A DNA stretch of 53,245 nucleotides from Candidatus Onthousia excrementipullorum (GTDB lineage: Bacteria; Bacillota_I; Bacilli_A; RF39; UBA660): the NCBI GenBank assembly GCA_018712385.1, contig DVHC01000027.1, positions 1 to 53,245 on the forward strand, in the 5' to 3' direction. Of this stretch, positions 1 through 53,245 are shown in pieces. The notes beneath the pieces are model-generated. The model ran no database searches and was not told the origin of the DNA. It saw only the letters and a program-made list of their open reading frames with translations. The translations under genes and the position numbers were made by a program. How positions within the stretch are numbered: position 1 is the first letter of the stretch; every line of letters starts with the position of its first letter.

Positions 1-117
1 TTGCATTTACTTTCAGAATTGCATCTTTTCCATCTTTTTTGTTACATGAGAAATTTGACTTTTTTAATTGCATTTAGTTTCGCACTTATATATCAACGAA
101 AATCAGTTGCATTTACT
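1..117. repeat. Three copies of a TTGCATTTA motif in the 295-bp left-edge gap
   Basis: TTGCATTTA occurs at 1, 68 and 107, twice followed by CT and once by GT. No gene is visible between the window edge and murI, and the spacing is irregular, so this is not a CRISPR array. It may be the edge of a repeat element or the operator of a gene outside the window. Confidence 0.4.
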
Positions 118-247
118 ATTGGAATTCACCAAAAAACAATATAATAGCAATAATATTATATGCAAAATAATAAATATTAGTATTAATAACAACTAAATAA
201 CTAAAAGTAAAAATTAATAAAGTTTTTCCTACAAGCTATAGATTAAA

Positions 248-279
248 CTAAAATAAAGCATTCGTCAACACAAATGCCT
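248..279 (-). terminator. Probable terminator after murI
   Basis: On the minus strand the complementary arms GCATT and AATGC (258-277) are followed by TTTATTTT. It lies just past the murI stop. The stem is short, so confidence is moderate. Confidence 0.5.
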
Positions 280-295
280 CATAATTTAAAAATAA

Positions 296-1036
296 TTATT
301 CACTACTAATTAATAACTCCCTAAATCTTTTTTCTTTACTAGCATCACCACTGGAATCAATAAACACTACACTATAACTCTTATTATCAAAAGTTATTCC
401 TCTAAGGTTTAACTGTCTAGCAAGTTCTTTACTAACACCCAAAGAACCATCAAAGAATTTAACATTACTTAAAACTCTTCTAATATTATCTTTAATTAAA
501 GGATAATGAGTACAACCTAAGACAACATTATCTATATCTTTATACCTACTAAGATTACTTTCCAAATATTGATTTATTTCATCTTCATTACCTTTTTCTA
601 TAAGTTCTGCAAGGCCCTTACAAGGAAGAAGTATTGTCTTATGATTATCATATTTATTAAATAAAGTAAGAAACTTCTCACTCTTTATTGTTCCTTCTGT
701 AGCCATAACTAAAGTTTTACCTTTAGGATTATAATCATGTACCATCTTATAAGCAGGTTCAATAGCAATAAATAAGGTATCAGGATACTCTACTCTTAAT
801 CTTTTAACACATATAGCAGAAGCTGTATTACAGGCAATGACTATGGCAACACATCCCTTATCTAAAAGATAATCTACTATTTCCTTAACAATATCATAAA
901 CTTCACCATAACTCTTATCTCCATAAGGATTATTTTTAGAATCTGAGTAATATATAAACTTAGCATTTATACCTTGCTTCAAAATCTCTCTTAAAACTGT
1001 AACCCCACCAATTCCTGAATCTAAAACACCTATCAT
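296..1036 (-). CDS. murI: Glutamate racemase
   Basis: It interconverts L- and D-glutamate in the cytoplasm, supplying D-Glu for peptidoglycan stem peptides. The 246-residue protein has the family landmarks: the N-terminal DSGIGG motif, the first catalytic cysteine in ACNTAS near residue 70, and the second in GCTHYP near residue 175. The length is slightly short for the family (about 265). Its ATG overlaps the TGA of upstream truA by four bases, so the two are translationally coupled. A hairpin after the stop suggests it ends the operon. Confidence 0.95.
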   Translation of the reverse strand: MIGVLDSGIGGVTVLREILKQGINAKFIYYSDSKNNPYGDKSYGEVYDIVKEIVDYLLDKGCVAIVIACNTASAICVKRLRVEYPDTLFIAIEPAYKMVHDYNPKGKTLVMATEGTIKSEKFLTLFNKYDNHKTILLPCKGLAELIEKGNEDEINQYLESNLSRYKDIDNVVLGCTHYPLIKDNIRRVLSNVKFFDGSLGVSKELARQLNLRGITFDNKSYSVVFIDSSGDASKEKRFRELLISSE

Positions 1037-1776
1037 ATATCACTCTCCAAAGTAGTTTTAACAAGATAAAGTCCACAAGCTTTCGCTGTCGCCCCATTTT
1101 TACCTCTTACTTTACTTTCAAGTATTCTCTTAACTTCATAAGGCTCTATCTTACCAGTTCCAACTTTAATTAAGGCTCCTACCATATTTCTAACTTGATA
1201 TCTTAAAAAACCACTACCTACAAACTTAATATCTAAAACATCTTTTTTTCTAGTAATAGATGCTTCATAGATAGTTCTAACACAATTTTCCTTAACGTTA
1301 TTCTCAGTAACAAAGGCTCTAAAGTCATGTTCACCTTCAAAAAAGTGTATTGCCTTTCTCATTCTACTAACATTAAGTAAATAGCCATGTTGATAGACAT
1401 AATTTCTCATCACAGGATTATATTCCTTCATGTTTATATAATAATGATATTCTTTTCTTAAGACATGATACCTAACAAAATAATCATCAGGAACTTCCAT
1501 CGCTGAATTTATATGTATCTCATCTGGCAAATAACTATTCATCGCCCTTTTTAATTTATAAGGTGTAATATTAACATCTAAATCTAAATGAGCGACTTGG
1601 TCAACAGCATGTACCCCTTTATCAGTTCTTCCCGCTGCCACTACCTTTACTTTAGTATTATTATTAATCTTATAAAGAGCCTCTTCTAACTCTCCCTGTA
1701 TAGTCCTATACCCCTCTTGTTTTTGATACCCTTTAAAATTACTACCATCATAACTAAATCTAATTAAAAATCTCAT
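1033..1776 (-). CDS. truA: tRNA pseudouridine(38-40) synthase
   Basis: It converts uridines 38-40 of the anticodon stem of many tRNAs to pseudouridine. The 247-residue protein shows the catalytic aspartate in AAGRTDKGVHA (about residue 52), the YHYYIN segment and the C-terminal FLRYQVRNMVG motif. In many Firmicutes truA follows ecfA1-ecfA2-ecfT. Here it follows two EcfA-like genes with a 4-bp gap, but ecfT is missing. It overlaps murI downstream. Confidence 0.95.
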   Translation of the reverse strand: MRFLIRFSYDGSNFKGYQKQEGYRTIQGELEEALYKINNNTKVKVVAAGRTDKGVHAVDQVAHLDLDVNITPYKLKRAMNSYLPDEIHINSAMEVPDDYFVRYHVLRKEYHYYINMKEYNPVMRNYVYQHGYLLNVSRMRKAIHFFEGEHDFRAFVTENNVKENCVRTIYEASITRKKDVLDIKFVGSGFLRYQVRNMVGALIKVGTGKIEPYEVKRILESKVRGKNGATAKACGLYLVKTTLESDI

Positions 1777-1780
1777 AATC

Positions 1781-2566
1781 TCACTTCACATTCCAATATA
1801 TATCTTTAATAAGGTCCATAACACTTTTCCTTCTAGGTAATTTAACATTCTTCTTATCTTTAACTAATAGTATAAAGTCTACTATATCAGGTCTTTTAAT
1901 ATTATATTTACTATCAAAGAAAATATCACTAGTATTCCCTTCTCCTAAAACTGTATTATTACTAAGTACAATTAAATAATCAGTATATTGATATAAGTAA
2001 TTAGGATTATTACTATATATAACAATAGTCTTAGAAAACTTATCTTTTAATCTTGTAATAATTCTAATAAGCTTTTTCCTAACATTCAAATCAAGTCCTC
2101 TAAAAGGCTCATCTAACAATATTACTTTAGGATTTGTTATAAAGGCAAGAGCAAACTGAAGTAATTTTACTTCACTTCCAGTCAAAGTAGATATACGTCT
2201 ATCTAAGATATCCACTTTAAGACCAACTATTCTTAAGGAGTCTTTTATCTTTTTATCAATATCATCTACTTCTACTTTTTTATATCTAACATATTCTCTA
2301 AAATACTCATAAATATTATCTATATCAAAAAGATTAACAAATCTTTTCTCCACAAGTTCCATATCATTTCTAAACAAATAATAATTACGTCTTAACTTTC
2401 TAATCTTATTAAAGTAAATAATCCCTCTACTATCATCATCTAATGATATTAATCTAAGTAGTTTATCACCATTCTTTCCATATATACCAGTAACTTCTCC
2501 TTTAGGTATAACAAAAGATATATCAGAAAAATATTTACTATTAACATGAGAAAACTTTATTTCCAT
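1781..2566 (-). CDS. Degenerate EcfA2-like ABC ATPase
   Basis: By position (just upstream of truA) and fold this is the second ATPase of an energy-coupling-factor vitamin transporter. The 261-residue protein keeps a Walker B (VILLDEP), but the Walker A region reads GKNGDKLL and lacks the GK[ST] core. The signature is LTGSE instead of LSGGQ, and the H-loop histidine is replaced in YSNNPN. It probably cannot hydrolyse ATP as a canonical EcfA does. The start has a GGTGGAGAG ribosome site and overlaps the preceding ATPase gene by 10 bp. It could be a decaying subunit or a repurposed regulator. Confidence 0.7.
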   Translation of the reverse strand: MEIKFSHVNSKYFSDISFVIPKGEVTGIYGKNGDKLLRLISLDDDSRGIIYFNKIRKLRRNYYLFRNDMELVEKRFVNLFDIDNIYEYFREYVRYKKVEVDDIDKKIKDSLRIVGLKVDILDRRISTLTGSEVKLLQFALAFITNPKVILLDEPFRGLDLNVRKKLIRIITRLKDKFSKTIVIYSNNPNYLYQYTDYLIVLSNNTVLGEGNTSDIFFDSKYNIKRPDIVDFILLVKDKKNVKLPRRKSVMDLIKDIYWNVK

Positions 2567-3327
2567 AAACTCTCCACCATCCCCAAAGGACTCATATTAA
2601 TTTTGTCGGTAAGATTATAATACTCTAATTTCACAGATAAATCTACCATAAAAGGTAATTCTAAACCTATTTTATTTAATAGGCTATCATTAGATAAAAC
2701 CTCTAACATCTCGCCACTACTTACTATTTCTCCTTTATCAAGTACATATATAATACTATTAATTGTGTATATTACTTCTTCTAAAGTAGAAGTAGATATT
2801 ATAATAGTAATTCCTCTTGTCCTTAACTGTTCTAAAAATCCCATAAACTCTTCTTTTTCTATAGGAGACAAAAAAAGACAAGGGTCATCTAATAATAACA
2901 GTTTAGGATTACTAATAGTTTTAGATGCCAAACAGACTCTAAGCTTTTCATATTCATTTAAATCTTTAATATTTTTATTAAGTAAATTAGTAATATGCAA
3001 ATCTTTAGCAATATCTCTAACTAACACATTAATTTTATCATCATCATATCCTAATCTCTCTACACTATATCTAATGTTTTTTAAGACTGTATCATAGTTA
3101 AAAGTTAAACAAGCCATATAAGAAATATCATTACCACTTTTAATTATCTCTTTATCATAAGTAATTTTATTTTTAACATTAACAAGCCCTGCTAGTACTT
3201 TAAGTAACAAACTTTTCCCACTATTATTAGAACCTGTAACAAAGACTAAAGAATTTAAAGGTATCTCGATACTAAACTTCGTAAAAGGTCCTAACATAAG
3301 ATTATCAACCGAAACCAAACTACTCAT
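2557..3327 (-). CDS. EcfA1-like ABC ATPase, partly degenerate
   Basis: First ATPase of the EcfA-like pair, 256 residues. Walker A is intact (TGSNNSGKS, about residues 31-39). The signature motif is LNEYE, Walker B is LLLLDDP with Asp in place of the catalytic Glu, and the H-loop region reads ISTSTLEE without His. The C-terminal part (LPFMVDLSVKLE) resembles the EcfA1 tail. I chose the ATG at 3327, one base after the SDR stop, over an earlier in-frame start because AAGGGAAAG precedes it. No EcfT or substrate-binding component is in the window. Confidence 0.7.
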   Translation of the reverse strand: MSSLVSVDNLMLGPFTKFSIEIPLNSLVFVTGSNNSGKSLLLKVLAGLVNVKNKITYDKEIIKSGNDISYMACLTFNYDTVLKNIRYSVERLGYDDDKINVLVRDIAKDLHITNLLNKNIKDLNEYEKLRVCLASKTISNPKLLLLDDPCLFLSPIEKEEFMGFLEQLRTRGITIIISTSTLEEVIYTINSIIYVLDKGEIVSSGEMLEVLSNDSLLNKIGLELPFMVDLSVKLEYYNLTDKINMSPLGMVESLWK

Positions 3328-3328
3328 C

Positions 3329-4087
3329 TTACTTTCCCTTCTTCTTTTGAATATTATAGTTAATACGTGTAACAAACTTATCAGGTAAGAATCTCACTAT
3401 AAATTTAACAAATTTCATCTTAAACCCAGGAATAATTATAGCCTTACCACTAAACATCTTCTCTACTGCATACCTTGCTACATAACTACTACTTAGAGCT
3501 TTAACACCAAACTCTACTCCGGCCCTATCATTAAATTTAGTCTTAACAGGCCCTGGACATAAAACCGATATCTGCACTTTACTCTTACGTCTTCTTAACT
3601 CTTCTCTAATCGCTAAACTAAGACGATACACATAACTTTTAGATGCATAATAACTACTCATTAAAGGTCCTGACATAAAAGCTGCTGAACTAGAAACATT
3701 AAGAATAATGCCCCTATCTTTTTTTATCATATCTTTTAAATAAAACTTACATAACATATCAACCGCTCTAATATTAACATCTAACATATTAAGTTCACTA
3801 TTAAGGTCAATATCAGAAAACTCTCCAAATACTCCAAACCCTGCATTATTAACAAGGATATCAATATCATCGTTCTTAGTTAAGACATAAAGCTCCTTAA
3901 CTTTCTGTAAATTAGATAAATCAACAACAACTATCTTAACTTTAACTTTCCCATTTACAGTAGATTTAACACTCTCTAAAGCTTCTTTATCTCTACCAAC
4001 AAGTATTAAATCATAATTAAGTTTAGCAAGATTAAGAGCGATATCACGACCAATACCACTACTTGCCCCTGTTACCATAGCCTTCAA
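3329..4087 (-). CDS. Short-chain dehydrogenase/reductase (DltE-like SDR)
   Basis: Classical SDR oxidoreductase using NAD(P)H, 252 residues, substrate unknown. Visible motifs are the nucleotide-binding TGASSGIG (residues 6-13), NNAG near 80, the catalytic serine in LNVSSSAA and YYASK with the catalytic Tyr and Lys, then PGPVKT. The start codon appears to be TTG: GGAGGTGG sits at correct spacing from TTG at 4087, whereas the next ATG is nine bases further on. It is the first gene of a tight run with the ATPase pair, truA and murI. Confidence 0.9.
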   Translation of the reverse strand: MKAMVTGASSGIGRDIALNLAKLNYDLILVGRDKEALESVKSTVNGKVKVKIVVVDLSNLQKVKELYVLTKNDDIDILVNNAGFGVFGEFSDIDLNSELNMLDVNIRAVDMLCKFYLKDMIKKDRGIILNVSSSAAFMSGPLMSSYYASKSYVYRLSLAIREELRRRKSKVQISVLCPGPVKTKFNDRAGVEFGVKALSSSYVARYAVEKMFSGKAIIIPGFKMKFVKFIVRFLPDKFVTRINYNIQKKKGK

Positions 4088-4127
4088 CTAAACCACCTCC
4101 GTCTTGTCTAATTTTATTTTAACACAG

Positions 4128-4153
4128 AAAAAAAGAGAATACCAGTTCTCTTT
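4128..4153 (-). terminator. Terminator after the GH31 gene
   Basis: On the minus strand AAGAGAA and TTCTCTT flank a six-base loop and run into seven T residues. It overlaps the GH31 stop codon. Confidence 0.85.
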
Positions 4154-6575
4154 ACACAGTCTCTATATATTCCATAAGTTTTAAGAATAACTTCATATGT
4201 TCTTTAGATAGTCCTGCTCTTCTCAACTTACGAATAGCGATTCTCTTTTTCTTAATAGGCATATCACTAAATATAATATTAGCAAGTTTTTCTTTTAAAT
4301 AAGTACTAATCTGTAAATCCATCAAGATACTATCAATATCTTCATTAATAAGTCTAACTGCATCAATCTCAATATCTTTACCTTTACAATTAATAGTTAA
4401 CTGTCCAATAGTATTCACATTATTAACTTCCACAACAAAGTCATTCTCTTCTATATACATAGATTCTATTTTAATCTCTTGGTCATTATAATGAGCCGTA
4501 ACAGACTCAGCTTTCTTAGTATTTCTAAACCTAAACTTATAATTACGTCTCATAGGAGCAATACCACTTTTACCTTCAACTGACCTTATAATTACTGTAT
4601 AGTTATTCTGCATATAGTTATAATCAATATCTGTCTTTAAGTAATACCCTTCTTTATATAAGGATGTAAGCCCATCATCTTCATAAAGAGTATAAGTATT
4701 AGATACTCCTGGAAATATATGAATTTCCATATCTAAAGGAAGTCCTACATTATTAACATCACTTCTATTAGACAAAGGTATAACAGACCCAGCTTTCGCA
4801 AAAACAGGATAATCTTCTTCTTTATAGAATGATACATATTTCTTATCACCAGGAAACTTCTTACCAGTTTTAAAGTCATACCAAACCCCTTCAGGAATAT
4901 AAAAACGATGTATAGTCCTATTCATAACATTATCTTTTTTAGTTAAAATAGGACAAACCAGTAATTCACTCCCTAAAAAGTATTGATATTTATAATTATT
5001 ATCATCTATTACCCATTTATATTTATAATAGAAAGGTTCAATTAAAACTTTAGCATTTTTATAATAATTATAACACTCTGTATATAGATAAGGAATTAAT
5101 CTATGTCTTAAACGTAAATAATCATTAGCGATAGTCTCAGTCTTAATATCCCATCTCCAAGGCTCTCTTTTATAATAATTACCCCTCGCTGCATGAAATC
5201 TAAGGATAGGACTAAAAGTACCAAGTTCTACATATCTAATATATAACTCACTCTCTTCTATACCACCATGATTACCACCCACATCATGAGACCAAAATGA
5301 TACTCCTATGTTAGCAGCAGCCATCATACTAGAAGATATTTCTTTAAGTCCATCCCAAGATACTTCAGTCTCTCCAGCATACAAAACAGGATATCTATGA
5401 GGTGCATAAATACCATTACGGCTTAACATAATACTTCTTTTAGCAGGATTCCTACCAATATCTTTATAATTAAAATGATTATAAGCAAGTAACTTCAAAG
5501 CATTATTATCCCCTTTATAATCATGCCAGAAAAAGTCAACTCCTAAAGCTTCTAAAGGATGTAAAAAAAGTTTAAAATAAACATCAAGTAACTTAGGATT
5601 CAAAGGATCAAAAACAATTATTTTATTACCATTAACTCCAAGATAAGAACAAGCTTGGGCATAATATGTCTCATGTGGATAAATTCCTTCAGTTGGATCT
5701 ATTTGTAATCCAAATCTTATATTATGACTATGTAAAAATTTAGAAACTTCACTAGGATTAGGAAATAGATCTTTATTAAAAGTAAAGCCCGTATGTAAAT
5801 CCTTAGCATTACCAACGTTCCTATAATGCCAATCCTTATCTAATAAGAACACTGCTAAAGGTACATTACGTCTTTCAAAGTCACCAACTAATTCTTTAAC
5901 AGAATCTTCATCATAAGTAGTATTACGACTCCACCAATTACCTAAAGCATAACGTGGAACAAGTTCAGGATTTCCTGTAAGTTTAAAGTAGTCTTTTAAA
6001 GCTAAAGGAAAGTCATCTTTATACATAAATACATATATATCTAAACTACCTTTCTCTCTTTCATAAAGAGTACCATCAGGATTAAACAAAAGACTATTAC
6101 TATCATCAATACTAGCAAAACCTTCAAGAGAGTAAAGACCACGTCGCAAAGATTTAGGAGTATTAACATCTTCACTAATCATATTACCACCAAGATTACG
6201 AACTTCAGGGTGACCATAATACCAATCTCTATCGTTTTCACGACCTCCCATAAATAAAGTTATTTTTAAATTTTTCATAGGATCTACTTTACTGCCTAAA
6301 AAATGAGCTTCTTTTACATAAGTTAAACGAAAGTATTTAGTAGTTATCTCTAAAAACTTAGAATCCTGTTTAGTTTGATATTCAGGGAACATAAAAGAAC
6401 GATTAATAGCAAACTGACTAGGAACATCAACAAATTCACCACTAGGACTATATTCAAGTCTAACAAGTCTCTCACTTAAAACAGTAATACGATAATGTTT
6501 ACCTCTATAAGTACACTTATCATCACTCTTAGCTTTACTACCATTAATTTCAAAGTGTTTACCTAGTGGATACAT
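4152..6575 (-). CDS. GH31 alpha-glucosidase family protein
   Basis: Cytoplasmic glycoside hydrolase of family 31, expected to release glucose or xylose from alpha-linked oligosaccharides; the substrate is not predictable here. The 807-residue protein has an N-terminal galactose-mutarotase-like beta domain, a TIM barrel with the probable nucleophile Asp in FFWHDYKGD, and the acid/base Asp in FWSHDVGGNHGG, followed by C-terminal beta domains. No signal peptide is seen. AAAGGAG lies only 2 bp from an upstream ATG but 8 bp from the ATG at 6575, which decides the start. It ends at a strong terminator. Confidence 0.92.
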   Translation of the reverse strand: MYPLGKHFEINGSKAKSDDKCTYRGKHYRITVLSERLVRLEYSPSGEFVDVPSQFAINRSFMFPEYQTKQDSKFLEITTKYFRLTYVKEAHFLGSKVDPMKNLKITLFMGGRENDRDWYYGHPEVRNLGGNMISEDVNTPKSLRRGLYSLEGFASIDDSNSLLFNPDGTLYEREKGSLDIYVFMYKDDFPLALKDYFKLTGNPELVPRYALGNWWSRNTTYDEDSVKELVGDFERRNVPLAVFLLDKDWHYRNVGNAKDLHTGFTFNKDLFPNPSEVSKFLHSHNIRFGLQIDPTEGIYPHETYYAQACSYLGVNGNKIIVFDPLNPKLLDVYFKLFLHPLEALGVDFFWHDYKGDNNALKLLAYNHFNYKDIGRNPAKRSIMLSRNGIYAPHRYPVLYAGETEVSWDGLKEISSSMMAAANIGVSFWSHDVGGNHGGIEESELYIRYVELGTFSPILRFHAARGNYYKREPWRWDIKTETIANDYLRLRHRLIPYLYTECYNYYKNAKVLIEPFYYKYKWVIDDNNYKYQYFLGSELLVCPILTKKDNVMNRTIHRFYIPEGVWYDFKTGKKFPGDKKYVSFYKEEDYPVFAKAGSVIPLSNRSDVNNVGLPLDMEIHIFPGVSNTYTLYEDDGLTSLYKEGYYLKTDIDYNYMQNNYTVIIRSVEGKSGIAPMRRNYKFRFRNTKKAESVTAHYNDQEIKIESMYIEENDFVVEVNNVNTIGQLTINCKGKDIEIDAVRLINEDIDSILMDLQISTYLKEKLANIIFSDMPIKKKRIAIRKLRRAGLSKEHMKLFLKLMEYIETV

Positions 6576-6648
6576 AGACATAACTCCTTTCAATCTTTTT
6601 ATACTCTTTAATTTTAACACAAATAAAAGAAGATGAAAAGACAAAATC

Positions 6649-6680
6649 AAAGAGTTATAAATACAAAATCTATAACTCTA
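6649..6680 (-). terminator. Hairpin between the surface-gene remnant and GH31
   Basis: The 9-bp perfect arms AGAGTTATA and TATAACTCT (6651-6659 and 6671-6679) are followed on the minus strand by TTTGATTTTG. It lies directly after the 6.7-8.3 kb gene and before GH31. Confidence 0.6.
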
Positions 6681-6700
6681 AATTTATATTAATAATTAAC

Positions 6701-8293
6701 TTATTGAAGTTCAATCTCAAACGGATCTGATTTAGTACCTGTTCCTGAGGTTATTACAACGTTAGATTTTAGATTTAAAGAAGGCCTAATATTTCTTTTA
6801 GTGGCTATATCACCAATATAAACTGTTGCTGACATAATAGAATATTCATTAATATAGGAAAGACCAATACTTCCACCACGTGCATATACCTTAGTCAACA
6901 TCCAGTAAACACCATTGCTATCGCCTATGTCTGATTGACCAGACATTAATTCGCCATATCGAAGTAATCCTATTTTTGCTTCAATACTATCAGCATATCC
7001 TGACATATTTGTGTCTATATACTTTGCTAATTTATATGATCTACCATCTCCTACTTTTCCTAAATACCAAGTCGTACTATCTTCTATAAAATTAATATAA
7101 TCATTACCTACATAACTTGTTAGATATTCTTCATTTAAGAACGTACCTATAGTAGTCATACTTGAATAATCTGAATTATAATTGGTATCGAAAGCAATAG
7201 TTTTAAAGACACCATAATCCTTTAACGGTTCAGCACTTACTATTTTTGTTCCTGTTCCATCTTCATGACTTACAATTCTAAATAAGTTATTTTCTCCAAC
7301 ACCAAAAGTTATATATTCTCCACTATATCTGCTTGATAACAATGTTCCTGATAGATTTGTATCACTATCACCTTCCAAACGATATGGATCATTTTCTGTC
7401 CCAATACCGTCGATTATCCTTACACCAGATTTTAAGTTTATTGATGGACGTATACCATAATAAATGTAAGAAGAATTTTGATAACCTGTGGCACCAGTAG
7501 ATTTGATGTAACACACATCGTATGTACCATAAGGTGTTAAAGTCCACCATTGAAGTCCATTATTTAAATAGCCATTAGTACCACCGTTATTGCTAGACTG
7601 ATACTCATACATATTTAAAAGTCCTACTGCATCTGTTACTGTTGTTGTGGCATTAGGCCTTGTTATACTTCCTAAATCTCTATCATCCATAGTTGCATCC
7701 CATACACTATCTGTTACTATAAACTTATCTGGATCTCTTAAATTTCCTAAAAAACCATCTACACTTGTATCATTTAACCATTCTTTCATATAACTTTCCT
7801 CAAAGGCAGAATTACCACTCGAAAATTCAATTACGCTTTCATTCCATTGAGTTACTAACTTAGTTGTCTTTGCTTCATTATTTACACTAACCGCTCTCCA
7901 TAACTTACCACTATACCAGATATAATTATTAGGGTCTTCTCCTGTTATAAAGGTATCTGTTCCATCATCATATTGGTTATCTTCTGGTATATTAGATAAT
8001 AGTACTTCACTAGCAGGCCCTGTTGCTACAGGCATCTTATCTCCATCTTTACCATAGACATTTATCTGTACACTAAATTCTAAATTTCCTCCATCTCCTT
8101 GAGGATTATAATCTTCATCTACCCACATTCTAAGTCTATATCTATTACTCTCACTAGAGTTCATACTACTTGTATATAAACTCATCTCTCCTGATGGTCT
8201 TCCTGTATATGTATTTTCACTTGTCTCTTCATTATATGTTTCTGGTGTCATCAATTCTTCTTCACCATCATCTGTTAATCTTGTTAAATATAA
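6701..8293 (-). pseudogene. 5'-truncated surface protein with repeated DUF6273/FGE-like modules
   Basis: C-terminal remnant of a paralogue of the large surface protein at 23.9-25.8 kb. Both share GTLLSSRYSGEYI, WYSGKLWRAVSVNNEAK and IRPSINLKS blocks. The reading frame stays open upstream of any good start, to about 8293, where a stop arises at the insertion-sequence boundary. The signal/TM anchor and N-terminal beta domain of the paralogue are therefore lost. Two modules remain, each ending in a tract that corresponds to the variable repeat of the paralogue, but these tracts have ordinary AT-rich codons. Without a signal peptide or ribosome site it is probably not expressed as a surface protein. 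Confidence 0.8.
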
Positions 8294-8296
8294 CTA

Positions 8297-8880
8297 TCAA
8301 CCACCCTGCACTGAAAGTACAGGGTTTGATGTGAGGACTGGAACTCCTTCTATGCTAAAGCATACTATTGTCATCATTTACAAATATATCTTCTATTCCA
8401 TCCTTTTGATTTTCAATATATTCTTCTATAGTTTGTCTAGTTACTTGCCCTACACTCCTACAAAAATATCCTGTCGCCCACATATGTTGTCCCCAAAATT
8501 GCTTCCTTAATTTTGGAAATTCCTCTTGTAACTTTTTAGAACTTCTTCCTTTTAGATATTGCATTACTTGTGCTACTGACAAGCTTGGTGGAATACTTAA
8601 CAACAAATGCACATGTTCTGGTTGTATATTACCTCTTATTATTGTTATTCCTTTTGCCGAACAACCTTGCATCAGTAGCTCTTTTAATCTATACGCAATT
8701 TTGTATGTTAATATTTTCTTTCTATATTTTGTTATCCATACTACATGTATTTGCACATCATACTGTGTGTGGGCTCCTTTTTGCATCTTTCTCACCTCTG
8801 TTTTATCTTACTACTTTTTATTTACAAAGGCTAGTCCTCAAAGGATTTATGTGACTGAAAGTCAATGGATATTATCCGCC
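8297..8880 (-). mobile_element. IS200/IS605-family insertion sequence (tnpA only)
   Basis: Bounded by typical subterminal hairpins with a TTC loop. The right end is at 8304-8324 (CCCTGCACT / AGTACAGGG, one mismatch) and the left end at 8852-8864 (TGACT / AGTCA). The single gene between them encodes a Y1 HUH transposase, and there is no tnpB. Exact ends are uncertain because this family makes no target duplication. The two flanks are pieces of different genes, which points to a later deletion or rearrangement rather than a simple insertion. Confidence 0.85.
8355..8795 (-). CDS. tnpA: IS200/IS605 family Y1 transposase TnpA
   Basis: Single-strand transposase that excises and inserts the element through a 5'-phosphotyrosine. 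The 146-residue protein appears intact. The HUH motif is in PEHVHLLLS (about residues 59-67) and the catalytic tyrosine is in the helix QTIEEYIENQ (about 122-131). Length matches the family (130-155). It is the only gene of the element and could also act on related ends elsewhere. Confidence 0.95.
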   Translation of the reverse strand: MRKMQKGAHTQYDVQIHVVWITKYRKKILTYKIAYRLKELLMQGCSAKGITIIRGNIQPEHVHLLLSIPPSLSVAQVMQYLKGRSSKKLQEEFPKLRKQFWGQHMWATGYFCRSVGQVTRQTIEEYIENQKDGIEDIFVNDDNSML

Positions 8881-9165
8881 AGTGCCTAGCATATTATAAT
8901 TATGAGTATTTGAAAGAATTGGAAGAGAAAATCCTAAACTATTCAAATGCTTTAGTAATTCTTCAATATGTGAATACTCACAAGGGTCTCCTCCTACTAA
9001 ATTAACTTCCTCAACATTTGCTTTCTTCAACTCTATTGCAATTTTCTTTAAATTATCAAGGTCACTTTCTCTTTTTGTTTGTGTTTGATTAGTAGCATAA
9101 CACATAGGACAATTATGAGAACATATATTAGTAATATGTAGTGCTACAGAATTAAGATGATTCAT
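8872..9165 (-). pseudogene. Radical SAM protein, C-terminally truncated by the IS
   Basis: The first ~90 residues of a radical SAM enzyme remain, with the [4Fe-4S] cysteines in CSHNCPMC (residues 15-22) and the SAM-binding GGDP segment near 58. The frame then enters IS-flanking sequence and stops after NMLGTGG. Radical SAM enzymes are normally 300 residues or more, so the barrel is incomplete and the protein should be inactive. A GGGGG ribosome site precedes the ATG. The PPOX-fold protein just upstream may have been its partner. Confidence 0.8.
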
Positions 9166-9212
9166 ATCAAATCCCCCTTATAAATTTGCCTGTATTATAT
9201 CATACCAATTAT

Positions 9213-9614
9213 TTAAAAACAATATTTTTCCAACTCATTACCATCTTCATCATAAAGTATTGCTTCTACATTACTCATATATAAAACTTGCATATCAGGA
9301 TTATCTAAACTATAACCCGCTTCTTCTAAATCATCAAATTCTTCTAAAAATTTAGATTTAGCATTTGTATTACTACTATCATCTATTAATTTACAGTTTA
9401 TCCTAAGCCAGTTCTCTCCATCATAAGCGACAATACAAACGTTATTATTTTTATTTATTTGTTTAGAAACATTTTTGTGTTTACTAGTCAAAATATAAAT
9501 CTTATCATCATATATAATTGGTGCACCAAAAGGCCTGCAACTAGGTTTATCTCCATCAATAGTACTTAAATAATTAACTTCTGTTTTTACTAAAAAATCA
9601 TATACTTCTTTCAT
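9213..9614 (-). CDS. Pyridoxamine 5'-phosphate oxidase-like (PPOX-fold) protein
   Basis: Small split-barrel flavin-binding family protein, 133 residues, probably an FMN- or F420-type reductase or a heme/nitroimidazole-related protein; the substrate is unknown. The family pattern is visible in YLSTIDGDKPSCRPFG (residues 15-30), DDKIYILTSKHKNVSKQI and the VCIVAYDG strand. It overlaps the preceding gene by four bases, suggesting co-translation, and precedes the truncated radical SAM gene. Confidence 0.8.
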   Translation of the reverse strand: MKEVYDFLVKTEVNYLSTIDGDKPSCRPFGAPIIYDDKIYILTSKHKNVSKQINKNNNVCIVAYDGENWLRINCKLIDDSSNTNAKSKFLEEFDDLEEAGYSLDNPDMQVLYMSNVEAILYDEDGNELEKYCF

Positions 9615-10030
9615 TTATTATCACTCTCCAATTTCTTTTGATAACCTCTTTCTTCTTGCATTTCTTTTTTATTAACATCATTAAATAGTAATAACATTCC
9701 TAATCTAGGAAACTTTATTCCTTTAAATTCCTCGTGGACTTCAGTTAAAGGAACAATATCTACAACGTATGGATAATTAAAATATTCAGAAACTACATCT
9801 GCTTCAAAGCCTGTAAAAACCTCTTTATATTTCTCTTCAACTTTCTCAAAAATATATTTTATTTCTGTTTCTTTATCCATAGGTCCAAAATCTGTAACTT
9901 CACTTGATACCCATTTAAATCTTGCTAAAAACAATTCATCAGCATTATAACTTTCTTTCATAGTATATTTTTCTTGTGAATTATTGGTATTTCTATCATC
10001 AATAACATTCTTTTTCTTCTTACCAAACAT
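9611..10030 (-). CDS. Uncharacterised 139-residue protein
   Basis: I do not recognise this protein. It begins with a lysine-rich stretch (FGKKKKN), has no signal peptide or membrane helix, and its middle contains acidic helices and short strands (VVDIVPLTEVHEEF). A strong AGGAGGAG site supports the ATG. It overlaps the PPOX-fold gene by 4 bp, so the two are likely functionally linked. It may bind a partner protein rather than catalyse a reaction, but that is only an inference. Confidence 0.6.
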   Translation of the reverse strand: MFGKKKKNVIDDRNTNNSQEKYTMKESYNADELFLARFKWVSSEVTDFGPMDKETEIKYIFEKVEEKYKEVFTGFEADVVSEYFNYPYVVDIVPLTEVHEEFKGIKFPRLGMLLLFNDVNKKEMQEERGYQKKLESDNK

Positions 10031-10096
10031 AAATTAACTCCTCCTGTTTCAATTAATTTTATTCTAACACATCTATTAACTTTTAGAAAGATTATT

Positions 10097-10576
10097 TTAA
10101 CTGCAAGCTTCTATTCCTAATATCTCTACATTATAAGTATTATCCCCTACTTTATAACTAACCTTATCTCCTACTCTTTTACCATAAATTGCAGAACCTA
10201 AAGGACTGTTTAAGGTTATACTATTATCATCTATATTACTATTAATATCACCAATTATTGTATATTCTTCTTTAATCTCATCATCTATAAATAATAACTC
10301 TACTTTCATATTAAGACTAACTGTTCCATTAGATTCCTTATCTATTATAACTATATCTTTTAACATGCTTTTCTTTTTATTATATTTTTGAAATAACTCA
10401 GCTTCCTTATGCATTGTCTCTTCATAAGCAAAGTTATCATGCCAGCCATCCCCATAAGCATCATCACTTACATATAAACTCATTAGTTTAGCATTTTCAT
10501 CTATTTCTTTTTTTATATCTTCAAGACTCTTTAAATAATTCTCATAACCCAATTTATCTAAATATATCTTACTCAT
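10097..10576 (-). CDS. GreA/GreB-family transcription factor
   Basis: Binds in the secondary channel of RNA polymerase and stimulates cleavage of backtracked RNA. The 159-residue protein has the N-terminal coiled coil with a tip loop GDGWHDNFAYEE, matching the acidic tip of GreA, and a C-terminal FKBP-like domain ending in the family pattern SPLGSAIYGKRVGDKVSY. I chose the ATG at 10576 because GAGAGGAG lies 10 bp upstream; upstream in-frame starts lie inside the helicase gene. It overlaps the HelD-like gene by 8 bp. Confidence 0.9.
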   Translation of the reverse strand: MSKIYLDKLGYENYLKSLEDIKKEIDENAKLMSLYVSDDAYGDGWHDNFAYEETMHKEAELFQKYNKKKSMLKDIVIIDKESNGTVSLNMKVELLFIDDEIKEEYTIIGDINSNIDDNSITLNSPLGSAIYGKRVGDKVSYKVGDNTYNVEILGIEACS

Positions 10577-12569
10577 AGATAATAAGCTCCTCTCTTGCTC
10601 TCGTACAAGCGACATAATAAAGGTATTTATTCTTCTTAAAGGTCTCATCATTATCTATTATAATAACACTATCAAACTCTAGACCTTTCGCAATATAACT
10701 AGGAACTACTACTAAATCTTTAATAAATGATTTAGACTCTTCGGTTAATAAACTAATATTTATATCATCTTTTAATAATTCATAAATAACTTCAGCTTCC
10801 CTATCTTCTTTAGTGATGATAGCAAGGGACTTATATGTATTAGTAAGAGTATTTATATCAGTAAGTAATGCCCCTTTAATATCTTTAGGTTTTCTAATTA
10901 TTACATCCTTATTATTACTCTTTTTAATAGCATTAACATAATCTAAATTTAATATTTTATTAGTATATTCAATTATCTCTTTAGTAGACCTATAAGTCTT
11001 TAATAACTCTAAGTAATTACTATCACTAAATATCTCTTTTAACTCTTCTAAAGTGTCATATTTATAATAAGGATTAATATTCTGATTAACATCACCTAAT
11101 ATGGTAAAATCTGCTTTTTTAAACATTTCTTTAATAATTACATATTGTAAGTAATTATAGTCCTGGGCTTCATCAATAACTACTTGTTTAATATAATTAT
11201 TATAAGGAAACCCAAATAATTTACCTTTTAAATATGATATAAGTAAAGCATCATCATAACCTATTACTTTGGTATTTTTTATCTCTAACTTATATTTAGC
11301 ATAACTACTCTTAAAGAAGTCTTTATAAATATCTTTTATATTTAAAGATATATTAATATTTTCTTTAATTAATTTTCTAATAGGAGCCTTTCTCTTACCT
11401 GGTGTTCCATAATACTTTAATGATAAGTATTTAGCAGCTTCATCAATTCTTTCTACTAAAGGGAATCTACTATATTTATCTTTAAGTAAATAGTTTAACT
11501 CATCCCTACTTACTTCATTTATCTTATCTAGTTCTATATCATTAATAACCTTAAAGTTCTTTATAAAAGCACTAATATAATTATCTAAGTCTTTAATAAT
11601 CTCTTTACTCTGTTTATATTTAATAATATCTCTATCACTCTTATCACCTTTATAATACTTACTAATAAATGAGGGAAAACTCTCTATATTTTTATACTCT
11701 TTTAAGAAATAACTTAAGTAATCACTAAAGGTTGTCTCAAGTGTATTCGCTTCTCCTAATTCCGGTAAGACATTAGAAATATACTCTGAAAATATCTTAT
11801 TAGGTGAAAAGATTAAAACATTATTAGAACTTAAATTATTAATTCTATATAGAAGGAAAGCGATACGATGTAAGGCCACAGATGTTTTCCCACTACCAGC
11901 GATACCTTGTACTATTAGATTATGGTCATCTAAGTTACGAATTATCTTATTCTGTTCTGCCTGAATAGTATTAACTATGTTTTTCATCTTTTCATTATCA
12001 GTTGTAGCGATTACTTTTTGTAATAATTCATCATCTATATTTAGAGAATTATCAAAGACATTTATAAGCTTTCTCTTCTCTATTATATATTGTCTTTTTC
12101 TTAAGAGACTTCCTTCATGAATATAGTCATCTACTCTATATTTACAAGGCCCTACTTCATAATCATAAAACAAACTGCAAATAGGACTTCGCCAGTCATA
12201 AAGAATATTATCATAATTCTCATCTTTTAAATAAGTTAAAGCCATATAAATATCATAAGTATTACCTTCATTATCTTTATAGAGGAATGATGCAAAATAA
12301 GGCTTATCTTTAATATTAATTAAAGACTTATAATACTTTCTTTTACTAAGTACTCTTAAAGCTTCTAACTCATCACTTGCCATTACTTGATTAAATTCGG
12401 CACTATCAAAAGATGATTTATCTTGATAATTAAGTTTCCTAAAATTAATAAGTTCTTCTTCCTTTAAGAACAAATCACTGCTAGCTTCATTAATCTCTTT
12501 ATCAAGTTTCTCTAAAACATCATGTAACTTCTTCTTTTCTTTTAATATTTCTTCTTTACTAATAGACAT
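10569..12569 (-). CDS. HelD-like UvrD/Rep-type ATPase (RNA polymerase recycling factor)
   Basis: Superfamily 1 helicase-like ATPase, 666 residues. The N-terminal ~70 residues form a coiled coil, followed by the HelD-typical YDWRSPICSLFYDYE segment, Walker A in QGIAGSGKTSVALHR (about 220), motif II VIDEAQDYNYLQ, motif III LGDVNQNINPYY and motif VI YVACTRAREEL. HelD proteins remove stalled or post-termination RNA polymerase by pushing a coiled-coil arm into its secondary channel. The overlap with a GreA-like gene, which uses the same channel, strengthens this reading over a DNA-repair helicase. GGAGGG precedes the ATG. Confidence 0.88.
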   Translation of the reverse strand: MSISKEEILKEKKKLHDVLEKLDKEINEASSDLFLKEEELINFRKLNYQDKSSFDSAEFNQVMASDELEALRVLSKRKYYKSLINIKDKPYFASFLYKDNEGNTYDIYMALTYLKDENYDNILYDWRSPICSLFYDYEVGPCKYRVDDYIHEGSLLRKRQYIIEKRKLINVFDNSLNIDDELLQKVIATTDNEKMKNIVNTIQAEQNKIIRNLDDHNLIVQGIAGSGKTSVALHRIAFLLYRINNLSSNNVLIFSPNKIFSEYISNVLPELGEANTLETTFSDYLSYFLKEYKNIESFPSFISKYYKGDKSDRDIIKYKQSKEIIKDLDNYISAFIKNFKVINDIELDKINEVSRDELNYLLKDKYSRFPLVERIDEAAKYLSLKYYGTPGKRKAPIRKLIKENINISLNIKDIYKDFFKSSYAKYKLEIKNTKVIGYDDALLISYLKGKLFGFPYNNYIKQVVIDEAQDYNYLQYVIIKEMFKKADFTILGDVNQNINPYYKYDTLEELKEIFSDSNYLELLKTYRSTKEIIEYTNKILNLDYVNAIKKSNNKDVIIRKPKDIKGALLTDINTLTNTYKSLAIITKEDREAEVIYELLKDDINISLLTEESKSFIKDLVVVPSYIAKGLEFDSVIIIDNDETFKKNKYLYYVACTRAREELIIYE

Positions 12570-12714
12570 ATTATCCCTCCTTCTAATTATTAGTAAAGTT
12601 CCCTGAAAACGAAGAAAACCCGCATAAATTAATATGCAGTTAAATAAAAAGTTAAGTTTTAAGCATAAACGTCAATAAGAATATATCAAATAAATATTAT
12701 TTTGTAAATAAATT

Positions 12715-13809
12715 TTACTTTGTTTTTTGTAAAACTTTCTTAAATACAGATATTTCACTTTTATTTTCTGCAATTACCTGTTCATGTCTTAAGGCATCAT
12801 AGCCTAATAAGTTTTTTCTTTCTTCATATAAATTAAGTCTATCAAATAAAAGTGCATCAACTACATCATGAGAACCATCATCAGTCACTTTAAACTCTCC
12901 ATTAAATTCTATTTCTTCACTTGAAGAATTAATTTTTTTATCATAAATAGATTCTAAAATAGTTTCTGCTAAAGCTATTTGGCCTTTAGTATTTATATGA
13001 AAGTTTGCTTTACTATTATTATATCTATTTCCTATTTCATTTGTATTAATGTAAGTTATATGGTAACTATTACATAATGAAGTTAATCTTTCATTATATG
13101 CTAATATTAAATCTTGAAAGATTTTCATATCCTCACTTCTCAAACTAGCTGGAGTATAAGAACCTAAAGCAAAAATATCACTTCTATCATTAATAGATAA
13201 TAAATTATAAAAGTTTTTATCTATACCATCCATTACCTTATTCAAAGTATTCGGATTATTAACTTTTTCTAAAGTATAGTTATAATTAGGTCGTTTATCT
13301 CTATCTTTATAATCCTTAGAAATAGAAAAAGGATTATTACCTACTTCGCGCATTAAATTATTTACACCACTTGAATATATAACTATTGGTTCTTTAGAAT
13401 CTTTTAAATCTGTTGTTAAATGAATATTGGCATCACCTTTTTTAGGAATAGCACATACTTTATAAAGATATCCCACTTTACCCAAAGATTTAGGTAAATG
13501 AACATCAGACATTACTTTCTCTAAAGCTGCTACCATACTATAAACTCTTGATAACTTAATTTCTTCTAAACTTAAATTAGCTTTTAAGAAATAATCAATA
13601 TGTTCTGTTTTATTCATTAAAAGTGAAAAAGCATTAATAACAGTAGGATTAAACTTATCTGTTTTTAATTCACTAGCTAAGTATTCTAATAGACCTTTCT
13701 TAAAAATTGTTGATGTTGTATTTACTCCTTGTGAGTCATTCAAACCAACTATTGTTAAACCATCATCTTTATAATAGTCTATTAAATCTTTTAACTTTTC
13801 TTTTTCCAT
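12715..13809 (-). CDS. SGNH-hydrolase-like protein, copy A
   Basis: Divergent member of what looks like the SGNH/GDSL fold, 364 residues. The pieces that fit are VGLNDSQG near residue 20 (block I with Ser), SSGVNNL (block III-like with Asn) and NFHINTKGQ near 275 (block V His). The substrate is unknown. No signal peptide is seen. AGAGGTGA is 9 bp before the ATG at 13809; the in-frame GTG just upstream overlaps that site and is unlikely. A related gene (copy B) follows upstream, so the pair is a tandem duplication. Confidence 0.55.
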   Translation of the reverse strand: MEKEKLKDLIDYYKDDGLTIVGLNDSQGVNTTSTIFKKGLLEYLASELKTDKFNPTVINAFSLLMNKTEHIDYFLKANLSLEEIKLSRVYSMVAALEKVMSDVHLPKSLGKVGYLYKVCAIPKKGDANIHLTTDLKDSKEPIVIYSSGVNNLMREVGNNPFSISKDYKDRDKRPNYNYTLEKVNNPNTLNKVMDGIDKNFYNLLSINDRSDIFALGSYTPASLRSEDMKIFQDLILAYNERLTSLCNSYHITYINTNEIGNRYNNSKANFHINTKGQIALAETILESIYDKKINSSSEEIEFNGEFKVTDDGSHDVVDALLFDRLNLYEERKNLLGYDALRHEQVIAENKSEISVFKKVLQKTK

Positions 13810-13867
13810 AAAATATGTCACCTCTTTATTGATACGTATTATAACACAAAATCGTTAAAAAAACAAT

Positions 13868-14908
13868 TTATACAACTCTTGGACTATATTTTCTCTTCTT
13901 CTTAGTCAATACCTTTTGTACTTTATCAAAAACAACATAAGCATCTTTATCTAGATTAGCAATATCTAATAAATGTTCTTTTTCATATCCATCTTTCATC
14001 ATCGCTAAACTCTCTTTTTCTCTAAAGTCTCTAAAAGCATTATCCATAACCCCTAAAGCTCCTTTAGAGTTATATCCAAAGTCACTATATTCTCTTACTT
14101 GTTTTCTTTCTGTAATAAATTTATTAATATATATAGCAGATGCTATCTCTTCGCTTAATGCTTTAGAATTATTATCTATACTATTTCTATCTATATAAGT
14201 TAAATTATATTTAGTACATAAATTATATAAAGATTCATTAAAAGAGATTACTAGGTTCTTAACTTCTTCTAAAGTATTAGGAATAGAAGCATTTAATACA
14301 TAAATATCACTTTTATCATTAATAGATAAAATGTTATAAAAGTTTCTTTCTACTCCTGTCATAACTCTACTTAATGTTTTTTTACCCTTAATCTTCTTTA
14401 AAGTATAATCAATATTCCTAGGGTAATTTACTCCATCAAAATCTATCTCTCTTTTTAAATTACTATAACCACTAGAATAAATTATTATCGGATTAGATGC
14501 TTCTTCTAATAAAGATGTTATACAAGTAGTATCATCATCTCTATTAATTAGATTTCTAAAAGTAGATATATATCCTATTTTCCCTAAGGATTTAGGTAAG
14601 TGCCTATTTACCATAAACTTTTCCAAAGTTAAAACACTACTATAGACTTTAGACAATTTTATCTCTTCAATACTTAGATTACTCTTTAAGAAATAATTAA
14701 TATGTTCTGTTTTATTCATTAAAGATGAAAAAGCATCTACTACTATTGTCTTTAACTCATCACTACTTAGAAGTTCACTTAAGTAATCTAACAAATCTTT
14801 CTTAAAAAAAGAACTAGTGTTAGTTACTACTTCTAAATCATTAAAACCAATAATAGTTAATTCGTCTTTATAATAATCTTTTAATTTAGCAAGCATTTCT
14901 TTATCCAT
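13868..14908 (-). CDS. SGNH-hydrolase-like protein, copy B, probably inactive
   Basis: Paralogue of the neighbouring copy A, 346 residues. They share MNKTEHI-YFLK, HLPKSLGKIGY and NFYN-LSINDKSDI blocks. Here the block I serine is lost (GFNDLEVV instead of GLNDSQG) and the NFHINTKGQ region is deleted, so hydrolase activity is unlikely. The tail is lysine-rich (TKKKRKYS). A GGAGGAG site precedes the ATG. It could serve as a non-catalytic partner of copy A or be decaying. Confidence 0.5.
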   Translation of the reverse strand: MDKEMLAKLKDYYKDELTIIGFNDLEVVTNTSSFFKKDLLDYLSELLSSDELKTIVVDAFSSLMNKTEHINYFLKSNLSIEEIKLSKVYSSVLTLEKFMVNRHLPKSLGKIGYISTFRNLINRDDDTTCITSLLEEASNPIIIYSSGYSNLKREIDFDGVNYPRNIDYTLKKIKGKKTLSRVMTGVERNFYNILSINDKSDIYVLNASIPNTLEEVKNLVISFNESLYNLCTKYNLTYIDRNSIDNNSKALSEEIASAIYINKFITERKQVREYSDFGYNSKGALGVMDNAFRDFREKESLAMMKDGYEKEHLLDIANLDKDAYVVFDKVQKVLTKKKRKYSPRVV

Positions 14909-15036
14909 ACTAGTTCTCCTCCATTTACCGCATATTATAATATATAATTTTAAAAATGTAAAGATACTTACAGTTTACTTAAAATTATTATAAGTATAAA
15001 AAGTCAATAATTATTAAAACTAATAAAGGTGATGTT

Positions 15037-15981
15037 ATGCAAATAAATTTAGGTTATGTAGGTAATCCTCCTACTCTTTTAGATATATACTCTCATAATT
15101 TAACTTTTAAAGAATTCTCTAAATATGATAATGACAAAGGCATAGTTTTATTAACAAAAAGAATAAAGTTAAATTTTAAAAACTTTGAGAAAGTCTTAAA
15201 GTATAATTATGATAATAAGATTAAATTCTATAGAATGACTCATACTATGTTTCCCCTACTTACTCATCCTAATGTTAATATTGATTATAAAGAAGTATTT
15301 AAAAATGAGTTTAATAAATTAAAGAAAACTATAGATAAGTATAATATTAGAATAGATACTCATCCTGACGAATTTTGTCTTTTAACTAGTGAAAAGGAAA
15401 ATGTTACTCTTAATAGTATAGAGATATTAAAGTTTCATTTAGAAATATTTAAATTATTAGGTATAAATGGCAAGTGTGTATTACATCTAGGTAGTTCTAA
15501 ACCAACTAAGGAAGAAGCATTAAATAGATTTAGAGATAATTTTAATAAGTTGCCTATAGAGTTAAAGAAGTTAATAATATTAGAAAATGATGATAAAACC
15601 TATACCGTAACTGATACTTTATTAATATGTGAAGAGTTAAATATTCCTATGGTCTTAGATTATCATCACTTTAGTTGTAATCATTTAAAAAATGAAAGAA
15701 TAGATAAACTATTACCTAGAATTATAAAGACATGGGAAAATACTAATTTAAATCCTAAAATGCATTTTTCTTGTCCTTTAAACTCTAAACAAAAAAGAAA
15801 TCATAGTACTTATTTAAACTATAACTCCTTTATTAGGTTTTTAAAATTATTAAAGCCTCTTAATACGGATATAGATATAATGTTAGAAGCAAAAGGTAAG
15901 GATGAAGCTTTATTTAGATTAGTAAGACAACTTAAGTTTTATAAAGATTTTAAAGTAAAGGGAACTACTATTATTTTATAA
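15037..15981 (+). CDS. uvsE: UV DNA damage endonuclease (UvsE/UVDE)
   Basis: TIM-barrel metal-dependent endonuclease that nicks 5' of UV photoproducts. At 314 residues it matches the bacterial family. The N-terminal LGYVGNP, the RMTHTMFPLLTH strand, HPDEFCLL, VLHLGSS, ILENDDKTYT and VLDYHHF motifs hold the metal-binding His, Glu and Asp residues. It is one of the few plus-strand genes here, preceded by AAAGGTGATGTT, and overlaps the convergent DUF4143 gene by six bases at their 3' ends. Confidence 0.93.
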   Translation: MQINLGYVGNPPTLLDIYSHNLTFKEFSKYDNDKGIVLLTKRIKLNFKNFEKVLKYNYDNKIKFYRMTHTMFPLLTHPNVNIDYKEVFKNEFNKLKKTIDKYNIRIDTHPDEFCLLTSEKENVTLNSIEILKFHLEIFKLLGINGKCVLHLGSSKPTKEEALNRFRDNFNKLPIELKKLIILENDDKTYTVTDTLLICEELNIPMVLDYHHFSCNHLKNERIDKLLPRIIKTWENTNLNPKMHFSCPLNSKQKRNHSTYLNYNSFIRFLKLLKPLNTDIDIMLEAKGKDEALFRLVRQLKFYKDFKVKGTTIIL

Positions 15982-17196
15982 CTCAACCCTTCCAAGAAGA
16001 AAATCCATGGCACTTATCTGTTTTATACCATTATAATTGTTAGTATCATAATCAAGAGTAATTAAATATTTTTTATAATGGTCTTGAATAGTTTCTAAAG
16101 GTCTCAATTCTCTTTCTAAAGTTTTTTCATCTCTAACTGAAAGAGAAACTTGAATGTAAATATAGTCATCTCCTGTTTCAACTACAAAGTCAACTTCTTT
16201 TTCTTCATTTTTACCCACATAAACTCTATAACCTTTTCTTTTTAACTCTAAAAATATAATATTTTCAAGAATATGTCCTAAATCTTTATTATGATTTCTT
16301 CCTAAAAGATATGTTCTTAATCCTAAATCTGATAAATAATATTTTTCTTGGGTTTTAAGTAACCCCTTACCTTTAACATCAAATCTATTAACTTTATATA
16401 ATATATAACTGTTTAATAATGCTCCTACATATTCTTCTATTGTATGAGTAGAAGAGCTTCTTCCTAGAGATGTTAAAGTATTACTTATTTTATTTATAGA
16501 TACTAAGGAGCCAATATTATCAAAAAGGAATTTACAAACACTTTCTAGGACTAACACATCTTTAATTTTTTTTCTATTTATTATATCTTTTACAATAACT
16601 GTATTATAAATACTATCTAAATATTTAAGTTTCTCTCCATCGTTATCTAAATTTATTAAATAAGGAAAACCTCCATACATAATATAATCATTATATTTTT
16701 TTAACTCATCACTTTCTCCATAATAACTCAAATACTCTTTAAACGATAAAGGTAGTACGTGTATTTCTATATATCTTCCTGTAAGGTAGGTTGCAAGTTC
16801 TCCAGATAACATATAAGAGTTAGAACCCGTGATATAGATATCTAAGTATTTTCTTAAATATAGGCTATCTATACATTTTTGAAAGAGTGGAACATTTTGA
16901 ATCTCATCTAAAAATATATAGTTTTTAACTTTAGAATCTGTATTATCTAAAATATAAGTATGTAATTTATCTGAATCTAATAAATCTTTATAATTATTAT
17001 CTTCAAAGTTTATATAGATTATATTATTCTCATTAACTCCTTCTTTTTTTAACAAATCACTATACTGCTCTAATATTGTAGACTTACCGCTTCTTCTAAT
17101 ACCTGTTAATACTTTAATTAAATCTTTATCTTTATAATTGCTTAATTCATTTAAATAGTTAGTACGTATAATCTTTTTATCCTTCATTTTAAACAT
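15976..17196 (-). CDS. AAA ATPase with DUF4143 nuclease-like C-terminus
   Basis: Stand-alone ATPase of the widespread AAA-14/DUF4143 family, 406 residues, often patchily distributed and of unknown role. Walker A is GIRRSGKSTILEQ (about residues 32-44), Walker B IFLDEIQ, followed by YITGSNSYML. The C-terminal domain carries the PD-(D/E)XK-like pattern EKEVDFVVE with FLELKRKGY. A consensus promoter lies immediately upstream and its leader is short, so it is a single-gene unit. The tail overlaps uvsE. Confidence 0.88.
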   Translation of the reverse strand: MFKMKDKKIIRTNYLNELSNYKDKDLIKVLTGIRRSGKSTILEQYSDLLKKEGVNENNIIYINFEDNNYKDLLDSDKLHTYILDNTDSKVKNYIFLDEIQNVPLFQKCIDSLYLRKYLDIYITGSNSYMLSGELATYLTGRYIEIHVLPLSFKEYLSYYGESDELKKYNDYIMYGGFPYLINLDNDGEKLKYLDSIYNTVIVKDIINRKKIKDVLVLESVCKFLFDNIGSLVSINKISNTLTSLGRSSSTHTIEEYVGALLNSYILYKVNRFDVKGKGLLKTQEKYYLSDLGLRTYLLGRNHNKDLGHILENIIFLELKRKGYRVYVGKNEEKEVDFVVETGDDYIYIQVSLSVRDEKTLERELRPLETIQDHYKKYLITLDYDTNNYNGIKQISAMDFLLGRVEL

Positions 17197-17214
17197 CGTT
17201 TCCTTTCTATTTAT

Positions 17215-17243
17215 ATTATATATTATAATAATAGATATGTCAA
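17215..17243 (-). promoter_or_regulatory. Consensus sigma-A promoter of the DUF4143 gene
   Basis: TTGACA (17238-17243, minus strand) and TATAAT (17215-17220) are separated by exactly 17 bp. The start codon at 17196 is only about 19 bases past the -10 box. Confidence 0.85.
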
Positions 17244-17244
17244 T

Positions 17245-17268
17245 GTTTTTGCAGTTGACTGCAAAAAC
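17245..17268. other. 10-bp perfect hairpin abutting the -35 box
   Basis: GTTTTTGCAG and CTGCAAAAAC flank TTGA. No T-run follows on either strand. It lies one base from the -35 of the DUF4143 promoter, past the end of the kinase gene, so it could be an operator or a weak terminator. Confidence 0.5.
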
Positions 17269-17308
17269 ACAAAACTTTAAGTAACTTTATGCACTAATGT
17301 AAGCTTAT

Positions 17309-18310
17309 CTATTTTATAAAGTAATTACCTTTAGGAAAAGTAATAACTACTTTAGTATATTTTAAATAGACTGATTCTATTTTAATATCAATACCAAGCT
17401 TATCACATAGTTTCTTTGTAAGATAAAGTCCTATACCACTAGCATTCTTTTTATTTCTATTACTGCCTGTAAAGCCTTTCTCAAATACTTTAGATATATC
17501 AGCTTCTTTTATCCCTACTCCATTATCATATATTTCTAATTTTATATTATTTTTAGTACTAACACCTTTTATTCTAACTAGTCTATCTTTTTTATTTTGA
17601 TATTTTAGGGAATTACTAATTATCTGTCCTATTATAAAGTTTAACCATTTTATATCAGTATAAACTTTTAAATTATCTAAATCCTTTACTTCTACTTTAA
17701 TATGGTAATTAAGTAAATAATTCTTATACTCTAAAATAGCTGGATGAACAAGGTCTGCAAGGGATACTTCTTTAATAAAATAATCTTTCTCTACCACATC
17801 ACTTCTTGCATAAAATAACATTTTATCTACCAATCTACTAATCTTTAAAACTTCTTCTTTAATTCTTTCATCATTATTATTATCAGCATATAGGGCTAAA
17901 GCCGAAATAGGTGTTTTAACTTCATGAATAAAACTATCTAAGAAGTCAAGATACTCATTCTTAGAGTTTTCTACTTCACTTAATTTATCATTTAAAGCTT
18001 TACAAGCCTTATCTAAAGCATAGTAATAGGCCTTATTCTCTAGATTTTTAGGTTTATCTATTACTTCTTTAATTAGATATTTCTCATCTAAAGAATCTAC
18101 TAGATTAACTATTTTAACATACCTTTTCTTAATCAAGAGATAACTAACTAATAAAGAGATAAAGATAAAAACAATTATTAGGATAGCAAGTAAGATAATA
18201 AGACTAGCATTAACTCCTATTAATAAGAGATATATACTAAGAAATAAGGTAAAAATCAAACTAATAATTATAAAAAATATCTTTTCTTCTAAATACTCTA
18301 CAAACATCAT
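17309..18310 (-). CDS. Bce-type intramembrane-sensing histidine kinase
   Basis: Sensor kinase of the Bce/Gra type, 333 residues. Two N-terminal membrane helices (about 12-32 and 36-60) are joined by almost no extracellular loop, typical of kinases that sense through an ABC transporter. The H-box is FIHEVKTPISAL (about 132), the N-box ISNSLKYQ, then DNGVGI and GIGLYLTKK for ATP binding. It overlaps the response regulator by four bases (ATGA) and lies next to a BceAB-type transporter, its expected partner. Confidence 0.92.
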   Translation of the reverse strand: MMFVEYLEEKIFFIIISLIFTLFLSIYLLLIGVNASLIILLAILIIVFIFISLLVSYLLIKKRYVKIVNLVDSLDEKYLIKEVIDKPKNLENKAYYYALDKACKALNDKLSEVENSKNEYLDFLDSFIHEVKTPISALALYADNNNDERIKEEVLKISRLVDKMLFYARSDVVEKDYFIKEVSLADLVHPAILEYKNYLLNYHIKVEVKDLDNLKVYTDIKWLNFIIGQIISNSLKYQNKKDRLVRIKGVSTKNNIKLEIYDNGVGIKEADISKVFEKGFTGSNRNKKNASGIGLYLTKKLCDKLGIDIKIESVYLKYTKVVITFPKGNYFIK

Positions 18311-18969
18311 AACTTATAACCAACACCTCTAACTGTTTTAATAAAATCATCTAGTCCTATATCTCGTAATTTATTTCTTAATCTATTAATATTAACTATT
18401 AAGATATTTTCATCTAAATAAAACTTATCATTCCATAAATACTCTATTAACATATCTTTAGATAAAGTATTAGGATAGTTTAAGAATAGATAATACATTA
18501 GTAAAAACTCATTTCTAGTTAGTTCTATCTCTTTATCTTGATATTTAATTAAAGATAAATGTAAATCTAAGACTACCCCATTTACTACAAGTTCTTTATG
18601 ATTTTTAGGATTAACTTCATCTAAACATTTTCTAATCTTAAGAAGTAATAACTCTTTATTATAAGGTTTAGTTATAAAGTCATATCCTCCACTACTTAAA
18701 CTCTTTATCTCATCTTCTAAAGTATTTCTACTAGTAACAAAGATAACAGGCTTTAAAGTAACTTTTTTAATCTTTTTAATTACTTCATAGCCATTAGTAT
18801 TAGGTAAGTTAATATCTAATAAAATTAAATCAGGATTTATCTCTTTAAGATATTTCTCTATATTAAGAAACTCTTCTATACTACTAACATTATAATTATT
18901 ATTAGTAAGTAAGATAGATAATTCTTCTCTAATAGTTTTATCATCTTCTATAATTAATATTCTTTCCAT
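18307..18969 (-). CDS. OmpR-family response regulator (BceR-like)
   Basis: A 220-residue two-domain regulator. The receiver domain has acidic residues in IIEDD, the phospho-acceptor Asp in LILLDINLPN (near 52) and the conserved Lys in FITKPYN. The C-terminal winged helix includes LTRNEFLLMYYL and the DNA-contacting NINRLRNKLRD and VRGVGYKL segments. It should control the adjacent transporter operon in response to cell-wall-active peptides. A promoter (18991-19019) and AGAAAGG site precede it. Confidence 0.93.
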   Translation of the reverse strand: MERILIIEDDKTIREELSILLTNNNYNVSSIEEFLNIEKYLKEINPDLILLDINLPNTNGYEVIKKIKKVTLKPVIFVTSRNTLEDEIKSLSSGGYDFITKPYNKELLLLKIRKCLDEVNPKNHKELVVNGVVLDLHLSLIKYQDKEIELTRNEFLLMYYLFLNYPNTLSKDMLIEYLWNDKFYLDENILIVNINRLRNKLRDIGLDDFIKTVRGVGYKL

Positions 18970-18990
18970 AAATCTAACCTTTCTATACTT

Positions 18991-19019
18991 ATTTTATATT
19001 TCTAAAACTCTTAAGTCAA
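18991..19019 (-). promoter_or_regulatory. Promoter of the regulator-kinase pair
   Basis: TTGACT (19014-19019) and TAAAAT (18991-18996) on the minus strand are 17 bp apart, about 22 bases before the start codon. The pair can therefore be expressed separately from the transporter. Confidence 0.65.
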
Positions 19020-19026
19020 TATTAAA

Positions 19027-19052
19027 GAAAAATAGTAAAATTACTATTTTTC
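19027..19052 (-). terminator. Terminator after the transporter permease
   Basis: A perfect 11-bp stem, GAAAAATAGTA / TACTATTTTTC with an AAAT loop, lies directly past the permease stop and upstream of the regulator promoter. Confidence 0.75.
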
Positions 19053-19056
19053 ATAA

Positions 19057-21030
19057 TTAGTAGTCTAAACATCTTTTAAATGAGAAATAAGATATTAAGT
19101 AATATATTAGATATATACTTAAGAAAAGAATAGAACTTAAGAAGATAAAGGATAGATAGGTCATACTAGTAGGTAGAAATGCTACAAAGACATGATTTAA
19201 GCTTGTAGTAATAAAGAAGTTAATAATAAATGGAAGTATTACTGGGAATAAGAAATACATAAGTAATTGTTTTCTAACTGTCTTTAAAATATTTCTTTTA
19301 CTAAGGCCAAGTTTATTTAAAGTATCATAGTACTTCTTATAAGTAATCCCATCATTTATACTTTGAACAGAAATAATTGTACCAGTTACTACTGTAAAGA
19401 TAAAGGCTAGATAAAATAAGGTAAAGTCCATAATTGTCATAACAGATTTATTCATCGCTAAGTAATAACCTTTGACAAAGACATTTGCAGAAGCATAACA
19501 GTAAGTCGCACCAGTTTCAGGGTCTCTCTCACAAATATCATCATCTAAGATATTAAGAAGTTCATTATTTAATTCTTCTTTAGTCTCTTCTTTAGTATCA
19601 ACTACTAAAGTATCAGATTCAGACTTTAAATTATCAACGATATTATCAGGTACAACAATAATAAAGCCATTACCATAAGACCAACTAGAAGTATAATAAA
19701 GACTTGTTACATCTTTTAGTTTCAAAGTTTTATCTCCTACTTTAATAGTCTTAAGTTTATCTTTAATATCCATAATACCATCGTAAACACTACTAGATGA
19801 GTGAATATAATATTCATTATCTTTTAAGGTGATAGGGCCTCTTCCTTTAAGTTCTAATAGTTTATTATAGTCACTAACTCTTAAATAAGTATCAGTTCCT
19901 CTCCACCCCTGATAGTCATAAGATAAATTATCATTAACATAATTTACATCATTAAAGTACTCATGATAAGTAAATATCTCATCTATCGTATATTCTTTCT
20001 TAATATGATTTATATATTTATCAAAATTCTCTTCATCATCAATAATTGTAACATCATAAGGAGCGGACATATCTATTTGGATAACAAATATTTTATTGAA
20101 CATTAAAGAAAATGTTAAAGATACAAGAGTAAGGGTAATTAATAAAGATAGAGTTCCCAAAGACTTCTTCATGGTCTTAACTTTAGCATTAAACTGTCTC
20201 ATAACAAAGAGATTATCTTTATTATATTTAAGAGTCTTATGTTTTAAGACAAAAGATAAAAGAAAGTCTGCAAAAGATGAAATAAATAAGTAGATACCAC
20301 CTATTAACATAATAATAGATAAAATTACTAATAAAGTATCTGGCTCTATTCCTACTCCTTTAAACTCATTATTAAAAATAAGTAGTCCTCCCATAACAAG
20401 AATAAAAGAGATTATAAAAGTAACAATAGATTTCTTTTTAGTTACTTTACTCTTTTCATTATGAGAATCTAAATATAATAAATCATGTATTTTAAGACGT
20501 TTAATCCTTCTTTTAGTTAAAAGTAATACCACAAGATATATAAGTAAAAAGTATCCTAAAGATAAAAGAATAGGTACTAAATAATCAGTAGGTAATTTAA
20601 CAAGATATGGGGCATTAAAGATATTTAAGATAATACTAGAGATAATAGTACTAAGTAAAATACCTACAAAGAATGATAAGACTAAAGAGATAAAACCTAG
20701 TATTAAGTTTTCTAAGATAAACATAAGAGAGATATCTTTCTTACTAATACCAAGTAAGAGATATAGTCCAAACTCTTTACTTCGTCTTTTAAAGATAAAT
20801 TTAATCATATAATTAATTAAAAATCCTAAGACAAAACAGACTATTAAACTAACAAAAATCATGGCGATACGAAAGTTTTTCATCATATCGGCTAAATCAA
20901 GAATATCTTTAGAGTTAGAGATAAGATTAAAAGAAAACATAAGGGAGAATGCTATAGTGATAGTAACTATATAGATTAGATAGTCTTTAATACTTCTTTT
21001 AGCATTACCTAAACTAAGTTTAAAAAGCAT
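19057..21030 (-). CDS. BceB-type ABC transporter permease
   Basis: FtsX/MacB-fold permease of the peptide-7-exporter class, 657 residues, conferring resistance to cell-envelope antimicrobial peptides. About ten membrane helices are visible: one at 16-36, a group at 55-260, one near 290, then a large extracellular domain of about 200 residues (from VIQIDMSAPYD to SANVFVKGY), and three helices at the end. That domain is the Bce hallmark and probably recognises the antibiotic or lipid II-cycle target. It overlaps the ATPase gene by one base. Confidence 0.92.
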   Translation of the reverse strand: MLFKLSLGNAKRSIKDYLIYIVTITIAFSLMFSFNLISNSKDILDLADMMKNFRIAMIFVSLIVCFVLGFLINYMIKFIFKRRSKEFGLYLLLGISKKDISLMFILENLILGFISLVLSFFVGILLSTIISSIILNIFNAPYLVKLPTDYLVPILLSLGYFLLIYLVVLLLTKRRIKRLKIHDLLYLDSHNEKSKVTKKKSIVTFIISFILVMGGLLIFNNEFKGVGIEPDTLLVILSIIMLIGGIYLFISSFADFLLSFVLKHKTLKYNKDNLFVMRQFNAKVKTMKKSLGTLSLLITLTLVSLTFSLMFNKIFVIQIDMSAPYDVTIIDDEENFDKYINHIKKEYTIDEIFTYHEYFNDVNYVNDNLSYDYQGWRGTDTYLRVSDYNKLLELKGRGPITLKDNEYYIHSSSSVYDGIMDIKDKLKTIKVGDKTLKLKDVTSLYYTSSWSYGNGFIIVVPDNIVDNLKSESDTLVVDTKEETKEELNNELLNILDDDICERDPETGATYCYASANVFVKGYYLAMNKSVMTIMDFTLFYLAFIFTVVTGTIISVQSINDGITYKKYYDTLNKLGLSKRNILKTVRKQLLMYFLFPVILPFIINFFITTSLNHVFVAFLPTSMTYLSFIFLSSILFLSIYLIYYLISYFSFKRCLDY

Positions 21031-21785
21031 TATTTAACGTCTCCTCCAAGTAATGTTAAAACATCTATAATCTCATCATAAAACTCTCCTCTTGTCTTTT
21101 TACCTTTAATTATTTCATTAAAAATCTCTCCATCTTTAATAAATAAAACACGACTTGCGAAACTCGCTGAAAAAGCATCATGAGTAACCATAAGAATAGT
21201 AGAGTTTAACTCTTCATTCATCTCTTTAAAGGTTTCTAATAAGACTCTAGCATTACGAGAATCTAAGGCCCCTGTAGGTTCATCGGCAAGTATTAGTTTA
21301 GGGTTGTTGATAAGAGCTCTTGCACAAGCACAACGTTGTTTTTGTCCACCACTTACTTCATAAGGATATTTATTTAAAATATCACTAATACCTAGTTTTT
21401 TACTAATATCTAAGACTAAATTATCTATTTTAGTTTTATCTTCTTTATTGATTATCAAAGATAAGGCAATATTTTCTTTAATAGTTAGAGTATCTAATAA
21501 ATTAAAGTCCTGAAAAACAAAACCAAGGTTCTCCTTTCTAAAATTAGATAATTCTTCTTCATTTAAATTAGTAATATCAACTCCATTAATAATAATATTA
21601 CCACTAGTAACAGTATCTATTGTAGATATAGTGTTAAGCAAGGTTGTTTTACCACTACCACTTGCTCCCATAATAGCAAGGAACTCATTATCATTAACAG
21701 TAAATGATATATTATTTAAAGCTTTAGTAATATTAGTATTATTACCATAATATTTTTTTAAATTATTAACTTTTAAAACTTCCAT
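21030..21785 (-). CDS. BceA-type ABC transporter ATPase
   Basis: Nucleotide-binding subunit of the same transporter, 251 residues. Walker A is GASGSGKTTLLN (about 40-51), the Q-loop is in FVFQDFNLL, the signature is VSGGQKQR, Walker B is LILADEP, and the H-loop histidine is in LMVTHDA. All catalytic residues are present. It is the first gene of the permease operon, preceded by AAAGGAGAAATT. Confidence 0.93.
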   Translation of the reverse strand: MEVLKVNNLKKYYGNNTNITKALNNISFTVNDNEFLAIMGASGSGKTTLLNTISTIDTVTSGNIIINGVDITNLNEEELSNFRKENLGFVFQDFNLLDTLTIKENIALSLIINKEDKTKIDNLVLDISKKLGISDILNKYPYEVSGGQKQRCACARALINNPKLILADEPTGALDSRNARVLLETFKEMNEELNSTILMVTHDAFSASFASRVLFIKDGEIFNEIIKGKKTRGEFYDEIIDVLTLLGGDVK

Positions 21786-21812
21786 AATTTCTCCTTTCTT
21801 TACAAATATATC

Positions 21813-21845
21813 ACAAAAAAACTGTAAATTTTATTACAGTTTTGT
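21813..21845 (-). terminator. Terminator after the Rpn-type gene
   Basis: On the minus strand AAACTGTAA and TTACAGTTT form the stem and TTTTTTT follows. It separates the nuclease gene from the BceAB-like operon. Confidence 0.85.
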
Positions 21846-21851
21846 TAGGTA

Positions 21852-22670
21852 TTACATCAACATTTTAATATCTTTTTTCTTTAAGCCAGTATAGTTCATT
21901 ACTTTACTAACGCTTTCTCCTGCTTTTAGCATAGCCTTAGCGATAGATTTTCTCTCATCATTAGCACCTTCTTTTCTACCATCACTTCTTGCAGAATTTA
22001 TCTCTTTTCTATGCACTATCTCAGCATCATAGTACATACCAAATTTATCATCTAATCCTAATTGTTTTAACTTTTCCATAATTATTTTACCCTCCTTTAA
22101 ATCTCCTACTATTCTTTCCATTTCTTCATAAGACTCTGCTGTTAACATAGATAAATATGTTTCATATTTATTTGTACCATCATAGACAATGCCTTTATAA
22201 TCTTGTAAATCTATAGTAATTATTCTTACATCTTTTAAATAAGCTTTAGATTTATAATCTTCTAACTTATAATCATTTCCATTCCATTTCTTTACTCTAG
22301 TATCTTTTATTTTATTATTTAGATTTATTTGCGTAACAAATCTATGATAATACTGCTCCCCTGCTAAATAACCATTACCGGCCATTCTTAAAGCATATTT
22401 GATGTTCTTTATCATAGTATGAGCATAAACATCTTGATTAAATTCTAAGTTAACGAGATGATTCTTATTAAGAAATATCGTATCTGCTCTATAATCTTTA
22501 ACTTTATTACCAGTATTAAGTTCATTATCTATTGCTATATAACTCTTTAAATCAATACCAGTTACAAATTTAATAAAATCTTCATAAAACCATTTATAAT
22601 GGTCATCTTTAATTAAAGCTTTAGCAGTTGTATCAGACATTAATGATATAAATCTTGGTACTTTATTCAT
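21852..22670 (-). CDS. Rpn/PD-(D/E)XK nuclease family (transposase-like) protein
   Basis: Member of the PDDEXK_2/Rpn group, DNA endonucleases linked to recombination, 272 residues. The nuclease core shows the Asp in YRADTIFL and the ExQ-type motif in LVNLEFNQD (about 70-90). The C-terminal third is the usual family tail, ending in repeated charged helices with ERKSIAKAMLKAGES. The ATG at 22670 follows AAAGGGGGAAC and is preferred over upstream in-frame starts. A second, partial copy lies at the right window edge. Three hairpins sit upstream and may regulate it. Confidence 0.85.
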   Translation of the reverse strand: MNKVPRFISLMSDTTAKALIKDDHYKWFYEDFIKFVTGIDLKSYIAIDNELNTGNKVKDYRADTIFLNKNHLVNLEFNQDVYAHTMIKNIKYALRMAGNGYLAGEQYYHRFVTQINLNNKIKDTRVKKWNGNDYKLEDYKSKAYLKDVRIITIDLQDYKGIVYDGTNKYETYLSMLTAESYEEMERIVGDLKEGKIIMEKLKQLGLDDKFGMYYDAEIVHRKEINSARSDGRKEGANDERKSIAKAMLKAGESVSKVMNYTGLKKKDIKMLM

Positions 22671-22715
22671 AAAGTTCCCCCTTTCTGCAATAGATATAAC
22701 ACAATCAAAAAAACA

Positions 22716-22800
22716 TTGCAAAAAGGCAATTTTGCAAATTCACCCCCAAAATAGGGGTAAATTTTCAATTTTCACCGGGTGAAAATACAAAATTCACCCT
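22716..22800. promoter_or_regulatory. Cluster of three short hairpins with TTCACC repeats
   Basis: Three adjacent inverted repeats occur: TTGCAAAA / TTTTGCAA (22716-22737), ACCCC / GGGGT (22742-22758) and ATTTTCACC / GGTGAAAAT (22768-22786). TTCACC recurs four times. The cluster lies upstream of the Rpn-type gene and could be an operator array or a stacked structure. Confidence 0.45.
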
Positions 22801-22917
22801 AAAAAGTACCTCAGATTTTCAAAATTAATAGTTTTTTCAAAAATTTTTTATAACCTCCTCTTCCCCATCTTTTATACAAGTCTCCCATCTATACCTAATG
22901 TATCATAATAGTTATAA

Positions 22918-23115
22918 TTAATCAAGTATTATTTTTAATATTTGCAAATAATATTTTATATTCTTCTTCAGTAATTTTCTTCTAGTCTTACTAATAATTC
23001 TTCTAGAGATTTTATTATTCTTAGTAGTTTTATATTTATTATTAATATTTAAAACTATTCTTTCAGTAATAGTATCTATTTCTTTAAGTTTATTTTCTAA
23101 AACAAAACTACTCAT
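22918..23115 (-). CDS. Small basic protein of unknown function
   Basis: 65 residues, strongly lysine- and isoleucine-rich, helical, no membrane segment. I do not recognise it. Its ATG overlaps the end of the 112-residue gene by 8 bp, which suggests translational coupling, although the ribosome site is weak. It could bind nucleic acid given its charge. It sits between the Rpn-type gene and the DGR template repeat, but no link to either can be shown. Confidence 0.45.
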   Translation of the reverse strand: MSSFVLENKLKEIDTITERIVLNINNKYKTTKNNKISRRIISKTRRKLLKKNIKYYLQILKIILD

Positions 23116-23446
23116 AGAACTTATCCATCTTAGAAATAATATCTTCTATATTATCTAGATATAAACAATTCTTTAAGTTAGTAAATAATTTATCTATTCT
23201 ATTAGATAACTTACCATATCTTAGATATATAGAATATTTATTATCAATAAAAGTAACTACATCATCATAAAAGTAATTGATATGACATTTATTAAGTAAA
23301 GGTATTACTTTATTAAGAGAATTTCTTTCTATATAAAATGTTTCTTTATAAGGTTTATCTAATAAATAACTAACTATATAACTATCACTTTTATTTACGT
23401 AAATCATTACTCCTTTACGCATAAAATAAACTAAACTGTTATTCAT
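23108..23446 (-). CDS. Uncharacterised 112-residue protein
   Basis: Not recognised. It has mixed alpha/beta character with many Tyr and Asn residues (KCHINYFYDDVVTFIDNKY) and no signal or membrane helix. A GGAGAG site lies about 10 bp before the ATG. It is the gene nearest to the DGR template repeat. I checked whether it could be an Avd-type accessory protein: it lacks the expected four-helix pattern, so I do not call it that. Confidence 0.5.
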   Translation of the reverse strand: MNNSLVYFMRKGVMIYVNKSDSYIVSYLLDKPYKETFYIERNSLNKVIPLLNKCHINYFYDDVVTFIDNKYSIYLRYGKLSNRIDKLFTNLKNCLYLDNIEDIISKMDKFYE

Positions 23447-23728
23447 ATATTTAACACTCTCCTATCTTTCCCTTAATGTACCAAAAAAAATCAAGCATAT
23501 TTGTAAATTTATGTGTTTTACATAAATTTACAATATTACTTGACATAAACTATTGGACTAATCTTTCCTTTAGTTTTATAGGGTAAGATAGTGTATAAAT
23601 AGTTTCATAATAATTTATTACAATTCTATTATCTATCTAGTCTTTAGTGTCACTACACAAGGAAATTACCTATTCCTTTTATCTATTCTATATAGTTATT
23701 AACCATAATGCTAGGTTTAAAAGGAAAT

Positions 23729-23818
23729 GCCGCACGCCGTTCGAATTGCTCGAAGGCGAATTGTTGTTCGTGTTACCATTGTTGTTGACATACCGAACGT
23801 TTGACGAAGATTTTGGTG
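23729..23818 (-). other. DGR template repeat (TR)
   Basis: A 90-nt tract, far richer in GC than its surroundings, matches the variable repeat at 23992-24081. In the 58 nt next to the shared GGCGTGCGGC end (23729-23786) there are six differences, all at adenines of the template strand (four A to G, two A to T). Read in the target frame it is loaded with Asn codons (NNNGNTNNN), which become Ser, Tyr or Ala-yielding codons in the target. This is the DGR signature. The 32 nt at the other end also differ at non-adenine positions, so recent exchange seems limited to the end nearest GGCGTGCGGC. The rest of the 23447-23905 gap shows nothing else. Confidence 0.82.
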
Positions 23819-23867
23819 ATTCCCTACTATAATTTATTTTAAACTAATTATAGTCATTATTAATTCA

Positions 23868-23903
23868 GTCAGGAAGAAGAAAATACATTTCCTTCTTCCT
23901 GAC
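23868..23903 (-). terminator. 12-bp hairpin after the DGR target gene
   Basis: GTCAGGAAGAAG and CTTCTTCCTGAC form a perfect stem with a 12-nt loop, two bases past the stop codon. No T-run follows. DGR targets often carry a hairpin downstream of the variable repeat that aids homing, so it may serve that role, act as a terminator, or both. Confidence 0.65.
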
Positions 23904-23905
23904 AA

Positions 23906-25756
23906 TTAGCCTCCTAACTGTATTTCAAATGGTGAATTTAAGGTTCCATCACCATTTACAATCTGTGCGTTAGATTTTAGATTTACAGATGGCCGCACGC
24001 CGTACGAACTGCTCGAAGGCGAATTGTAGTTCGCGCTACCATTGTTGCTCACGCGACGCACGTTAGACGTACTATATGGTGTTAAAGTCCAATAAGATGT
24101 ATTATTACCATATCTATCAAATTGTCCGGACATTAATTCTCCTAAACGGAGTAAGCCAACTTTAGCATTTGTACTTTTAGCATATCCTGACATATTAGTA
24201 TCTGTATATTTTGCTAATTTATATGAAGTACCACTTCCTACAGTTCCAAGGTACCAAGTTGTATTATCTTCTATCATTGAACTATAACTACTATCCACGT
24301 AATTTGTTAGATAGTCGCCATTTAAAAATGCTCCTATAGTATTACTACTTGAAAAACTAGTATTACTTCCAAAGGCACTTGTTATAAAGGTTCCAGAACT
24401 CTTTAATGGTTCGGCACTTACTATCTTTGTTCCTGTACCATTTTCGTGACTTACTATCCTATATAAATTATTTTCATCATTACCAAATTTTATGTATTCT
24501 CCACTATATCTACTTGAAAGAAGTGTTCCTGAAAGATTAGTATCATTATCTCCGTTTAAGCGATAAGGGTTATCTATTGTTCCATCACCATCTACAATTT
24601 TAACGCTAGATTTTAGATTTATTGATGGCCGGACACCGTACGCGCTGGCCGAAGTATTGAAGCTCGCACCGCCATCGCTGTACACGTAACGCACGCTAGA
24701 CGTACTATATGGTGTTAAGGTCCACCATATAAGTCCATTATTTAAATAACCATTTGTTCCTCCATTATTACTAGATTGATATTCATACATATTAAGTAAT
24801 CCTACTGCATCTGTTACAGTTGCCTCCCCATTTGGTCTTGTTATACTTCCTAACCTGGTTGCATCCAATGTCGCGTCCCATACTGCATCTGTTACAATGA
24901 AATTCTCATAATCTCTTAAATTACCTAAGAAACCATCAACACTTGTATCATTTAGCCAGTCTTCCATATAACTTCCTTCAAATGCTGTACTACCACTTGA
25001 ATAATCAATTGCACTTATATTCCACTGGGTTACTAACTTAGTTGTCTTCGCTTCATTATTAACACTAACCGCTCTCCATAACTTTCCACTATACCAGATA
25101 TAGTTATTAGGGTCAGTTCCTGTTATAAAGGTATCTACGTCATCATCATATGTACTTTCATTATCACCTAAGTTTTCTAATACTACATCACTAACTTTCT
25201 CTCCTACTGGCTGTGTTGCAACTACTCTTAACTTACCTTTAAATGTCTTACCACTTGCTTCCTCAGTAGTTGCATCATAATCTATCCATATTCTTAAAGT
25301 ATAATTAATAGTCTCATCGACAGCTACAGTACCTGTATCTACTACTCTATTAGGATTAACTCCCATACTAGTTAAATCACTAGCATTACCTACAACATTA
25401 TCTTTAGTTAAACTATATCTAATTGCAGAGTCAGGCATCCTAGTCTCACCTTCATCTAATTCTATATCATCTAAATAAATAGTGAAATCAGTATCAATAT
25501 TACCTTCATTAATTAAACTAAAGTTAAAATCATCTAATTTCATACCTTCAGAATCTTCTAAAGGTATTTGTTTTTCTAATGTAAGTTCATTACTTTCTTC
25601 TAGCCTTAAACCTAGGCTACCTGCTCTTACTAAGTACTCCTTATCACCATGTAGAGTTGTTGTAAGATATGCAAAAGCTATACCTAGAAGAAGTAATACT
25701 ATAATAACAATACCTATTATAATAATCTTTTTATTATTTTTAATCGCTTCTTTCAT
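23906..25756 (-). CDS. DGR-diversified surface protein with repeated DUF6273/FGE-like modules
   Basis: Cell-surface protein, 616 residues, with a membrane anchor or signal at 8-31 (IIIIGIVIIVLLLLGIAFAY). Next is a TasA/camelysin-like beta domain (about 40-190), then two modules of about 200 residues. Each module begins near FITGTDPNNYIWYSGKLWR or the related LLSSRYSGEYIKFG and ends in a variable tract followed by YGVRPS-NLKS. Both variable tracts use GC-rich codons unlike the rest of the gene (VR2 and VR1). The C-type-lectin-like end is typical of DGR binding proteins. The target ligand is unknown. It is transcribed alone, from a start with GTAAGGTG. Confidence 0.85.
   Translation of the reverse strand: MKEAIKNNKKIIIIGIVIIVLLLLGIAFAYLTTTLHGDKEYLVRAGSLGLRLEESNELTLEKQIPLEDSEGMKLDDFNFSLINEGNIDTDFTIYLDDIELDEGETRMPDSAIRYSLTKDNVVGNASDLTSMGVNPNRVVDTGTVAVDETINYTLRIWIDYDATTEEASGKTFKGKLRVVATQPVGEKVSDVVLENLGDNESTYDDDVDTFITGTDPNNYIWYSGKLWRAVSVNNEAKTTKLVTQWNISAIDYSSGSTAFEGSYMEDWLNDTSVDGFLGNLRDYENFIVTDAVWDATLDATRLGSITRPNGEATVTDAVGLLNMYEYQSSNNGGTNGYLNNGLIWWTLTPYSTSSVRYVYSDGGASFNTSASAYGVRPSINLKSSVKIVDGDGTIDNPYRLNGDNDTNLSGTLLSSRYSGEYIKFGNDENNLYRIVSHENGTGTKIVSAEPLKSSGTFITSAFGSNTSFSSSNTIGAFLNGDYLTNYVDSSYSSMIEDNTTWYLGTVGSGTSYKLAKYTDTNMSGYAKSTNAKVGLLRLGELMSGQFDRYGNNTSYWTLTPYSTSNVRRVSNNGSANYNSPSSSSYGVRPSVNLKSNAQIVNGDGTLNSPFEIQLGG
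23992..24081 (-). repeat. DGR variable repeat 1 (VR1)
   Basis: 90 nt near the 3' end of the surface-protein gene, aligned without gaps to the template repeat at 23729-23818. Asn codons of the template appear as AGC, TAC or AGT, and one ACG as GCG. The match ends at GGCGTGCGGC, the expected initiation site for mutagenic homing. Confidence 0.82.
24628..24714 (-). repeat. DGR variable repeat 2 (VR2)
   Basis: 87 nt at the end of the first module, homologous to VR1 but one codon shorter and with its own fixed codons (ACT TCG GCC, GGT GTC CGG). Codons at positions variable in VR1 are TAC, AGC, GAT, GGT and TTC, all reachable from AAY by changing adenines. Its template is not in the window. Confidence 0.7.
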
Positions 25757-25827
25757 TCATGAACACCTTACCTTTATATAAATAATACCACAATATTTAA
25801 ATTATAACAATCAAAAAGATGACAACT

Positions 25828-25983
25828 TTACATCATCATCTCATCTTCAAAATTATTAACAGCATTCTTCATTTTTTGTTTCATCATATTAAGTTTAGCT
25901 GGATTTTTCTTAAAGTATCTATACATTCCATATCCTACTCCAGCCATAACTCCTGCTGTTATCATCATTTTTTTCTTATCCAT
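25828..25983 (-). CDS. Small membrane-associated protein, 51 residues
   Basis: A short gene with a clear GGAGG site eight bases before the ATG. The product starts MDKKKMM, followed by a glycine-rich hydrophobic helix (ITAGVMAGVGYGMYRYF, about residues 8-24), then a charged methionine-rich tail ending in EDEMMM. One membrane pass with a basic N-terminus is likely. It resembles small YtxH-like or DUF3918-like proteins, but that is tentative. It lies between recD2 and the DGR target gene. Confidence 0.6.
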   Translation of the reverse strand: MDKKKMMITAGVMAGVGYGMYRYFKKNPAKLNMMKQKMKNAVNNFEDEMMM

Positions 25984-26020
25984 AATTCTTGCCTCCTACA
26001 AGTATTATGGATTGATTAAT

Positions 26021-28201
26021 TTAAATTATACCATTTTTTAGATAATAATCTAAACTTGTTCTTCTTTTTTGTTCATTAGTATTATTAATAGCATACTCCA
26101 AAGCTTTTATGTCTCCTATCAATATTAATTTTTCTTTACTTCTAGTAACTCCTGTATAAATAAGCTTTCTATATAACATTTTATGATAACCTTTAACTAT
26201 TGGCATAATTATAGTCTTAAACTCACTGCCTTGACTCTTATGAATAGATATTGCATACGCCAAAGAAAAGTTATTAAACATGGTTGGAGTATATTTAACA
26301 GTATTATCATCATAATCTATATATACTTCTTTTTTAGGACTAAGTTTTATTCTACTAATACAGCCAATATCACCATTAAAGACATTGTCATCTGGCATAT
26401 TAGTAAGTTCTATAACTTTATCATTTTCCCTATAAACTACATTACTAATAGATATCTCTTTTTTAGTAGATTTTTTAGGATTTAATAACTCTTGTAAAGT
26501 ATTATTAATATTATCTATACCATTAATAGTCTTATACATAGGTGCAAGTACTTGATAATCAGTATTTTTAATTTTAGATACTTCGTCTTTAATAGTATCT
26601 AATACTTTATTATCAGGACATTTAATAAACTGTAAATCTTCTCCCTTATTAAAGATATCTTTATTAAGTACACCTTCATTAATATCATGAGCGAAGGTTA
26701 TGATATTAGAGTCTTTTCCTTGTCTATAAAGATTTTTTAATCTAATAGTTTTAATCTCTTCACTTTCTAGCATATCATGTAAAACATTCCCTGCTCCTAC
26801 ACTAGGTAATTGATTTGCATCTCCTACAAAGACTATCTTAGTATTAGTAGATAATCCTTTTAATAAATTACAAAGTAATAGAGTATCTAACATACTAGAT
26901 TCATCTATAATAACAAATTCTGCTTTACTTTTATTATACTCATTAACTTGAAACTTATTAGTATCTTTATTCCATTTTAAGAATCTATGAATAGTAGATG
27001 CAGATAGATTAGTAACTTCACTCATTCTCTTACTAGCACGTCCTGTTGGGGCAAGTAAAACAAGTTTTTCCATTAAGTCTTTAGTATTATATTTATTTAA
27101 AGATTGATATAAGTCAATAATACCTTTAATAATAGTAGTTTTACCTGTTCCTGGTCCACCTGTTATAACTAGACATTTATTAGTTAAAGCTTCTCTAATA
27201 GCAGTCTCTTGTTCTTCGTTATAGGTAATATTATTTTTAAGTTCTATTTCTTTTAAAACTTTCTCATAATTCTTTAATGTCTCACTCTTTTCATGAGCTA
27301 GAAGTCTTAAGCGTCTTGCAATAAATATTTCCGCATCATAATACTCTTTTAAATAGATTTTATCTTCTTTAACTACTATTAACTCTAAACTAATTAAATT
27401 ATTTAAGGCTTCTAATAACAATTCATCACTTATATCAGTACCAATTATTCTAATAAAGTAAGGTCTAACTTCATCTAAATAAAAGTAAGTATTGCCAGTT
27501 ACATTAGTAAGTTCTCTTAAAATATAAATAAATACCGCTCTAATTCTTTTAACATCTAACTTTTCTTCAGTATTTTTCTCAAAGATATAATCACAAGTCT
27601 TAAAGTAGATATCATCTATATAATAATAAGCTTTATAGATATCATCATTTATAATATCAAAGCTCTTTTCTTTAAATTTACTATATATTTTAAGACTATC
27701 TCTAGTACTAAACCCTAATTTAGATAGATTAAGAATTATCTCATAACTACCTTGATAATTTTTTAAAGATTCATGCAATACTCTTACTTGTTTTTCACTA
27801 ACTCCTTTAACTAATAATAGATTATTAGGATTTTCTAATATCACATTAAAGGTATCTTCATGAAACATCTCAACTATCGCTTCGGCAGTTTTCTTACCTA
27901 TTCCTTTAAACATATCACTGCTAAGTACACTAACCATAGAATCAGTCTCTTTTGGCATAATTCTTTCAAAAGTATTAACAACAAACTGTTCCCCATACTT
28001 AGAGTGATTTGTAATATTACCTTCTAATACATAAGTATCTATCTCATTTAAATCAGGTAAATAACCTGTAATAGTAATAGTCTTATTAATAAATTTATCT
28101 AAATCTGAACTAGTTTCTTTTACTTTAAATAAACCTATTAAGTAATTATTAGTATTACTTCTAAAAATTGTCTTTTTAAAATTTCCTGTTACTTTACTCA
28201 T
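26021..28201 (-). CDS. recD2: RecD2-type ATP-dependent DNA helicase
   Basis: Stand-alone 5'-3' superfamily 1B helicase involved in DNA repair and fork maintenance, 726 residues. The N-terminal OB-like region is followed by a helix-hairpin-helix (FKGIGKKTAEAIVEMF, about 95-110), Walker A ITGGPGTGKTTII (about 345), motif II VIIDESSMLD, motif III FVGDANQLPSVG and C-terminal SIHKSQGSEF and YTGVTRSKEKL. I chose the ATG at 28201 because AGGTGATACT precedes it. A 25-bp palindrome lies in the short gap to mtaB. Confidence 0.92.
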   Translation of the reverse strand: MSKVTGNFKKTIFRSNTNNYLIGLFKVKETSSDLDKFINKTITITGYLPDLNEIDTYVLEGNITNHSKYGEQFVVNTFERIMPKETDSMVSVLSSDMFKGIGKKTAEAIVEMFHEDTFNVILENPNNLLLVKGVSEKQVRVLHESLKNYQGSYEIILNLSKLGFSTRDSLKIYSKFKEKSFDIINDDIYKAYYYIDDIYFKTCDYIFEKNTEEKLDVKRIRAVFIYILRELTNVTGNTYFYLDEVRPYFIRIIGTDISDELLLEALNNLISLELIVVKEDKIYLKEYYDAEIFIARRLRLLAHEKSETLKNYEKVLKEIELKNNITYNEEQETAIREALTNKCLVITGGPGTGKTTIIKGIIDLYQSLNKYNTKDLMEKLVLLAPTGRASKRMSEVTNLSASTIHRFLKWNKDTNKFQVNEYNKSKAEFVIIDESSMLDTLLLCNLLKGLSTNTKIVFVGDANQLPSVGAGNVLHDMLESEEIKTIRLKNLYRQGKDSNIITFAHDINEGVLNKDIFNKGEDLQFIKCPDNKVLDTIKDEVSKIKNTDYQVLAPMYKTINGIDNINNTLQELLNPKKSTKKEISISNVVYRENDKVIELTNMPDDNVFNGDIGCISRIKLSPKKEVYIDYDDNTVKYTPTMFNNFSLAYAISIHKSQGSEFKTIIMPIVKGYHKMLYRKLIYTGVTRSKEKLILIGDIKALEYAINNTNEQKRRTSLDYYLKNGII

Positions 28202-28229
28202 AGTATCACCTATATTTCTATTTATTATT

Positions 28230-28254
28230 AGTTGTTCGGAATTTCCGAACAACT
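28230..28254. repeat. 25-bp palindrome upstream of recD2
   Basis: The 12-bp perfect arms AGTTGTTCGGAA / TTCCGAACAACT surround one base. A near-identical palindrome lies inside the RhuM-family remnant at 32261-32285, and the copy here reads in one minus frame as SVVRKFRTT, like RhuM. It sits in the mtaB-recD2 gap and may be a regulatory or selfish element. Confidence 0.7.
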
Positions 28255-28267
28255 GATATTATTTATT

Positions 28268-29542
28268 TTAATCTTCTATCTCTCCTATTAAAAAGTCACC
28301 CATATAATTAGTTAATTTTACATTTTTAAAAGTATTAGAAGGAATACACGCCTTTACTTTAACCTTTAAATAATTACTAGTATGTCCTATACTAACACCA
28401 TCTTTAACTTCTTCAAATAATACTTCTAAACTCTTACCAATAAACTTATTAGCATACTCTTTCTCTAACTCATGAGATACTTCAAGAAGTCTTCTTGCTC
28501 TTTCCTTCTTTATATTACCATCTATATGTCCATCCATAGTACTTGCCACAGTCCCTTTTCTATCAGAGTATGGAAAGACATGAATTTTAGAAAAACCAAA
28601 CTTACGAGCATTTTCTATCGTTTCTAAAAAGTCTTCTTCAGTCTCTTTAGGAAAACCTACAATTATATCAGTAGTTATAGATATATCCGGTCTAATATCT
28701 CTAATCTCTTTTAATTTAGCTTCAAAATATTTTAAATCATACTTTCTATTCATTAATTTTAAGACTTTATCACTACCAGCTTGTAGAGGAATATGTAAAT
28801 GATCTACTATTATATTACTATTTTTAATTACATCTAAGACATCACTATTTAACTCTGTTACTTCAATACTAGAGATTCTAAGGCGCTTTAACCCCTCTAT
28901 TTTAATTAAAGCTTTTAAAAGGTCAGCAAAAGTAGTATCAAGGTCTACTCCATAATGTCCTGTATGAATACCAGTTAATACTATTTCTTTAAAACCTTTA
29001 TTAACTAATGTAGTAACTTCCCTAACTACTGTATTTAAGTCTTTACTCCTACACTTTCCTCTAACATATGGAATAATACAATAACTACAAAAGTTCTCAC
29101 AACCATCTTGGACTTTAACAAAAGCCCTACATCTATTTTTAAAATCTGTTATAAACATATCTTCAAAACTATCTTTATCAAGTCCTACTCTTCTAATAGG
29201 TTCTTTATTAGCAAAAAATTCATCAAGTAGTTCTATAATCTTACTTTTATCTTTATTACCAATATAAATATCTACATTATCAAAATCATCAGGATGATCT
29301 TCTGCATAACAACCAAGAACTACTATACAAGCATTAGGATTATTTCTCTTAATACGATGTATTATCTTTCTACTCTTAATATCTGCAGTATTTGTTACAG
29401 TACAAGTATTAATTATATAGACATCAGAAGTCTCATCTAAATTATTTACAACATCATAACCTGCTTCTATTAGTTTTAACATAATATATTCACTTTCATA
29501 AGTATTTACTTTACATCCTAAGGTATAAACACATGCCTTCAT
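28268..29542 (-). CDS. mtaB: tRNA t6A37 methylthiotransferase
   Basis: Radical SAM enzyme that converts N6-threonylcarbamoyladenosine at tRNA position 37 to its 2-methylthio form, 424 residues. The N-terminal UPF0004 domain has cysteines in TLGCKVN, NTCTV and LGCYAE. The radical SAM cluster motif is CENFCSYC (about 150-157), followed by PYVRG, and the C-terminal TRAM domain covers about the last 65 residues. These features match MtaB rather than MiaB or RimO. The neighbouring genes do not indicate regulation. Confidence 0.93.
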   Translation of the reverse strand: MKACVYTLGCKVNTYESEYIMLKLIEAGYDVVNNLDETSDVYIINTCTVTNTADIKSRKIIHRIKRNNPNACIVVLGCYAEDHPDDFDNVDIYIGNKDKSKIIELLDEFFANKEPIRRVGLDKDSFEDMFITDFKNRCRAFVKVQDGCENFCSYCIIPYVRGKCRSKDLNTVVREVTTLVNKGFKEIVLTGIHTGHYGVDLDTTFADLLKALIKIEGLKRLRISSIEVTELNSDVLDVIKNSNIIVDHLHIPLQAGSDKVLKLMNRKYDLKYFEAKLKEIRDIRPDISITTDIIVGFPKETEEDFLETIENARKFGFSKIHVFPYSDRKGTVASTMDGHIDGNIKKERARRLLEVSHELEKEYANKFIGKSLEVLFEEVKDGVSIGHTSNYLKVKVKACIPSNTFKNVKLTNYMGDFLIGEIED

Positions 29543-29573
29543 TACTTCACTTCCTAACTTTTCCTATTTATTA

Positions 29574-30185
29574 TTAATAATATTTACTTATTTTAGTTTT
29601 TACTTTATCACAAATTTTTTGATGTCCTACATTATTAGGATGTAATCCATCAAATAGTTCTTCAATTTCTAATAACTCATAAATATACAAATAGTCAACA
29701 TTATTTTCTAAACAAATATTTTTTAACTCTTTATCAAAATTAATAATTTTAGTATTTAAATAACCTTTTTCTTTATCCCAAGGTAAAGGTGTTACTTTAG
29801 ATTCATCTACTTTTGTTAGTCCTATAAATAATATATTATCAGTATATTTTTTAGCACTATTAATTAAGGTAATAATATTATTTCTAAATGTTTCAAGTGA
29901 AACTCTATCTTCATCTTTTACATTTTGTGTATCATTAATTCCTATAGAAAAAATAATTATTGTATTATCATTCTTATTAAACCTTATTTTACACTCATTA
30001 TCAAATCTATTCTTAATACTCTCTGTAACATCTCCTGAAATTCCTAGATTAAAAATAGTGTAATAACTATTACTATCGTCATTTTCTAAGGCTAATCTTA
30101 AGCGATTTACCCAACCACCTTTTTCTTTATCCCAAGCACCATAAGTAATACTATCTCCAAAAACTAAAATATTTATATCTCTCAT
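29574..30185 (-). CDS. SGNH/GDSL hydrolase
   Basis: Small esterase/lipase-like hydrolase of the SGNH fold, 203 residues, cytoplasmic. The blocks are clear: FGDSIT (residues 9-14, catalytic Ser), NLGISGD (Gly), SIGINDTQ (Asn) and DGLHPNNVGH near 178 (catalytic Asp and His). The substrate is unknown. AAAGGAT lies 11-13 bases before the ATG. A partial duplicate of about 62 bp from this gene lies downstream of the AbiE pair at 30282-30343. Confidence 0.88.
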   Translation of the reverse strand: MRDINILVFGDSITYGAWDKEKGGWVNRLRLALENDDSNSYYTIFNLGISGDVTESIKNRFDNECKIRFNKNDNTIIIFSIGINDTQNVKDEDRVSLETFRNNIITLINSAKKYTDNILFIGLTKVDESKVTPLPWDKEKGYLNTKIINFDKELKNICLENNVDYLYIYELLEIEELFDGLHPNNVGHQKICDKVKTKISKYY

Positions 30186-30281
30186 ATTAGTTTTTTATCC
30201 TTTCTTTTTTACTGAATTCAAGTAATTCATCAAAATCAGATAAATAGTTTTGATCTTGATTACTCTATATTTTTAAAATTC

Positions 30282-30343
30282 ACTGTAACATAGTTTGATA
30301 TTTCTAAATTAATAATAATGTAATAACTATCACTAATTTCATT
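30282..30343 (-). repeat. Relic duplicate of part of the SGNH gene
   Basis: The segment resembles 30022-30083 of the SGNH hydrolase gene, with CTGTAACAT, ATTAA-AATA and TGTAATAACTAT blocks in the same order and spacing. It is out of any gene context and probably marks a past duplication next to the AbiE locus. Confidence 0.5.
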
Positions 30344-30374
30344 GAATTATCCAAACAATTAGTCATTTATATTA

Positions 30375-31196
30375 TTATATTTTAATTGTTTCAATAGATT
30401 TAAAGTAATCAATAACATTATTGATTACTTGTTCAACAGAAATGTCAAGCCAATTATTTCTTGCATCTGATAAACTACGTTTAAAAATATTATTGTTAAG
30501 TATAGTATCTAAATTATTTATTATATCGCCAATATTATTTTCTCTCATTGTTGAATTTTTAATTATAAGTGTATTCATTATATTTAACAAATCTTCTTTA
30601 TTAATTTCGGTTTTATTAATCAAATAATAAATATCAAATATATCTTTATATCTTGTTGTTCTAATACCAAATCTTAACAATGATTTAAGTTTTTCACAAA
30701 TTATTTGTTCTTTTGAATTAATAACTAGTGTTGCACTTTCATTAATCGCCTCTAAATTAAAGCAATATACATCTTGTTTTATATCAAAGTTTTTGTGAAC
30801 ACCTATATCTAACTTAGCAGAAATGCTAGAGTTATTTTCATCTTTTAAAATAACATTAACTCTTTTTCCTTTATAATCTTGATGATGTAATTCTTGTATC
30901 TCTCCATCTATATAAACCTTAATGCCATCATTTACTAAATTTAATGTATCTATGAATTTTTTTATTGATTCATTAGCAAGAGAATATTTTATGAAGTCTA
31001 GATCTAAATCTCTTGTTGCACGTCTTCTATCATTAGATAAACCATACATAACAACTCCACCTTTTATTGTTACGTTTTTATTCATTTTACTTTTAGATAT
31101 CTTATTTAAAATAATATCTTGGCAAATCTTTGCAGAAGCATTAGCAAGTGAAAAACCATTTTCAAGATATTTTCTTCTTAATTCTTCTAAATTCAT
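30375..31196 (-). CDS. AbiEii-type nucleotidyltransferase toxin
   Basis: Toxin half of an AbiE type IV toxin-antitoxin and abortive infection system. In studied members the nucleotidyltransferase inactivates tRNA or uses GTP to arrest growth. The 273-residue protein shows the nucleotidyltransferase core GGVVMYGLSNDRRRATRDLD (residues 47-66, with the DLD metal-binding aspartates), a second acidic strand in ISAKLDIGV, and LESLLRFG-like lysine/arginine helices (EQIICEKLKSLLRFG). The ATG overlaps the antitoxin stop by one base and a GAGGTG site lies inside the antitoxin gene, so the two are co-translated. Confidence 0.88.
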   Translation of the reverse strand: MNLEELRRKYLENGFSLANASAKICQDIILNKISKSKMNKNVTIKGGVVMYGLSNDRRRATRDLDLDFIKYSLANESIKKFIDTLNLVNDGIKVYIDGEIQELHHQDYKGKRVNVILKDENNSSISAKLDIGVHKNFDIKQDVYCFNLEAINESATLVINSKEQIICEKLKSLLRFGIRTTRYKDIFDIYYLINKTEINKEDLLNIMNTLIIKNSTMRENNIGDIINNLDTILNNNIFKRSLSDARNNWLDISVEQVINNVIDYFKSIETIKI

Positions 31197-31738
31197 TAAA
31201 ACACCTCACGCATTAAAGTATCATATAGTGATGATTCATTTTTATAATAAGAAATATATTCTTGAATTTTATATATATCAAGTGTATCAATTTTCTTCCT
31301 ATAATTAGTAATTATTTCCTTATAATAATCAAATGGAATTAAATTCTTTTTTCTGATTAATTCTACTAACATTCTTTCTTCATCATAGATATTGATTTTA
31401 ACACTTTCCACTTCAATCTGTGTTTTACCAAATTCAAATAAATCATTGGGTATAAATATTTGCTTAATATTTTTATCATTGATTCTACTATCTGACCTTT
31501 TAGTTGCTAAATAAAAATAGTCTGGTATAACATCAGTTAAATCATAATAGTAATATGCACTATCAGATGTAAATATTGCATTAGGATATTTTTTTAAAAT
31601 TATTTCTAAAGGATTTACAAACTCTACATCTGAATACAAACCATTATCCACTTTAAACAACTCTTTATTTTCTATAGCCTTATTTAGTTGATAAGTAGAA
31701 TATTTATTTTTATCTAACTCGTTTCTAAAGTACAACAT
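31196..31738 (-). CDS. AbiEi-family antitoxin
   Basis: Partner of the AbiEii toxin, 180 residues. It begins with a winged-helix-like segment (YSTYQLNKAIENKELFKVDNG cut across residues 11-31), typical of AbiEi antitoxins that repress their own operon. The C-terminal antitoxin domain includes IIYD-type strands (KINIYDEERMLVELIRK). The ATG at 31738 follows GGTGGGTGATGAG; two upstream in-frame starts lack a ribosome site. The 85-bp upstream gap may contain the operator, but I see no clear inverted repeat. Confidence 0.85.
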   Translation of the reverse strand: MLYFRNELDKNKYSTYQLNKAIENKELFKVDNGLYSDVEFVNPLEIILKKYPNAIFTSDSAYYYYDLTDVIPDYFYLATKRSDSRINDKNIKQIFIPNDLFEFGKTQIEVESVKINIYDEERMLVELIRKKNLIPFDYYKEIITNYRKKIDTLDIYKIQEYISYYKNESSLYDTLMREVF

Positions 31739-31873
31739 TTTCTCATCACCCACCATAATATTAACAAAATCATACACAAAAATCAACATTTTGTGAATAA
31801 CTTTGTTAATTTTTTAGAGCAATTGATACATTAAGTAGGTAATGAATGAATCATTTAGTCTAAATTAGAGAAC

Positions 31874-32473
31874 CTACCCTATTAAAAATAACCCAGCTGT
31901 GCTTCCATGTGTTGCATAATGCATTTTATTTTGAACAGTCTTAAAAAACTCTATTGATATCTTATCTTTAGGATCATAATCAATTGCCGTTGCATATATA
32001 TCTAATACTTTTCTCCAAAAAACTTTTTCAGATGATCTAATATCACGAATTCTAGCAAGCAATTCTTCAAAGTAAGGACTTTCACCATTATTCTTTAATT
32101 TTTCATCATTAAGTACAAACCCTTTAATCATATATTCTTTTAATTTATCATTTGCCCATTTTCTAAAATTAGTTCCAATATCAGATTTAACTCTAAAACC
32201 TATAGCAACTATCATATCAAGATTATAATACTTCATATCATATGTCTTACCATTTGTAGCAACTGTTCGGAAATTCCGAACAGTTGATTCTTCCTCTAGC
32301 TCCCCCTCTTCGTATATATGCTTTATATGTTCTGAAATATTAGATTTACTAGAATTATATAATTTTACTAATTGTGCTTGATTTAACCAAACAGTACCAT
32401 CTTCTATTTTTACTTCAATATTCTCTTTTCCATTTTTATCTTTATAAATAATTATATTTCCAAATTCACTCAT
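31874..32473 (-). pseudogene. RhuM-family protein, C-terminally truncated
   Basis: Virulence-type RhuM/KilA-related DNA-binding family, normally about 330 residues; here 199. The N-terminal half is well preserved: DGTVWLNQAQLVKLY (helix-turn-helix-like), the STVRNFRTVATNGKTYD block, YYNLDMIVAIGFRVKS and GTNFRKWANDKLKEYMIKGF. The frame stops after MHYATHGSTAGLFLIG, where the family continues for over 100 residues. AAGGAGAG precedes the ATG. The TVRNFRTV block is encoded by a perfect DNA palindrome, 32261-32285. Confidence 0.75.
32261..32285. repeat. Palindrome inside the RhuM-family gene
   Basis: AACTGTTCGGAA / TTCCGAACAGTT with one central base, encoding TVRNFRTV. It has the same core as the palindrome upstream of recD2 at 28230-28254. 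Confidence 0.7.
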
Positions 32474-32543
32474 ATATCTCTCCTTATGCAATGCAAAAAT
32501 AATATTTCTTAAAACTAATATCAATTATTAAGAATTTTTTACC

Positions 32544-32562
32544 TATTCGAATTTTTCGAATA
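32544..32562. repeat. Palindrome upstream of the RhuM-family gene
   Basis: TATTCGAA / TTCGAATA around TTT, about 70 bp before the RhuM start. It could be a self-operator, with a TTCGAA core related to TTCGGAA in the coding palindrome. Confidence 0.45.
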
Positions 32563-32678
32563 ACTTAATATAATAATTAATATTGCTAATTCAGCTTATT
32601 TTACTAAGCCATACTTTTATATAAATGTTTTAATGCTTATTATCTTAACATTAGAAAGAATGTTCGTCAATGATAATT

Positions 32679-33446
32679 TTAAAATAATATTAAAAATTCA
32701 AAAATATCACTAGTAGTAACTTTACTAAAGAAAATAATAAGGAAAGCGATTAAGATAAAAGGTCCAAAAGGTATCATATGTTCTTTATTTTTATAAAGTA
32801 AGTATAATGATACTGGTAATGCTATTAGGGATGCTAAAAAGATAGTTACAAGGCCTAAAAAAGGATCTATAACAAGTCCTAAGACAAAGGATAATTTAAC
32901 ATCTCCTCCCCCTAAAGATTCTTTTTTAAATAAAGCATTACCTAGTTTCATTAAACAATACATAAAAAAGAAAAGTAATGCTCCACTTAATATAGATAAA
33001 AGTCCACCAGTAAATCCTTTTAAGAAGAACTCTAATATTATAATAACTATACTAAAAAAGATAATTACTTCATCAGGTATAATCATATAAGTTAAATCAC
33101 TTGCAAAAATAATCATAGATAAACTGACTATGCATAAAGATAAAACCAAGTCTAGTGAAAAACCAAAACTATAATAAGATAAAGCGAATAAAATAGCAGT
33201 CACTATTTCTATAAAGGGATTTAATAAACTTACTTTCTTATGACAATATCTACATCTTCCCTTTAATATTATATAAGAAAATACTGGTATTAAATCATAC
33301 CAAGCTAAAACGTGTCCACAACTATCACAGATACTTCTATCATTAATAAATTTTTTATTAGTAGATAATCTTAATCCTACACAACAAAAGAAAGACCCAA
33401 AGACTAGGCCTATTATAAAGAAACAAATAATATATAATACTTCCAT
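32679..33446 (-). CDS. Prepilin peptidase (A24 family)
   Basis: Membrane aspartyl protease that cleaves type IV pilin-like leaders and N-methylates the new N-terminus, 255 residues. The N-terminal domain has the paired zinc-binding cysteines CDSCGH and CRYCHK (about 40-75), required for methylation. Catalytic aspartates are in SDLTYMIIPDE and in LGGGDVKLS. About eight membrane helices are predicted. It adjoins a PilC-like gene, and a candidate substrate pilin lies at 43063-43500. Confidence 0.92.
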   Translation of the reverse strand: MEVLYIICFFIIGLVFGSFFCCVGLRLSTNKKFINDRSICDSCGHVLAWYDLIPVFSYIILKGRCRYCHKKVSLLNPFIEIVTAILFALSYYSFGFSLDLVLSLCIVSLSMIIFASDLTYMIIPDEVIIFFSIVIIILEFFLKGFTGGLLSILSGALLFFFMYCLMKLGNALFKKESLGGGDVKLSFVLGLVIDPFLGLVTIFLASLIALPVSLYLLYKNKEHMIPFGPFILIAFLIIFFSKVTTSDIFEFLILF

Positions 33447-33454
33447 ATAATCAC

Positions 33455-34909
33455 CTACTGAATCTTTCCATAAATATCAAACATTGGAACAACTATTGAT
33501 AATAGAATAGTACCAACTATTAAAGCTAAGAATGCTATCATTAAAGGTTCAATAAAGCTTTGCATCTGTTTAACTAAAGTCTTATGTAACACTTGATAGT
33601 AGTTAGCAACTTTTTCCATCATTAAACCTAATTGCCCAGTCTTTTCACCAGTTACAATCATCTCATAAGCAGCAACTGGGAAAGCCCATTGTCCTTTAAA
33701 TGATTCTGATATATTAACACCTTTATTAAGATTGATAATTGTTCTTGCAATAATTTCTTTATATATTTCATTATTAGTTATCTTAGATAATACTTCCATA
33801 CTATCAGTAATAAAAACTCCATGGTTTAAAAGAGAAGCAAATGTTTTAGTAAAATTATATACTTCGTTATAGATAATAATTTGGCTAAATACTGGTATAT
33901 GCATAAGAACTAACTGGACATTCTTTCTAAAGGTTTTGTTTTTCTTATATAGATACACAAATAATCCTACAAAAACAACAACTCCTACAATTATAAAAGC
34001 ATAATAATTAACAATAAAGTCACTAGCATTCATAACGAATGTTGTAATAGCAGGTATCTCTGCATCATTATCTTCATACATCTGTACAAATTGGGGGACA
34101 ATACTAATTAAAATAAAGATGATAACACCTATAGCAATACATAAAACTATAACAGGATAAGTCATAGCAGAAACCATGGCTTTTCTTGTCTCTTCTTTAG
34201 AAGTATAATAATCAGCCATATCATCTAAAACTGATGTTAAGTCACCTGTTAACTCAGCAGTTTTTATCATATTAACTAAAAGTGTTGGGAACTTATCACC
34301 TTGTTTTTCCATAGCAGCAGATAAGTCTTGACCTTTTAATAATTCATATACAACTTTTTGATATACTTTTCTCTGCTCTGCTTTTTCACTTTGTTTTTCC
34401 AAAATTCTAACAGAATCTATTAAGGCAATACCAGCTTTTAAGTAAGTAGATAACTGTGTAAGGGAAAAAGAAAGGTCTGCTGCTGTAAATTTACCACCGA
34501 TATTTATATCTATATCATAGAACTTACGAGGAACTACTTCTATTACTTCATAGCCTTCATTTTGTAAAAATAACCTAACTTCATCAGCACTTGGTCCTTC
34601 AAAAGTACCATTAATTATTTTACCACTACTACCTTTAACTTTATAGCGAAAGGAAATCAATGGTTCTTTATCTATAACAAGTTTCTCTTTAGAATTAATC
34701 TTTGATTCATTCATCATCGCTTCTACTTCTAAAATAGCAGAATCTTCTTTAGCTTTTTCTTCTCTTCTTTTAGTAACTTTACCTCTACTTAGTTTATCAA
34801 CAACTGCTAAAATACCACTATAAGCATAGTTCAATATTCGTTTAGGAGAAAGCAAAATATAATGGACTACATGATATATAAAGATAAATGGCATTGCAAT
34901 TATTTCCAT
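33455..34909 (-). CDS. Type II secretion/type IV pilus inner-membrane protein (PilC/ComGB-like)
   Basis: Polytopic platform protein of a type IV pilus or competence pseudopilus, 484 residues. It has two T2SSF domains: the first from FTAADLSFSLTQLSTYLKAG (about 150-169) and the second from FTKTFASLLNHGVFI (about 350-364), each followed by membrane helices. The first ~85 residues are an extension with a hydrophobic stretch (PFIFIYHVVHYILL) and a charged linker. AAGGAGGAAGTGCT precedes the ATG. The partner GspE/ComGA ATPase is not in the window. Confidence 0.9.
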   Translation of the reverse strand: MEIIAMPFIFIYHVVHYILLSPKRILNYAYSGILAVVDKLSRGKVTKRREEKAKEDSAILEVEAMMNESKINSKEKLVIDKEPLISFRYKVKGSSGKIINGTFEGPSADEVRLFLQNEGYEVIEVVPRKFYDIDINIGGKFTAADLSFSLTQLSTYLKAGIALIDSVRILEKQSEKAEQRKVYQKVVYELLKGQDLSAAMEKQGDKFPTLLVNMIKTAELTGDLTSVLDDMADYYTSKEETRKAMVSAMTYPVIVLCIAIGVIIFILISIVPQFVQMYEDNDAEIPAITTFVMNASDFIVNYYAFIIVGVVVFVGLFVYLYKKNKTFRKNVQLVLMHIPVFSQIIIYNEVYNFTKTFASLLNHGVFITDSMEVLSKITNNEIYKEIIARTIINLNKGVNISESFKGQWAFPVAAYEMIVTGEKTGQLGLMMEKVANYYQVLHKTLVKQMQSFIEPLMIAFLALIVGTILLSIVVPMFDIYGKIQ

Positions 34910-35013
34910 AGCACTTCCTCCTTATTCTTAATTTAATTATATCACTCTATTTTTATATTCACAAGTAGGAAAAATTAATCATATATTAAAGTAAAGGGAA
35001 AGGTAGTGTTTTT

Positions 35014-35307
35014 ATGTACAATCAGTATAATATGGGCATGCCTAATTATATGCCAAGAAGAGGAATTAATTGGAATAATATTTTAAATAATACACAGAGG
35101 ACACTTGGAATAATAAATCAAGCGATACCTATTGTTTATCAAGTAAAACCATTACTTAGTAATGCAAGAACTCTCTTTAGAGTAGCTTCTGCTATTAATA
35201 GTAATGATGAAAAAAGAAATGAACAAACAGATGATACTAATTATAGTGATAATGTAAGTTATGAAGAGACAAAAAAAGATAGCAATGGACCTATATTTTA
35301 TTTATAG
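35014..35307 (+). CDS. VrrA/YqfQ-like small protein
   Basis: 97 residues with a Tyr/Met/Asn-rich start (YNQYNMGMPNYMPRRG), then a helical core ILNNTQRTLGIINQAIPIVYQVKPLLSNARTL-type segment (about 23-54), then an acidic disordered tail. The core pattern of a helix followed by IPIVYQVKPLL resembles the VrrA/YqfQ family of Bacillus, whose function is unknown. The GGGAAAGG site supports the start. It is one of few plus-strand genes and converges on the GNAT gene, sharing a terminator. Confidence 0.55.
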   Translation: MYNQYNMGMPNYMPRRGINWNNILNNTQRTLGIINQAIPIVYQVKPLLSNARTLFRVASAINSNDEKRNEQTDDTNYSDNVSYEETKKDSNGPIFYL

Positions 35308-35322
35308 GACTAACTATCTTTT
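35271..35322. terminator. Bidirectional terminator between VrrA-like and GNAT genes
   Basis: AAAAAAGATAG and CTATCTTTTTT pair across a 29-nt loop that contains a second stem, CCTATA / TATAGG. It has a T-run on both strands between convergent genes and overlaps the VrrA-like stop. Confidence 0.75.
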
Positions 35323-35841
35323 TTATATTTCTCTAAATAAATAGACATTTTCGTTTAAAGTCTGGTTAGGAAGAGTAAAGTCTCTACTACCTACTAATTC
35401 TCCACCCATATGTTTATAGAAACTATTGGCATTAGTGTTATCGCTTAAACAACCAGCAATCATACTATTAAAGCCCATTTTCTTAACTTCATCACGAGCT
35501 TTTTTAAAGAGTATTCTACCATATCCTCTATGTTTAACTTCATTAAGTAAATATAAGGCCTGTAATTCTCCTATATCTTTATAATTAGAATCTTTTGATT
35601 TACATACTCTAAATACTCCCACATATTTATCATCTGCTTTTAAAAGAAATGATTTATCAAATTCTTTATTTATATCTTTTTTCTTTCGTTCAATAGCTTT
35701 ATTTATTTCAGAATCTGTACCGATTAATTCTAAAAACTCTGCATTAACTATTCCTTTATAAGTCTCTTCCCAAGATTTAGTATTGATTTTAACATAATCA
35801 CTTACATTGTTAGTATTTAACTCTTCTATAATACAATTCAC
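35323..35841 (-). CDS. GNAT-family N-acetyltransferase
   Basis: Acetyl-CoA-dependent acetyltransferase, 172 residues, acceptor unknown. The fold markers are the first helix with TKSWEETYKGIV (residues 22-33), the beta-4 strand ELQALYLLNEVKHRGYGRIL with the acetyl-CoA-binding R-G-Y-G turn (about 95-114), and the C-terminal NANSFYKHMGGEL motif. It overlaps the thrS stop by one base, so it probably belongs to the thrS operon and ends at the shared terminator. Confidence 0.88.
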   Translation of the reverse strand: MNCIIEELNTNNVSDYVKINTKSWEETYKGIVNAEFLELIGTDSEINKAIERKKKDINKEFDKSFLLKADDKYVGVFRVCKSKDSNYKDIGELQALYLLNEVKHRGYGRILFKKARDEVKKMGFNSMIAGCLSDNTNANSFYKHMGGELVGSRDFTLPNQTLNENVYLFREI

Positions 35842-37586
35842 TATAGTTTAACCTCTTCTTTTAATAGCTTAATAAACTCTTCTATATTAACAGTAGTAGT
35901 ATCTTTTTCACCATGGCGTCTATAACTAATAGTATTATCAGTCTTTTCTTTATCTCCAAGGATTAAAGTATAAGGAATCTTTCTAGTTTGGGCTTCTCTT
36001 AGTCTATAACCTAACTTCTCATTACGATTATCTAACTCTACTCTAATATCATTTTTCTTTAACTCTTCATAAACTTTATTAGCATATTCTCCCTGATATT
36101 CACTAGATACTGGTATTACGATAACTTGTACTGGACTTAACCATAAAGGAAGATTACCTTTAGTCTCTTCAAGTAGGAAGGCAATAAATCTATCAAGAGA
36201 ACCAAATACAGCTCTATGAATAACAACTGGTCTTTGTTTACTTCCATCTTTATCAATATAAGTAAGTTCAAACTTCTCTGGTAATTGATAATCTAATTGA
36301 ACAGTTGAAAGGGTTACATCATGACCAATAGCACTTTTAACTTGAACATCAAGTTTAGGTCCATAGAAAGCTGCTTCTCCTTCCGCTTCATAGAAGTCTG
36401 CTCCAATCTCTTCTAGAACTTCTCTTAGTTCTTGTTCGCTTTTCTCCCATAACTCATCGTTACCAAAGTATTTATCTTTATTATTTTTATCTCTTAAAGA
36501 TAGTCTAAAACTATAATCTTTAAAACCAAAGTCTTTATAAACATCAAGTATCAAGTCAATAACACCTTTAAATTCATCTTTAATCTGTTCTGGTGTACAG
36601 AAGATATGGGAATCATTTTGTGTAAAGGCTCTAGTACGCTCTATTCCACATAAGGCTCCACTTGCTTCATATCTGAAATCGTTAGCAATCTCGGCGATAC
36701 GTAGTGGTAAATCTCTATATGAATGAAGATAATTCTGATACATCATCATATGATGAGGACAGTTCATTGGTCTTAGTACATATGCTTCATTATCTAACTC
36801 CATAGCAGGAAACATATCATCTTTATAATGATCCCAGTGTCCACTAGTTTTATATAAATCAACACTACCAAGTGATGGTGTCATTACATGTTTATAACCA
36901 TGTTCTAACTCTTTATTAGTAATATAATCGACTAATGTACGTCTTACAAAGAAACCATTAGGTAACCACATAGGAAGTCCCTTACCTACTAAATCAGAAA
37001 ACATAAATATACCAAGCTCTTTACCTAATTTACGATGGTCTCTTTCCTTTGCTTCTTCTAACATTTCTAAATGTTTATTTAAATCTTCTTCAGTCTCATA
37101 ACACACACCATAGATACGTTGTAACATTTTATTTTTAGAGTCACCTTTAAAGTAAGCACCACTTACTCTAAGCAATTTAAAATGTCTTAACTCTTTAGTA
37201 GACTCTACATGAGGTCCACGACATAGGTCAGTAAAGTCTCCTTGTGTATAACATGTAATTACTTCATCTTCTGGCATATTATTTATTAAATCTATTTTAT
37301 AAGGGTCATCTTTAAATTTATCAAGAGCTTCTTCTCTAGTTAACTCATGACGAATGATTTTTTTATTACCTTTAGCAATTTTTTTCATCTCTTTTTCTAT
37401 TTTAGGTAAATCATCATCTGTTAGAGTCTTATCTCCTAAATCAATATCATAATAGAATCCATCTTCTATTACAGGCCCTACCCAAAATTTTGCCTCTGGA
37501 TATAATTTTTTAACCGCCTCTGCTAGTAAATGCGCACAAGAATGATTAAGTGGCATCAATTTTTTATCTTCTTTAATATTTATCAT
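35841..37586 (-). CDS. thrS: Threonyl-tRNA synthetase lacking the TGS domain
   Basis: Charges tRNA-Thr. The 581-residue protein starts directly in the N2 editing domain (NHSCAHLLAEAVKKLYPEA) with H-x3-H, so the usual ~60-residue N-terminal TGS domain is absent; typical family length is about 640. The catalytic core is complete: zinc-binding Cys in LRPMNCPHHMMMY, motif 2 FRYEASGALCGIERTRAFTQ, motif 3 FGSLDRFIAFLLEE, and the anticodon-binding domain at the end. It is controlled by an upstream T-box leader, with one small gene in between that ends two bases before this ATG. Confidence 0.95.
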   Translation of the reverse strand: MINIKEDKKLMPLNHSCAHLLAEAVKKLYPEAKFWVGPVIEDGFYYDIDLGDKTLTDDDLPKIEKEMKKIAKGNKKIIRHELTREEALDKFKDDPYKIDLINNMPEDEVITCYTQGDFTDLCRGPHVESTKELRHFKLLRVSGAYFKGDSKNKMLQRIYGVCYETEEDLNKHLEMLEEAKERDHRKLGKELGIFMFSDLVGKGLPMWLPNGFFVRRTLVDYITNKELEHGYKHVMTPSLGSVDLYKTSGHWDHYKDDMFPAMELDNEAYVLRPMNCPHHMMMYQNYLHSYRDLPLRIAEIANDFRYEASGALCGIERTRAFTQNDSHIFCTPEQIKDEFKGVIDLILDVYKDFGFKDYSFRLSLRDKNNKDKYFGNDELWEKSEQELREVLEEIGADFYEAEGEAAFYGPKLDVQVKSAIGHDVTLSTVQLDYQLPEKFELTYIDKDGSKQRPVVIHRAVFGSLDRFIAFLLEETKGNLPLWLSPVQVIVIPVSSEYQGEYANKVYEELKKNDIRVELDNRNEKLGYRLREAQTRKIPYTLILGDKEKTDNTISYRRHGEKDTTTVNIEEFIKLLKEEVKL

Positions 37587-37588
37587 AA

Positions 37589-38083
37589 TTATTTTCTCCT
37601 TCCATAATAATAACTTCTTTTACTTATAGTTTTTTGTCTATTAACTTTTTCAGTAGGCACTAATTCCTCAAGATATGCTTCTTTTTCTAAGTCTTCTAAC
37701 AACTCTACTTCGCCAGTTACTTTATCATAGCCATAGCCTAAACTTTTAAGTATTTCTTTTCTTTTTATTTCTCTTTCTTTAGCACTCAAATTACTACTTA
37801 AAATAGCTTTTTTATTAATCGCTAATATATTGTTATAACATCTAATATTATTATCATCATCTCTTACATAAATATATTTATCAGAATCATCTTTAGAGGC
37901 TATATCTAATGAAACTGACCTAGGAGGTGTAACTCCTCTATTAATTAAATATATTGGCATATCGTTATGATGAAACCTTGTTCTTTTACGATGATGACTT
38001 TTAACTCCATACCAGCTTTCCATAAATACGTGGATATTCTCACATTGTTTTGAACTCTTATAATAACCTTTTTTCTTTCCCAT
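37589..38083 (-). CDS. Uncharacterised protein in the T-box-controlled thrS operon
   Basis: 164 residues, not recognised. The N-terminal third is rich in Lys, His and Arg (KSHHRKRTRFHHNDMP, about 26-41), suggesting nucleic-acid or metal binding. The middle has short strands (KYIYVRDDDNNIRCYN) and the tail is charged. The ATG at 38083 follows GGAGAAGAGAAT, ahead of an alternative start inside the leader terminator. Lying between the T-box and thrS means it should be induced when tRNA-Thr is uncharged. It could assist translation or tRNA handling, but this is inference from position only. Confidence 0.65.
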   Translation of the reverse strand: MGKKKGYYKSSKQCENIHVFMESWYGVKSHHRKRTRFHHNDMPIYLINRGVTPPRSVSLDIASKDDSDKYIYVRDDDNNIRCYNNILAINKKAILSSNLSAKEREIKRKEILKSLGYGYDKVTGEVELLEDLEKEAYLEELVPTEKVNRQKTISKRSYYYGRRK

Positions 38084-38108
38084 ATTCTCTTCTCCTACCT
38101 TATATAAT

Positions 38109-38318
38109 AAAAAGGATGATACCACTAGGAGTGCCTGACACTACACGATACCATCCTTTTTTAACTTAATTTAGATAACGGCATATACCGGAATTACTTT
38201 GCATAACTCTACTCGTTAAGGTAGTAATAAAAGAGCTTTTCTTAACTTTCACCAACCGTTAAGTCTCTAAGATTAAAAGGATTCTTTTACCGAGTCCCTA
38301 ACTAATAACGTATTTACA
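38109..38318 (-). promoter_or_regulatory. T-box riboswitch leader of the thrS operon
   Basis: The minus-strand leader has a stem I closed by ACTCG / CGAGT, a downstream GGATGGTATCGTG element like the conserved T-box (GGGTGGTACCGCG), and a terminator stem AAGGATGG-TATC / GGTATCATCCTT followed by TTTTT. The T-box and terminator arms are mutually exclusive. Thr codons ACT and ACC occur in the 3' side of stem I, but I cannot fix which triplet is the specifier. Uncharged tRNA-Thr should favour read-through. Confidence 0.88.
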
Positions 38319-38324
38319 ATTATT

Positions 38325-38352
38325 ATTTTACTACAAATTAAAGAGTTGTCAA
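38325..38352 (-). promoter_or_regulatory. Promoter of the thrS T-box leader
   Basis: TTGACA (38347-38352) and TAAAAT (38325-38330) on the minus strand, 16 bp apart. Confidence 0.7.
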
Positions 38353-38403
38353 ATCATTTTTATAATAAAACAAAATTTCTATTAAAAAATGTATCTTGTT
38401 CGA

Positions 38404-38432
38404 TTGATTTATCATATCAGATATGCTATTAT
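38404..38432 (+). promoter_or_regulatory. Promoter of the hydrophobic-peptide mRNA
   Basis: TTGATT (38404-38409) and TATTAT (38427-38432) with a 17-bp spacer and an extended TGC before the -10. Transcription would begin near 38439, within a CTACTAGG / CCTAGTAG hairpin. Confidence 0.65.
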
Positions 38433-38513
38433 ATCTACTAGGAATACCTAGTAGGGGTGTTTTACCTCTTTCTTTCACTTTATTAAATAGGGGGTTAGAA
38501 AGGGGAAATGTTT

Positions 38514-38582
38514 ATGAATAAGAAAGACTTTTTAATAGTTATATTGTTAATTATTATCATATTGTTGATTATTTATAGATAG
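38514..38582 (+). CDS. 22-residue hydrophobic peptide, candidate type I toxin
   Basis: The peptide starts MNKKDFLIV, then is almost entirely Ile/Leu to residue 20, ending IYR. This is the layout of small membrane-active type I toxins such as Fst- or Ldr-like peptides, though it is not a recognisable homologue of either. AAAGGGG lies 8 bp before the ATG; an ATG two codons earlier is too close to that site. The mRNA begins with a hairpin, and a convergent antisense RNA shares its terminator. The stop codon touches the terminator stem. Confidence 0.7.
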   Translation: MNKKDFLIVILLIIIILLIIYR

Positions 38583-38622
38583 TAAAATACCCTATTACAA
38601 CTGTGTAATTTGGGTATTTTAC
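38582..38622. terminator. Bidirectional terminator shared by toxin mRNA and antisense RNA
   Basis: GTAAAATACCC (38582-38592) and GGGTATTTTAC (38612-38622) form an 11-bp perfect stem. Convergent promoters point at it from both sides, as in Fst-type loci. Confidence 0.8.
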
Positions 38623-38700
38623 CACAAACACTTTTGAGGTAAAGACCTATTTGCAGAACTAGGTATTCCTCATTTTTATTTATATGTAAATTCTCTTTAC
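38585..38700 (-). ncRNA. Candidate antisense RNA of the type I locus
   Basis: Predicted from a good minus-strand promoter at 38707-38735 to the shared terminator. Its 5' part has a TGTAAA / TTTACA hairpin, then GGAATACCTAG and TTTACCTC, the same two words in the same order as the leader of the peptide mRNA. The only perfect antisense overlap with the mRNA is at the terminator. Pairing of the loop and palindromic regions could block translation. Confidence 0.6.
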
Positions 38701-38706
38701 ATATTC

Positions 38707-38735
38707 ATATTATCATAAATAATTAATTTTATCAA
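38707..38735 (-). promoter_or_regulatory. Promoter of the antisense RNA
   Basis: TTGATA (38730-38735) and TAATAT (38707-38712) on the minus strand with a 17-bp spacer and extended TGA. Confidence 0.65.
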
Positions 38736-38789
38736 GATATTAATCATTGCAAAAAAGTATCATTTAATCTTTATGATAGTATAAAAAAT

Positions 38790-38906
38790 GATATGTATTA
38801 AATGAGTGACATCTCATATAAAGATAAAAGAGGTTCACACTATTCCTATAAAAGTGCATAAAAGTATAAGGACAATACCTTTGTTGGTATTGCCCTATTT
38901 TTATTA
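38790..38906 (+). ncRNA. Candidate small RNA related to the ToxI leader
   Basis: It starts with the hairpin word TTAAATGAGTGA-CTCATATAA, also found at the start of the ToxI transcript, and ends with a strong terminator (GGACAATACC / GGTATTGCCC, 38870-38895, then TATTTTTATT). About 70 nt between contain short complementary words (CACT/AGTG, CCTAT/ATAAGG) that could form a pseudoknot. No ORF with a ribosome site is present. It may be a relic or diverged antitoxin RNA. Confidence 0.5.
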
Positions 38907-38945
38907 TTAAAAAGTAGAAAATCATCAAAAAAGCAACATTTATTC

Positions 38946-38974
38946 TTTACAACAATATAATCTTATGATATACT
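38946..38974 (+). promoter_or_regulatory. Promoter of the toxIN locus
   Basis: TTTACA (38946-38951) and TATACT (38969-38974), spacer 17 bp, with extended TGA before the -10. Transcription would start near 38981, just upstream of the ATGAG / CTCAT hairpin and the antitoxin repeats. Confidence 0.75.
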
Positions 38975-39008
38975 TTAAATGTATTAAATGAGTGATACCT
39001 CATATAAT

Positions 39009-39119
39009 AACAAAAGTCGGAATTCCCTTGCCACAGTAGGGAGCTAACAAAAGTCGGAATTCCCTTGCCATAGTAGGGAGCTAACAAAAGTCGGAATTCC
39101 CTTGCCACAGTAGGGAGCT
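39009..39119 (+). ncRNA. toxI: ToxI-type RNA antitoxin, three 37-nt tandem repeats
   Basis: Exactly three contiguous 37-nt units (39009-39045, 39046-39082, 39083-39119); the second differs by one base (T for C at 39071). Each begins with AACAAAAG and contains a TCCCT / AGGGA stem with a nine-base loop. In type III systems each unit folds into a pseudoknot that is cut out and bound by ToxN, which it inhibits. Repeat number, unit length, the following terminator and the downstream ToxN-like gene all fit. Confidence 0.92.
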
Positions 39120-39128
39120 AAAAAACAT

Positions 39129-39166
39129 GGGCGATTTTCATTTAGAAAGTCGTCCTTTTCTTTTAT
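39129..39166 (+). terminator. Terminator between toxI and toxN
   Basis: GGGCGATTTTC / GAAAGTCGTCC (11 bp with two G-T pairs) followed by TTTTCTTTTATT. Partial read-through would set antitoxin in excess over toxin mRNA, as in known type III loci. Confidence 0.9.
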
Positions 39167-39185
39167 TACGTAAGGGGGATTATTT

Positions 39186-39686
39186 ATGAAAACACTTAAA
39201 ATATACTATATTGATGAAAATTACATTAAATATTTAAGAAAATTTGATAAGATAGTACCATATAATAAGACTCATACAAGACCATATATTGGTGTTGTAT
39301 ATGAATATGATGGGATTAATTATTTTGCACCTTTATCTAGTCCAAAACAAAAACATATAACAATGAATGAAAATGCTCTAGATATATTTAAAATCAATGA
39401 TGGAATTTGGGGAATAGTTAATATTAATAATATGATTCCTGCTCCTACTCATTGTTTAACCGAAGTACTTCCTCAAGTAAAAGATGAAAAGTACAGAAAC
39501 TTAATATTAAATCAAACTAATTATTTAAATAGACATAAGTATAAATTATTATCTAAAGTTAAACAGTTTAGATTACGTTATGATAATGGGTATTTATCTA
39601 GCAGATTAAGAAAAAGATGTTGTAATTTTAAACTATTAGAAGAAAAATGTAAGGAATATGAAAATTTAATATTAGAAACAGTTTAA
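39186..39686 (+). CDS. toxN: ToxN/AbiQ-family type III endoribonuclease toxin
   Basis: Sequence-preferring endoribonuclease that cuts cellular mRNAs and the antitoxin precursor; it causes abortive infection or dormancy when antitoxin falls. The 166-residue length matches ToxN (about 170). Family features are the N-terminal IYYIDENYIKYLRKFDK, RPYIGVVYEYDGINYFAPLSSPK (about 34-56) with the conserved strand and the SPK turn where the catalytic Ser/Lys lie, NMIPAP, and a long C-terminal helical region. AAGGGGG is before the ATG. It is followed by its own terminator. Confidence 0.9.
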   Translation: MKTLKIYYIDENYIKYLRKFDKIVPYNKTHTRPYIGVVYEYDGINYFAPLSSPKQKHITMNENALDIFKINDGIWGIVNINNMIPAPTHCLTEVLPQVKDEKYRNLILNQTNYLNRHKYKLLSKVKQFRLRYDNGYLSSRLRKRCCNFKLLEEKCKEYENLILETV

Positions 39687-39716
39687 GGAAGAGTTGGTAT
39701 GCCCTTCCTTATTTTT
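39685..39716 (+). terminator. Terminator after toxN
   Basis: AAGGAAG / CTTCCTT stem followed by ATTTTT, overlapping the toxN stop and the end of the convergent deacetylase-like gene. Confidence 0.8.
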
Positions 39717-40578
39717 CGCCTCTCGCTTCATTTAAAAGAGTATCAAGTGTTACTAAAGTAAAACCTCTTTGTTTAATATAGTTTATTAATACTTTTAATT
39801 CAGATACATTAGATTCAGTTAATTTAACACTTATAATACTACCGCTTCTTAAGTTACCTTTGAGATTACTATAAATATTATTATCAAGTTTTAAAGTAGG
39901 TATAATAGTATGCATAGATAACTTACTACATAAATTTAATACTTCTTCATTATCATAAGTTGCATAACAGTATTTTGGCGTAGTACTAGTAAGGGTTTTT
40001 ATTTTATCAATAGATGCTTTAAATAATAATTCATCGTATGTTTTATCATAACTAAGTACTTCTACTTCGTTAGAATTAATAACGGCATTAGTTACAAAAG
40101 ATGTATTACTATCAGTAAATTTACCATCTATAAAAAATGTCCCTACTACTCCCATCTCCTTTAAAATATTTAAAACGTTATCAGTATAACTATTAGTATC
40201 AATAGCAAAGACTAAAGCAATGTTTGTACTTATTCCATTACCACTACTTATATATTTATCATAATAATCATCTATAGATATATTAGGTTCTACTTCTTCA
40301 AAGACTAATAGAGCATCATTATAACTACCATAACCTTTCATCTTAGTAAAACTATTATCTAAATCTATAACTAAACCATTATATCCTGGTATTAAATAAT
40401 CTCCATCTACTTTAGCATTAATCGCTTCTTCTTCCTTAGTACTTCCTTTATCTTTTATCTCTTTCATAAGAGGGTCATTAGATTCTAAAAGACCAATGGC
40501 TTTTTCTGTATAATAAAAAGAAAAAAGAACAAGTAATGATACAAATATCACTTCTATAACCTTTTTAATAAGAACCAC
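39709..40578 (-). CDS. Divergent polysaccharide-deacetylase-like protein
   Basis: A 289-residue protein with one N-terminal membrane helix (about 6-24), so its main domain is outside the cell. It resembles NodB-fold deacetylases in LVIDLDNSFTKM, ALVFAIDTNSY and VGTFFIDGKF, but the metal-binding DD and HxxxH motifs are missing, suggesting a non-catalytic cell-wall role. The annotated GTG overlaps the AGAGGTGG site; a GTG nine codons later with AAAAGG is an alternative start. It lies just downstream of a class B PBP gene, which fits a wall function. Confidence 0.6.
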   Translation of the reverse strand: MVLIKKVIEVIFVSLLVLFSFYYTEKAIGLLESNDPLMKEIKDKGSTKEEEAINAKVDGDYLIPGYNGLVIDLDNSFTKMKGYGSYNDALLVFEEVEPNISIDDYYDKYISSGNGISTNIALVFAIDTNSYTDNVLNILKEMGVVGTFFIDGKFTDSNTSFVTNAVINSNEVEVLSYDKTYDELLFKASIDKIKTLTSTTPKYCYATYDNEEVLNLCSKLSMHTIIPTLKLDNNIYSNLKGNLRSGSIISVKLTESNVSELKVLINYIKQRGFTLVTLDTLLNEARGEK

Positions 40579-40614
40579 CTCTATTTAATTTTATTATTAA
40601 ATAAGAAAATTATT

Positions 40615-42696
40615 CTAAGGATATAAAGCGAAATAAGCATCACTTGCTCTTTTACTAATTCTTTTTGTAACTAATGTTGAGTAACTATTTCTTGGATTTT
40701 CCCAAGTAGAGTTAGGGCTTGTTACGACAATAGACATTTTAGGACTACTTGCTGGAGCATAACCTACAAAAGCTGTAGAGACTGTATCTGTATCATTAAT
40801 ATAATCATCATTTGTATCTGTTGCACTTTGACTTGTTCCTGTTTTACCAGCAGGGTCATGAGAATCATCAATATAACCTCTACCTAATCCATAACTCTTA
40901 TGCATAACAGCATAAAATCCTTCTTTAACTCTATTTAAATACTCTGGTTTTGTATTTACTGTATTTAAAACATTAGGTTCGAAAGAATATATTGTCTCTC
41001 CTAAAGATGAATCATCTGTACTTTTATGCACTTCTTTTAAAAGATGTGGCTGTAACCTACTACCGCCATTGGCAAAGGTTGAGATATATTGAGATAACTG
41101 GATTGGTGTATATGTATCAAACTGTCCCATTACAAAGTCAAGTAATAGTCCAGGGGCTCTATTATTACTAGAATATCCTAAAGATTCTACTGGTAAATCT
41201 ATACCTGTTTCTACTCCAAGACCAAACTCTTTAAAAGTATTTCTATAAGTATCAAAAGCACTTTCATTAATTACTAATGGTTTATTGTACTGATAAGTCG
41301 CTCCTGCTACTTTCATTGCTGTCTTAAACTGATAAACATTACTAGATAGAGCTAGAGCATCTATATCATTAATTCTACCTAATGTCTTCCAAGAACATTT
41401 CTTTGGTGTTCCTGCTATTTTAATACATTCATCTACTTGATATTCACCTGGAGTAATAGCACCTGTATTAAAACCTACTAACATACTAGCACCTTTAACA
41501 ACAGAACCATCTGTCATAGGGTCAGTCATAATACCTGTCGTACAATCTATTGTTTTATATCCACCATTACCATCACTAACTGCTTCTCTACCTGCCATTG
41601 CCAGTATTTCTCCCGTATTAGGGTCCTGTATAACAGCATAACTTCTTTTATAGTACTCGGTATTAGGTTGACCTTTAGTAGATAATATTTCTTCATTTAA
41701 AATTGCTTCTAATTGTTGTTGTAAATCTATATCAATAGTAAGTACTATATCATTACCTCTTTTTCCTTCACTAACTAGTTCTAGCTCATGAGAATTAATG
41801 GTCTTATAAATTGCCTTTGTTCCTCTTAAATACTCTTCATACTGTTCCTCTAAATAACTAGTACCAACTATATCATTTAAAGAATACCCTTTAGCAAGAT
41901 ATTCATCTTTCTCTTCACTAGGAATTTCTCCAATATTACCTAAAATCGTTCTAAAAGTATCTCCATAATTATAAACCCTTTCCCAATCAAGCTTAGTATT
42001 AAAACCTGGCAAATCTTCATTATTCTCGGCTATATAAGCATATTCTTCATCAGTAACATCTCTATTCTTTATAACCTTATCATCATAAGAGTATCCTTTA
42101 TTCATTAAATAATACAAATAACTGGCTTTAGTATCTTCTTCTGTAAAAGCTGCTAACTCATCATCAGTAACCCTTTCTATCTTAAGTTCATAAATATCAT
42201 CACTATCGAGTTTTCTTTGATTATATTTCTCCCATTCTTCATCAGTTATTCTATCACCCATATCACTACTATTCTTAGCGACAAAGAACTCTCTTTTATT
42301 TCTATCAGTGACTTTATCATAATCTAGGCTTAGATGACTAGAAACAAGATAGGCAAGGTCTATCTCTTCTTTAGTTCCTCTACTTTTATCTTTATTATAA
42401 TAAATAGTCTTAACGGCTTTATTATCTACTATTACTTTACCATTACGGTCAAGTATTCTTCCTCTTGGGGAACTAGGTCCTTCTACTATAGTAGTGGCAA
42501 GGGTAGTAAGTTCATCTTCATAATATGATTGATTTCTTAGCATAACCCCATAAAGTCTAAGGGTTATTATTAAAAATAAAACAACTAAAACGCTTCCTAA
42601 AAATAAAAATCTTTTCTTATAGGTATTACCATTAACAGTATATTTTCTTTCTTTTCTATTAATATTTTTCTTATTAACCTTTTGTTTTATCTTCAT
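40615..42696 (-). CDS. Class B penicillin-binding protein (PBP2/SpoVD-like transpeptidase)
   Basis: Peptidoglycan D,D-transpeptidase, 693 residues. A cytoplasmic basic N-terminus is followed by one membrane helix (about 29-50) and the dimerisation domain with SPRGRILDRNGKVI (about 75-88). The transpeptidase domain has all three active-site motifs: SVVK (catalytic Ser near 398), SSN and KTGTS. About 190 residues between the start of the domain and the SxxK carry an acidic insertion with LTEE/TDDE repeats. AGAAGGAGGG precedes the ATG. Confidence 0.92.
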   Translation of the reverse strand: MKIKQKVNKKNINRKERKYTVNGNTYKKRFLFLGSVLVVLFLIITLRLYGVMLRNQSYYEDELTTLATTIVEGPSSPRGRILDRNGKVIVDNKAVKTIYYNKDKSRGTKEEIDLAYLVSSHLSLDYDKVTDRNKREFFVAKNSSDMGDRITDEEWEKYNQRKLDSDDIYELKIERVTDDELAAFTEEDTKASYLYYLMNKGYSYDDKVIKNRDVTDEEYAYIAENNEDLPGFNTKLDWERVYNYGDTFRTILGNIGEIPSEEKDEYLAKGYSLNDIVGTSYLEEQYEEYLRGTKAIYKTINSHELELVSEGKRGNDIVLTIDIDLQQQLEAILNEEILSTKGQPNTEYYKRSYAVIQDPNTGEILAMAGREAVSDGNGGYKTIDCTTGIMTDPMTDGSVVKGASMLVGFNTGAITPGEYQVDECIKIAGTPKKCSWKTLGRINDIDALALSSNVYQFKTAMKVAGATYQYNKPLVINESAFDTYRNTFKEFGLGVETGIDLPVESLGYSSNNRAPGLLLDFVMGQFDTYTPIQLSQYISTFANGGSRLQPHLLKEVHKSTDDSSLGETIYSFEPNVLNTVNTKPEYLNRVKEGFYAVMHKSYGLGRGYIDDSHDPAGKTGTSQSATDTNDDYINDTDTVSTAFVGYAPASSPKMSIVVTSPNSTWENPRNSYSTLVTKRISKRASDAYFALYP

Positions 42697-42772
42697 ACTT
42701 AACCCTCCTTCTCTATTAGTTTATCACATATTTTTATTTTTACTACATATAAATTAAATAAAGGAGAAAAAA

Positions 42773-43021
42773 ATGATAGAAAGAATAATTAAAAATAATA
42801 TTAAAATATTAAATCCTCACTTGGTAATGGGATACCTTGAAAGTAAAAATATTTATCCAACAGAAGATGAAGCGATTGTTATTTGTAACTTTTTAAAAGA
42901 AAATTATAATATCTTACTAAAAGATAATAGTATTTTACTTAATTTAAGAGGAAGTGTTAGAGATGAAATTTATAGTGGAGTGTCAACTATTATTATGAAT
43001 TTAAAGAATACTTATTTATAA
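42773..43021 (+). CDS. DUF2624-like small protein
   Basis: 82 residues, cytoplasmic, helical. It resembles the small DUF2624/YqfT-type proteins of Bacillus in the order PHLVMGYLESKNIYPTEDEA followed by VICNFLKENYNILL, but this is a weak match and the function is unknown. AAAGGAG precedes the ATG. It is divergent from the PBP gene and lies 41 bp before the pilin gene, so the two may be co-transcribed. Confidence 0.5.
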   Translation: MIERIIKNNIKILNPHLVMGYLESKNIYPTEDEAIVICNFLKENYNILLKDNSILLNLRGSVRDEIYSGVSTIIMNLKNTYL

Positions 43022-43029
43022 AAAGAAAA

Positions 43030-43050
43030 CTATGATATAATTTATCATAG
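43030..43050 (+). promoter_or_regulatory. Hairpin overlapping the pilin ribosome site
   Basis: CTATGATA / TATCATAG form an 8-bp stem whose last two bases belong to the AGGAGAG ribosome site of the pilin gene. It could tune pilin translation. Confidence 0.4.
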
Positions 43051-43062
43051 GAGAGATGATTT

Positions 43063-43500
43063 ATGAATAAAAAAGGATTTACACTAATTGAATTGATCGC
43101 TACTATTGTTATAATGGCTTTAATACTTATTATGGTAATGCCTTCTATTAATGCTTTATTAAATAATAATAAAGATAAAGCATATGAATATTATGGTGAT
43201 AGTCTAATAGATGCAGCAGAGATTTTTGTAGGAAGAGAAGGAGAAGATATAACTAGTCTTGGAACTCTTAATTTTACAGGGTGTGTAGATATTACTTATC
43301 AAGACTTAATTAATAGTGATCTAATCAGAGCATATTCTGATAAAAATATTGATTGTACTAATGCTAAAGTTAGATATACTAAAGAACGTAATAAAGAAAG
43401 TTATAGTATTAACTTAACTTGTAAAGATACTACAACAGGAGAAACAGTATATAGTGTTAATGATATTCCAAATAATACTTGTACTGTTACTGCTTACTAA
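43063..43500 (+). CDS. Type IV pilin-like (ComGC/PilA-type) prepilin
   Basis: A 145-residue prepilin. The leader MNKKG is cut before the phenylalanine of FTLIELIATIVIMALILIM, the canonical class III signal with Glu at +5. After the helix (to about 60) the C-terminal globular domain has two cysteines in GCVDITY and DIDC-like positions and two near the end (LTCKD, NNTC), so disulfides are likely. It should be processed by the prepilin peptidase at 32679-33446 and assembled with the PilC-like protein. Confidence 0.88.
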   Translation: MNKKGFTLIELIATIVIMALILIMVMPSINALLNNNKDKAYEYYGDSLIDAAEIFVGREGEDITSLGTLNFTGCVDITYQDLINSDLIRAYSDKNIDCTNAKVRYTKERNKESYSINLTCKDTTTGETVYSVNDIPNNTCTVTAY

Positions 43501-44338
43501 GGCTTCTAATTAAAGATATTTCTTCTTTATATGGAGCATGTCCATCTATATAAGGTGTTTCTAATATTTTAGGAACATCTTTTAATTTATCACAATCTAT
43601 TACCTTTATTAAAGTATCTAAGCCTATAGTACCTTTGCCAATATTTTCATGTCTATCTTTATGAGAATCTATTGGATTTTTACTATCATTAATATGAATA
43701 CATTTAATTTTATTTATACCTATAAGTTTATCAAAAGAGTCTAATACTTCATCAAAGTTATTCAAATCATATCCAGCATCATTCAAGTGACATGTATCTA
43801 GGCAAACACCTACTCTATCTTTTTTAGAGACTCCATCTATAATGGATTTTATCTCTTCAAAGTTTCTACCTACTTCACTACCCTTACCTGCCATAGTTTC
43901 AAGAAGAATCATAACATTGCTATTATCTTTATCCAAGACAAGATTAAGAGCTTTGACAATATTAGAAATACCTTCATCTACTCCTTGTCCTACATGGCTA
44001 CCTGGATGTAGAACTAAATATTTCATTCCAAAGGTATCAACACGTTTTAACTCTTCACTTAAGAAATTACATGAAAAGTTAAATTTACTTTCATCACCAT
44101 TAGCAAGATTAATGATATAAGGAGCATGAACTATTACTTTATTCTTGTCAATACCATTTTCTTCCATCAATGTATAAGCTTTCTTAACATTATCTAAATC
44201 AATACTACTTCTAATAGTATTTTGAGGAGCACCTGTATAAAACATAAAAGTATTTGCCCCATAACTTAAAGCTTCTTCTACACTTCCAACTAAACCAGAG
44301 TCTTTTTTATATCCTACATGAGAACCTATTATTAACAT
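43487..44338 (-). CDS. nfo: Endonuclease IV (AP endonuclease)
   Basis: Zinc-dependent base-excision repair enzyme that cuts 5' of abasic sites, 283 residues. Motifs are IGSHVGY, YTGAPQN, VIVHAPYI, LVLHPGSHVGQG, LLETMAGKGSEVG, CLDTCHLNDAGYD, CIHINDSKNPIDSHKDRHENIGKG and ILETPY; together they supply the His, Glu and Asp metal ligands. AAAGG lies nine bases before the ATG at 44338, preferred over the TTG and ATG just upstream. It converges on the pilin gene, overlapping it by 14 bp. Confidence 0.95.
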   Translation of the reverse strand: MLIIGSHVGYKKDSGLVGSVEEALSYGANTFMFYTGAPQNTIRSSIDLDNVKKAYTLMEENGIDKNKVIVHAPYIINLANGDESKFNFSCNFLSEELKRVDTFGMKYLVLHPGSHVGQGVDEGISNIVKALNLVLDKDNSNVMILLETMAGKGSEVGRNFEEIKSIIDGVSKKDRVGVCLDTCHLNDAGYDLNNFDEVLDSFDKLIGINKIKCIHINDSKNPIDSHKDRHENIGKGTIGLDTLIKVIDCDKLKDVPKILETPYIDGHAPYKEEISLIRSLSKQ

Positions 44339-44379
44339 AAACATCAACCTTTCTAAAACAATTATATAAGTAGAAAAGA

Positions 44380-44406
44380 AAAAACGTCAAGAGTATGACG
44401 TTAAAT
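44380..44406 (-). terminator. Terminator of the FGE-like surface gene
   Basis: AACGTC / GACGTT with an eight-base loop followed by TTTTTTC on the minus strand, overlapping the stop codon. Confidence 0.8.
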
Positions 44407-46200
44407 ACTAATAACAATTCTATAACTCTGCGAATTAGATGGTCCTCCGTTATAAATAGGAGTTATTGTAAAATAGAAAATTCCCGTTTCACCATCAGTC
44501 CTATTATATCCATAAAATCCTCCTCTTAATACCCATGATAAATATGTATTACTACTAAAAACACTAAAAGCATCACCATACCAATTAAGAGTTTCATAAA
44601 GTCCATGGGATAAACAGTTTGTTTCATTGCATAAAGTATCTATGTCTTCTGGTGTATACAAATCATAATATTTAGATTCCGGCATTGTATTAAAACCACT
44701 CTCTGCAATTGTATTATTATAATTTCCCATTACATGTTCATTTGAGCCTCCACTCATATCATATATTCCATAGATATTTCCTGTTGTACTGGCTCCTGTT
44801 CCATTTATATCTACATCATAGGTATATTGACAACCATAATCAGATTCTGTTCCACCACTTGGATGCCCCCAACTACATCCTGTTATAAAAGAAGTCGATT
44901 TGTTTTGATATATTTCTTTATTTGCACCACTAAAATTAGAATTTCCTAACTTTCCGTATTTAGATTGACTAAGGTAACTAACTGCAGCCCATTCACTATT
45001 CTTCATCATATGGCTATCTATGTTGCTAGTGAATCCATATCTATTACCAGCATCATTCATTTTTAATGCTACATTGTACATATTTGCTATATTTATATAT
45101 CTCCAACTAGTGATGTTAGGTTTTATCATTGGTTCTAACTCTGTTGTATTTCCACCGCCATTACTTGCACTTGGATTAGAACTACTTGTCTCAAATTTTC
45201 CTACCCATATTCCACTTAACTCTTTATCGCCAAAGGTAAAGGCATCCGGAGTATACCAACTATTTATTACATCATTTTCTCTTACTATATACTTTGCACT
45301 ACACATATCTTTTTCTCCAGTTGGTACAAATTTTATATCTATTTCTCCTGGTAATTCTTGGGTTGGAGTTGTAGTTAAAAATTCTCCTTGTTTACCATAA
45401 TAATTTGTTCCATCTTCGCTTCCAATACTATAACTATATCTCGGTATCCATACCCACATGGTCTCTATATCATTCATATTTATTACTGTTCCTACATTAG
45501 CATTCTTATAAGTACTTCTTGTACTACTACTTACTGTTACAGCATTTGCCCATTTCTGTTCATCATAATTGTACCAGTCATTATCTTTATTATTAGTATC
45601 TGCTTTTACCCAGTTACTTCCATTATAGGTTACTGCTATCATATTATCATCTAATTCTGGGGCATTAGGAGTATTTATATACTCTTTAAATAAATGTCCA
45701 TTACTTGGTAATTCTAAATCATTATAATCTAGTCCTACATTTACCCCTAATTTTATTTCTATATCACTGTTAGAATTATTCTCTACCATTATCTTATAGA
45801 TATTACTACTACCAGTTGAACCTTCTTTTTCTAAATTGACTCCTTTCGCATCAGGTAAACTATTAGTTTCACAATCTATTATATATCCTGCTTTTACATT
45901 ATTAGGTAAATTGTTTAAATAGTAAAAGTTAAATCTTGCTATTCTATTATTAGGATTAGATAAAGTTACAATAAACTCTTTACTACTATTAGCATCTACT
46001 ACTAATTTATTACTCTCTTCTCCATCTACTTCTAACTTATAAGTTAGATTACCTGTCACGATACTTATGGCATTACTCTTTTCCTTACTTACTGTAAACA
46101 TTGCATAAGAAAAGTACCCTCCTAATATTAATAGAGTTATTATTACCATTATTATCATATATATCTTACTAAAACTTGTTTCTAATAATATCTTTTTCAT
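44401..46200 (-). CDS. Surface protein with FGE-sulfatase/C-type-lectin-like C-terminus
   Basis: A 599-residue cell-surface protein with an N-terminal anchor (about 12-33, IYMIIMVIITLLILGGYFSY), then a TasA/camelysin-like beta domain (about 38-170) as in the DGR target at 23.9 kb. The last 350 residues resemble the formylglycine-generating-enzyme fold. WVWIPRYSY opens it, and YDMSGGSNEHVMGNY and SWVLRGGFYGYNR-to-SYRIVIS end it, the layout used by DGR variable proteins. No template repeat matches this end in the window. The leader holds a poly-G short ORF and a terminator that probably switch expression. Confidence 0.75.
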   Translation of the reverse strand: MKKILLETSFSKIYMIIMVIITLLILGGYFSYAMFTVSKEKSNAISIVTGNLTYKLEVDGEESNKLVVDANSSKEFIVTLSNPNNRIARFNFYYLNNLPNNVKAGYIIDCETNSLPDAKGVNLEKEGSTGSSNIYKIMVENNSNSDIEIKLGVNVGLDYNDLELPSNGHLFKEYINTPNAPELDDNMIAVTYNGSNWVKADTNNKDNDWYNYDEQKWANAVTVSSSTRSTYKNANVGTVINMNDIETMWVWIPRYSYSIGSEDGTNYYGKQGEFLTTTPTQELPGEIDIKFVPTGEKDMCSAKYIVRENDVINSWYTPDAFTFGDKELSGIWVGKFETSSSNPSASNGGGNTTELEPMIKPNITSWRYINIANMYNVALKMNDAGNRYGFTSNIDSHMMKNSEWAAVSYLSQSKYGKLGNSNFSGANKEIYQNKSTSFITGCSWGHPSGGTESDYGCQYTYDVDINGTGASTTGNIYGIYDMSGGSNEHVMGNYNNTIAESGFNTMPESKYYDLYTPEDIDTLCNETNCLSHGLYETLNWYGDAFSVFSSNTYLSWVLRGGFYGYNRTDGETGIFYFTITPIYNGGPSNSQSYRIVISI

Positions 46201-46226
46201 CTTTTTACTCCTTCCATTATTACACT

Positions 46227-46257
46227 AAAAAAGAATAGAATAATCCTCTATTCTTTT
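46227..46257 (-). terminator. Leader terminator/attenuator before the surface gene
   Basis: AAAAGAATAGA and TCTATTCTTTT pair with a short loop, followed by a T-run, 27-57 bases upstream of the gene start. It lies in the gene's own leader, downstream of the promoter, so it should limit expression unless disrupted. Confidence 0.8.
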
Positions 46258-46293
46258 AAGACATAATGAAAGAAAGTATTTACTAGATACTTA

Positions 46294-46353
46294 CTAAACT
46301 GCCCCCCCCCAGGTAACATATTGTAAACGGGTGCTAGTATTTATTTTTCTCAT
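46294..46353 (-). CDS. Leader ORF with a G9 slippage tract
   Basis: Short ORF reading MRKINTSTRLQYVTWGGAV, with a GAAGG site seven bases before ATG. Its end is formed by nine consecutive G residues (46302-46310). In the present G9 state it stops at TAG 46294-46296. With G8 the frame would extend to a TAG at 46248-46250, inside the 5' arm of the terminator; with G10 it stops near 46284. Translation in the G8 state could hold the terminator open. Confidence 0.6.
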   Translation of the reverse strand: MRKINTSTRLQYVTWGGAV

Positions 46354-46386
46354 TTTTCTACCTTCTTTCTTATATTTGATAATTTT

Positions 46387-46415
46387 ATGTTAACACATTT
46401 TTAAAATAATCGCAA
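46387..46415 (-). promoter_or_regulatory. Promoter of the surface-gene leader
   Basis: TTGCGA (46410-46415) and TAACAT (46387-46392) on the minus strand with a 17-bp spacer and an extended TGT. It partly overlaps the end of rseP. Confidence 0.55.
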
Positions 46416-47435
46416 TATGTCATAGAATGTTACATATATCATTAATAACATTAATAAGAATAATCCCACAGCATGGAACTTTGCTTCTGTCTCAGGTTTA
46501 ACAGGACTTCCTTTAATCTTTTCAATTATTATAAATAAAATATGTCCTCCATCAAAAGCTGGTAGTGGTAAAAGATTAATAAAGCCTACATTTATTGATA
46601 AGAAGGAAAATAAATAAAGTAAACTAGCAAGTCCTCCACTTGCTTGCGAACCTACTACTTCATATATTCCTACTGGTCCACTTAACTGATTTAAATGAAT
46701 TCCTCCAGTAAATAAATTAAGTAGTGTTACACCCATCTGTTTAAATAAAGAACCTGTTTTAACTACTGTATACTTTAAAGATGCTAATAAACCATGTTGT
46801 TCTTCTCCTTGCATACCTATACCATAAACATATCTTTCATCGCCATCTACTTTAGTTTTTTCTGGTTTTATTTTATATGTTTCAATGCTTCCATTTTCTT
46901 TTTTTACTTTAAACTCATTAGCTTTATCAGTATCAGCGATTGTTATATAAAGAGAAATATCATCTATAGTCCAAATATCATGACCATTAATTTCTAATAT
47001 TTCATCCCCTTTTCTAAGTCCAGCTTCATAAGCAGGAGTATCTTTTTCTACACTAGATAATATTGGTTCAGTTGAAGTCGCTCCCCAAACTAGAGAAATA
47101 AAAAATAACACTAAGATAGCAGAAATAAAGTTAAATCCCGCTCCAAAGAACATTACTAAAAACTTTTGCCAAGGTTTCTTACCAGGTAATGTCCTTTCTC
47201 TTGGTAAGTCTTCCTCTTCTCCTTCTTCTCCTGCTAACTGACAAAAGCCTCCTATAGGTATCGCTCTTAGGGAGTACTCTGTCTCACCTTTTTTAAAACT
47301 AAATAGTTTAGGCCCCATACCAAGAGCTAATTCATAAACATATATTCCTGTTAATTTAGCGAATAAGAAGTGGCCTCCTTCATGTATAAAAATAATTGAA
47401 CCTAGTAATATTATGAATAATATTAATGTAACCAT
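46401..47435 (-). CDS. rseP: RIP metalloprotease (RseP/RasP, site-2 protease)
   Basis: Membrane-embedded zinc protease that cleaves anti-sigma factors and remnant signal peptides, 344 residues. The first helix holds the HEGGH zinc motif (about residues 18-22), a PDZ domain follows near 125-200 (AGLRKGDEILEING), and the third conserved motif is PLPAFDGGH. It follows cdsA with a gap of eight bases, the common cdsA-rseP pairing, but dxr is absent between them. Confidence 0.94.
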   Translation of the reverse strand: MVTLILFIILLGSIIFIHEGGHFLFAKLTGIYVYELALGMGPKLFSFKKGETEYSLRAIPIGGFCQLAGEEGEEEDLPRERTLPGKKPWQKFLVMFFGAGFNFISAILVLFFISLVWGATSTEPILSSVEKDTPAYEAGLRKGDEILEINGHDIWTIDDISLYITIADTDKANEFKVKKENGSIETYKIKPEKTKVDGDERYVYGIGMQGEEQHGLLASLKYTVVKTGSLFKQMGVTLLNLFTGGIHLNQLSGPVGIYEVVGSQASGGLASLLYLFSFLSINVGFINLLPLPAFDGGHILFIIIEKIKGSPVKPETEAKFHAVGLFLLMLLMIYVTFYDILRLF

Positions 47436-47443
47436 GTTGCCTC

Positions 47444-48247
47444 CTAAATTAATCCCATTACTAATATAAATGCTAAAATTACAAAAATTAGACTATCTAA
47501 ACGATCTAATATACCTCCATGTCCTGGAATAAGATTAGAAAAATCTTTAACATTAAATGTTCTCTTAATAGATGAAAATACTAAATCACCAAGTTGTCCT
47601 ACTACTGCTAAGAATAATGTTGTAAGTATTAATATTGCTAAAGAAATACCTGGATCTATTACAGTATAATAAAATGTAGTTGCTACAAAAGTACCCATTA
47701 AGACTCCACCAATAAATCCTTCTATTGTCTTATTTGGACTAATAGTGGGAGCTAGTTTGTTTTTACCTATATACATACCTGTTATAAGGGCAAAAGTATC
47801 TGTTATAACAGTTATAAGTAATAAGTAAATTAAATAATCTAAACTATAATTTCTAACTACTAAAATTAGATTAAATGCAATATTAATAAATAATAGTGAG
47901 CCTATTAAATATAGAGCATCATTAATATCATAATCCATTTCTTTTTTATCTTTTAATAATATAGGTAATAGGAATAATAAAATAATAAAACTTATTAACT
48001 GATAACTCATTTTATAACTAAATAAATTTTGATTATAGGTTAAAACTAAGGAAAAAATAGTTAGTAAATAAGATATTATTTTTATTAGAGTTGGAAACTC
48101 TTTTTTCTTTTCCCTTATATTTATTAACTCATACATTGCTCCTAAAGCTAGTACAGTCATTAGTATTGCAAAAGGTATACCTCCTATAAATAATAATGGT
48201 ACAAATATTAATATCATAATAATAGCACTTAATACACGTTTTTTCAT
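47444..48247 (-). CDS. cdsA: Phosphatidate cytidylyltransferase
   Basis: Makes CDP-diacylglycerol from phosphatidic acid and CTP, the branch point to phosphatidylglycerol and cardiolipin. The 267-residue protein has eight or so membrane helices and the C-terminal CdsA signature GQLGDLVFSSIKR followed by SNLIPGHGGILDRLDS. The length is normal. It is the first gene of the cdsA-rseP pair. Confidence 0.95.
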   Translation of the reverse strand: MKKRVLSAIIMILIFVPLLFIGGIPFAILMTVLALGAMYELINIREKKKEFPTLIKIISYLLTIFSLVLTYNQNLFSYKMSYQLISFIILLFLLPILLKDKKEMDYDINDALYLIGSLLFINIAFNLILVVRNYSLDYLIYLLLITVITDTFALITGMYIGKNKLAPTISPNKTIEGFIGGVLMGTFVATTFYYTVIDPGISLAILILTTLFLAVVGQLGDLVFSSIKRTFNVKDFSNLIPGHGGILDRLDSLIFVILAFILVMGLI

Positions 48248-48389
48248 ATTAGTACTACCTCCAATCTTATAATAAGTATAATATATTTTTTACTTTTAGA
48301 CAATAAGCTTTAAATTATTGTTAAAGCTTTTTTAAATTGATACCAAGAGATTTTTTTAAAATGATACTTTAACTTAATCTGATTTTAAC

Positions 48390-48530
48390 TATTTATTGAT
48401 AGGCAAATCATTGATAATAGGCAGTAACAATTCACCATACTTGTTGTAATATCTTATTTTTAAGATATTACAAAGTTATATGAGGATTGTTACTGGGTTC
48501 CTTTTGTCAATGAGGAACTATCAATAAATA
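48390..48530. repeat. 141-bp nested palindrome (four stems)
   Basis: Outer arms TATTTATTGATAG / CTATCAATAAATA (13 bp), then TCATTGA / TCAATGA, CAGTAACAAT / ATTGTTACTG and an inner 13-bp stem TTGTAATATCTTA / TAAGATATTACAA with a TTTT loop. TAACTAT flanks it on both sides (48386-48392 and 48533-48539), though the left copy overlaps the outer arm. No ORF is present. It could be a MITE or a structured RNA. Confidence 0.65.
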
Positions 48531-48589
48531 CATAACTATAAAAAGTATCATTTCTAAAAAATATTAACATTGACACAATCTAATTTAAA

Positions 48590-48735
48590 TTTGCTGGAAT
48601 AATTATTTTTATATATTACTATTATATTGTCAGATAACGCAAATGCAGTTTAGTAGTATTGTATTATTCTGATTCATTCAATATTTTGAATGAGTTATAG
48701 TCCGCCTGCTAATATAGGGACGATTTTTTTGTGTC
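48590..48735 (+). ncRNA. Possible small RNA in the 48.25-48.98 kb gap
   Basis: A CATTCAA / TTGAATG hairpin is followed by GTCC-to-GGAC pairing and seven T residues (48705-48732), with a possible TTGACA at 48570. No protein is encoded. The remainder of this 730-bp gap holds the nested palindrome (48390-48530) and a CTATTC-TATAAAAGTG word near 48870 shared with the small RNA at 38.85 kb. Confidence 0.35.
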
Positions 48736-48977
48736 TAAAAATTATTTTTTAATTATTGTTTAGGAATATTTCTATTTTATATATTAATTACTACTGTTCA
48801 AATTATCATCATCTTCTTCTTTCCGGTCAAAGTAAGAAAGACTTTCTGATACAGCAAAACACCTTAAAGCTATTCATATAAAAGTGTTATAAAATTTTTC
48901 TTCTTTTATTATGAAATCATGTAACTAATAAAACACAATTATCAAATAACTGATCTCTTTTTTGCAACGTATTTCTT

Positions 48978-50072
48978 TTAAGAATTTATTATTTTATCTT
49001 TAGTACTAAGCCAATCTTCATAAACTCCATCATATAAATATAAAATTGATTGAACTTTATAAAAATAAAATTCTAATTGTTGAAATAAACTGTCTGATGC
49101 TACTTGACTAGCAATACATTCTCTTTCGTTTTCGTAGTGCTTTTTAAGTTTTTGTTGACTATTTAATGCTGCTAACGCACCAATAGAAGAGCCACCAATT
49201 GCAGTTCCAACAATTGCAGAGGAGGCAGGACTCATTGGCTTTTTTATGTGTAATTGTGTATTTAAAACGGATGATGAATATTTATTCCATAAACCCAAAA
49301 ACTTTTGATAAACATCAATTAATTCTTTGTCATTGTTACATCCTTCAGTATATTCCTTGTATTTATCTTTTAAACCTGCTAGTATTTTAATTGCTAAAGA
49401 TTTGTTAACTGTAATATTTGGTTCTTGTTCCAATTGACTAGAAAGAGCATACTTGGTACCTCTCCCTAACGGATCTTCTTTACTAATACATTTTTTAGTA
49501 TTACATAAATATTGTAATAGATTGTTAAATTGAATTTTGTCATGATTATAAAACTCTTTTAATTCATCACAACTATTGGCAATTTCTGTAGAAAAAGCAC
49601 CTGATATAATATAATTTCCTTTCTTAGGTAAACTTAATAAATAAGATTTGATATAAGACCAATATTTATTTTTTAAATGCTCTAATTTCTCATCAGTGTG
49701 AATAACATTTTTCATTTTATATTCTTTTATTTTATCTTGAAATTGCTCATTTAATTTATCTTGAAATTGTTCATTCAATGGCTCATCAACTTTTGATTTT
49801 ATATACTTAAATGCCTCTATTCCTTTAGAAAGTTCTGGTTCTTTTTTTCTAAAATACAATAGTTGAAATATTTTCCCATCACTTTTTCTATATAATGTAA
49901 TAACTGGAGGCATGTCTGTTTCGGGTATTGATAAATCTACTTTCTTTATGTCAGAAAAATAGATATTTGACTTCTTAAAAACACCAGTGTAAATAATTTT
50001 ATCATCTTCTAATACCCAGTCTCCCTGATGTGTAAGGTGAAGGTCAGATACACTTTTAAATTCAACTCTCAT
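48978..50072 (-). CDS. Orphan protein with PH-like N-terminus and glycine-zipper segment
   Basis: 364 residues, not recognised as a whole. Residues about 15-80 have the strand pattern of a bacterial PH-like domain (GDWVLEDDKIIYTGVF to KIFQLLYFRKK). It is followed by a direct peptide repeat (LNEQFQDK twice, near 97-112), a helical middle and a glycine-zipper hydrophobic stretch SSAIVGTAIGGSSIGALAAL (about 281-300), which could insert in a membrane. It is flanked by the palindrome region and a tRNA. Its base use is less AT-biased in third positions than its neighbours, so it may be acquired. Confidence 0.55.
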   Translation of the reverse strand: MRVEFKSVSDLHLTHQGDWVLEDDKIIYTGVFKKSNIYFSDIKKVDLSIPETDMPPVITLYRKSDGKIFQLLYFRKKEPELSKGIEAFKYIKSKVDEPLNEQFQDKLNEQFQDKIKEYKMKNVIHTDEKLEHLKNKYWSYIKSYLLSLPKKGNYIISGAFSTEIANSCDELKEFYNHDKIQFNNLLQYLCNTKKCISKEDPLGRGTKYALSSQLEQEPNITVNKSLAIKILAGLKDKYKEYTEGCNNDKELIDVYQKFLGLWNKYSSSVLNTQLHIKKPMSPASSAIVGTAIGGSSIGALAALNSQQKLKKHYENERECIASQVASDSLFQQLEFYFYKVQSILYLYDGVYEDWLSTKDKIINS

Positions 50073-50261
50073 AATAATCGCTCCTTATACTTCAATAATC
50101 AAATTATATCACATTGTATAACGCTTTTCAAATATTAGAACATTTTTAATTTCCCTTTGATAAATGCAATCAATAATTTTAAATTACTTATAATTTTTTC
50201 AATGTTTTTATTTTAAAAACTGACATTTTAACCCCTCCTAACATTTATAAAAATTAAACTA

Positions 50262-50300
50262 AAATAAAAACTGATTTAGATATTTATAAACTAAATCAGT
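50262..50300 (-). terminator. Terminator after tRNA-Arg
   Basis: ACTGATTTAG / CTAAATCAGT, a perfect 10-bp stem with an 11-base loop, followed by TTTTTATTTTAG on the minus strand. Confidence 0.85.
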
Positions 50301-50316
50301 ATAATTAACACAAAAA

Positions 50317-50391
50317 TGGTGTCCTCAGAGGGAATCGAACTTTCATCTAAGCCTTAGGAGGGCCTTGTTCTATCCGTTGAACTATGGGGAC
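50317..50391 (-). tRNA. tRNA-Arg (CCT anticodon), with mismatched stems
   Basis: A 75-nt cloverleaf with encoded CCA end. The anticodon loop is CTCCTAA (anticodon CCT), the D stem is GTTC/GAAC and the T-loop is TTCGATT. The acceptor stem has one C-A mismatch (position 5-68). The T stem GAAAG / CCCTC has two A-C mismatches. It may be a weakened or decaying tRNA, or one under unusual constraint. It is followed by a strong terminator, as functional tRNA genes are. Confidence 0.85.
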
Positions 50392-50469
50392 AAATTAAAA
50401 AGACAACTATATTTCAGCATATCTTTTTATATTTGTTAAGCCATAGTAGGATTTTGTTAAAGCTTTAAA

Positions 50470-51411
50470 TTATTTATTAAAATTCATTATTAGTCGTTTT
50501 ACTGTTTCGCTATCATTTATATCAAGATAATTTTCTTTTATAGCCTTACTATTTATACTTGTACTTAATAATTCATTTAATTCTTTGGTTCTATCTAATA
50601 ATGATAAGTTTTTAGTCTCTTCATATTTGGTAATACTGGCTAAATAGGCAATTAGATGAGGATAATCATATAAAGGAATATTATCTAATTCCATACTTGC
50701 ATCTATTATTATTAAATCTTTTAAACTAACATCTTTCCCATGATATAAATCATCCATTAGTTTAAAGAGTTTAATCTGTCCTCTTGTTGTAATTAAATTG
50801 CTATTAATAGCGATTGTAACATCTGATTTATATCCTAAAGACTCTAGATATTCTTTAAATAATAGTTCATTATAATAAGCTAAGTATTCACTAAAGATAA
50901 ACCACTCTTCTGTATATTTATTATTATTATCATTATTATTATGAATCTTATGAGTATATTCATGAGTGATACTTAAAGAAGTTGAAATATTCTTATAGTT
51001 TACGACTTTTATATCATTAAAGACAAAGTCTGTTACTCCTTTGGCGATAAGTAAGTTCTCTGCTTCTTCTTTAGTTAGAGAAATATATTTAAACTCATCA
51101 TTGAGTTTATCTTCATCACTTGCATTCGAATATTTTAATAACGTATCAACATCATACATTAAAATAGTTGTTTTAGCAAAGTCTTTAGTATAACAATTAA
51201 AATAACTATCTAGATACTTATTTACTAAAGATAAAATCTCATCATTAGAAAAATATCTTAATGGTCCATTATTATCTTTCTTTTTCATATCACTTAAACT
51301 TAATAAAAGTTTTCTATAATTATAATAATTCTTTTTAAGATATTTATCTGTTTTAATATTACCATAGATATCTATTAATTCACTTCTAATTACCTCATAA
51401 CTATAATCCAT
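50470..51411 (-). CDS. Predicted zinc metallopeptidase-like protein
   Basis: 313 residues, cytoplasmic, unknown substrate. The segment SLSITHEYTHKIH near residue 150 carries an HExxH zinc motif, followed about 20 residues later by EEWFIFSEYLAYYNE, which could provide the third ligand Glu as in gluzincins (M3-like). The rest is helical. The ATG at 51411 has GGGGGATATT before it and is preferred over TTG codons six codons upstream. It follows khpA at a gap of 39 bp, probably in the rpsP operon. Confidence 0.6.
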   Translation of the reverse strand: MDYSYEVIRSELIDIYGNIKTDKYLKKNYYNYRKLLLSLSDMKKKDNNGPLRYFSNDEILSLVNKYLDSYFNCYTKDFAKTTILMYDVDTLLKYSNASDEDKLNDEFKYISLTKEEAENLLIAKGVTDFVFNDIKVVNYKNISTSLSITHEYTHKIHNNNDNNNKYTEEWFIFSEYLAYYNELLFKEYLESLGYKSDVTIAINSNLITTRGQIKLFKLMDDLYHGKDVSLKDLIIIDASMELDNIPLYDYPHLIAYLASITKYEETKNLSLLDRTKELNELLSTSINSKAIKENYLDINDSETVKRLIMNFNK

Positions 51412-51450
51412 AATATCCCCCAATAACAAAAGGATTACCTTAAGTAACCC

Positions 51451-51699
51451 CTAAAACTTATCAATATTAATTTTAACGTATTTATTATCTTTTAGTGAAC
51501 TACTAGCTTGTACTAAAGTTCTTATAGCATTAGCAGTTCTACCATTTTTACCGATAACTCTACCAATGTCAGAATCTGATACTAATACTTCTATAATTAT
51601 TTCCTTATCATTTTCACTAGGAAATTCTTTAACAGAAACAGCATCTTCATCTTTTACGATATTTTTAACTATCTTCTCTGTTAATTCTACTAAACTCAT
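51451..51699 (-). CDS. khpA: KH-domain RNA-binding protein KhpA
   Basis: 82-residue single KH protein that binds RNA, often with KhpB, and affects cell division and wall growth in Firmicutes. The GxxG-type loop is in GRVIGKNGRTANAIRTLVQA (about 46-65). In Firmicutes it usually follows rpsP, as here; the rpsP stop and khpA ATG overlap by one base. Confidence 0.92.
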   Translation of the reverse strand: MSLVELTEKIVKNIVKDEDAVSVKEFPSENDKEIIIEVLVSDSDIGRVIGKNGRTANAIRTLVQASSSLKDNKYVKINIDKF

Positions 51700-51980
51700 T
51701 ATTTTGTTTCCTTTTTATCTTTAGATTCAGCAAATTTTTTCATTATACCTGCTTCTTTTAATAGATTTCTAACAGTATCAGATGGTATTGCTCCATTATT
51801 TAACCATTTTAGAGCAACTTCTTCATTGATTTTAACATCTTTTTCACTGTTTATTGGATTATAAGTACCAATTAATTCAAGATATTCTCCATCTCTTCTA
51901 CTTCTTGAATCTGTTGCAACTATACGATAAAATGGTCTTTTCTTAGCTCCCATTCTCATTAATCTTAATTTTACTGCCAT
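51699..51980 (-). CDS. rpsP: 30S ribosomal protein S16
   Basis: 93-residue small-subunit protein, required for 30S assembly. Recognised by [19 protein letters not shown] at the N-terminus, then LIGTYNP and the [19 protein letters not shown] helix (about 55-73). The ATG at 51980 is chosen from this conserved start and AAAGGAG upstream. It begins the rpsP-khpA operon. The family is 80-90 residues, with a short lysine-rich tail here. Confidence 0.97.
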
Positions 51981-52020
51981 ATTTACAGCTCCTTTCTTTT
52001 TTACTGTTATAATTATACAT

Positions 52021-52064
52021 AAAAAAATAAAGACTGTCAACCTTTTTTTGTTAACAGTCTTTTA
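52021..52064 (-). terminator. Terminator after the CotE-like gene
   Basis: AAGACTGTCAAC / GTTAACAGTCTT (one mismatch) followed by a T-run on the minus strand, just before the rpsP promoter region. Confidence 0.85.
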
Positions 52065-52068
52065 AGAA

Positions 52069-52602
52069 CTATTCAGTGGGATTATCTAAATATTCTTCAT
52101 TTACTTCTTTATCAATTCTCTCATCTATTTCACTATCACTATCCATAATCTCTTCCCAGTCATCTACTTCATCTAGAGTATTGATACGCACTTTAGTATC
52201 GCCAACTAACTCTATACCTAGGGTTTTATCTATAGTACAGTTAATAACACTACCATTAATCTCTGCTTTACTACAACTTGGACCACTTAAACTTCTAATA
52301 ATTACTTCTTCATTTTCAGTATCAGTCGTTCCTTGAACATTTATAGTTTCTGTATAGTTTTTAGTATCTTTTAATACTTCTGTCTTAGTATCATTATCAT
52401 AAGAATACCAAATATTAATATCATAACTTCCATTAATAGTTACTACTCCATTTGAAAAAGTACCACTAAAGTTATGATTAATTACCCAACACCCAAGAAT
52501 TGTATTAGGACTATTAGTTACTTGTAACGATAAGTTATCAGTAAATTGTTTCTTACCTTTACCAATAACTGCTTTTGTTACTATTTCTTTAAAAGATGCC
52601 AT
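52069..52602 (-). CDS. CotE-like spore coat morphogenetic protein
   Basis: 177 residues with clear resemblance to CotE of Bacillus, the organiser of the outer spore coat. The N-terminus (FKEIVTKAVIGKGKKQF), LGCWVINHNF, GSYDINIWYSYDNDTKTEV and the acidic tail (DDWEEIMDSDSEIDE) follow the CotE order. The length matches CotE (about 180). Many of the small-genome relatives are not thought to sporulate, so the gene may be retained for another envelope role. It is the only coat-type gene in the window. Confidence 0.8.
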   Translation of the reverse strand: MASFKEIVTKAVIGKGKKQFTDNLSLQVTNSPNTILGCWVINHNFSGTFSNGVVTINGSYDINIWYSYDNDTKTEVLKDTKNYTETINVQGTTDTENEEVIIRSLSGPSCSKAEINGSVINCTIDKTLGIELVGDTKVRINTLDEVDDWEEIMDSDSEIDERIDKEVNEEYLDNPTE

Positions 52603-52671
52603 ACGTTTCCCTCCTCTAATTTAGTCTATGCTTTATCTAGTTAAAAAGTACAAAAAACTTACAGATTAACA

Positions 52672-52709
52672 AAAAGAAAGAAACAATTCACAATATGCTT
52701 CTTTCCTTA
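52672..52709 (-). terminator. Terminator after the right-edge Rpn-type gene
   Basis: GAAAGAA and TTCTTTC arms pair across a 15-nt loop and are followed by TTTTTG on the minus strand. Confidence 0.5.
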
Positions 52710-52735
52710 TTTAATAACTAGTTATTATATTTTGT

Positions 52736-53245
52736 TTAATTATTTAGTTTATTAAGTTCTTCTTCACTTAAACCAGTATTTCTAGATACTACATCTATAG
52801 GTATACCATCCTTAAGAAGATTTTTAGCAATAGAGACTTTTTCTGCCTTAGCACCTTCTTTTAATCCAGCTTCCTTACCATCATCATAGCCCCAATTACG
52901 AGCGGTATTAATCATTTTTTTCTGCATCATCTCATTATCGTAAGCTAATCCAAAATTATCATTAAGTCCTAGTCTTTCTAATTCATCCACAATCTTCAAT
53001 GCCTCCTTATCGTCTCCTGCTATTTCTCTTAACTCTTCATAAGATGTAGCAGTAAATAAAGATAAATATGCTTCTTCTTTATTGTCTCCATTATATCTTA
53101 TTCCCTTGTAATTATCAAGATACACTTCGTGAATTTTAAAATCCTTTATCTCCTTATGTGTATTTATATCCATAACAGAGTAAGAGGCTTTACTGACATA
53201 AGGATGCTTTTCTTTATTAAAGTTTATTTGAATAACCTTTTTCTT
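52736..53245 (-). CDS. Rpn/PD-(D/E)XK nuclease family protein, partial at window edge
   Basis: Paralogue of the gene at 21852-22670; the frame stays open to the last base, so the N-terminal nuclease core lies outside the window. The last ~170 residues are present. Matching blocks to the paralogue are VIQINFN (VTQINLN), DNYKGIRYNGDNKEEAYLSL (DYKGIVYDGTNKYETYLSML) and the tail AKAEKVSIAKNLLKDG. A terminator follows the stop. The pair shows this family is repeated in the genome. Confidence 0.8.
   Translation of the reverse strand, partial: KKKVIQINFNKEKHPYVSKASYSVMDINTHKEIKDFKIHEVYLDNYKGIRYNGDNKEEAYLSLFTATSYEELREIAGDDKEALKIVDELERLGLNDNFGLAYDNEMMQKKMINTARNWGYDDGKEAGLKEGAKAEKVSIAKNLLKDGIPIDVVSRNTGLSEEELNKLNN

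Follow-up and report, generated by a model that had tools for sequence, protein, structure and literature searches.

Introduction

The diversity-generating retroelement (DGR) of BPP-1, with its bRT, Avd, template repeat (TR), spacer, IMH and cruciform, transfers sequence from the TR to a variable repeat (VR) with adenine-specific changes and depends on Avd and a reverse transcriptase (RT), as does the family of cassettes considered here. The likeness extends to a structured spacer directly 3′ of the TR, a GC-rich end common to both repeats and a hairpin just after the VR, as well as to the short 5′ homology that is all that BPP-1 transfer needs (PMC3240598, PMC12875486). In the Bordetella DGR, the spacer in the equivalent position recruits RT-Avd and primes cDNA synthesis (PMC12875486), and the target requires the hairpin, whose stem structure rather than sequence matters (PMC3240598). 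Unlike in BPP-1, however, avd and the RT gene have been deleted from the locus described here, and a single target protein contains two VRs. Moreover, the sequences of its spacer, hairpin and MSL gene bear no relation to the BPP-1 DGR, the parts of which act in trans only in laboratory constructs.

Action in trans is, as a concept, already known from remote VRs and from the incomplete loci of Thiohalocapsa. Thiohalocapsa PB-PSB1 (PMC10907252) resembles our case in that its genome contains several DGRs and incomplete loci thought to be served in trans, and Treponema denticola and cyanobacteria (PMC4891356, PMC7517822) in that the target genes lie far from the RT. Yet in Thiohalocapsa the trans cases draw on the TR of the complete locus, and the remote targets of Treponema denticola and cyanobacteria have no TR of their own, whereas the present locus retains a TR and spacer RNA of its own, the proteins alone being absent. 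Genes of the MSL (MutS domain I-like) type are a named class of DGR accessory genes (PF01624; PMC10053308), and here, too, a small gene of this type belongs to a DGR operon, although its family, unlike the PF01624 members, is too diverged for a direct Pfam match. Remote targets escape RT-centred DGR searches (Roux et al. 2021, PMC8144416); because such searches begin at the RT and look nearby, cassettes devoid of an RT are missed. We describe such a cassette in a 53,245-nt stretch of DNA (hereafter, the window; contig C70) from the 1.50-Mb draft gut MAG of Candidatus Onthousia excrementipullorum (G000), and compare it with its relatives in the genus, all of them draft MAGs, with one genome per species.

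Results

The target gene and its repeats

The target gene (23906..25756, minus strand) encodes a 616-aa variable protein with an N-terminal membrane anchor and two DUF6273 modules (Pfam, E 1e-11), each ending in a VR. The variable repeat of the second module, VR-C (23992..24081, minus strand), sits at the C-terminus of the protein; the AlphaFold model of the module is too poor (pLDDT 33) for its fold to be judged. Two-module DUF6273 surface proteins are encoded at about 16-17 paralogous loci of the 1.5-Mb genome, most of them without a TR or hairpin, and in some (e.g., on contig C23) both VRs still share a template that has been lost. Beside transposase-like fragments on C23 (L018 6960-7022), a TR remnant is severed after about 60 nt by an insertion. 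The window itself contains a second DUF6273 target-like gene (6707-8179, minus strand), whose VRs are AT-rich and seem to be old; no TR adjoins it.

Read on the minus strand, the TR (23729..23818) aligns with VR-C without gaps over 90 nt, with 18 differences, 10 of which fall on the 29 template adenines (Fisher p=0.02). The two repeats share a 10-nt, IMH*-like end, GGCGTGCGGC (23729-23738 in the TR, minus strand), and in the 58 nt beside this end 6 of the 20 adenines but none of the 38 other positions differ (p=0.00096), the substitutions in VR-C being four A>G and two A>T. The 58-nt boundary was chosen after the data had been seen, so that this p-value is soft on its own, and it is the related loci that settle the question. 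The original prediction, which had reported the ungapped match and the six adenine-only differences among 58 nt with 20 adenines, is reproduced in both respects, and its estimate that chance would produce such a pattern about 0.2 percent of the time errs, if anything, on the cautious side, given the somewhat stronger recomputed value. The label VR1 attached to this repeat has to be dropped, however: the sequence is the second, C-terminal VR, and the first, VR-N (24629..24706, minus strand), recognizable by sequence comparison, had been overlooked. The local TR does not explain VR-N, which differs from it at 14 of 24 adenines and 12 of 50 other positions.

The distal 32 nt, i.e., the 5′ part of VR-C, differ from the window TR at 6-8 of 23 non-adenine positions, compared with only 1-2 of 23 for the TR form found on contig C1 of the same genome and in genomes G022, G026 and G005. 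To judge from these alignments, the 5′ part of VR-C has a source other than the present window TR. The C1 TR was considered as the source of the whole of VR-C and ruled out: VR-C carries the private features of the window TR, TTCGCCTTCGAGCA.TTC, including the 3-nt insertion that makes this TR longer than that of C1. The 5′ part of the window TR is, for its part, old, since it is common to the TR of G009 (see below). The simplest reading is that VR-C is a mosaic: it was first rewritten from another TR and later, near the initiation end only, from the present one. This fits the earlier proposal that homing copied only the end nearest the initiation site, given that distal VR-C resembles another widespread TR form and that the G009 VRs match the shared 5′ part fully.

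Directly 3′ of the stop codon of the variable protein, and hence just 3′ of VR-C, lies a hairpin-forming inverted repeat (GTCAGGAAGAAG..CTTCTTCCTGAC; 23868..23903, minus strand), a candidate target-recognition cruciform. Across cassettes, the sequence of the stem differs while pairing is maintained, i.e., the stems covary; the hairpin is present in TR-bearing cassettes, and is missing or broken behind most variable protein genes without a TR.

A structured spacer RNA

The region adjoining the TR (23486..23728, minus strand) corresponds to a spacer RNA with nine conserved helices, defined by covariation, that ends in a long hairpin and T-run (23483-23543, minus strand). Over 21 loci, 97.1% of cells in the nine-helix structure are paired and 8 pairs have changed on both sides; not one of 500 shuffles reached the covariation score, which collapses once the pairing partners are slid. 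The window copy retains all helices, with compensatory changes. In its own genome, the spacer occurs only in the window and on C1 (88% identity between the two), and it was found in most species of the genus. The Rfam search returned no match for it, and the motif was absent from the viral contigs searched.

Deletion of the local avd and RT genes

On the far side of the spacer from the TR lies an intact small accessory ORF of the MSL type (112 aa; 23108..23446, minus strand), 87% identical to its C1 copy, with a dN/dS of 0.13-0.27. Its class was assigned via a homologue on contig C75 (MutS_I, E 4.8e-6; window family versus C75, hhalign probability 86). The AlphaFold model (pLDDT 47) is too poor to use, and chemoreceptors, the only matches of the MSL profile in the PDB search, were dismissed as spurious.

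Alignment to the intact C1 cassette shows that 1,075 nt are missing from the window, so that the RT has been cut out locally and is not merely remote. What is left of avd is its first 96 nt (23020..23115, minus strand), fused to the last ~75 nt of the RT gene (22945..23019, minus strand), which follow in frame. The resulting 65-codon fusion of the Avd start and RT end (22918-23115, minus strand) is probably meaningless. Neither an RT nor an Avd gene thus survives at the locus beyond these 3′ and 5′ remnants, and we accordingly call the cassette a non-autonomous DGR derivative.

Beyond the deletion lies a gene of the Rpn family (PD-(D/E)XK; 21852..22721, minus strand; weak match to NCBIfam TIGR01784), which is 82% identical to, and matches in position, the gene behind the C1 RT; it is probably a neighbour and not part of the DGR. 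Rpn-family genes recur immediately 3′ of the RT or target genes of DGRs (window 21852-22721, L008 6855-7736, L010 6105-7025 and C55:27906-28586); of the roughly 11 to 15 Rpn matches in this genome, at least four are so placed.

An intact cassette and other RTs in the same genome

The genome contains five RT genes, three of which (on C1, C58 and C75) have a target gene, an Avd-like ORF and a small ORF as neighbours. The C1 cassette is paralogous to that of the window and complete, with intact MSL, Avd and RT genes and the same downstream Rpn-type gene. Its RT (C1:19943-20890) carries the YMDD and DGR-type SQ motifs and has as its nearest solved structure 8ub7 (E 1e-18), which we take to be the RT of the Bordetella phage DGR; its Avd matches the phrog 'Avd protein of DGR' (E 6.6e-6). 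With this complete RT on C1, the genome possesses the enzyme that defines a DGR while the window cassette does not, and the cognate RT of the cassette lies elsewhere in the same genome, as expected of a DGR acting in trans. The search for a DGR-type RT and Avd across the genome, which had been proposed as a check, has thus found a cognate pair. That no RT is present in the window holds true as well, although the fused avd and RT remnants at 22945-23115 had gone unnoticed.

C58 (L009) and C75 (L010) are two more complete DGRs, with unrelated spacers. On C58, all TR-VR differences fall on TR adenines; on C75, the best TR candidate (68% identical) is downstream of the RT. The RTs on C49 and C13 look, from their sequences, like group II intron RTs and were left aside.

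RT-less cassettes in related genomes

Adenine-only TR-VR pairs are found in many sister cassettes, with p down to 1e-9. The most instructive of them, on contig C20 of G009, has the order hydrolase - variable protein - TR - spacer - terminator - DedA, and no MSL, Avd or RT gene was found in it. Its TR is 97% identical to that of the window and has the same 5′ part. Compared with this TR, its two VRs differ at 13 and 11 of 24 adenines, respectively, and at none of 53 other positions. Both VRs also carry substitutions private to this TR, GAGC>GAGT and GGCG>GGCA (C>T, G>A), and have therefore been rewritten from it after it gained them. This pattern strongly suggests that homing took place once the local RT was gone. 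G009 has just one close RT, on contig C78, and there MSL is preceded by sequence that is no spacer, the contig ending about 120 nt upstream of MSL; the RT-less cassette appears to borrow a remote enzyme.

In G014, which has no cognate RT, a cassette with this RT-less layout occupies the same chromosomal site; helix 1 of its spacer is broken, and TR and VR differ at 7 of 52 non-adenine positions. Drift between TR and VR at non-adenine positions, too, is common to G014, G006 and G008, none of which has a detectable intact cognate RT. There are exceptions to this rule: the cassette on C33 of G030 has an intact local RT yet 13 of 56 non-adenine differences, and TR-VR mismatch is also seen on C50 of G024 and C39 of G001, whose genomes do have an RT. 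Because of these three cassettes, the link between the presence of an RT and the match of TR and VR is only suggestive. In G024, the VR on C50 (L092 / L145) does not fit the adjoining TR but shows 0 of 50 non-adenine differences from a TR of the G012/G021 type, a fit that is another sign of templating in trans. The C39 cassette of G001 is a relic, with an independent avd-RT deletion and losses in the TR, spacer and MSL gene; one old deletion common to it and the window was ruled out, given that the breakpoints differ and that further losses are seen in G001.

The content of the site between DedA and hydrolase (L138, L136) varies among species: G009 and G014 have the RT-less cassette of variable protein and TR there, G012 has a target-like gene, several further species have an unrelated gene of ~300 aa, and in the window genome the site is empty. 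Rewriting by a local TR was also considered for the solo variable protein genes at the RecD2 site of other species and ruled out, there being mostly no TR at that site. The cassette on C8 of G015 (L135 4146-10785) is host to two RIT-like operons, each with three tyrosine recombinases, and its TR is broken at GCGAATTATAAGACATGTCTTATAATTCGC, with the identical junction found on C106 of G032.

Discussion

Our analysis supports the view that the TR and VR in the window are a DGR repeat pair without a working local RT, as originally predicted, and adds that the cognate Avd-RT is present in the same genome. The window cassette is a DGR derivative whose RT has been deleted and which is no longer autonomous. 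The original prediction left it that the RT must act in trans or be lost; this stands as an either/or, and the evidence, drawn from one genome, leans to the former. Given that the local enzyme has been deleted and that a near-identical intact cassette exists elsewhere, the window copy probably borrows the C1 enzyme. We consider it likely, on the strength of these comparisons, that the C1 Avd-RT uses the TR-spacer RNA of the window and still does so. In this scheme, the target is a cell-surface protein with two putatively lectin-like DUF6273 modules. As the sequence shows, the TR and adjoining structured spacer RNA have persisted, and a single internal deletion has removed the local avd and RT genes. 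The TR-spacer RNA would be loaded onto the Avd-RT from the C1 cassette and, by analogy with the known DGR mechanism, copied with random bases opposite adenines, whereupon the cDNA would replace part of VR-C starting at the GGCGTGCGGC end, as the observed pattern suggests. In the latest such event, only the ~58 nt nearest this end appear to have been replaced.

Alternatively, the locus could be a recent fossil, in which its own RT diversified VR-C before avd and the RT gene were deleted and which has been silent since. The deletion is real, and relics are known, namely, the C39 cassette of G001 and the C23 TR shortened by an insertion. Nevertheless, the spacer, terminator, hairpin and MSL ORF of the window are all intact, the last 58 nt are free of non-adenine drift, unlike in the relics, and the RT-less G009 cassette looks active, all of which makes us regard this scenario as rather unlikely. 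Still less probable, in our view, is a mixed population, in which VR-C is diversified in cis by those cells that retain an intact local RT while the MAG shows the deleted variant only. Such a situation has been reported for DGR 3 and 7 of Thiohalocapsa PB-PSB1 (PMC10907252), and MAG assembly shows one haplotype; however, there is no intact variant in the window assembly, and the RT-less G009 cassette would be left unexplained. Finally, that the repeats are diverged copies of a coding repeat, shaped by ordinary mutation or gene conversion, could be argued from just 10 of the 18 differences across the 90 nt being at adenines, but is scarcely tenable in the face of a cognate RT, Avd, MSL, spacer RNA and hairpin, and of the adenine-only pairs in the sister cassettes.

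Returning to the borrowing of the C1 enzyme, a broader scenario, which we put forward tentatively and hold to be a little less probable than its negation, is that the DGRs of the genus have split into a trans enzyme operon (MSL-Avd-RT) and RT-less satellite cassettes at new sites, all served by one Avd-RT via the common spacer RNA. Such a satellite cassette would comprise a target gene, hairpin, TR, spacer RNA and terminator, and would be akin to non-autonomous transposons that use the enzyme of a full element.

In the open-access literature, we found no description of a locus without the proteins that nonetheless retains a TR and spacer of its own; with moderate confidence, and as far as that literature goes, the protein-less cassette with its own TR is a new variant of DGR. 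The defined spacer RNA provides an RT-independent handle for finding such cassettes, and leads us to predict that a single Avd-RT can draw on several templates to diversify several surface proteins. The window and C20 cassettes are natural test pairs for the RNA requirements of the enzyme. More generally, these loci offer a view of how a DGR repertoire grows and decays in a gut bacterium whose small genome encodes about 17 paralogous targets.
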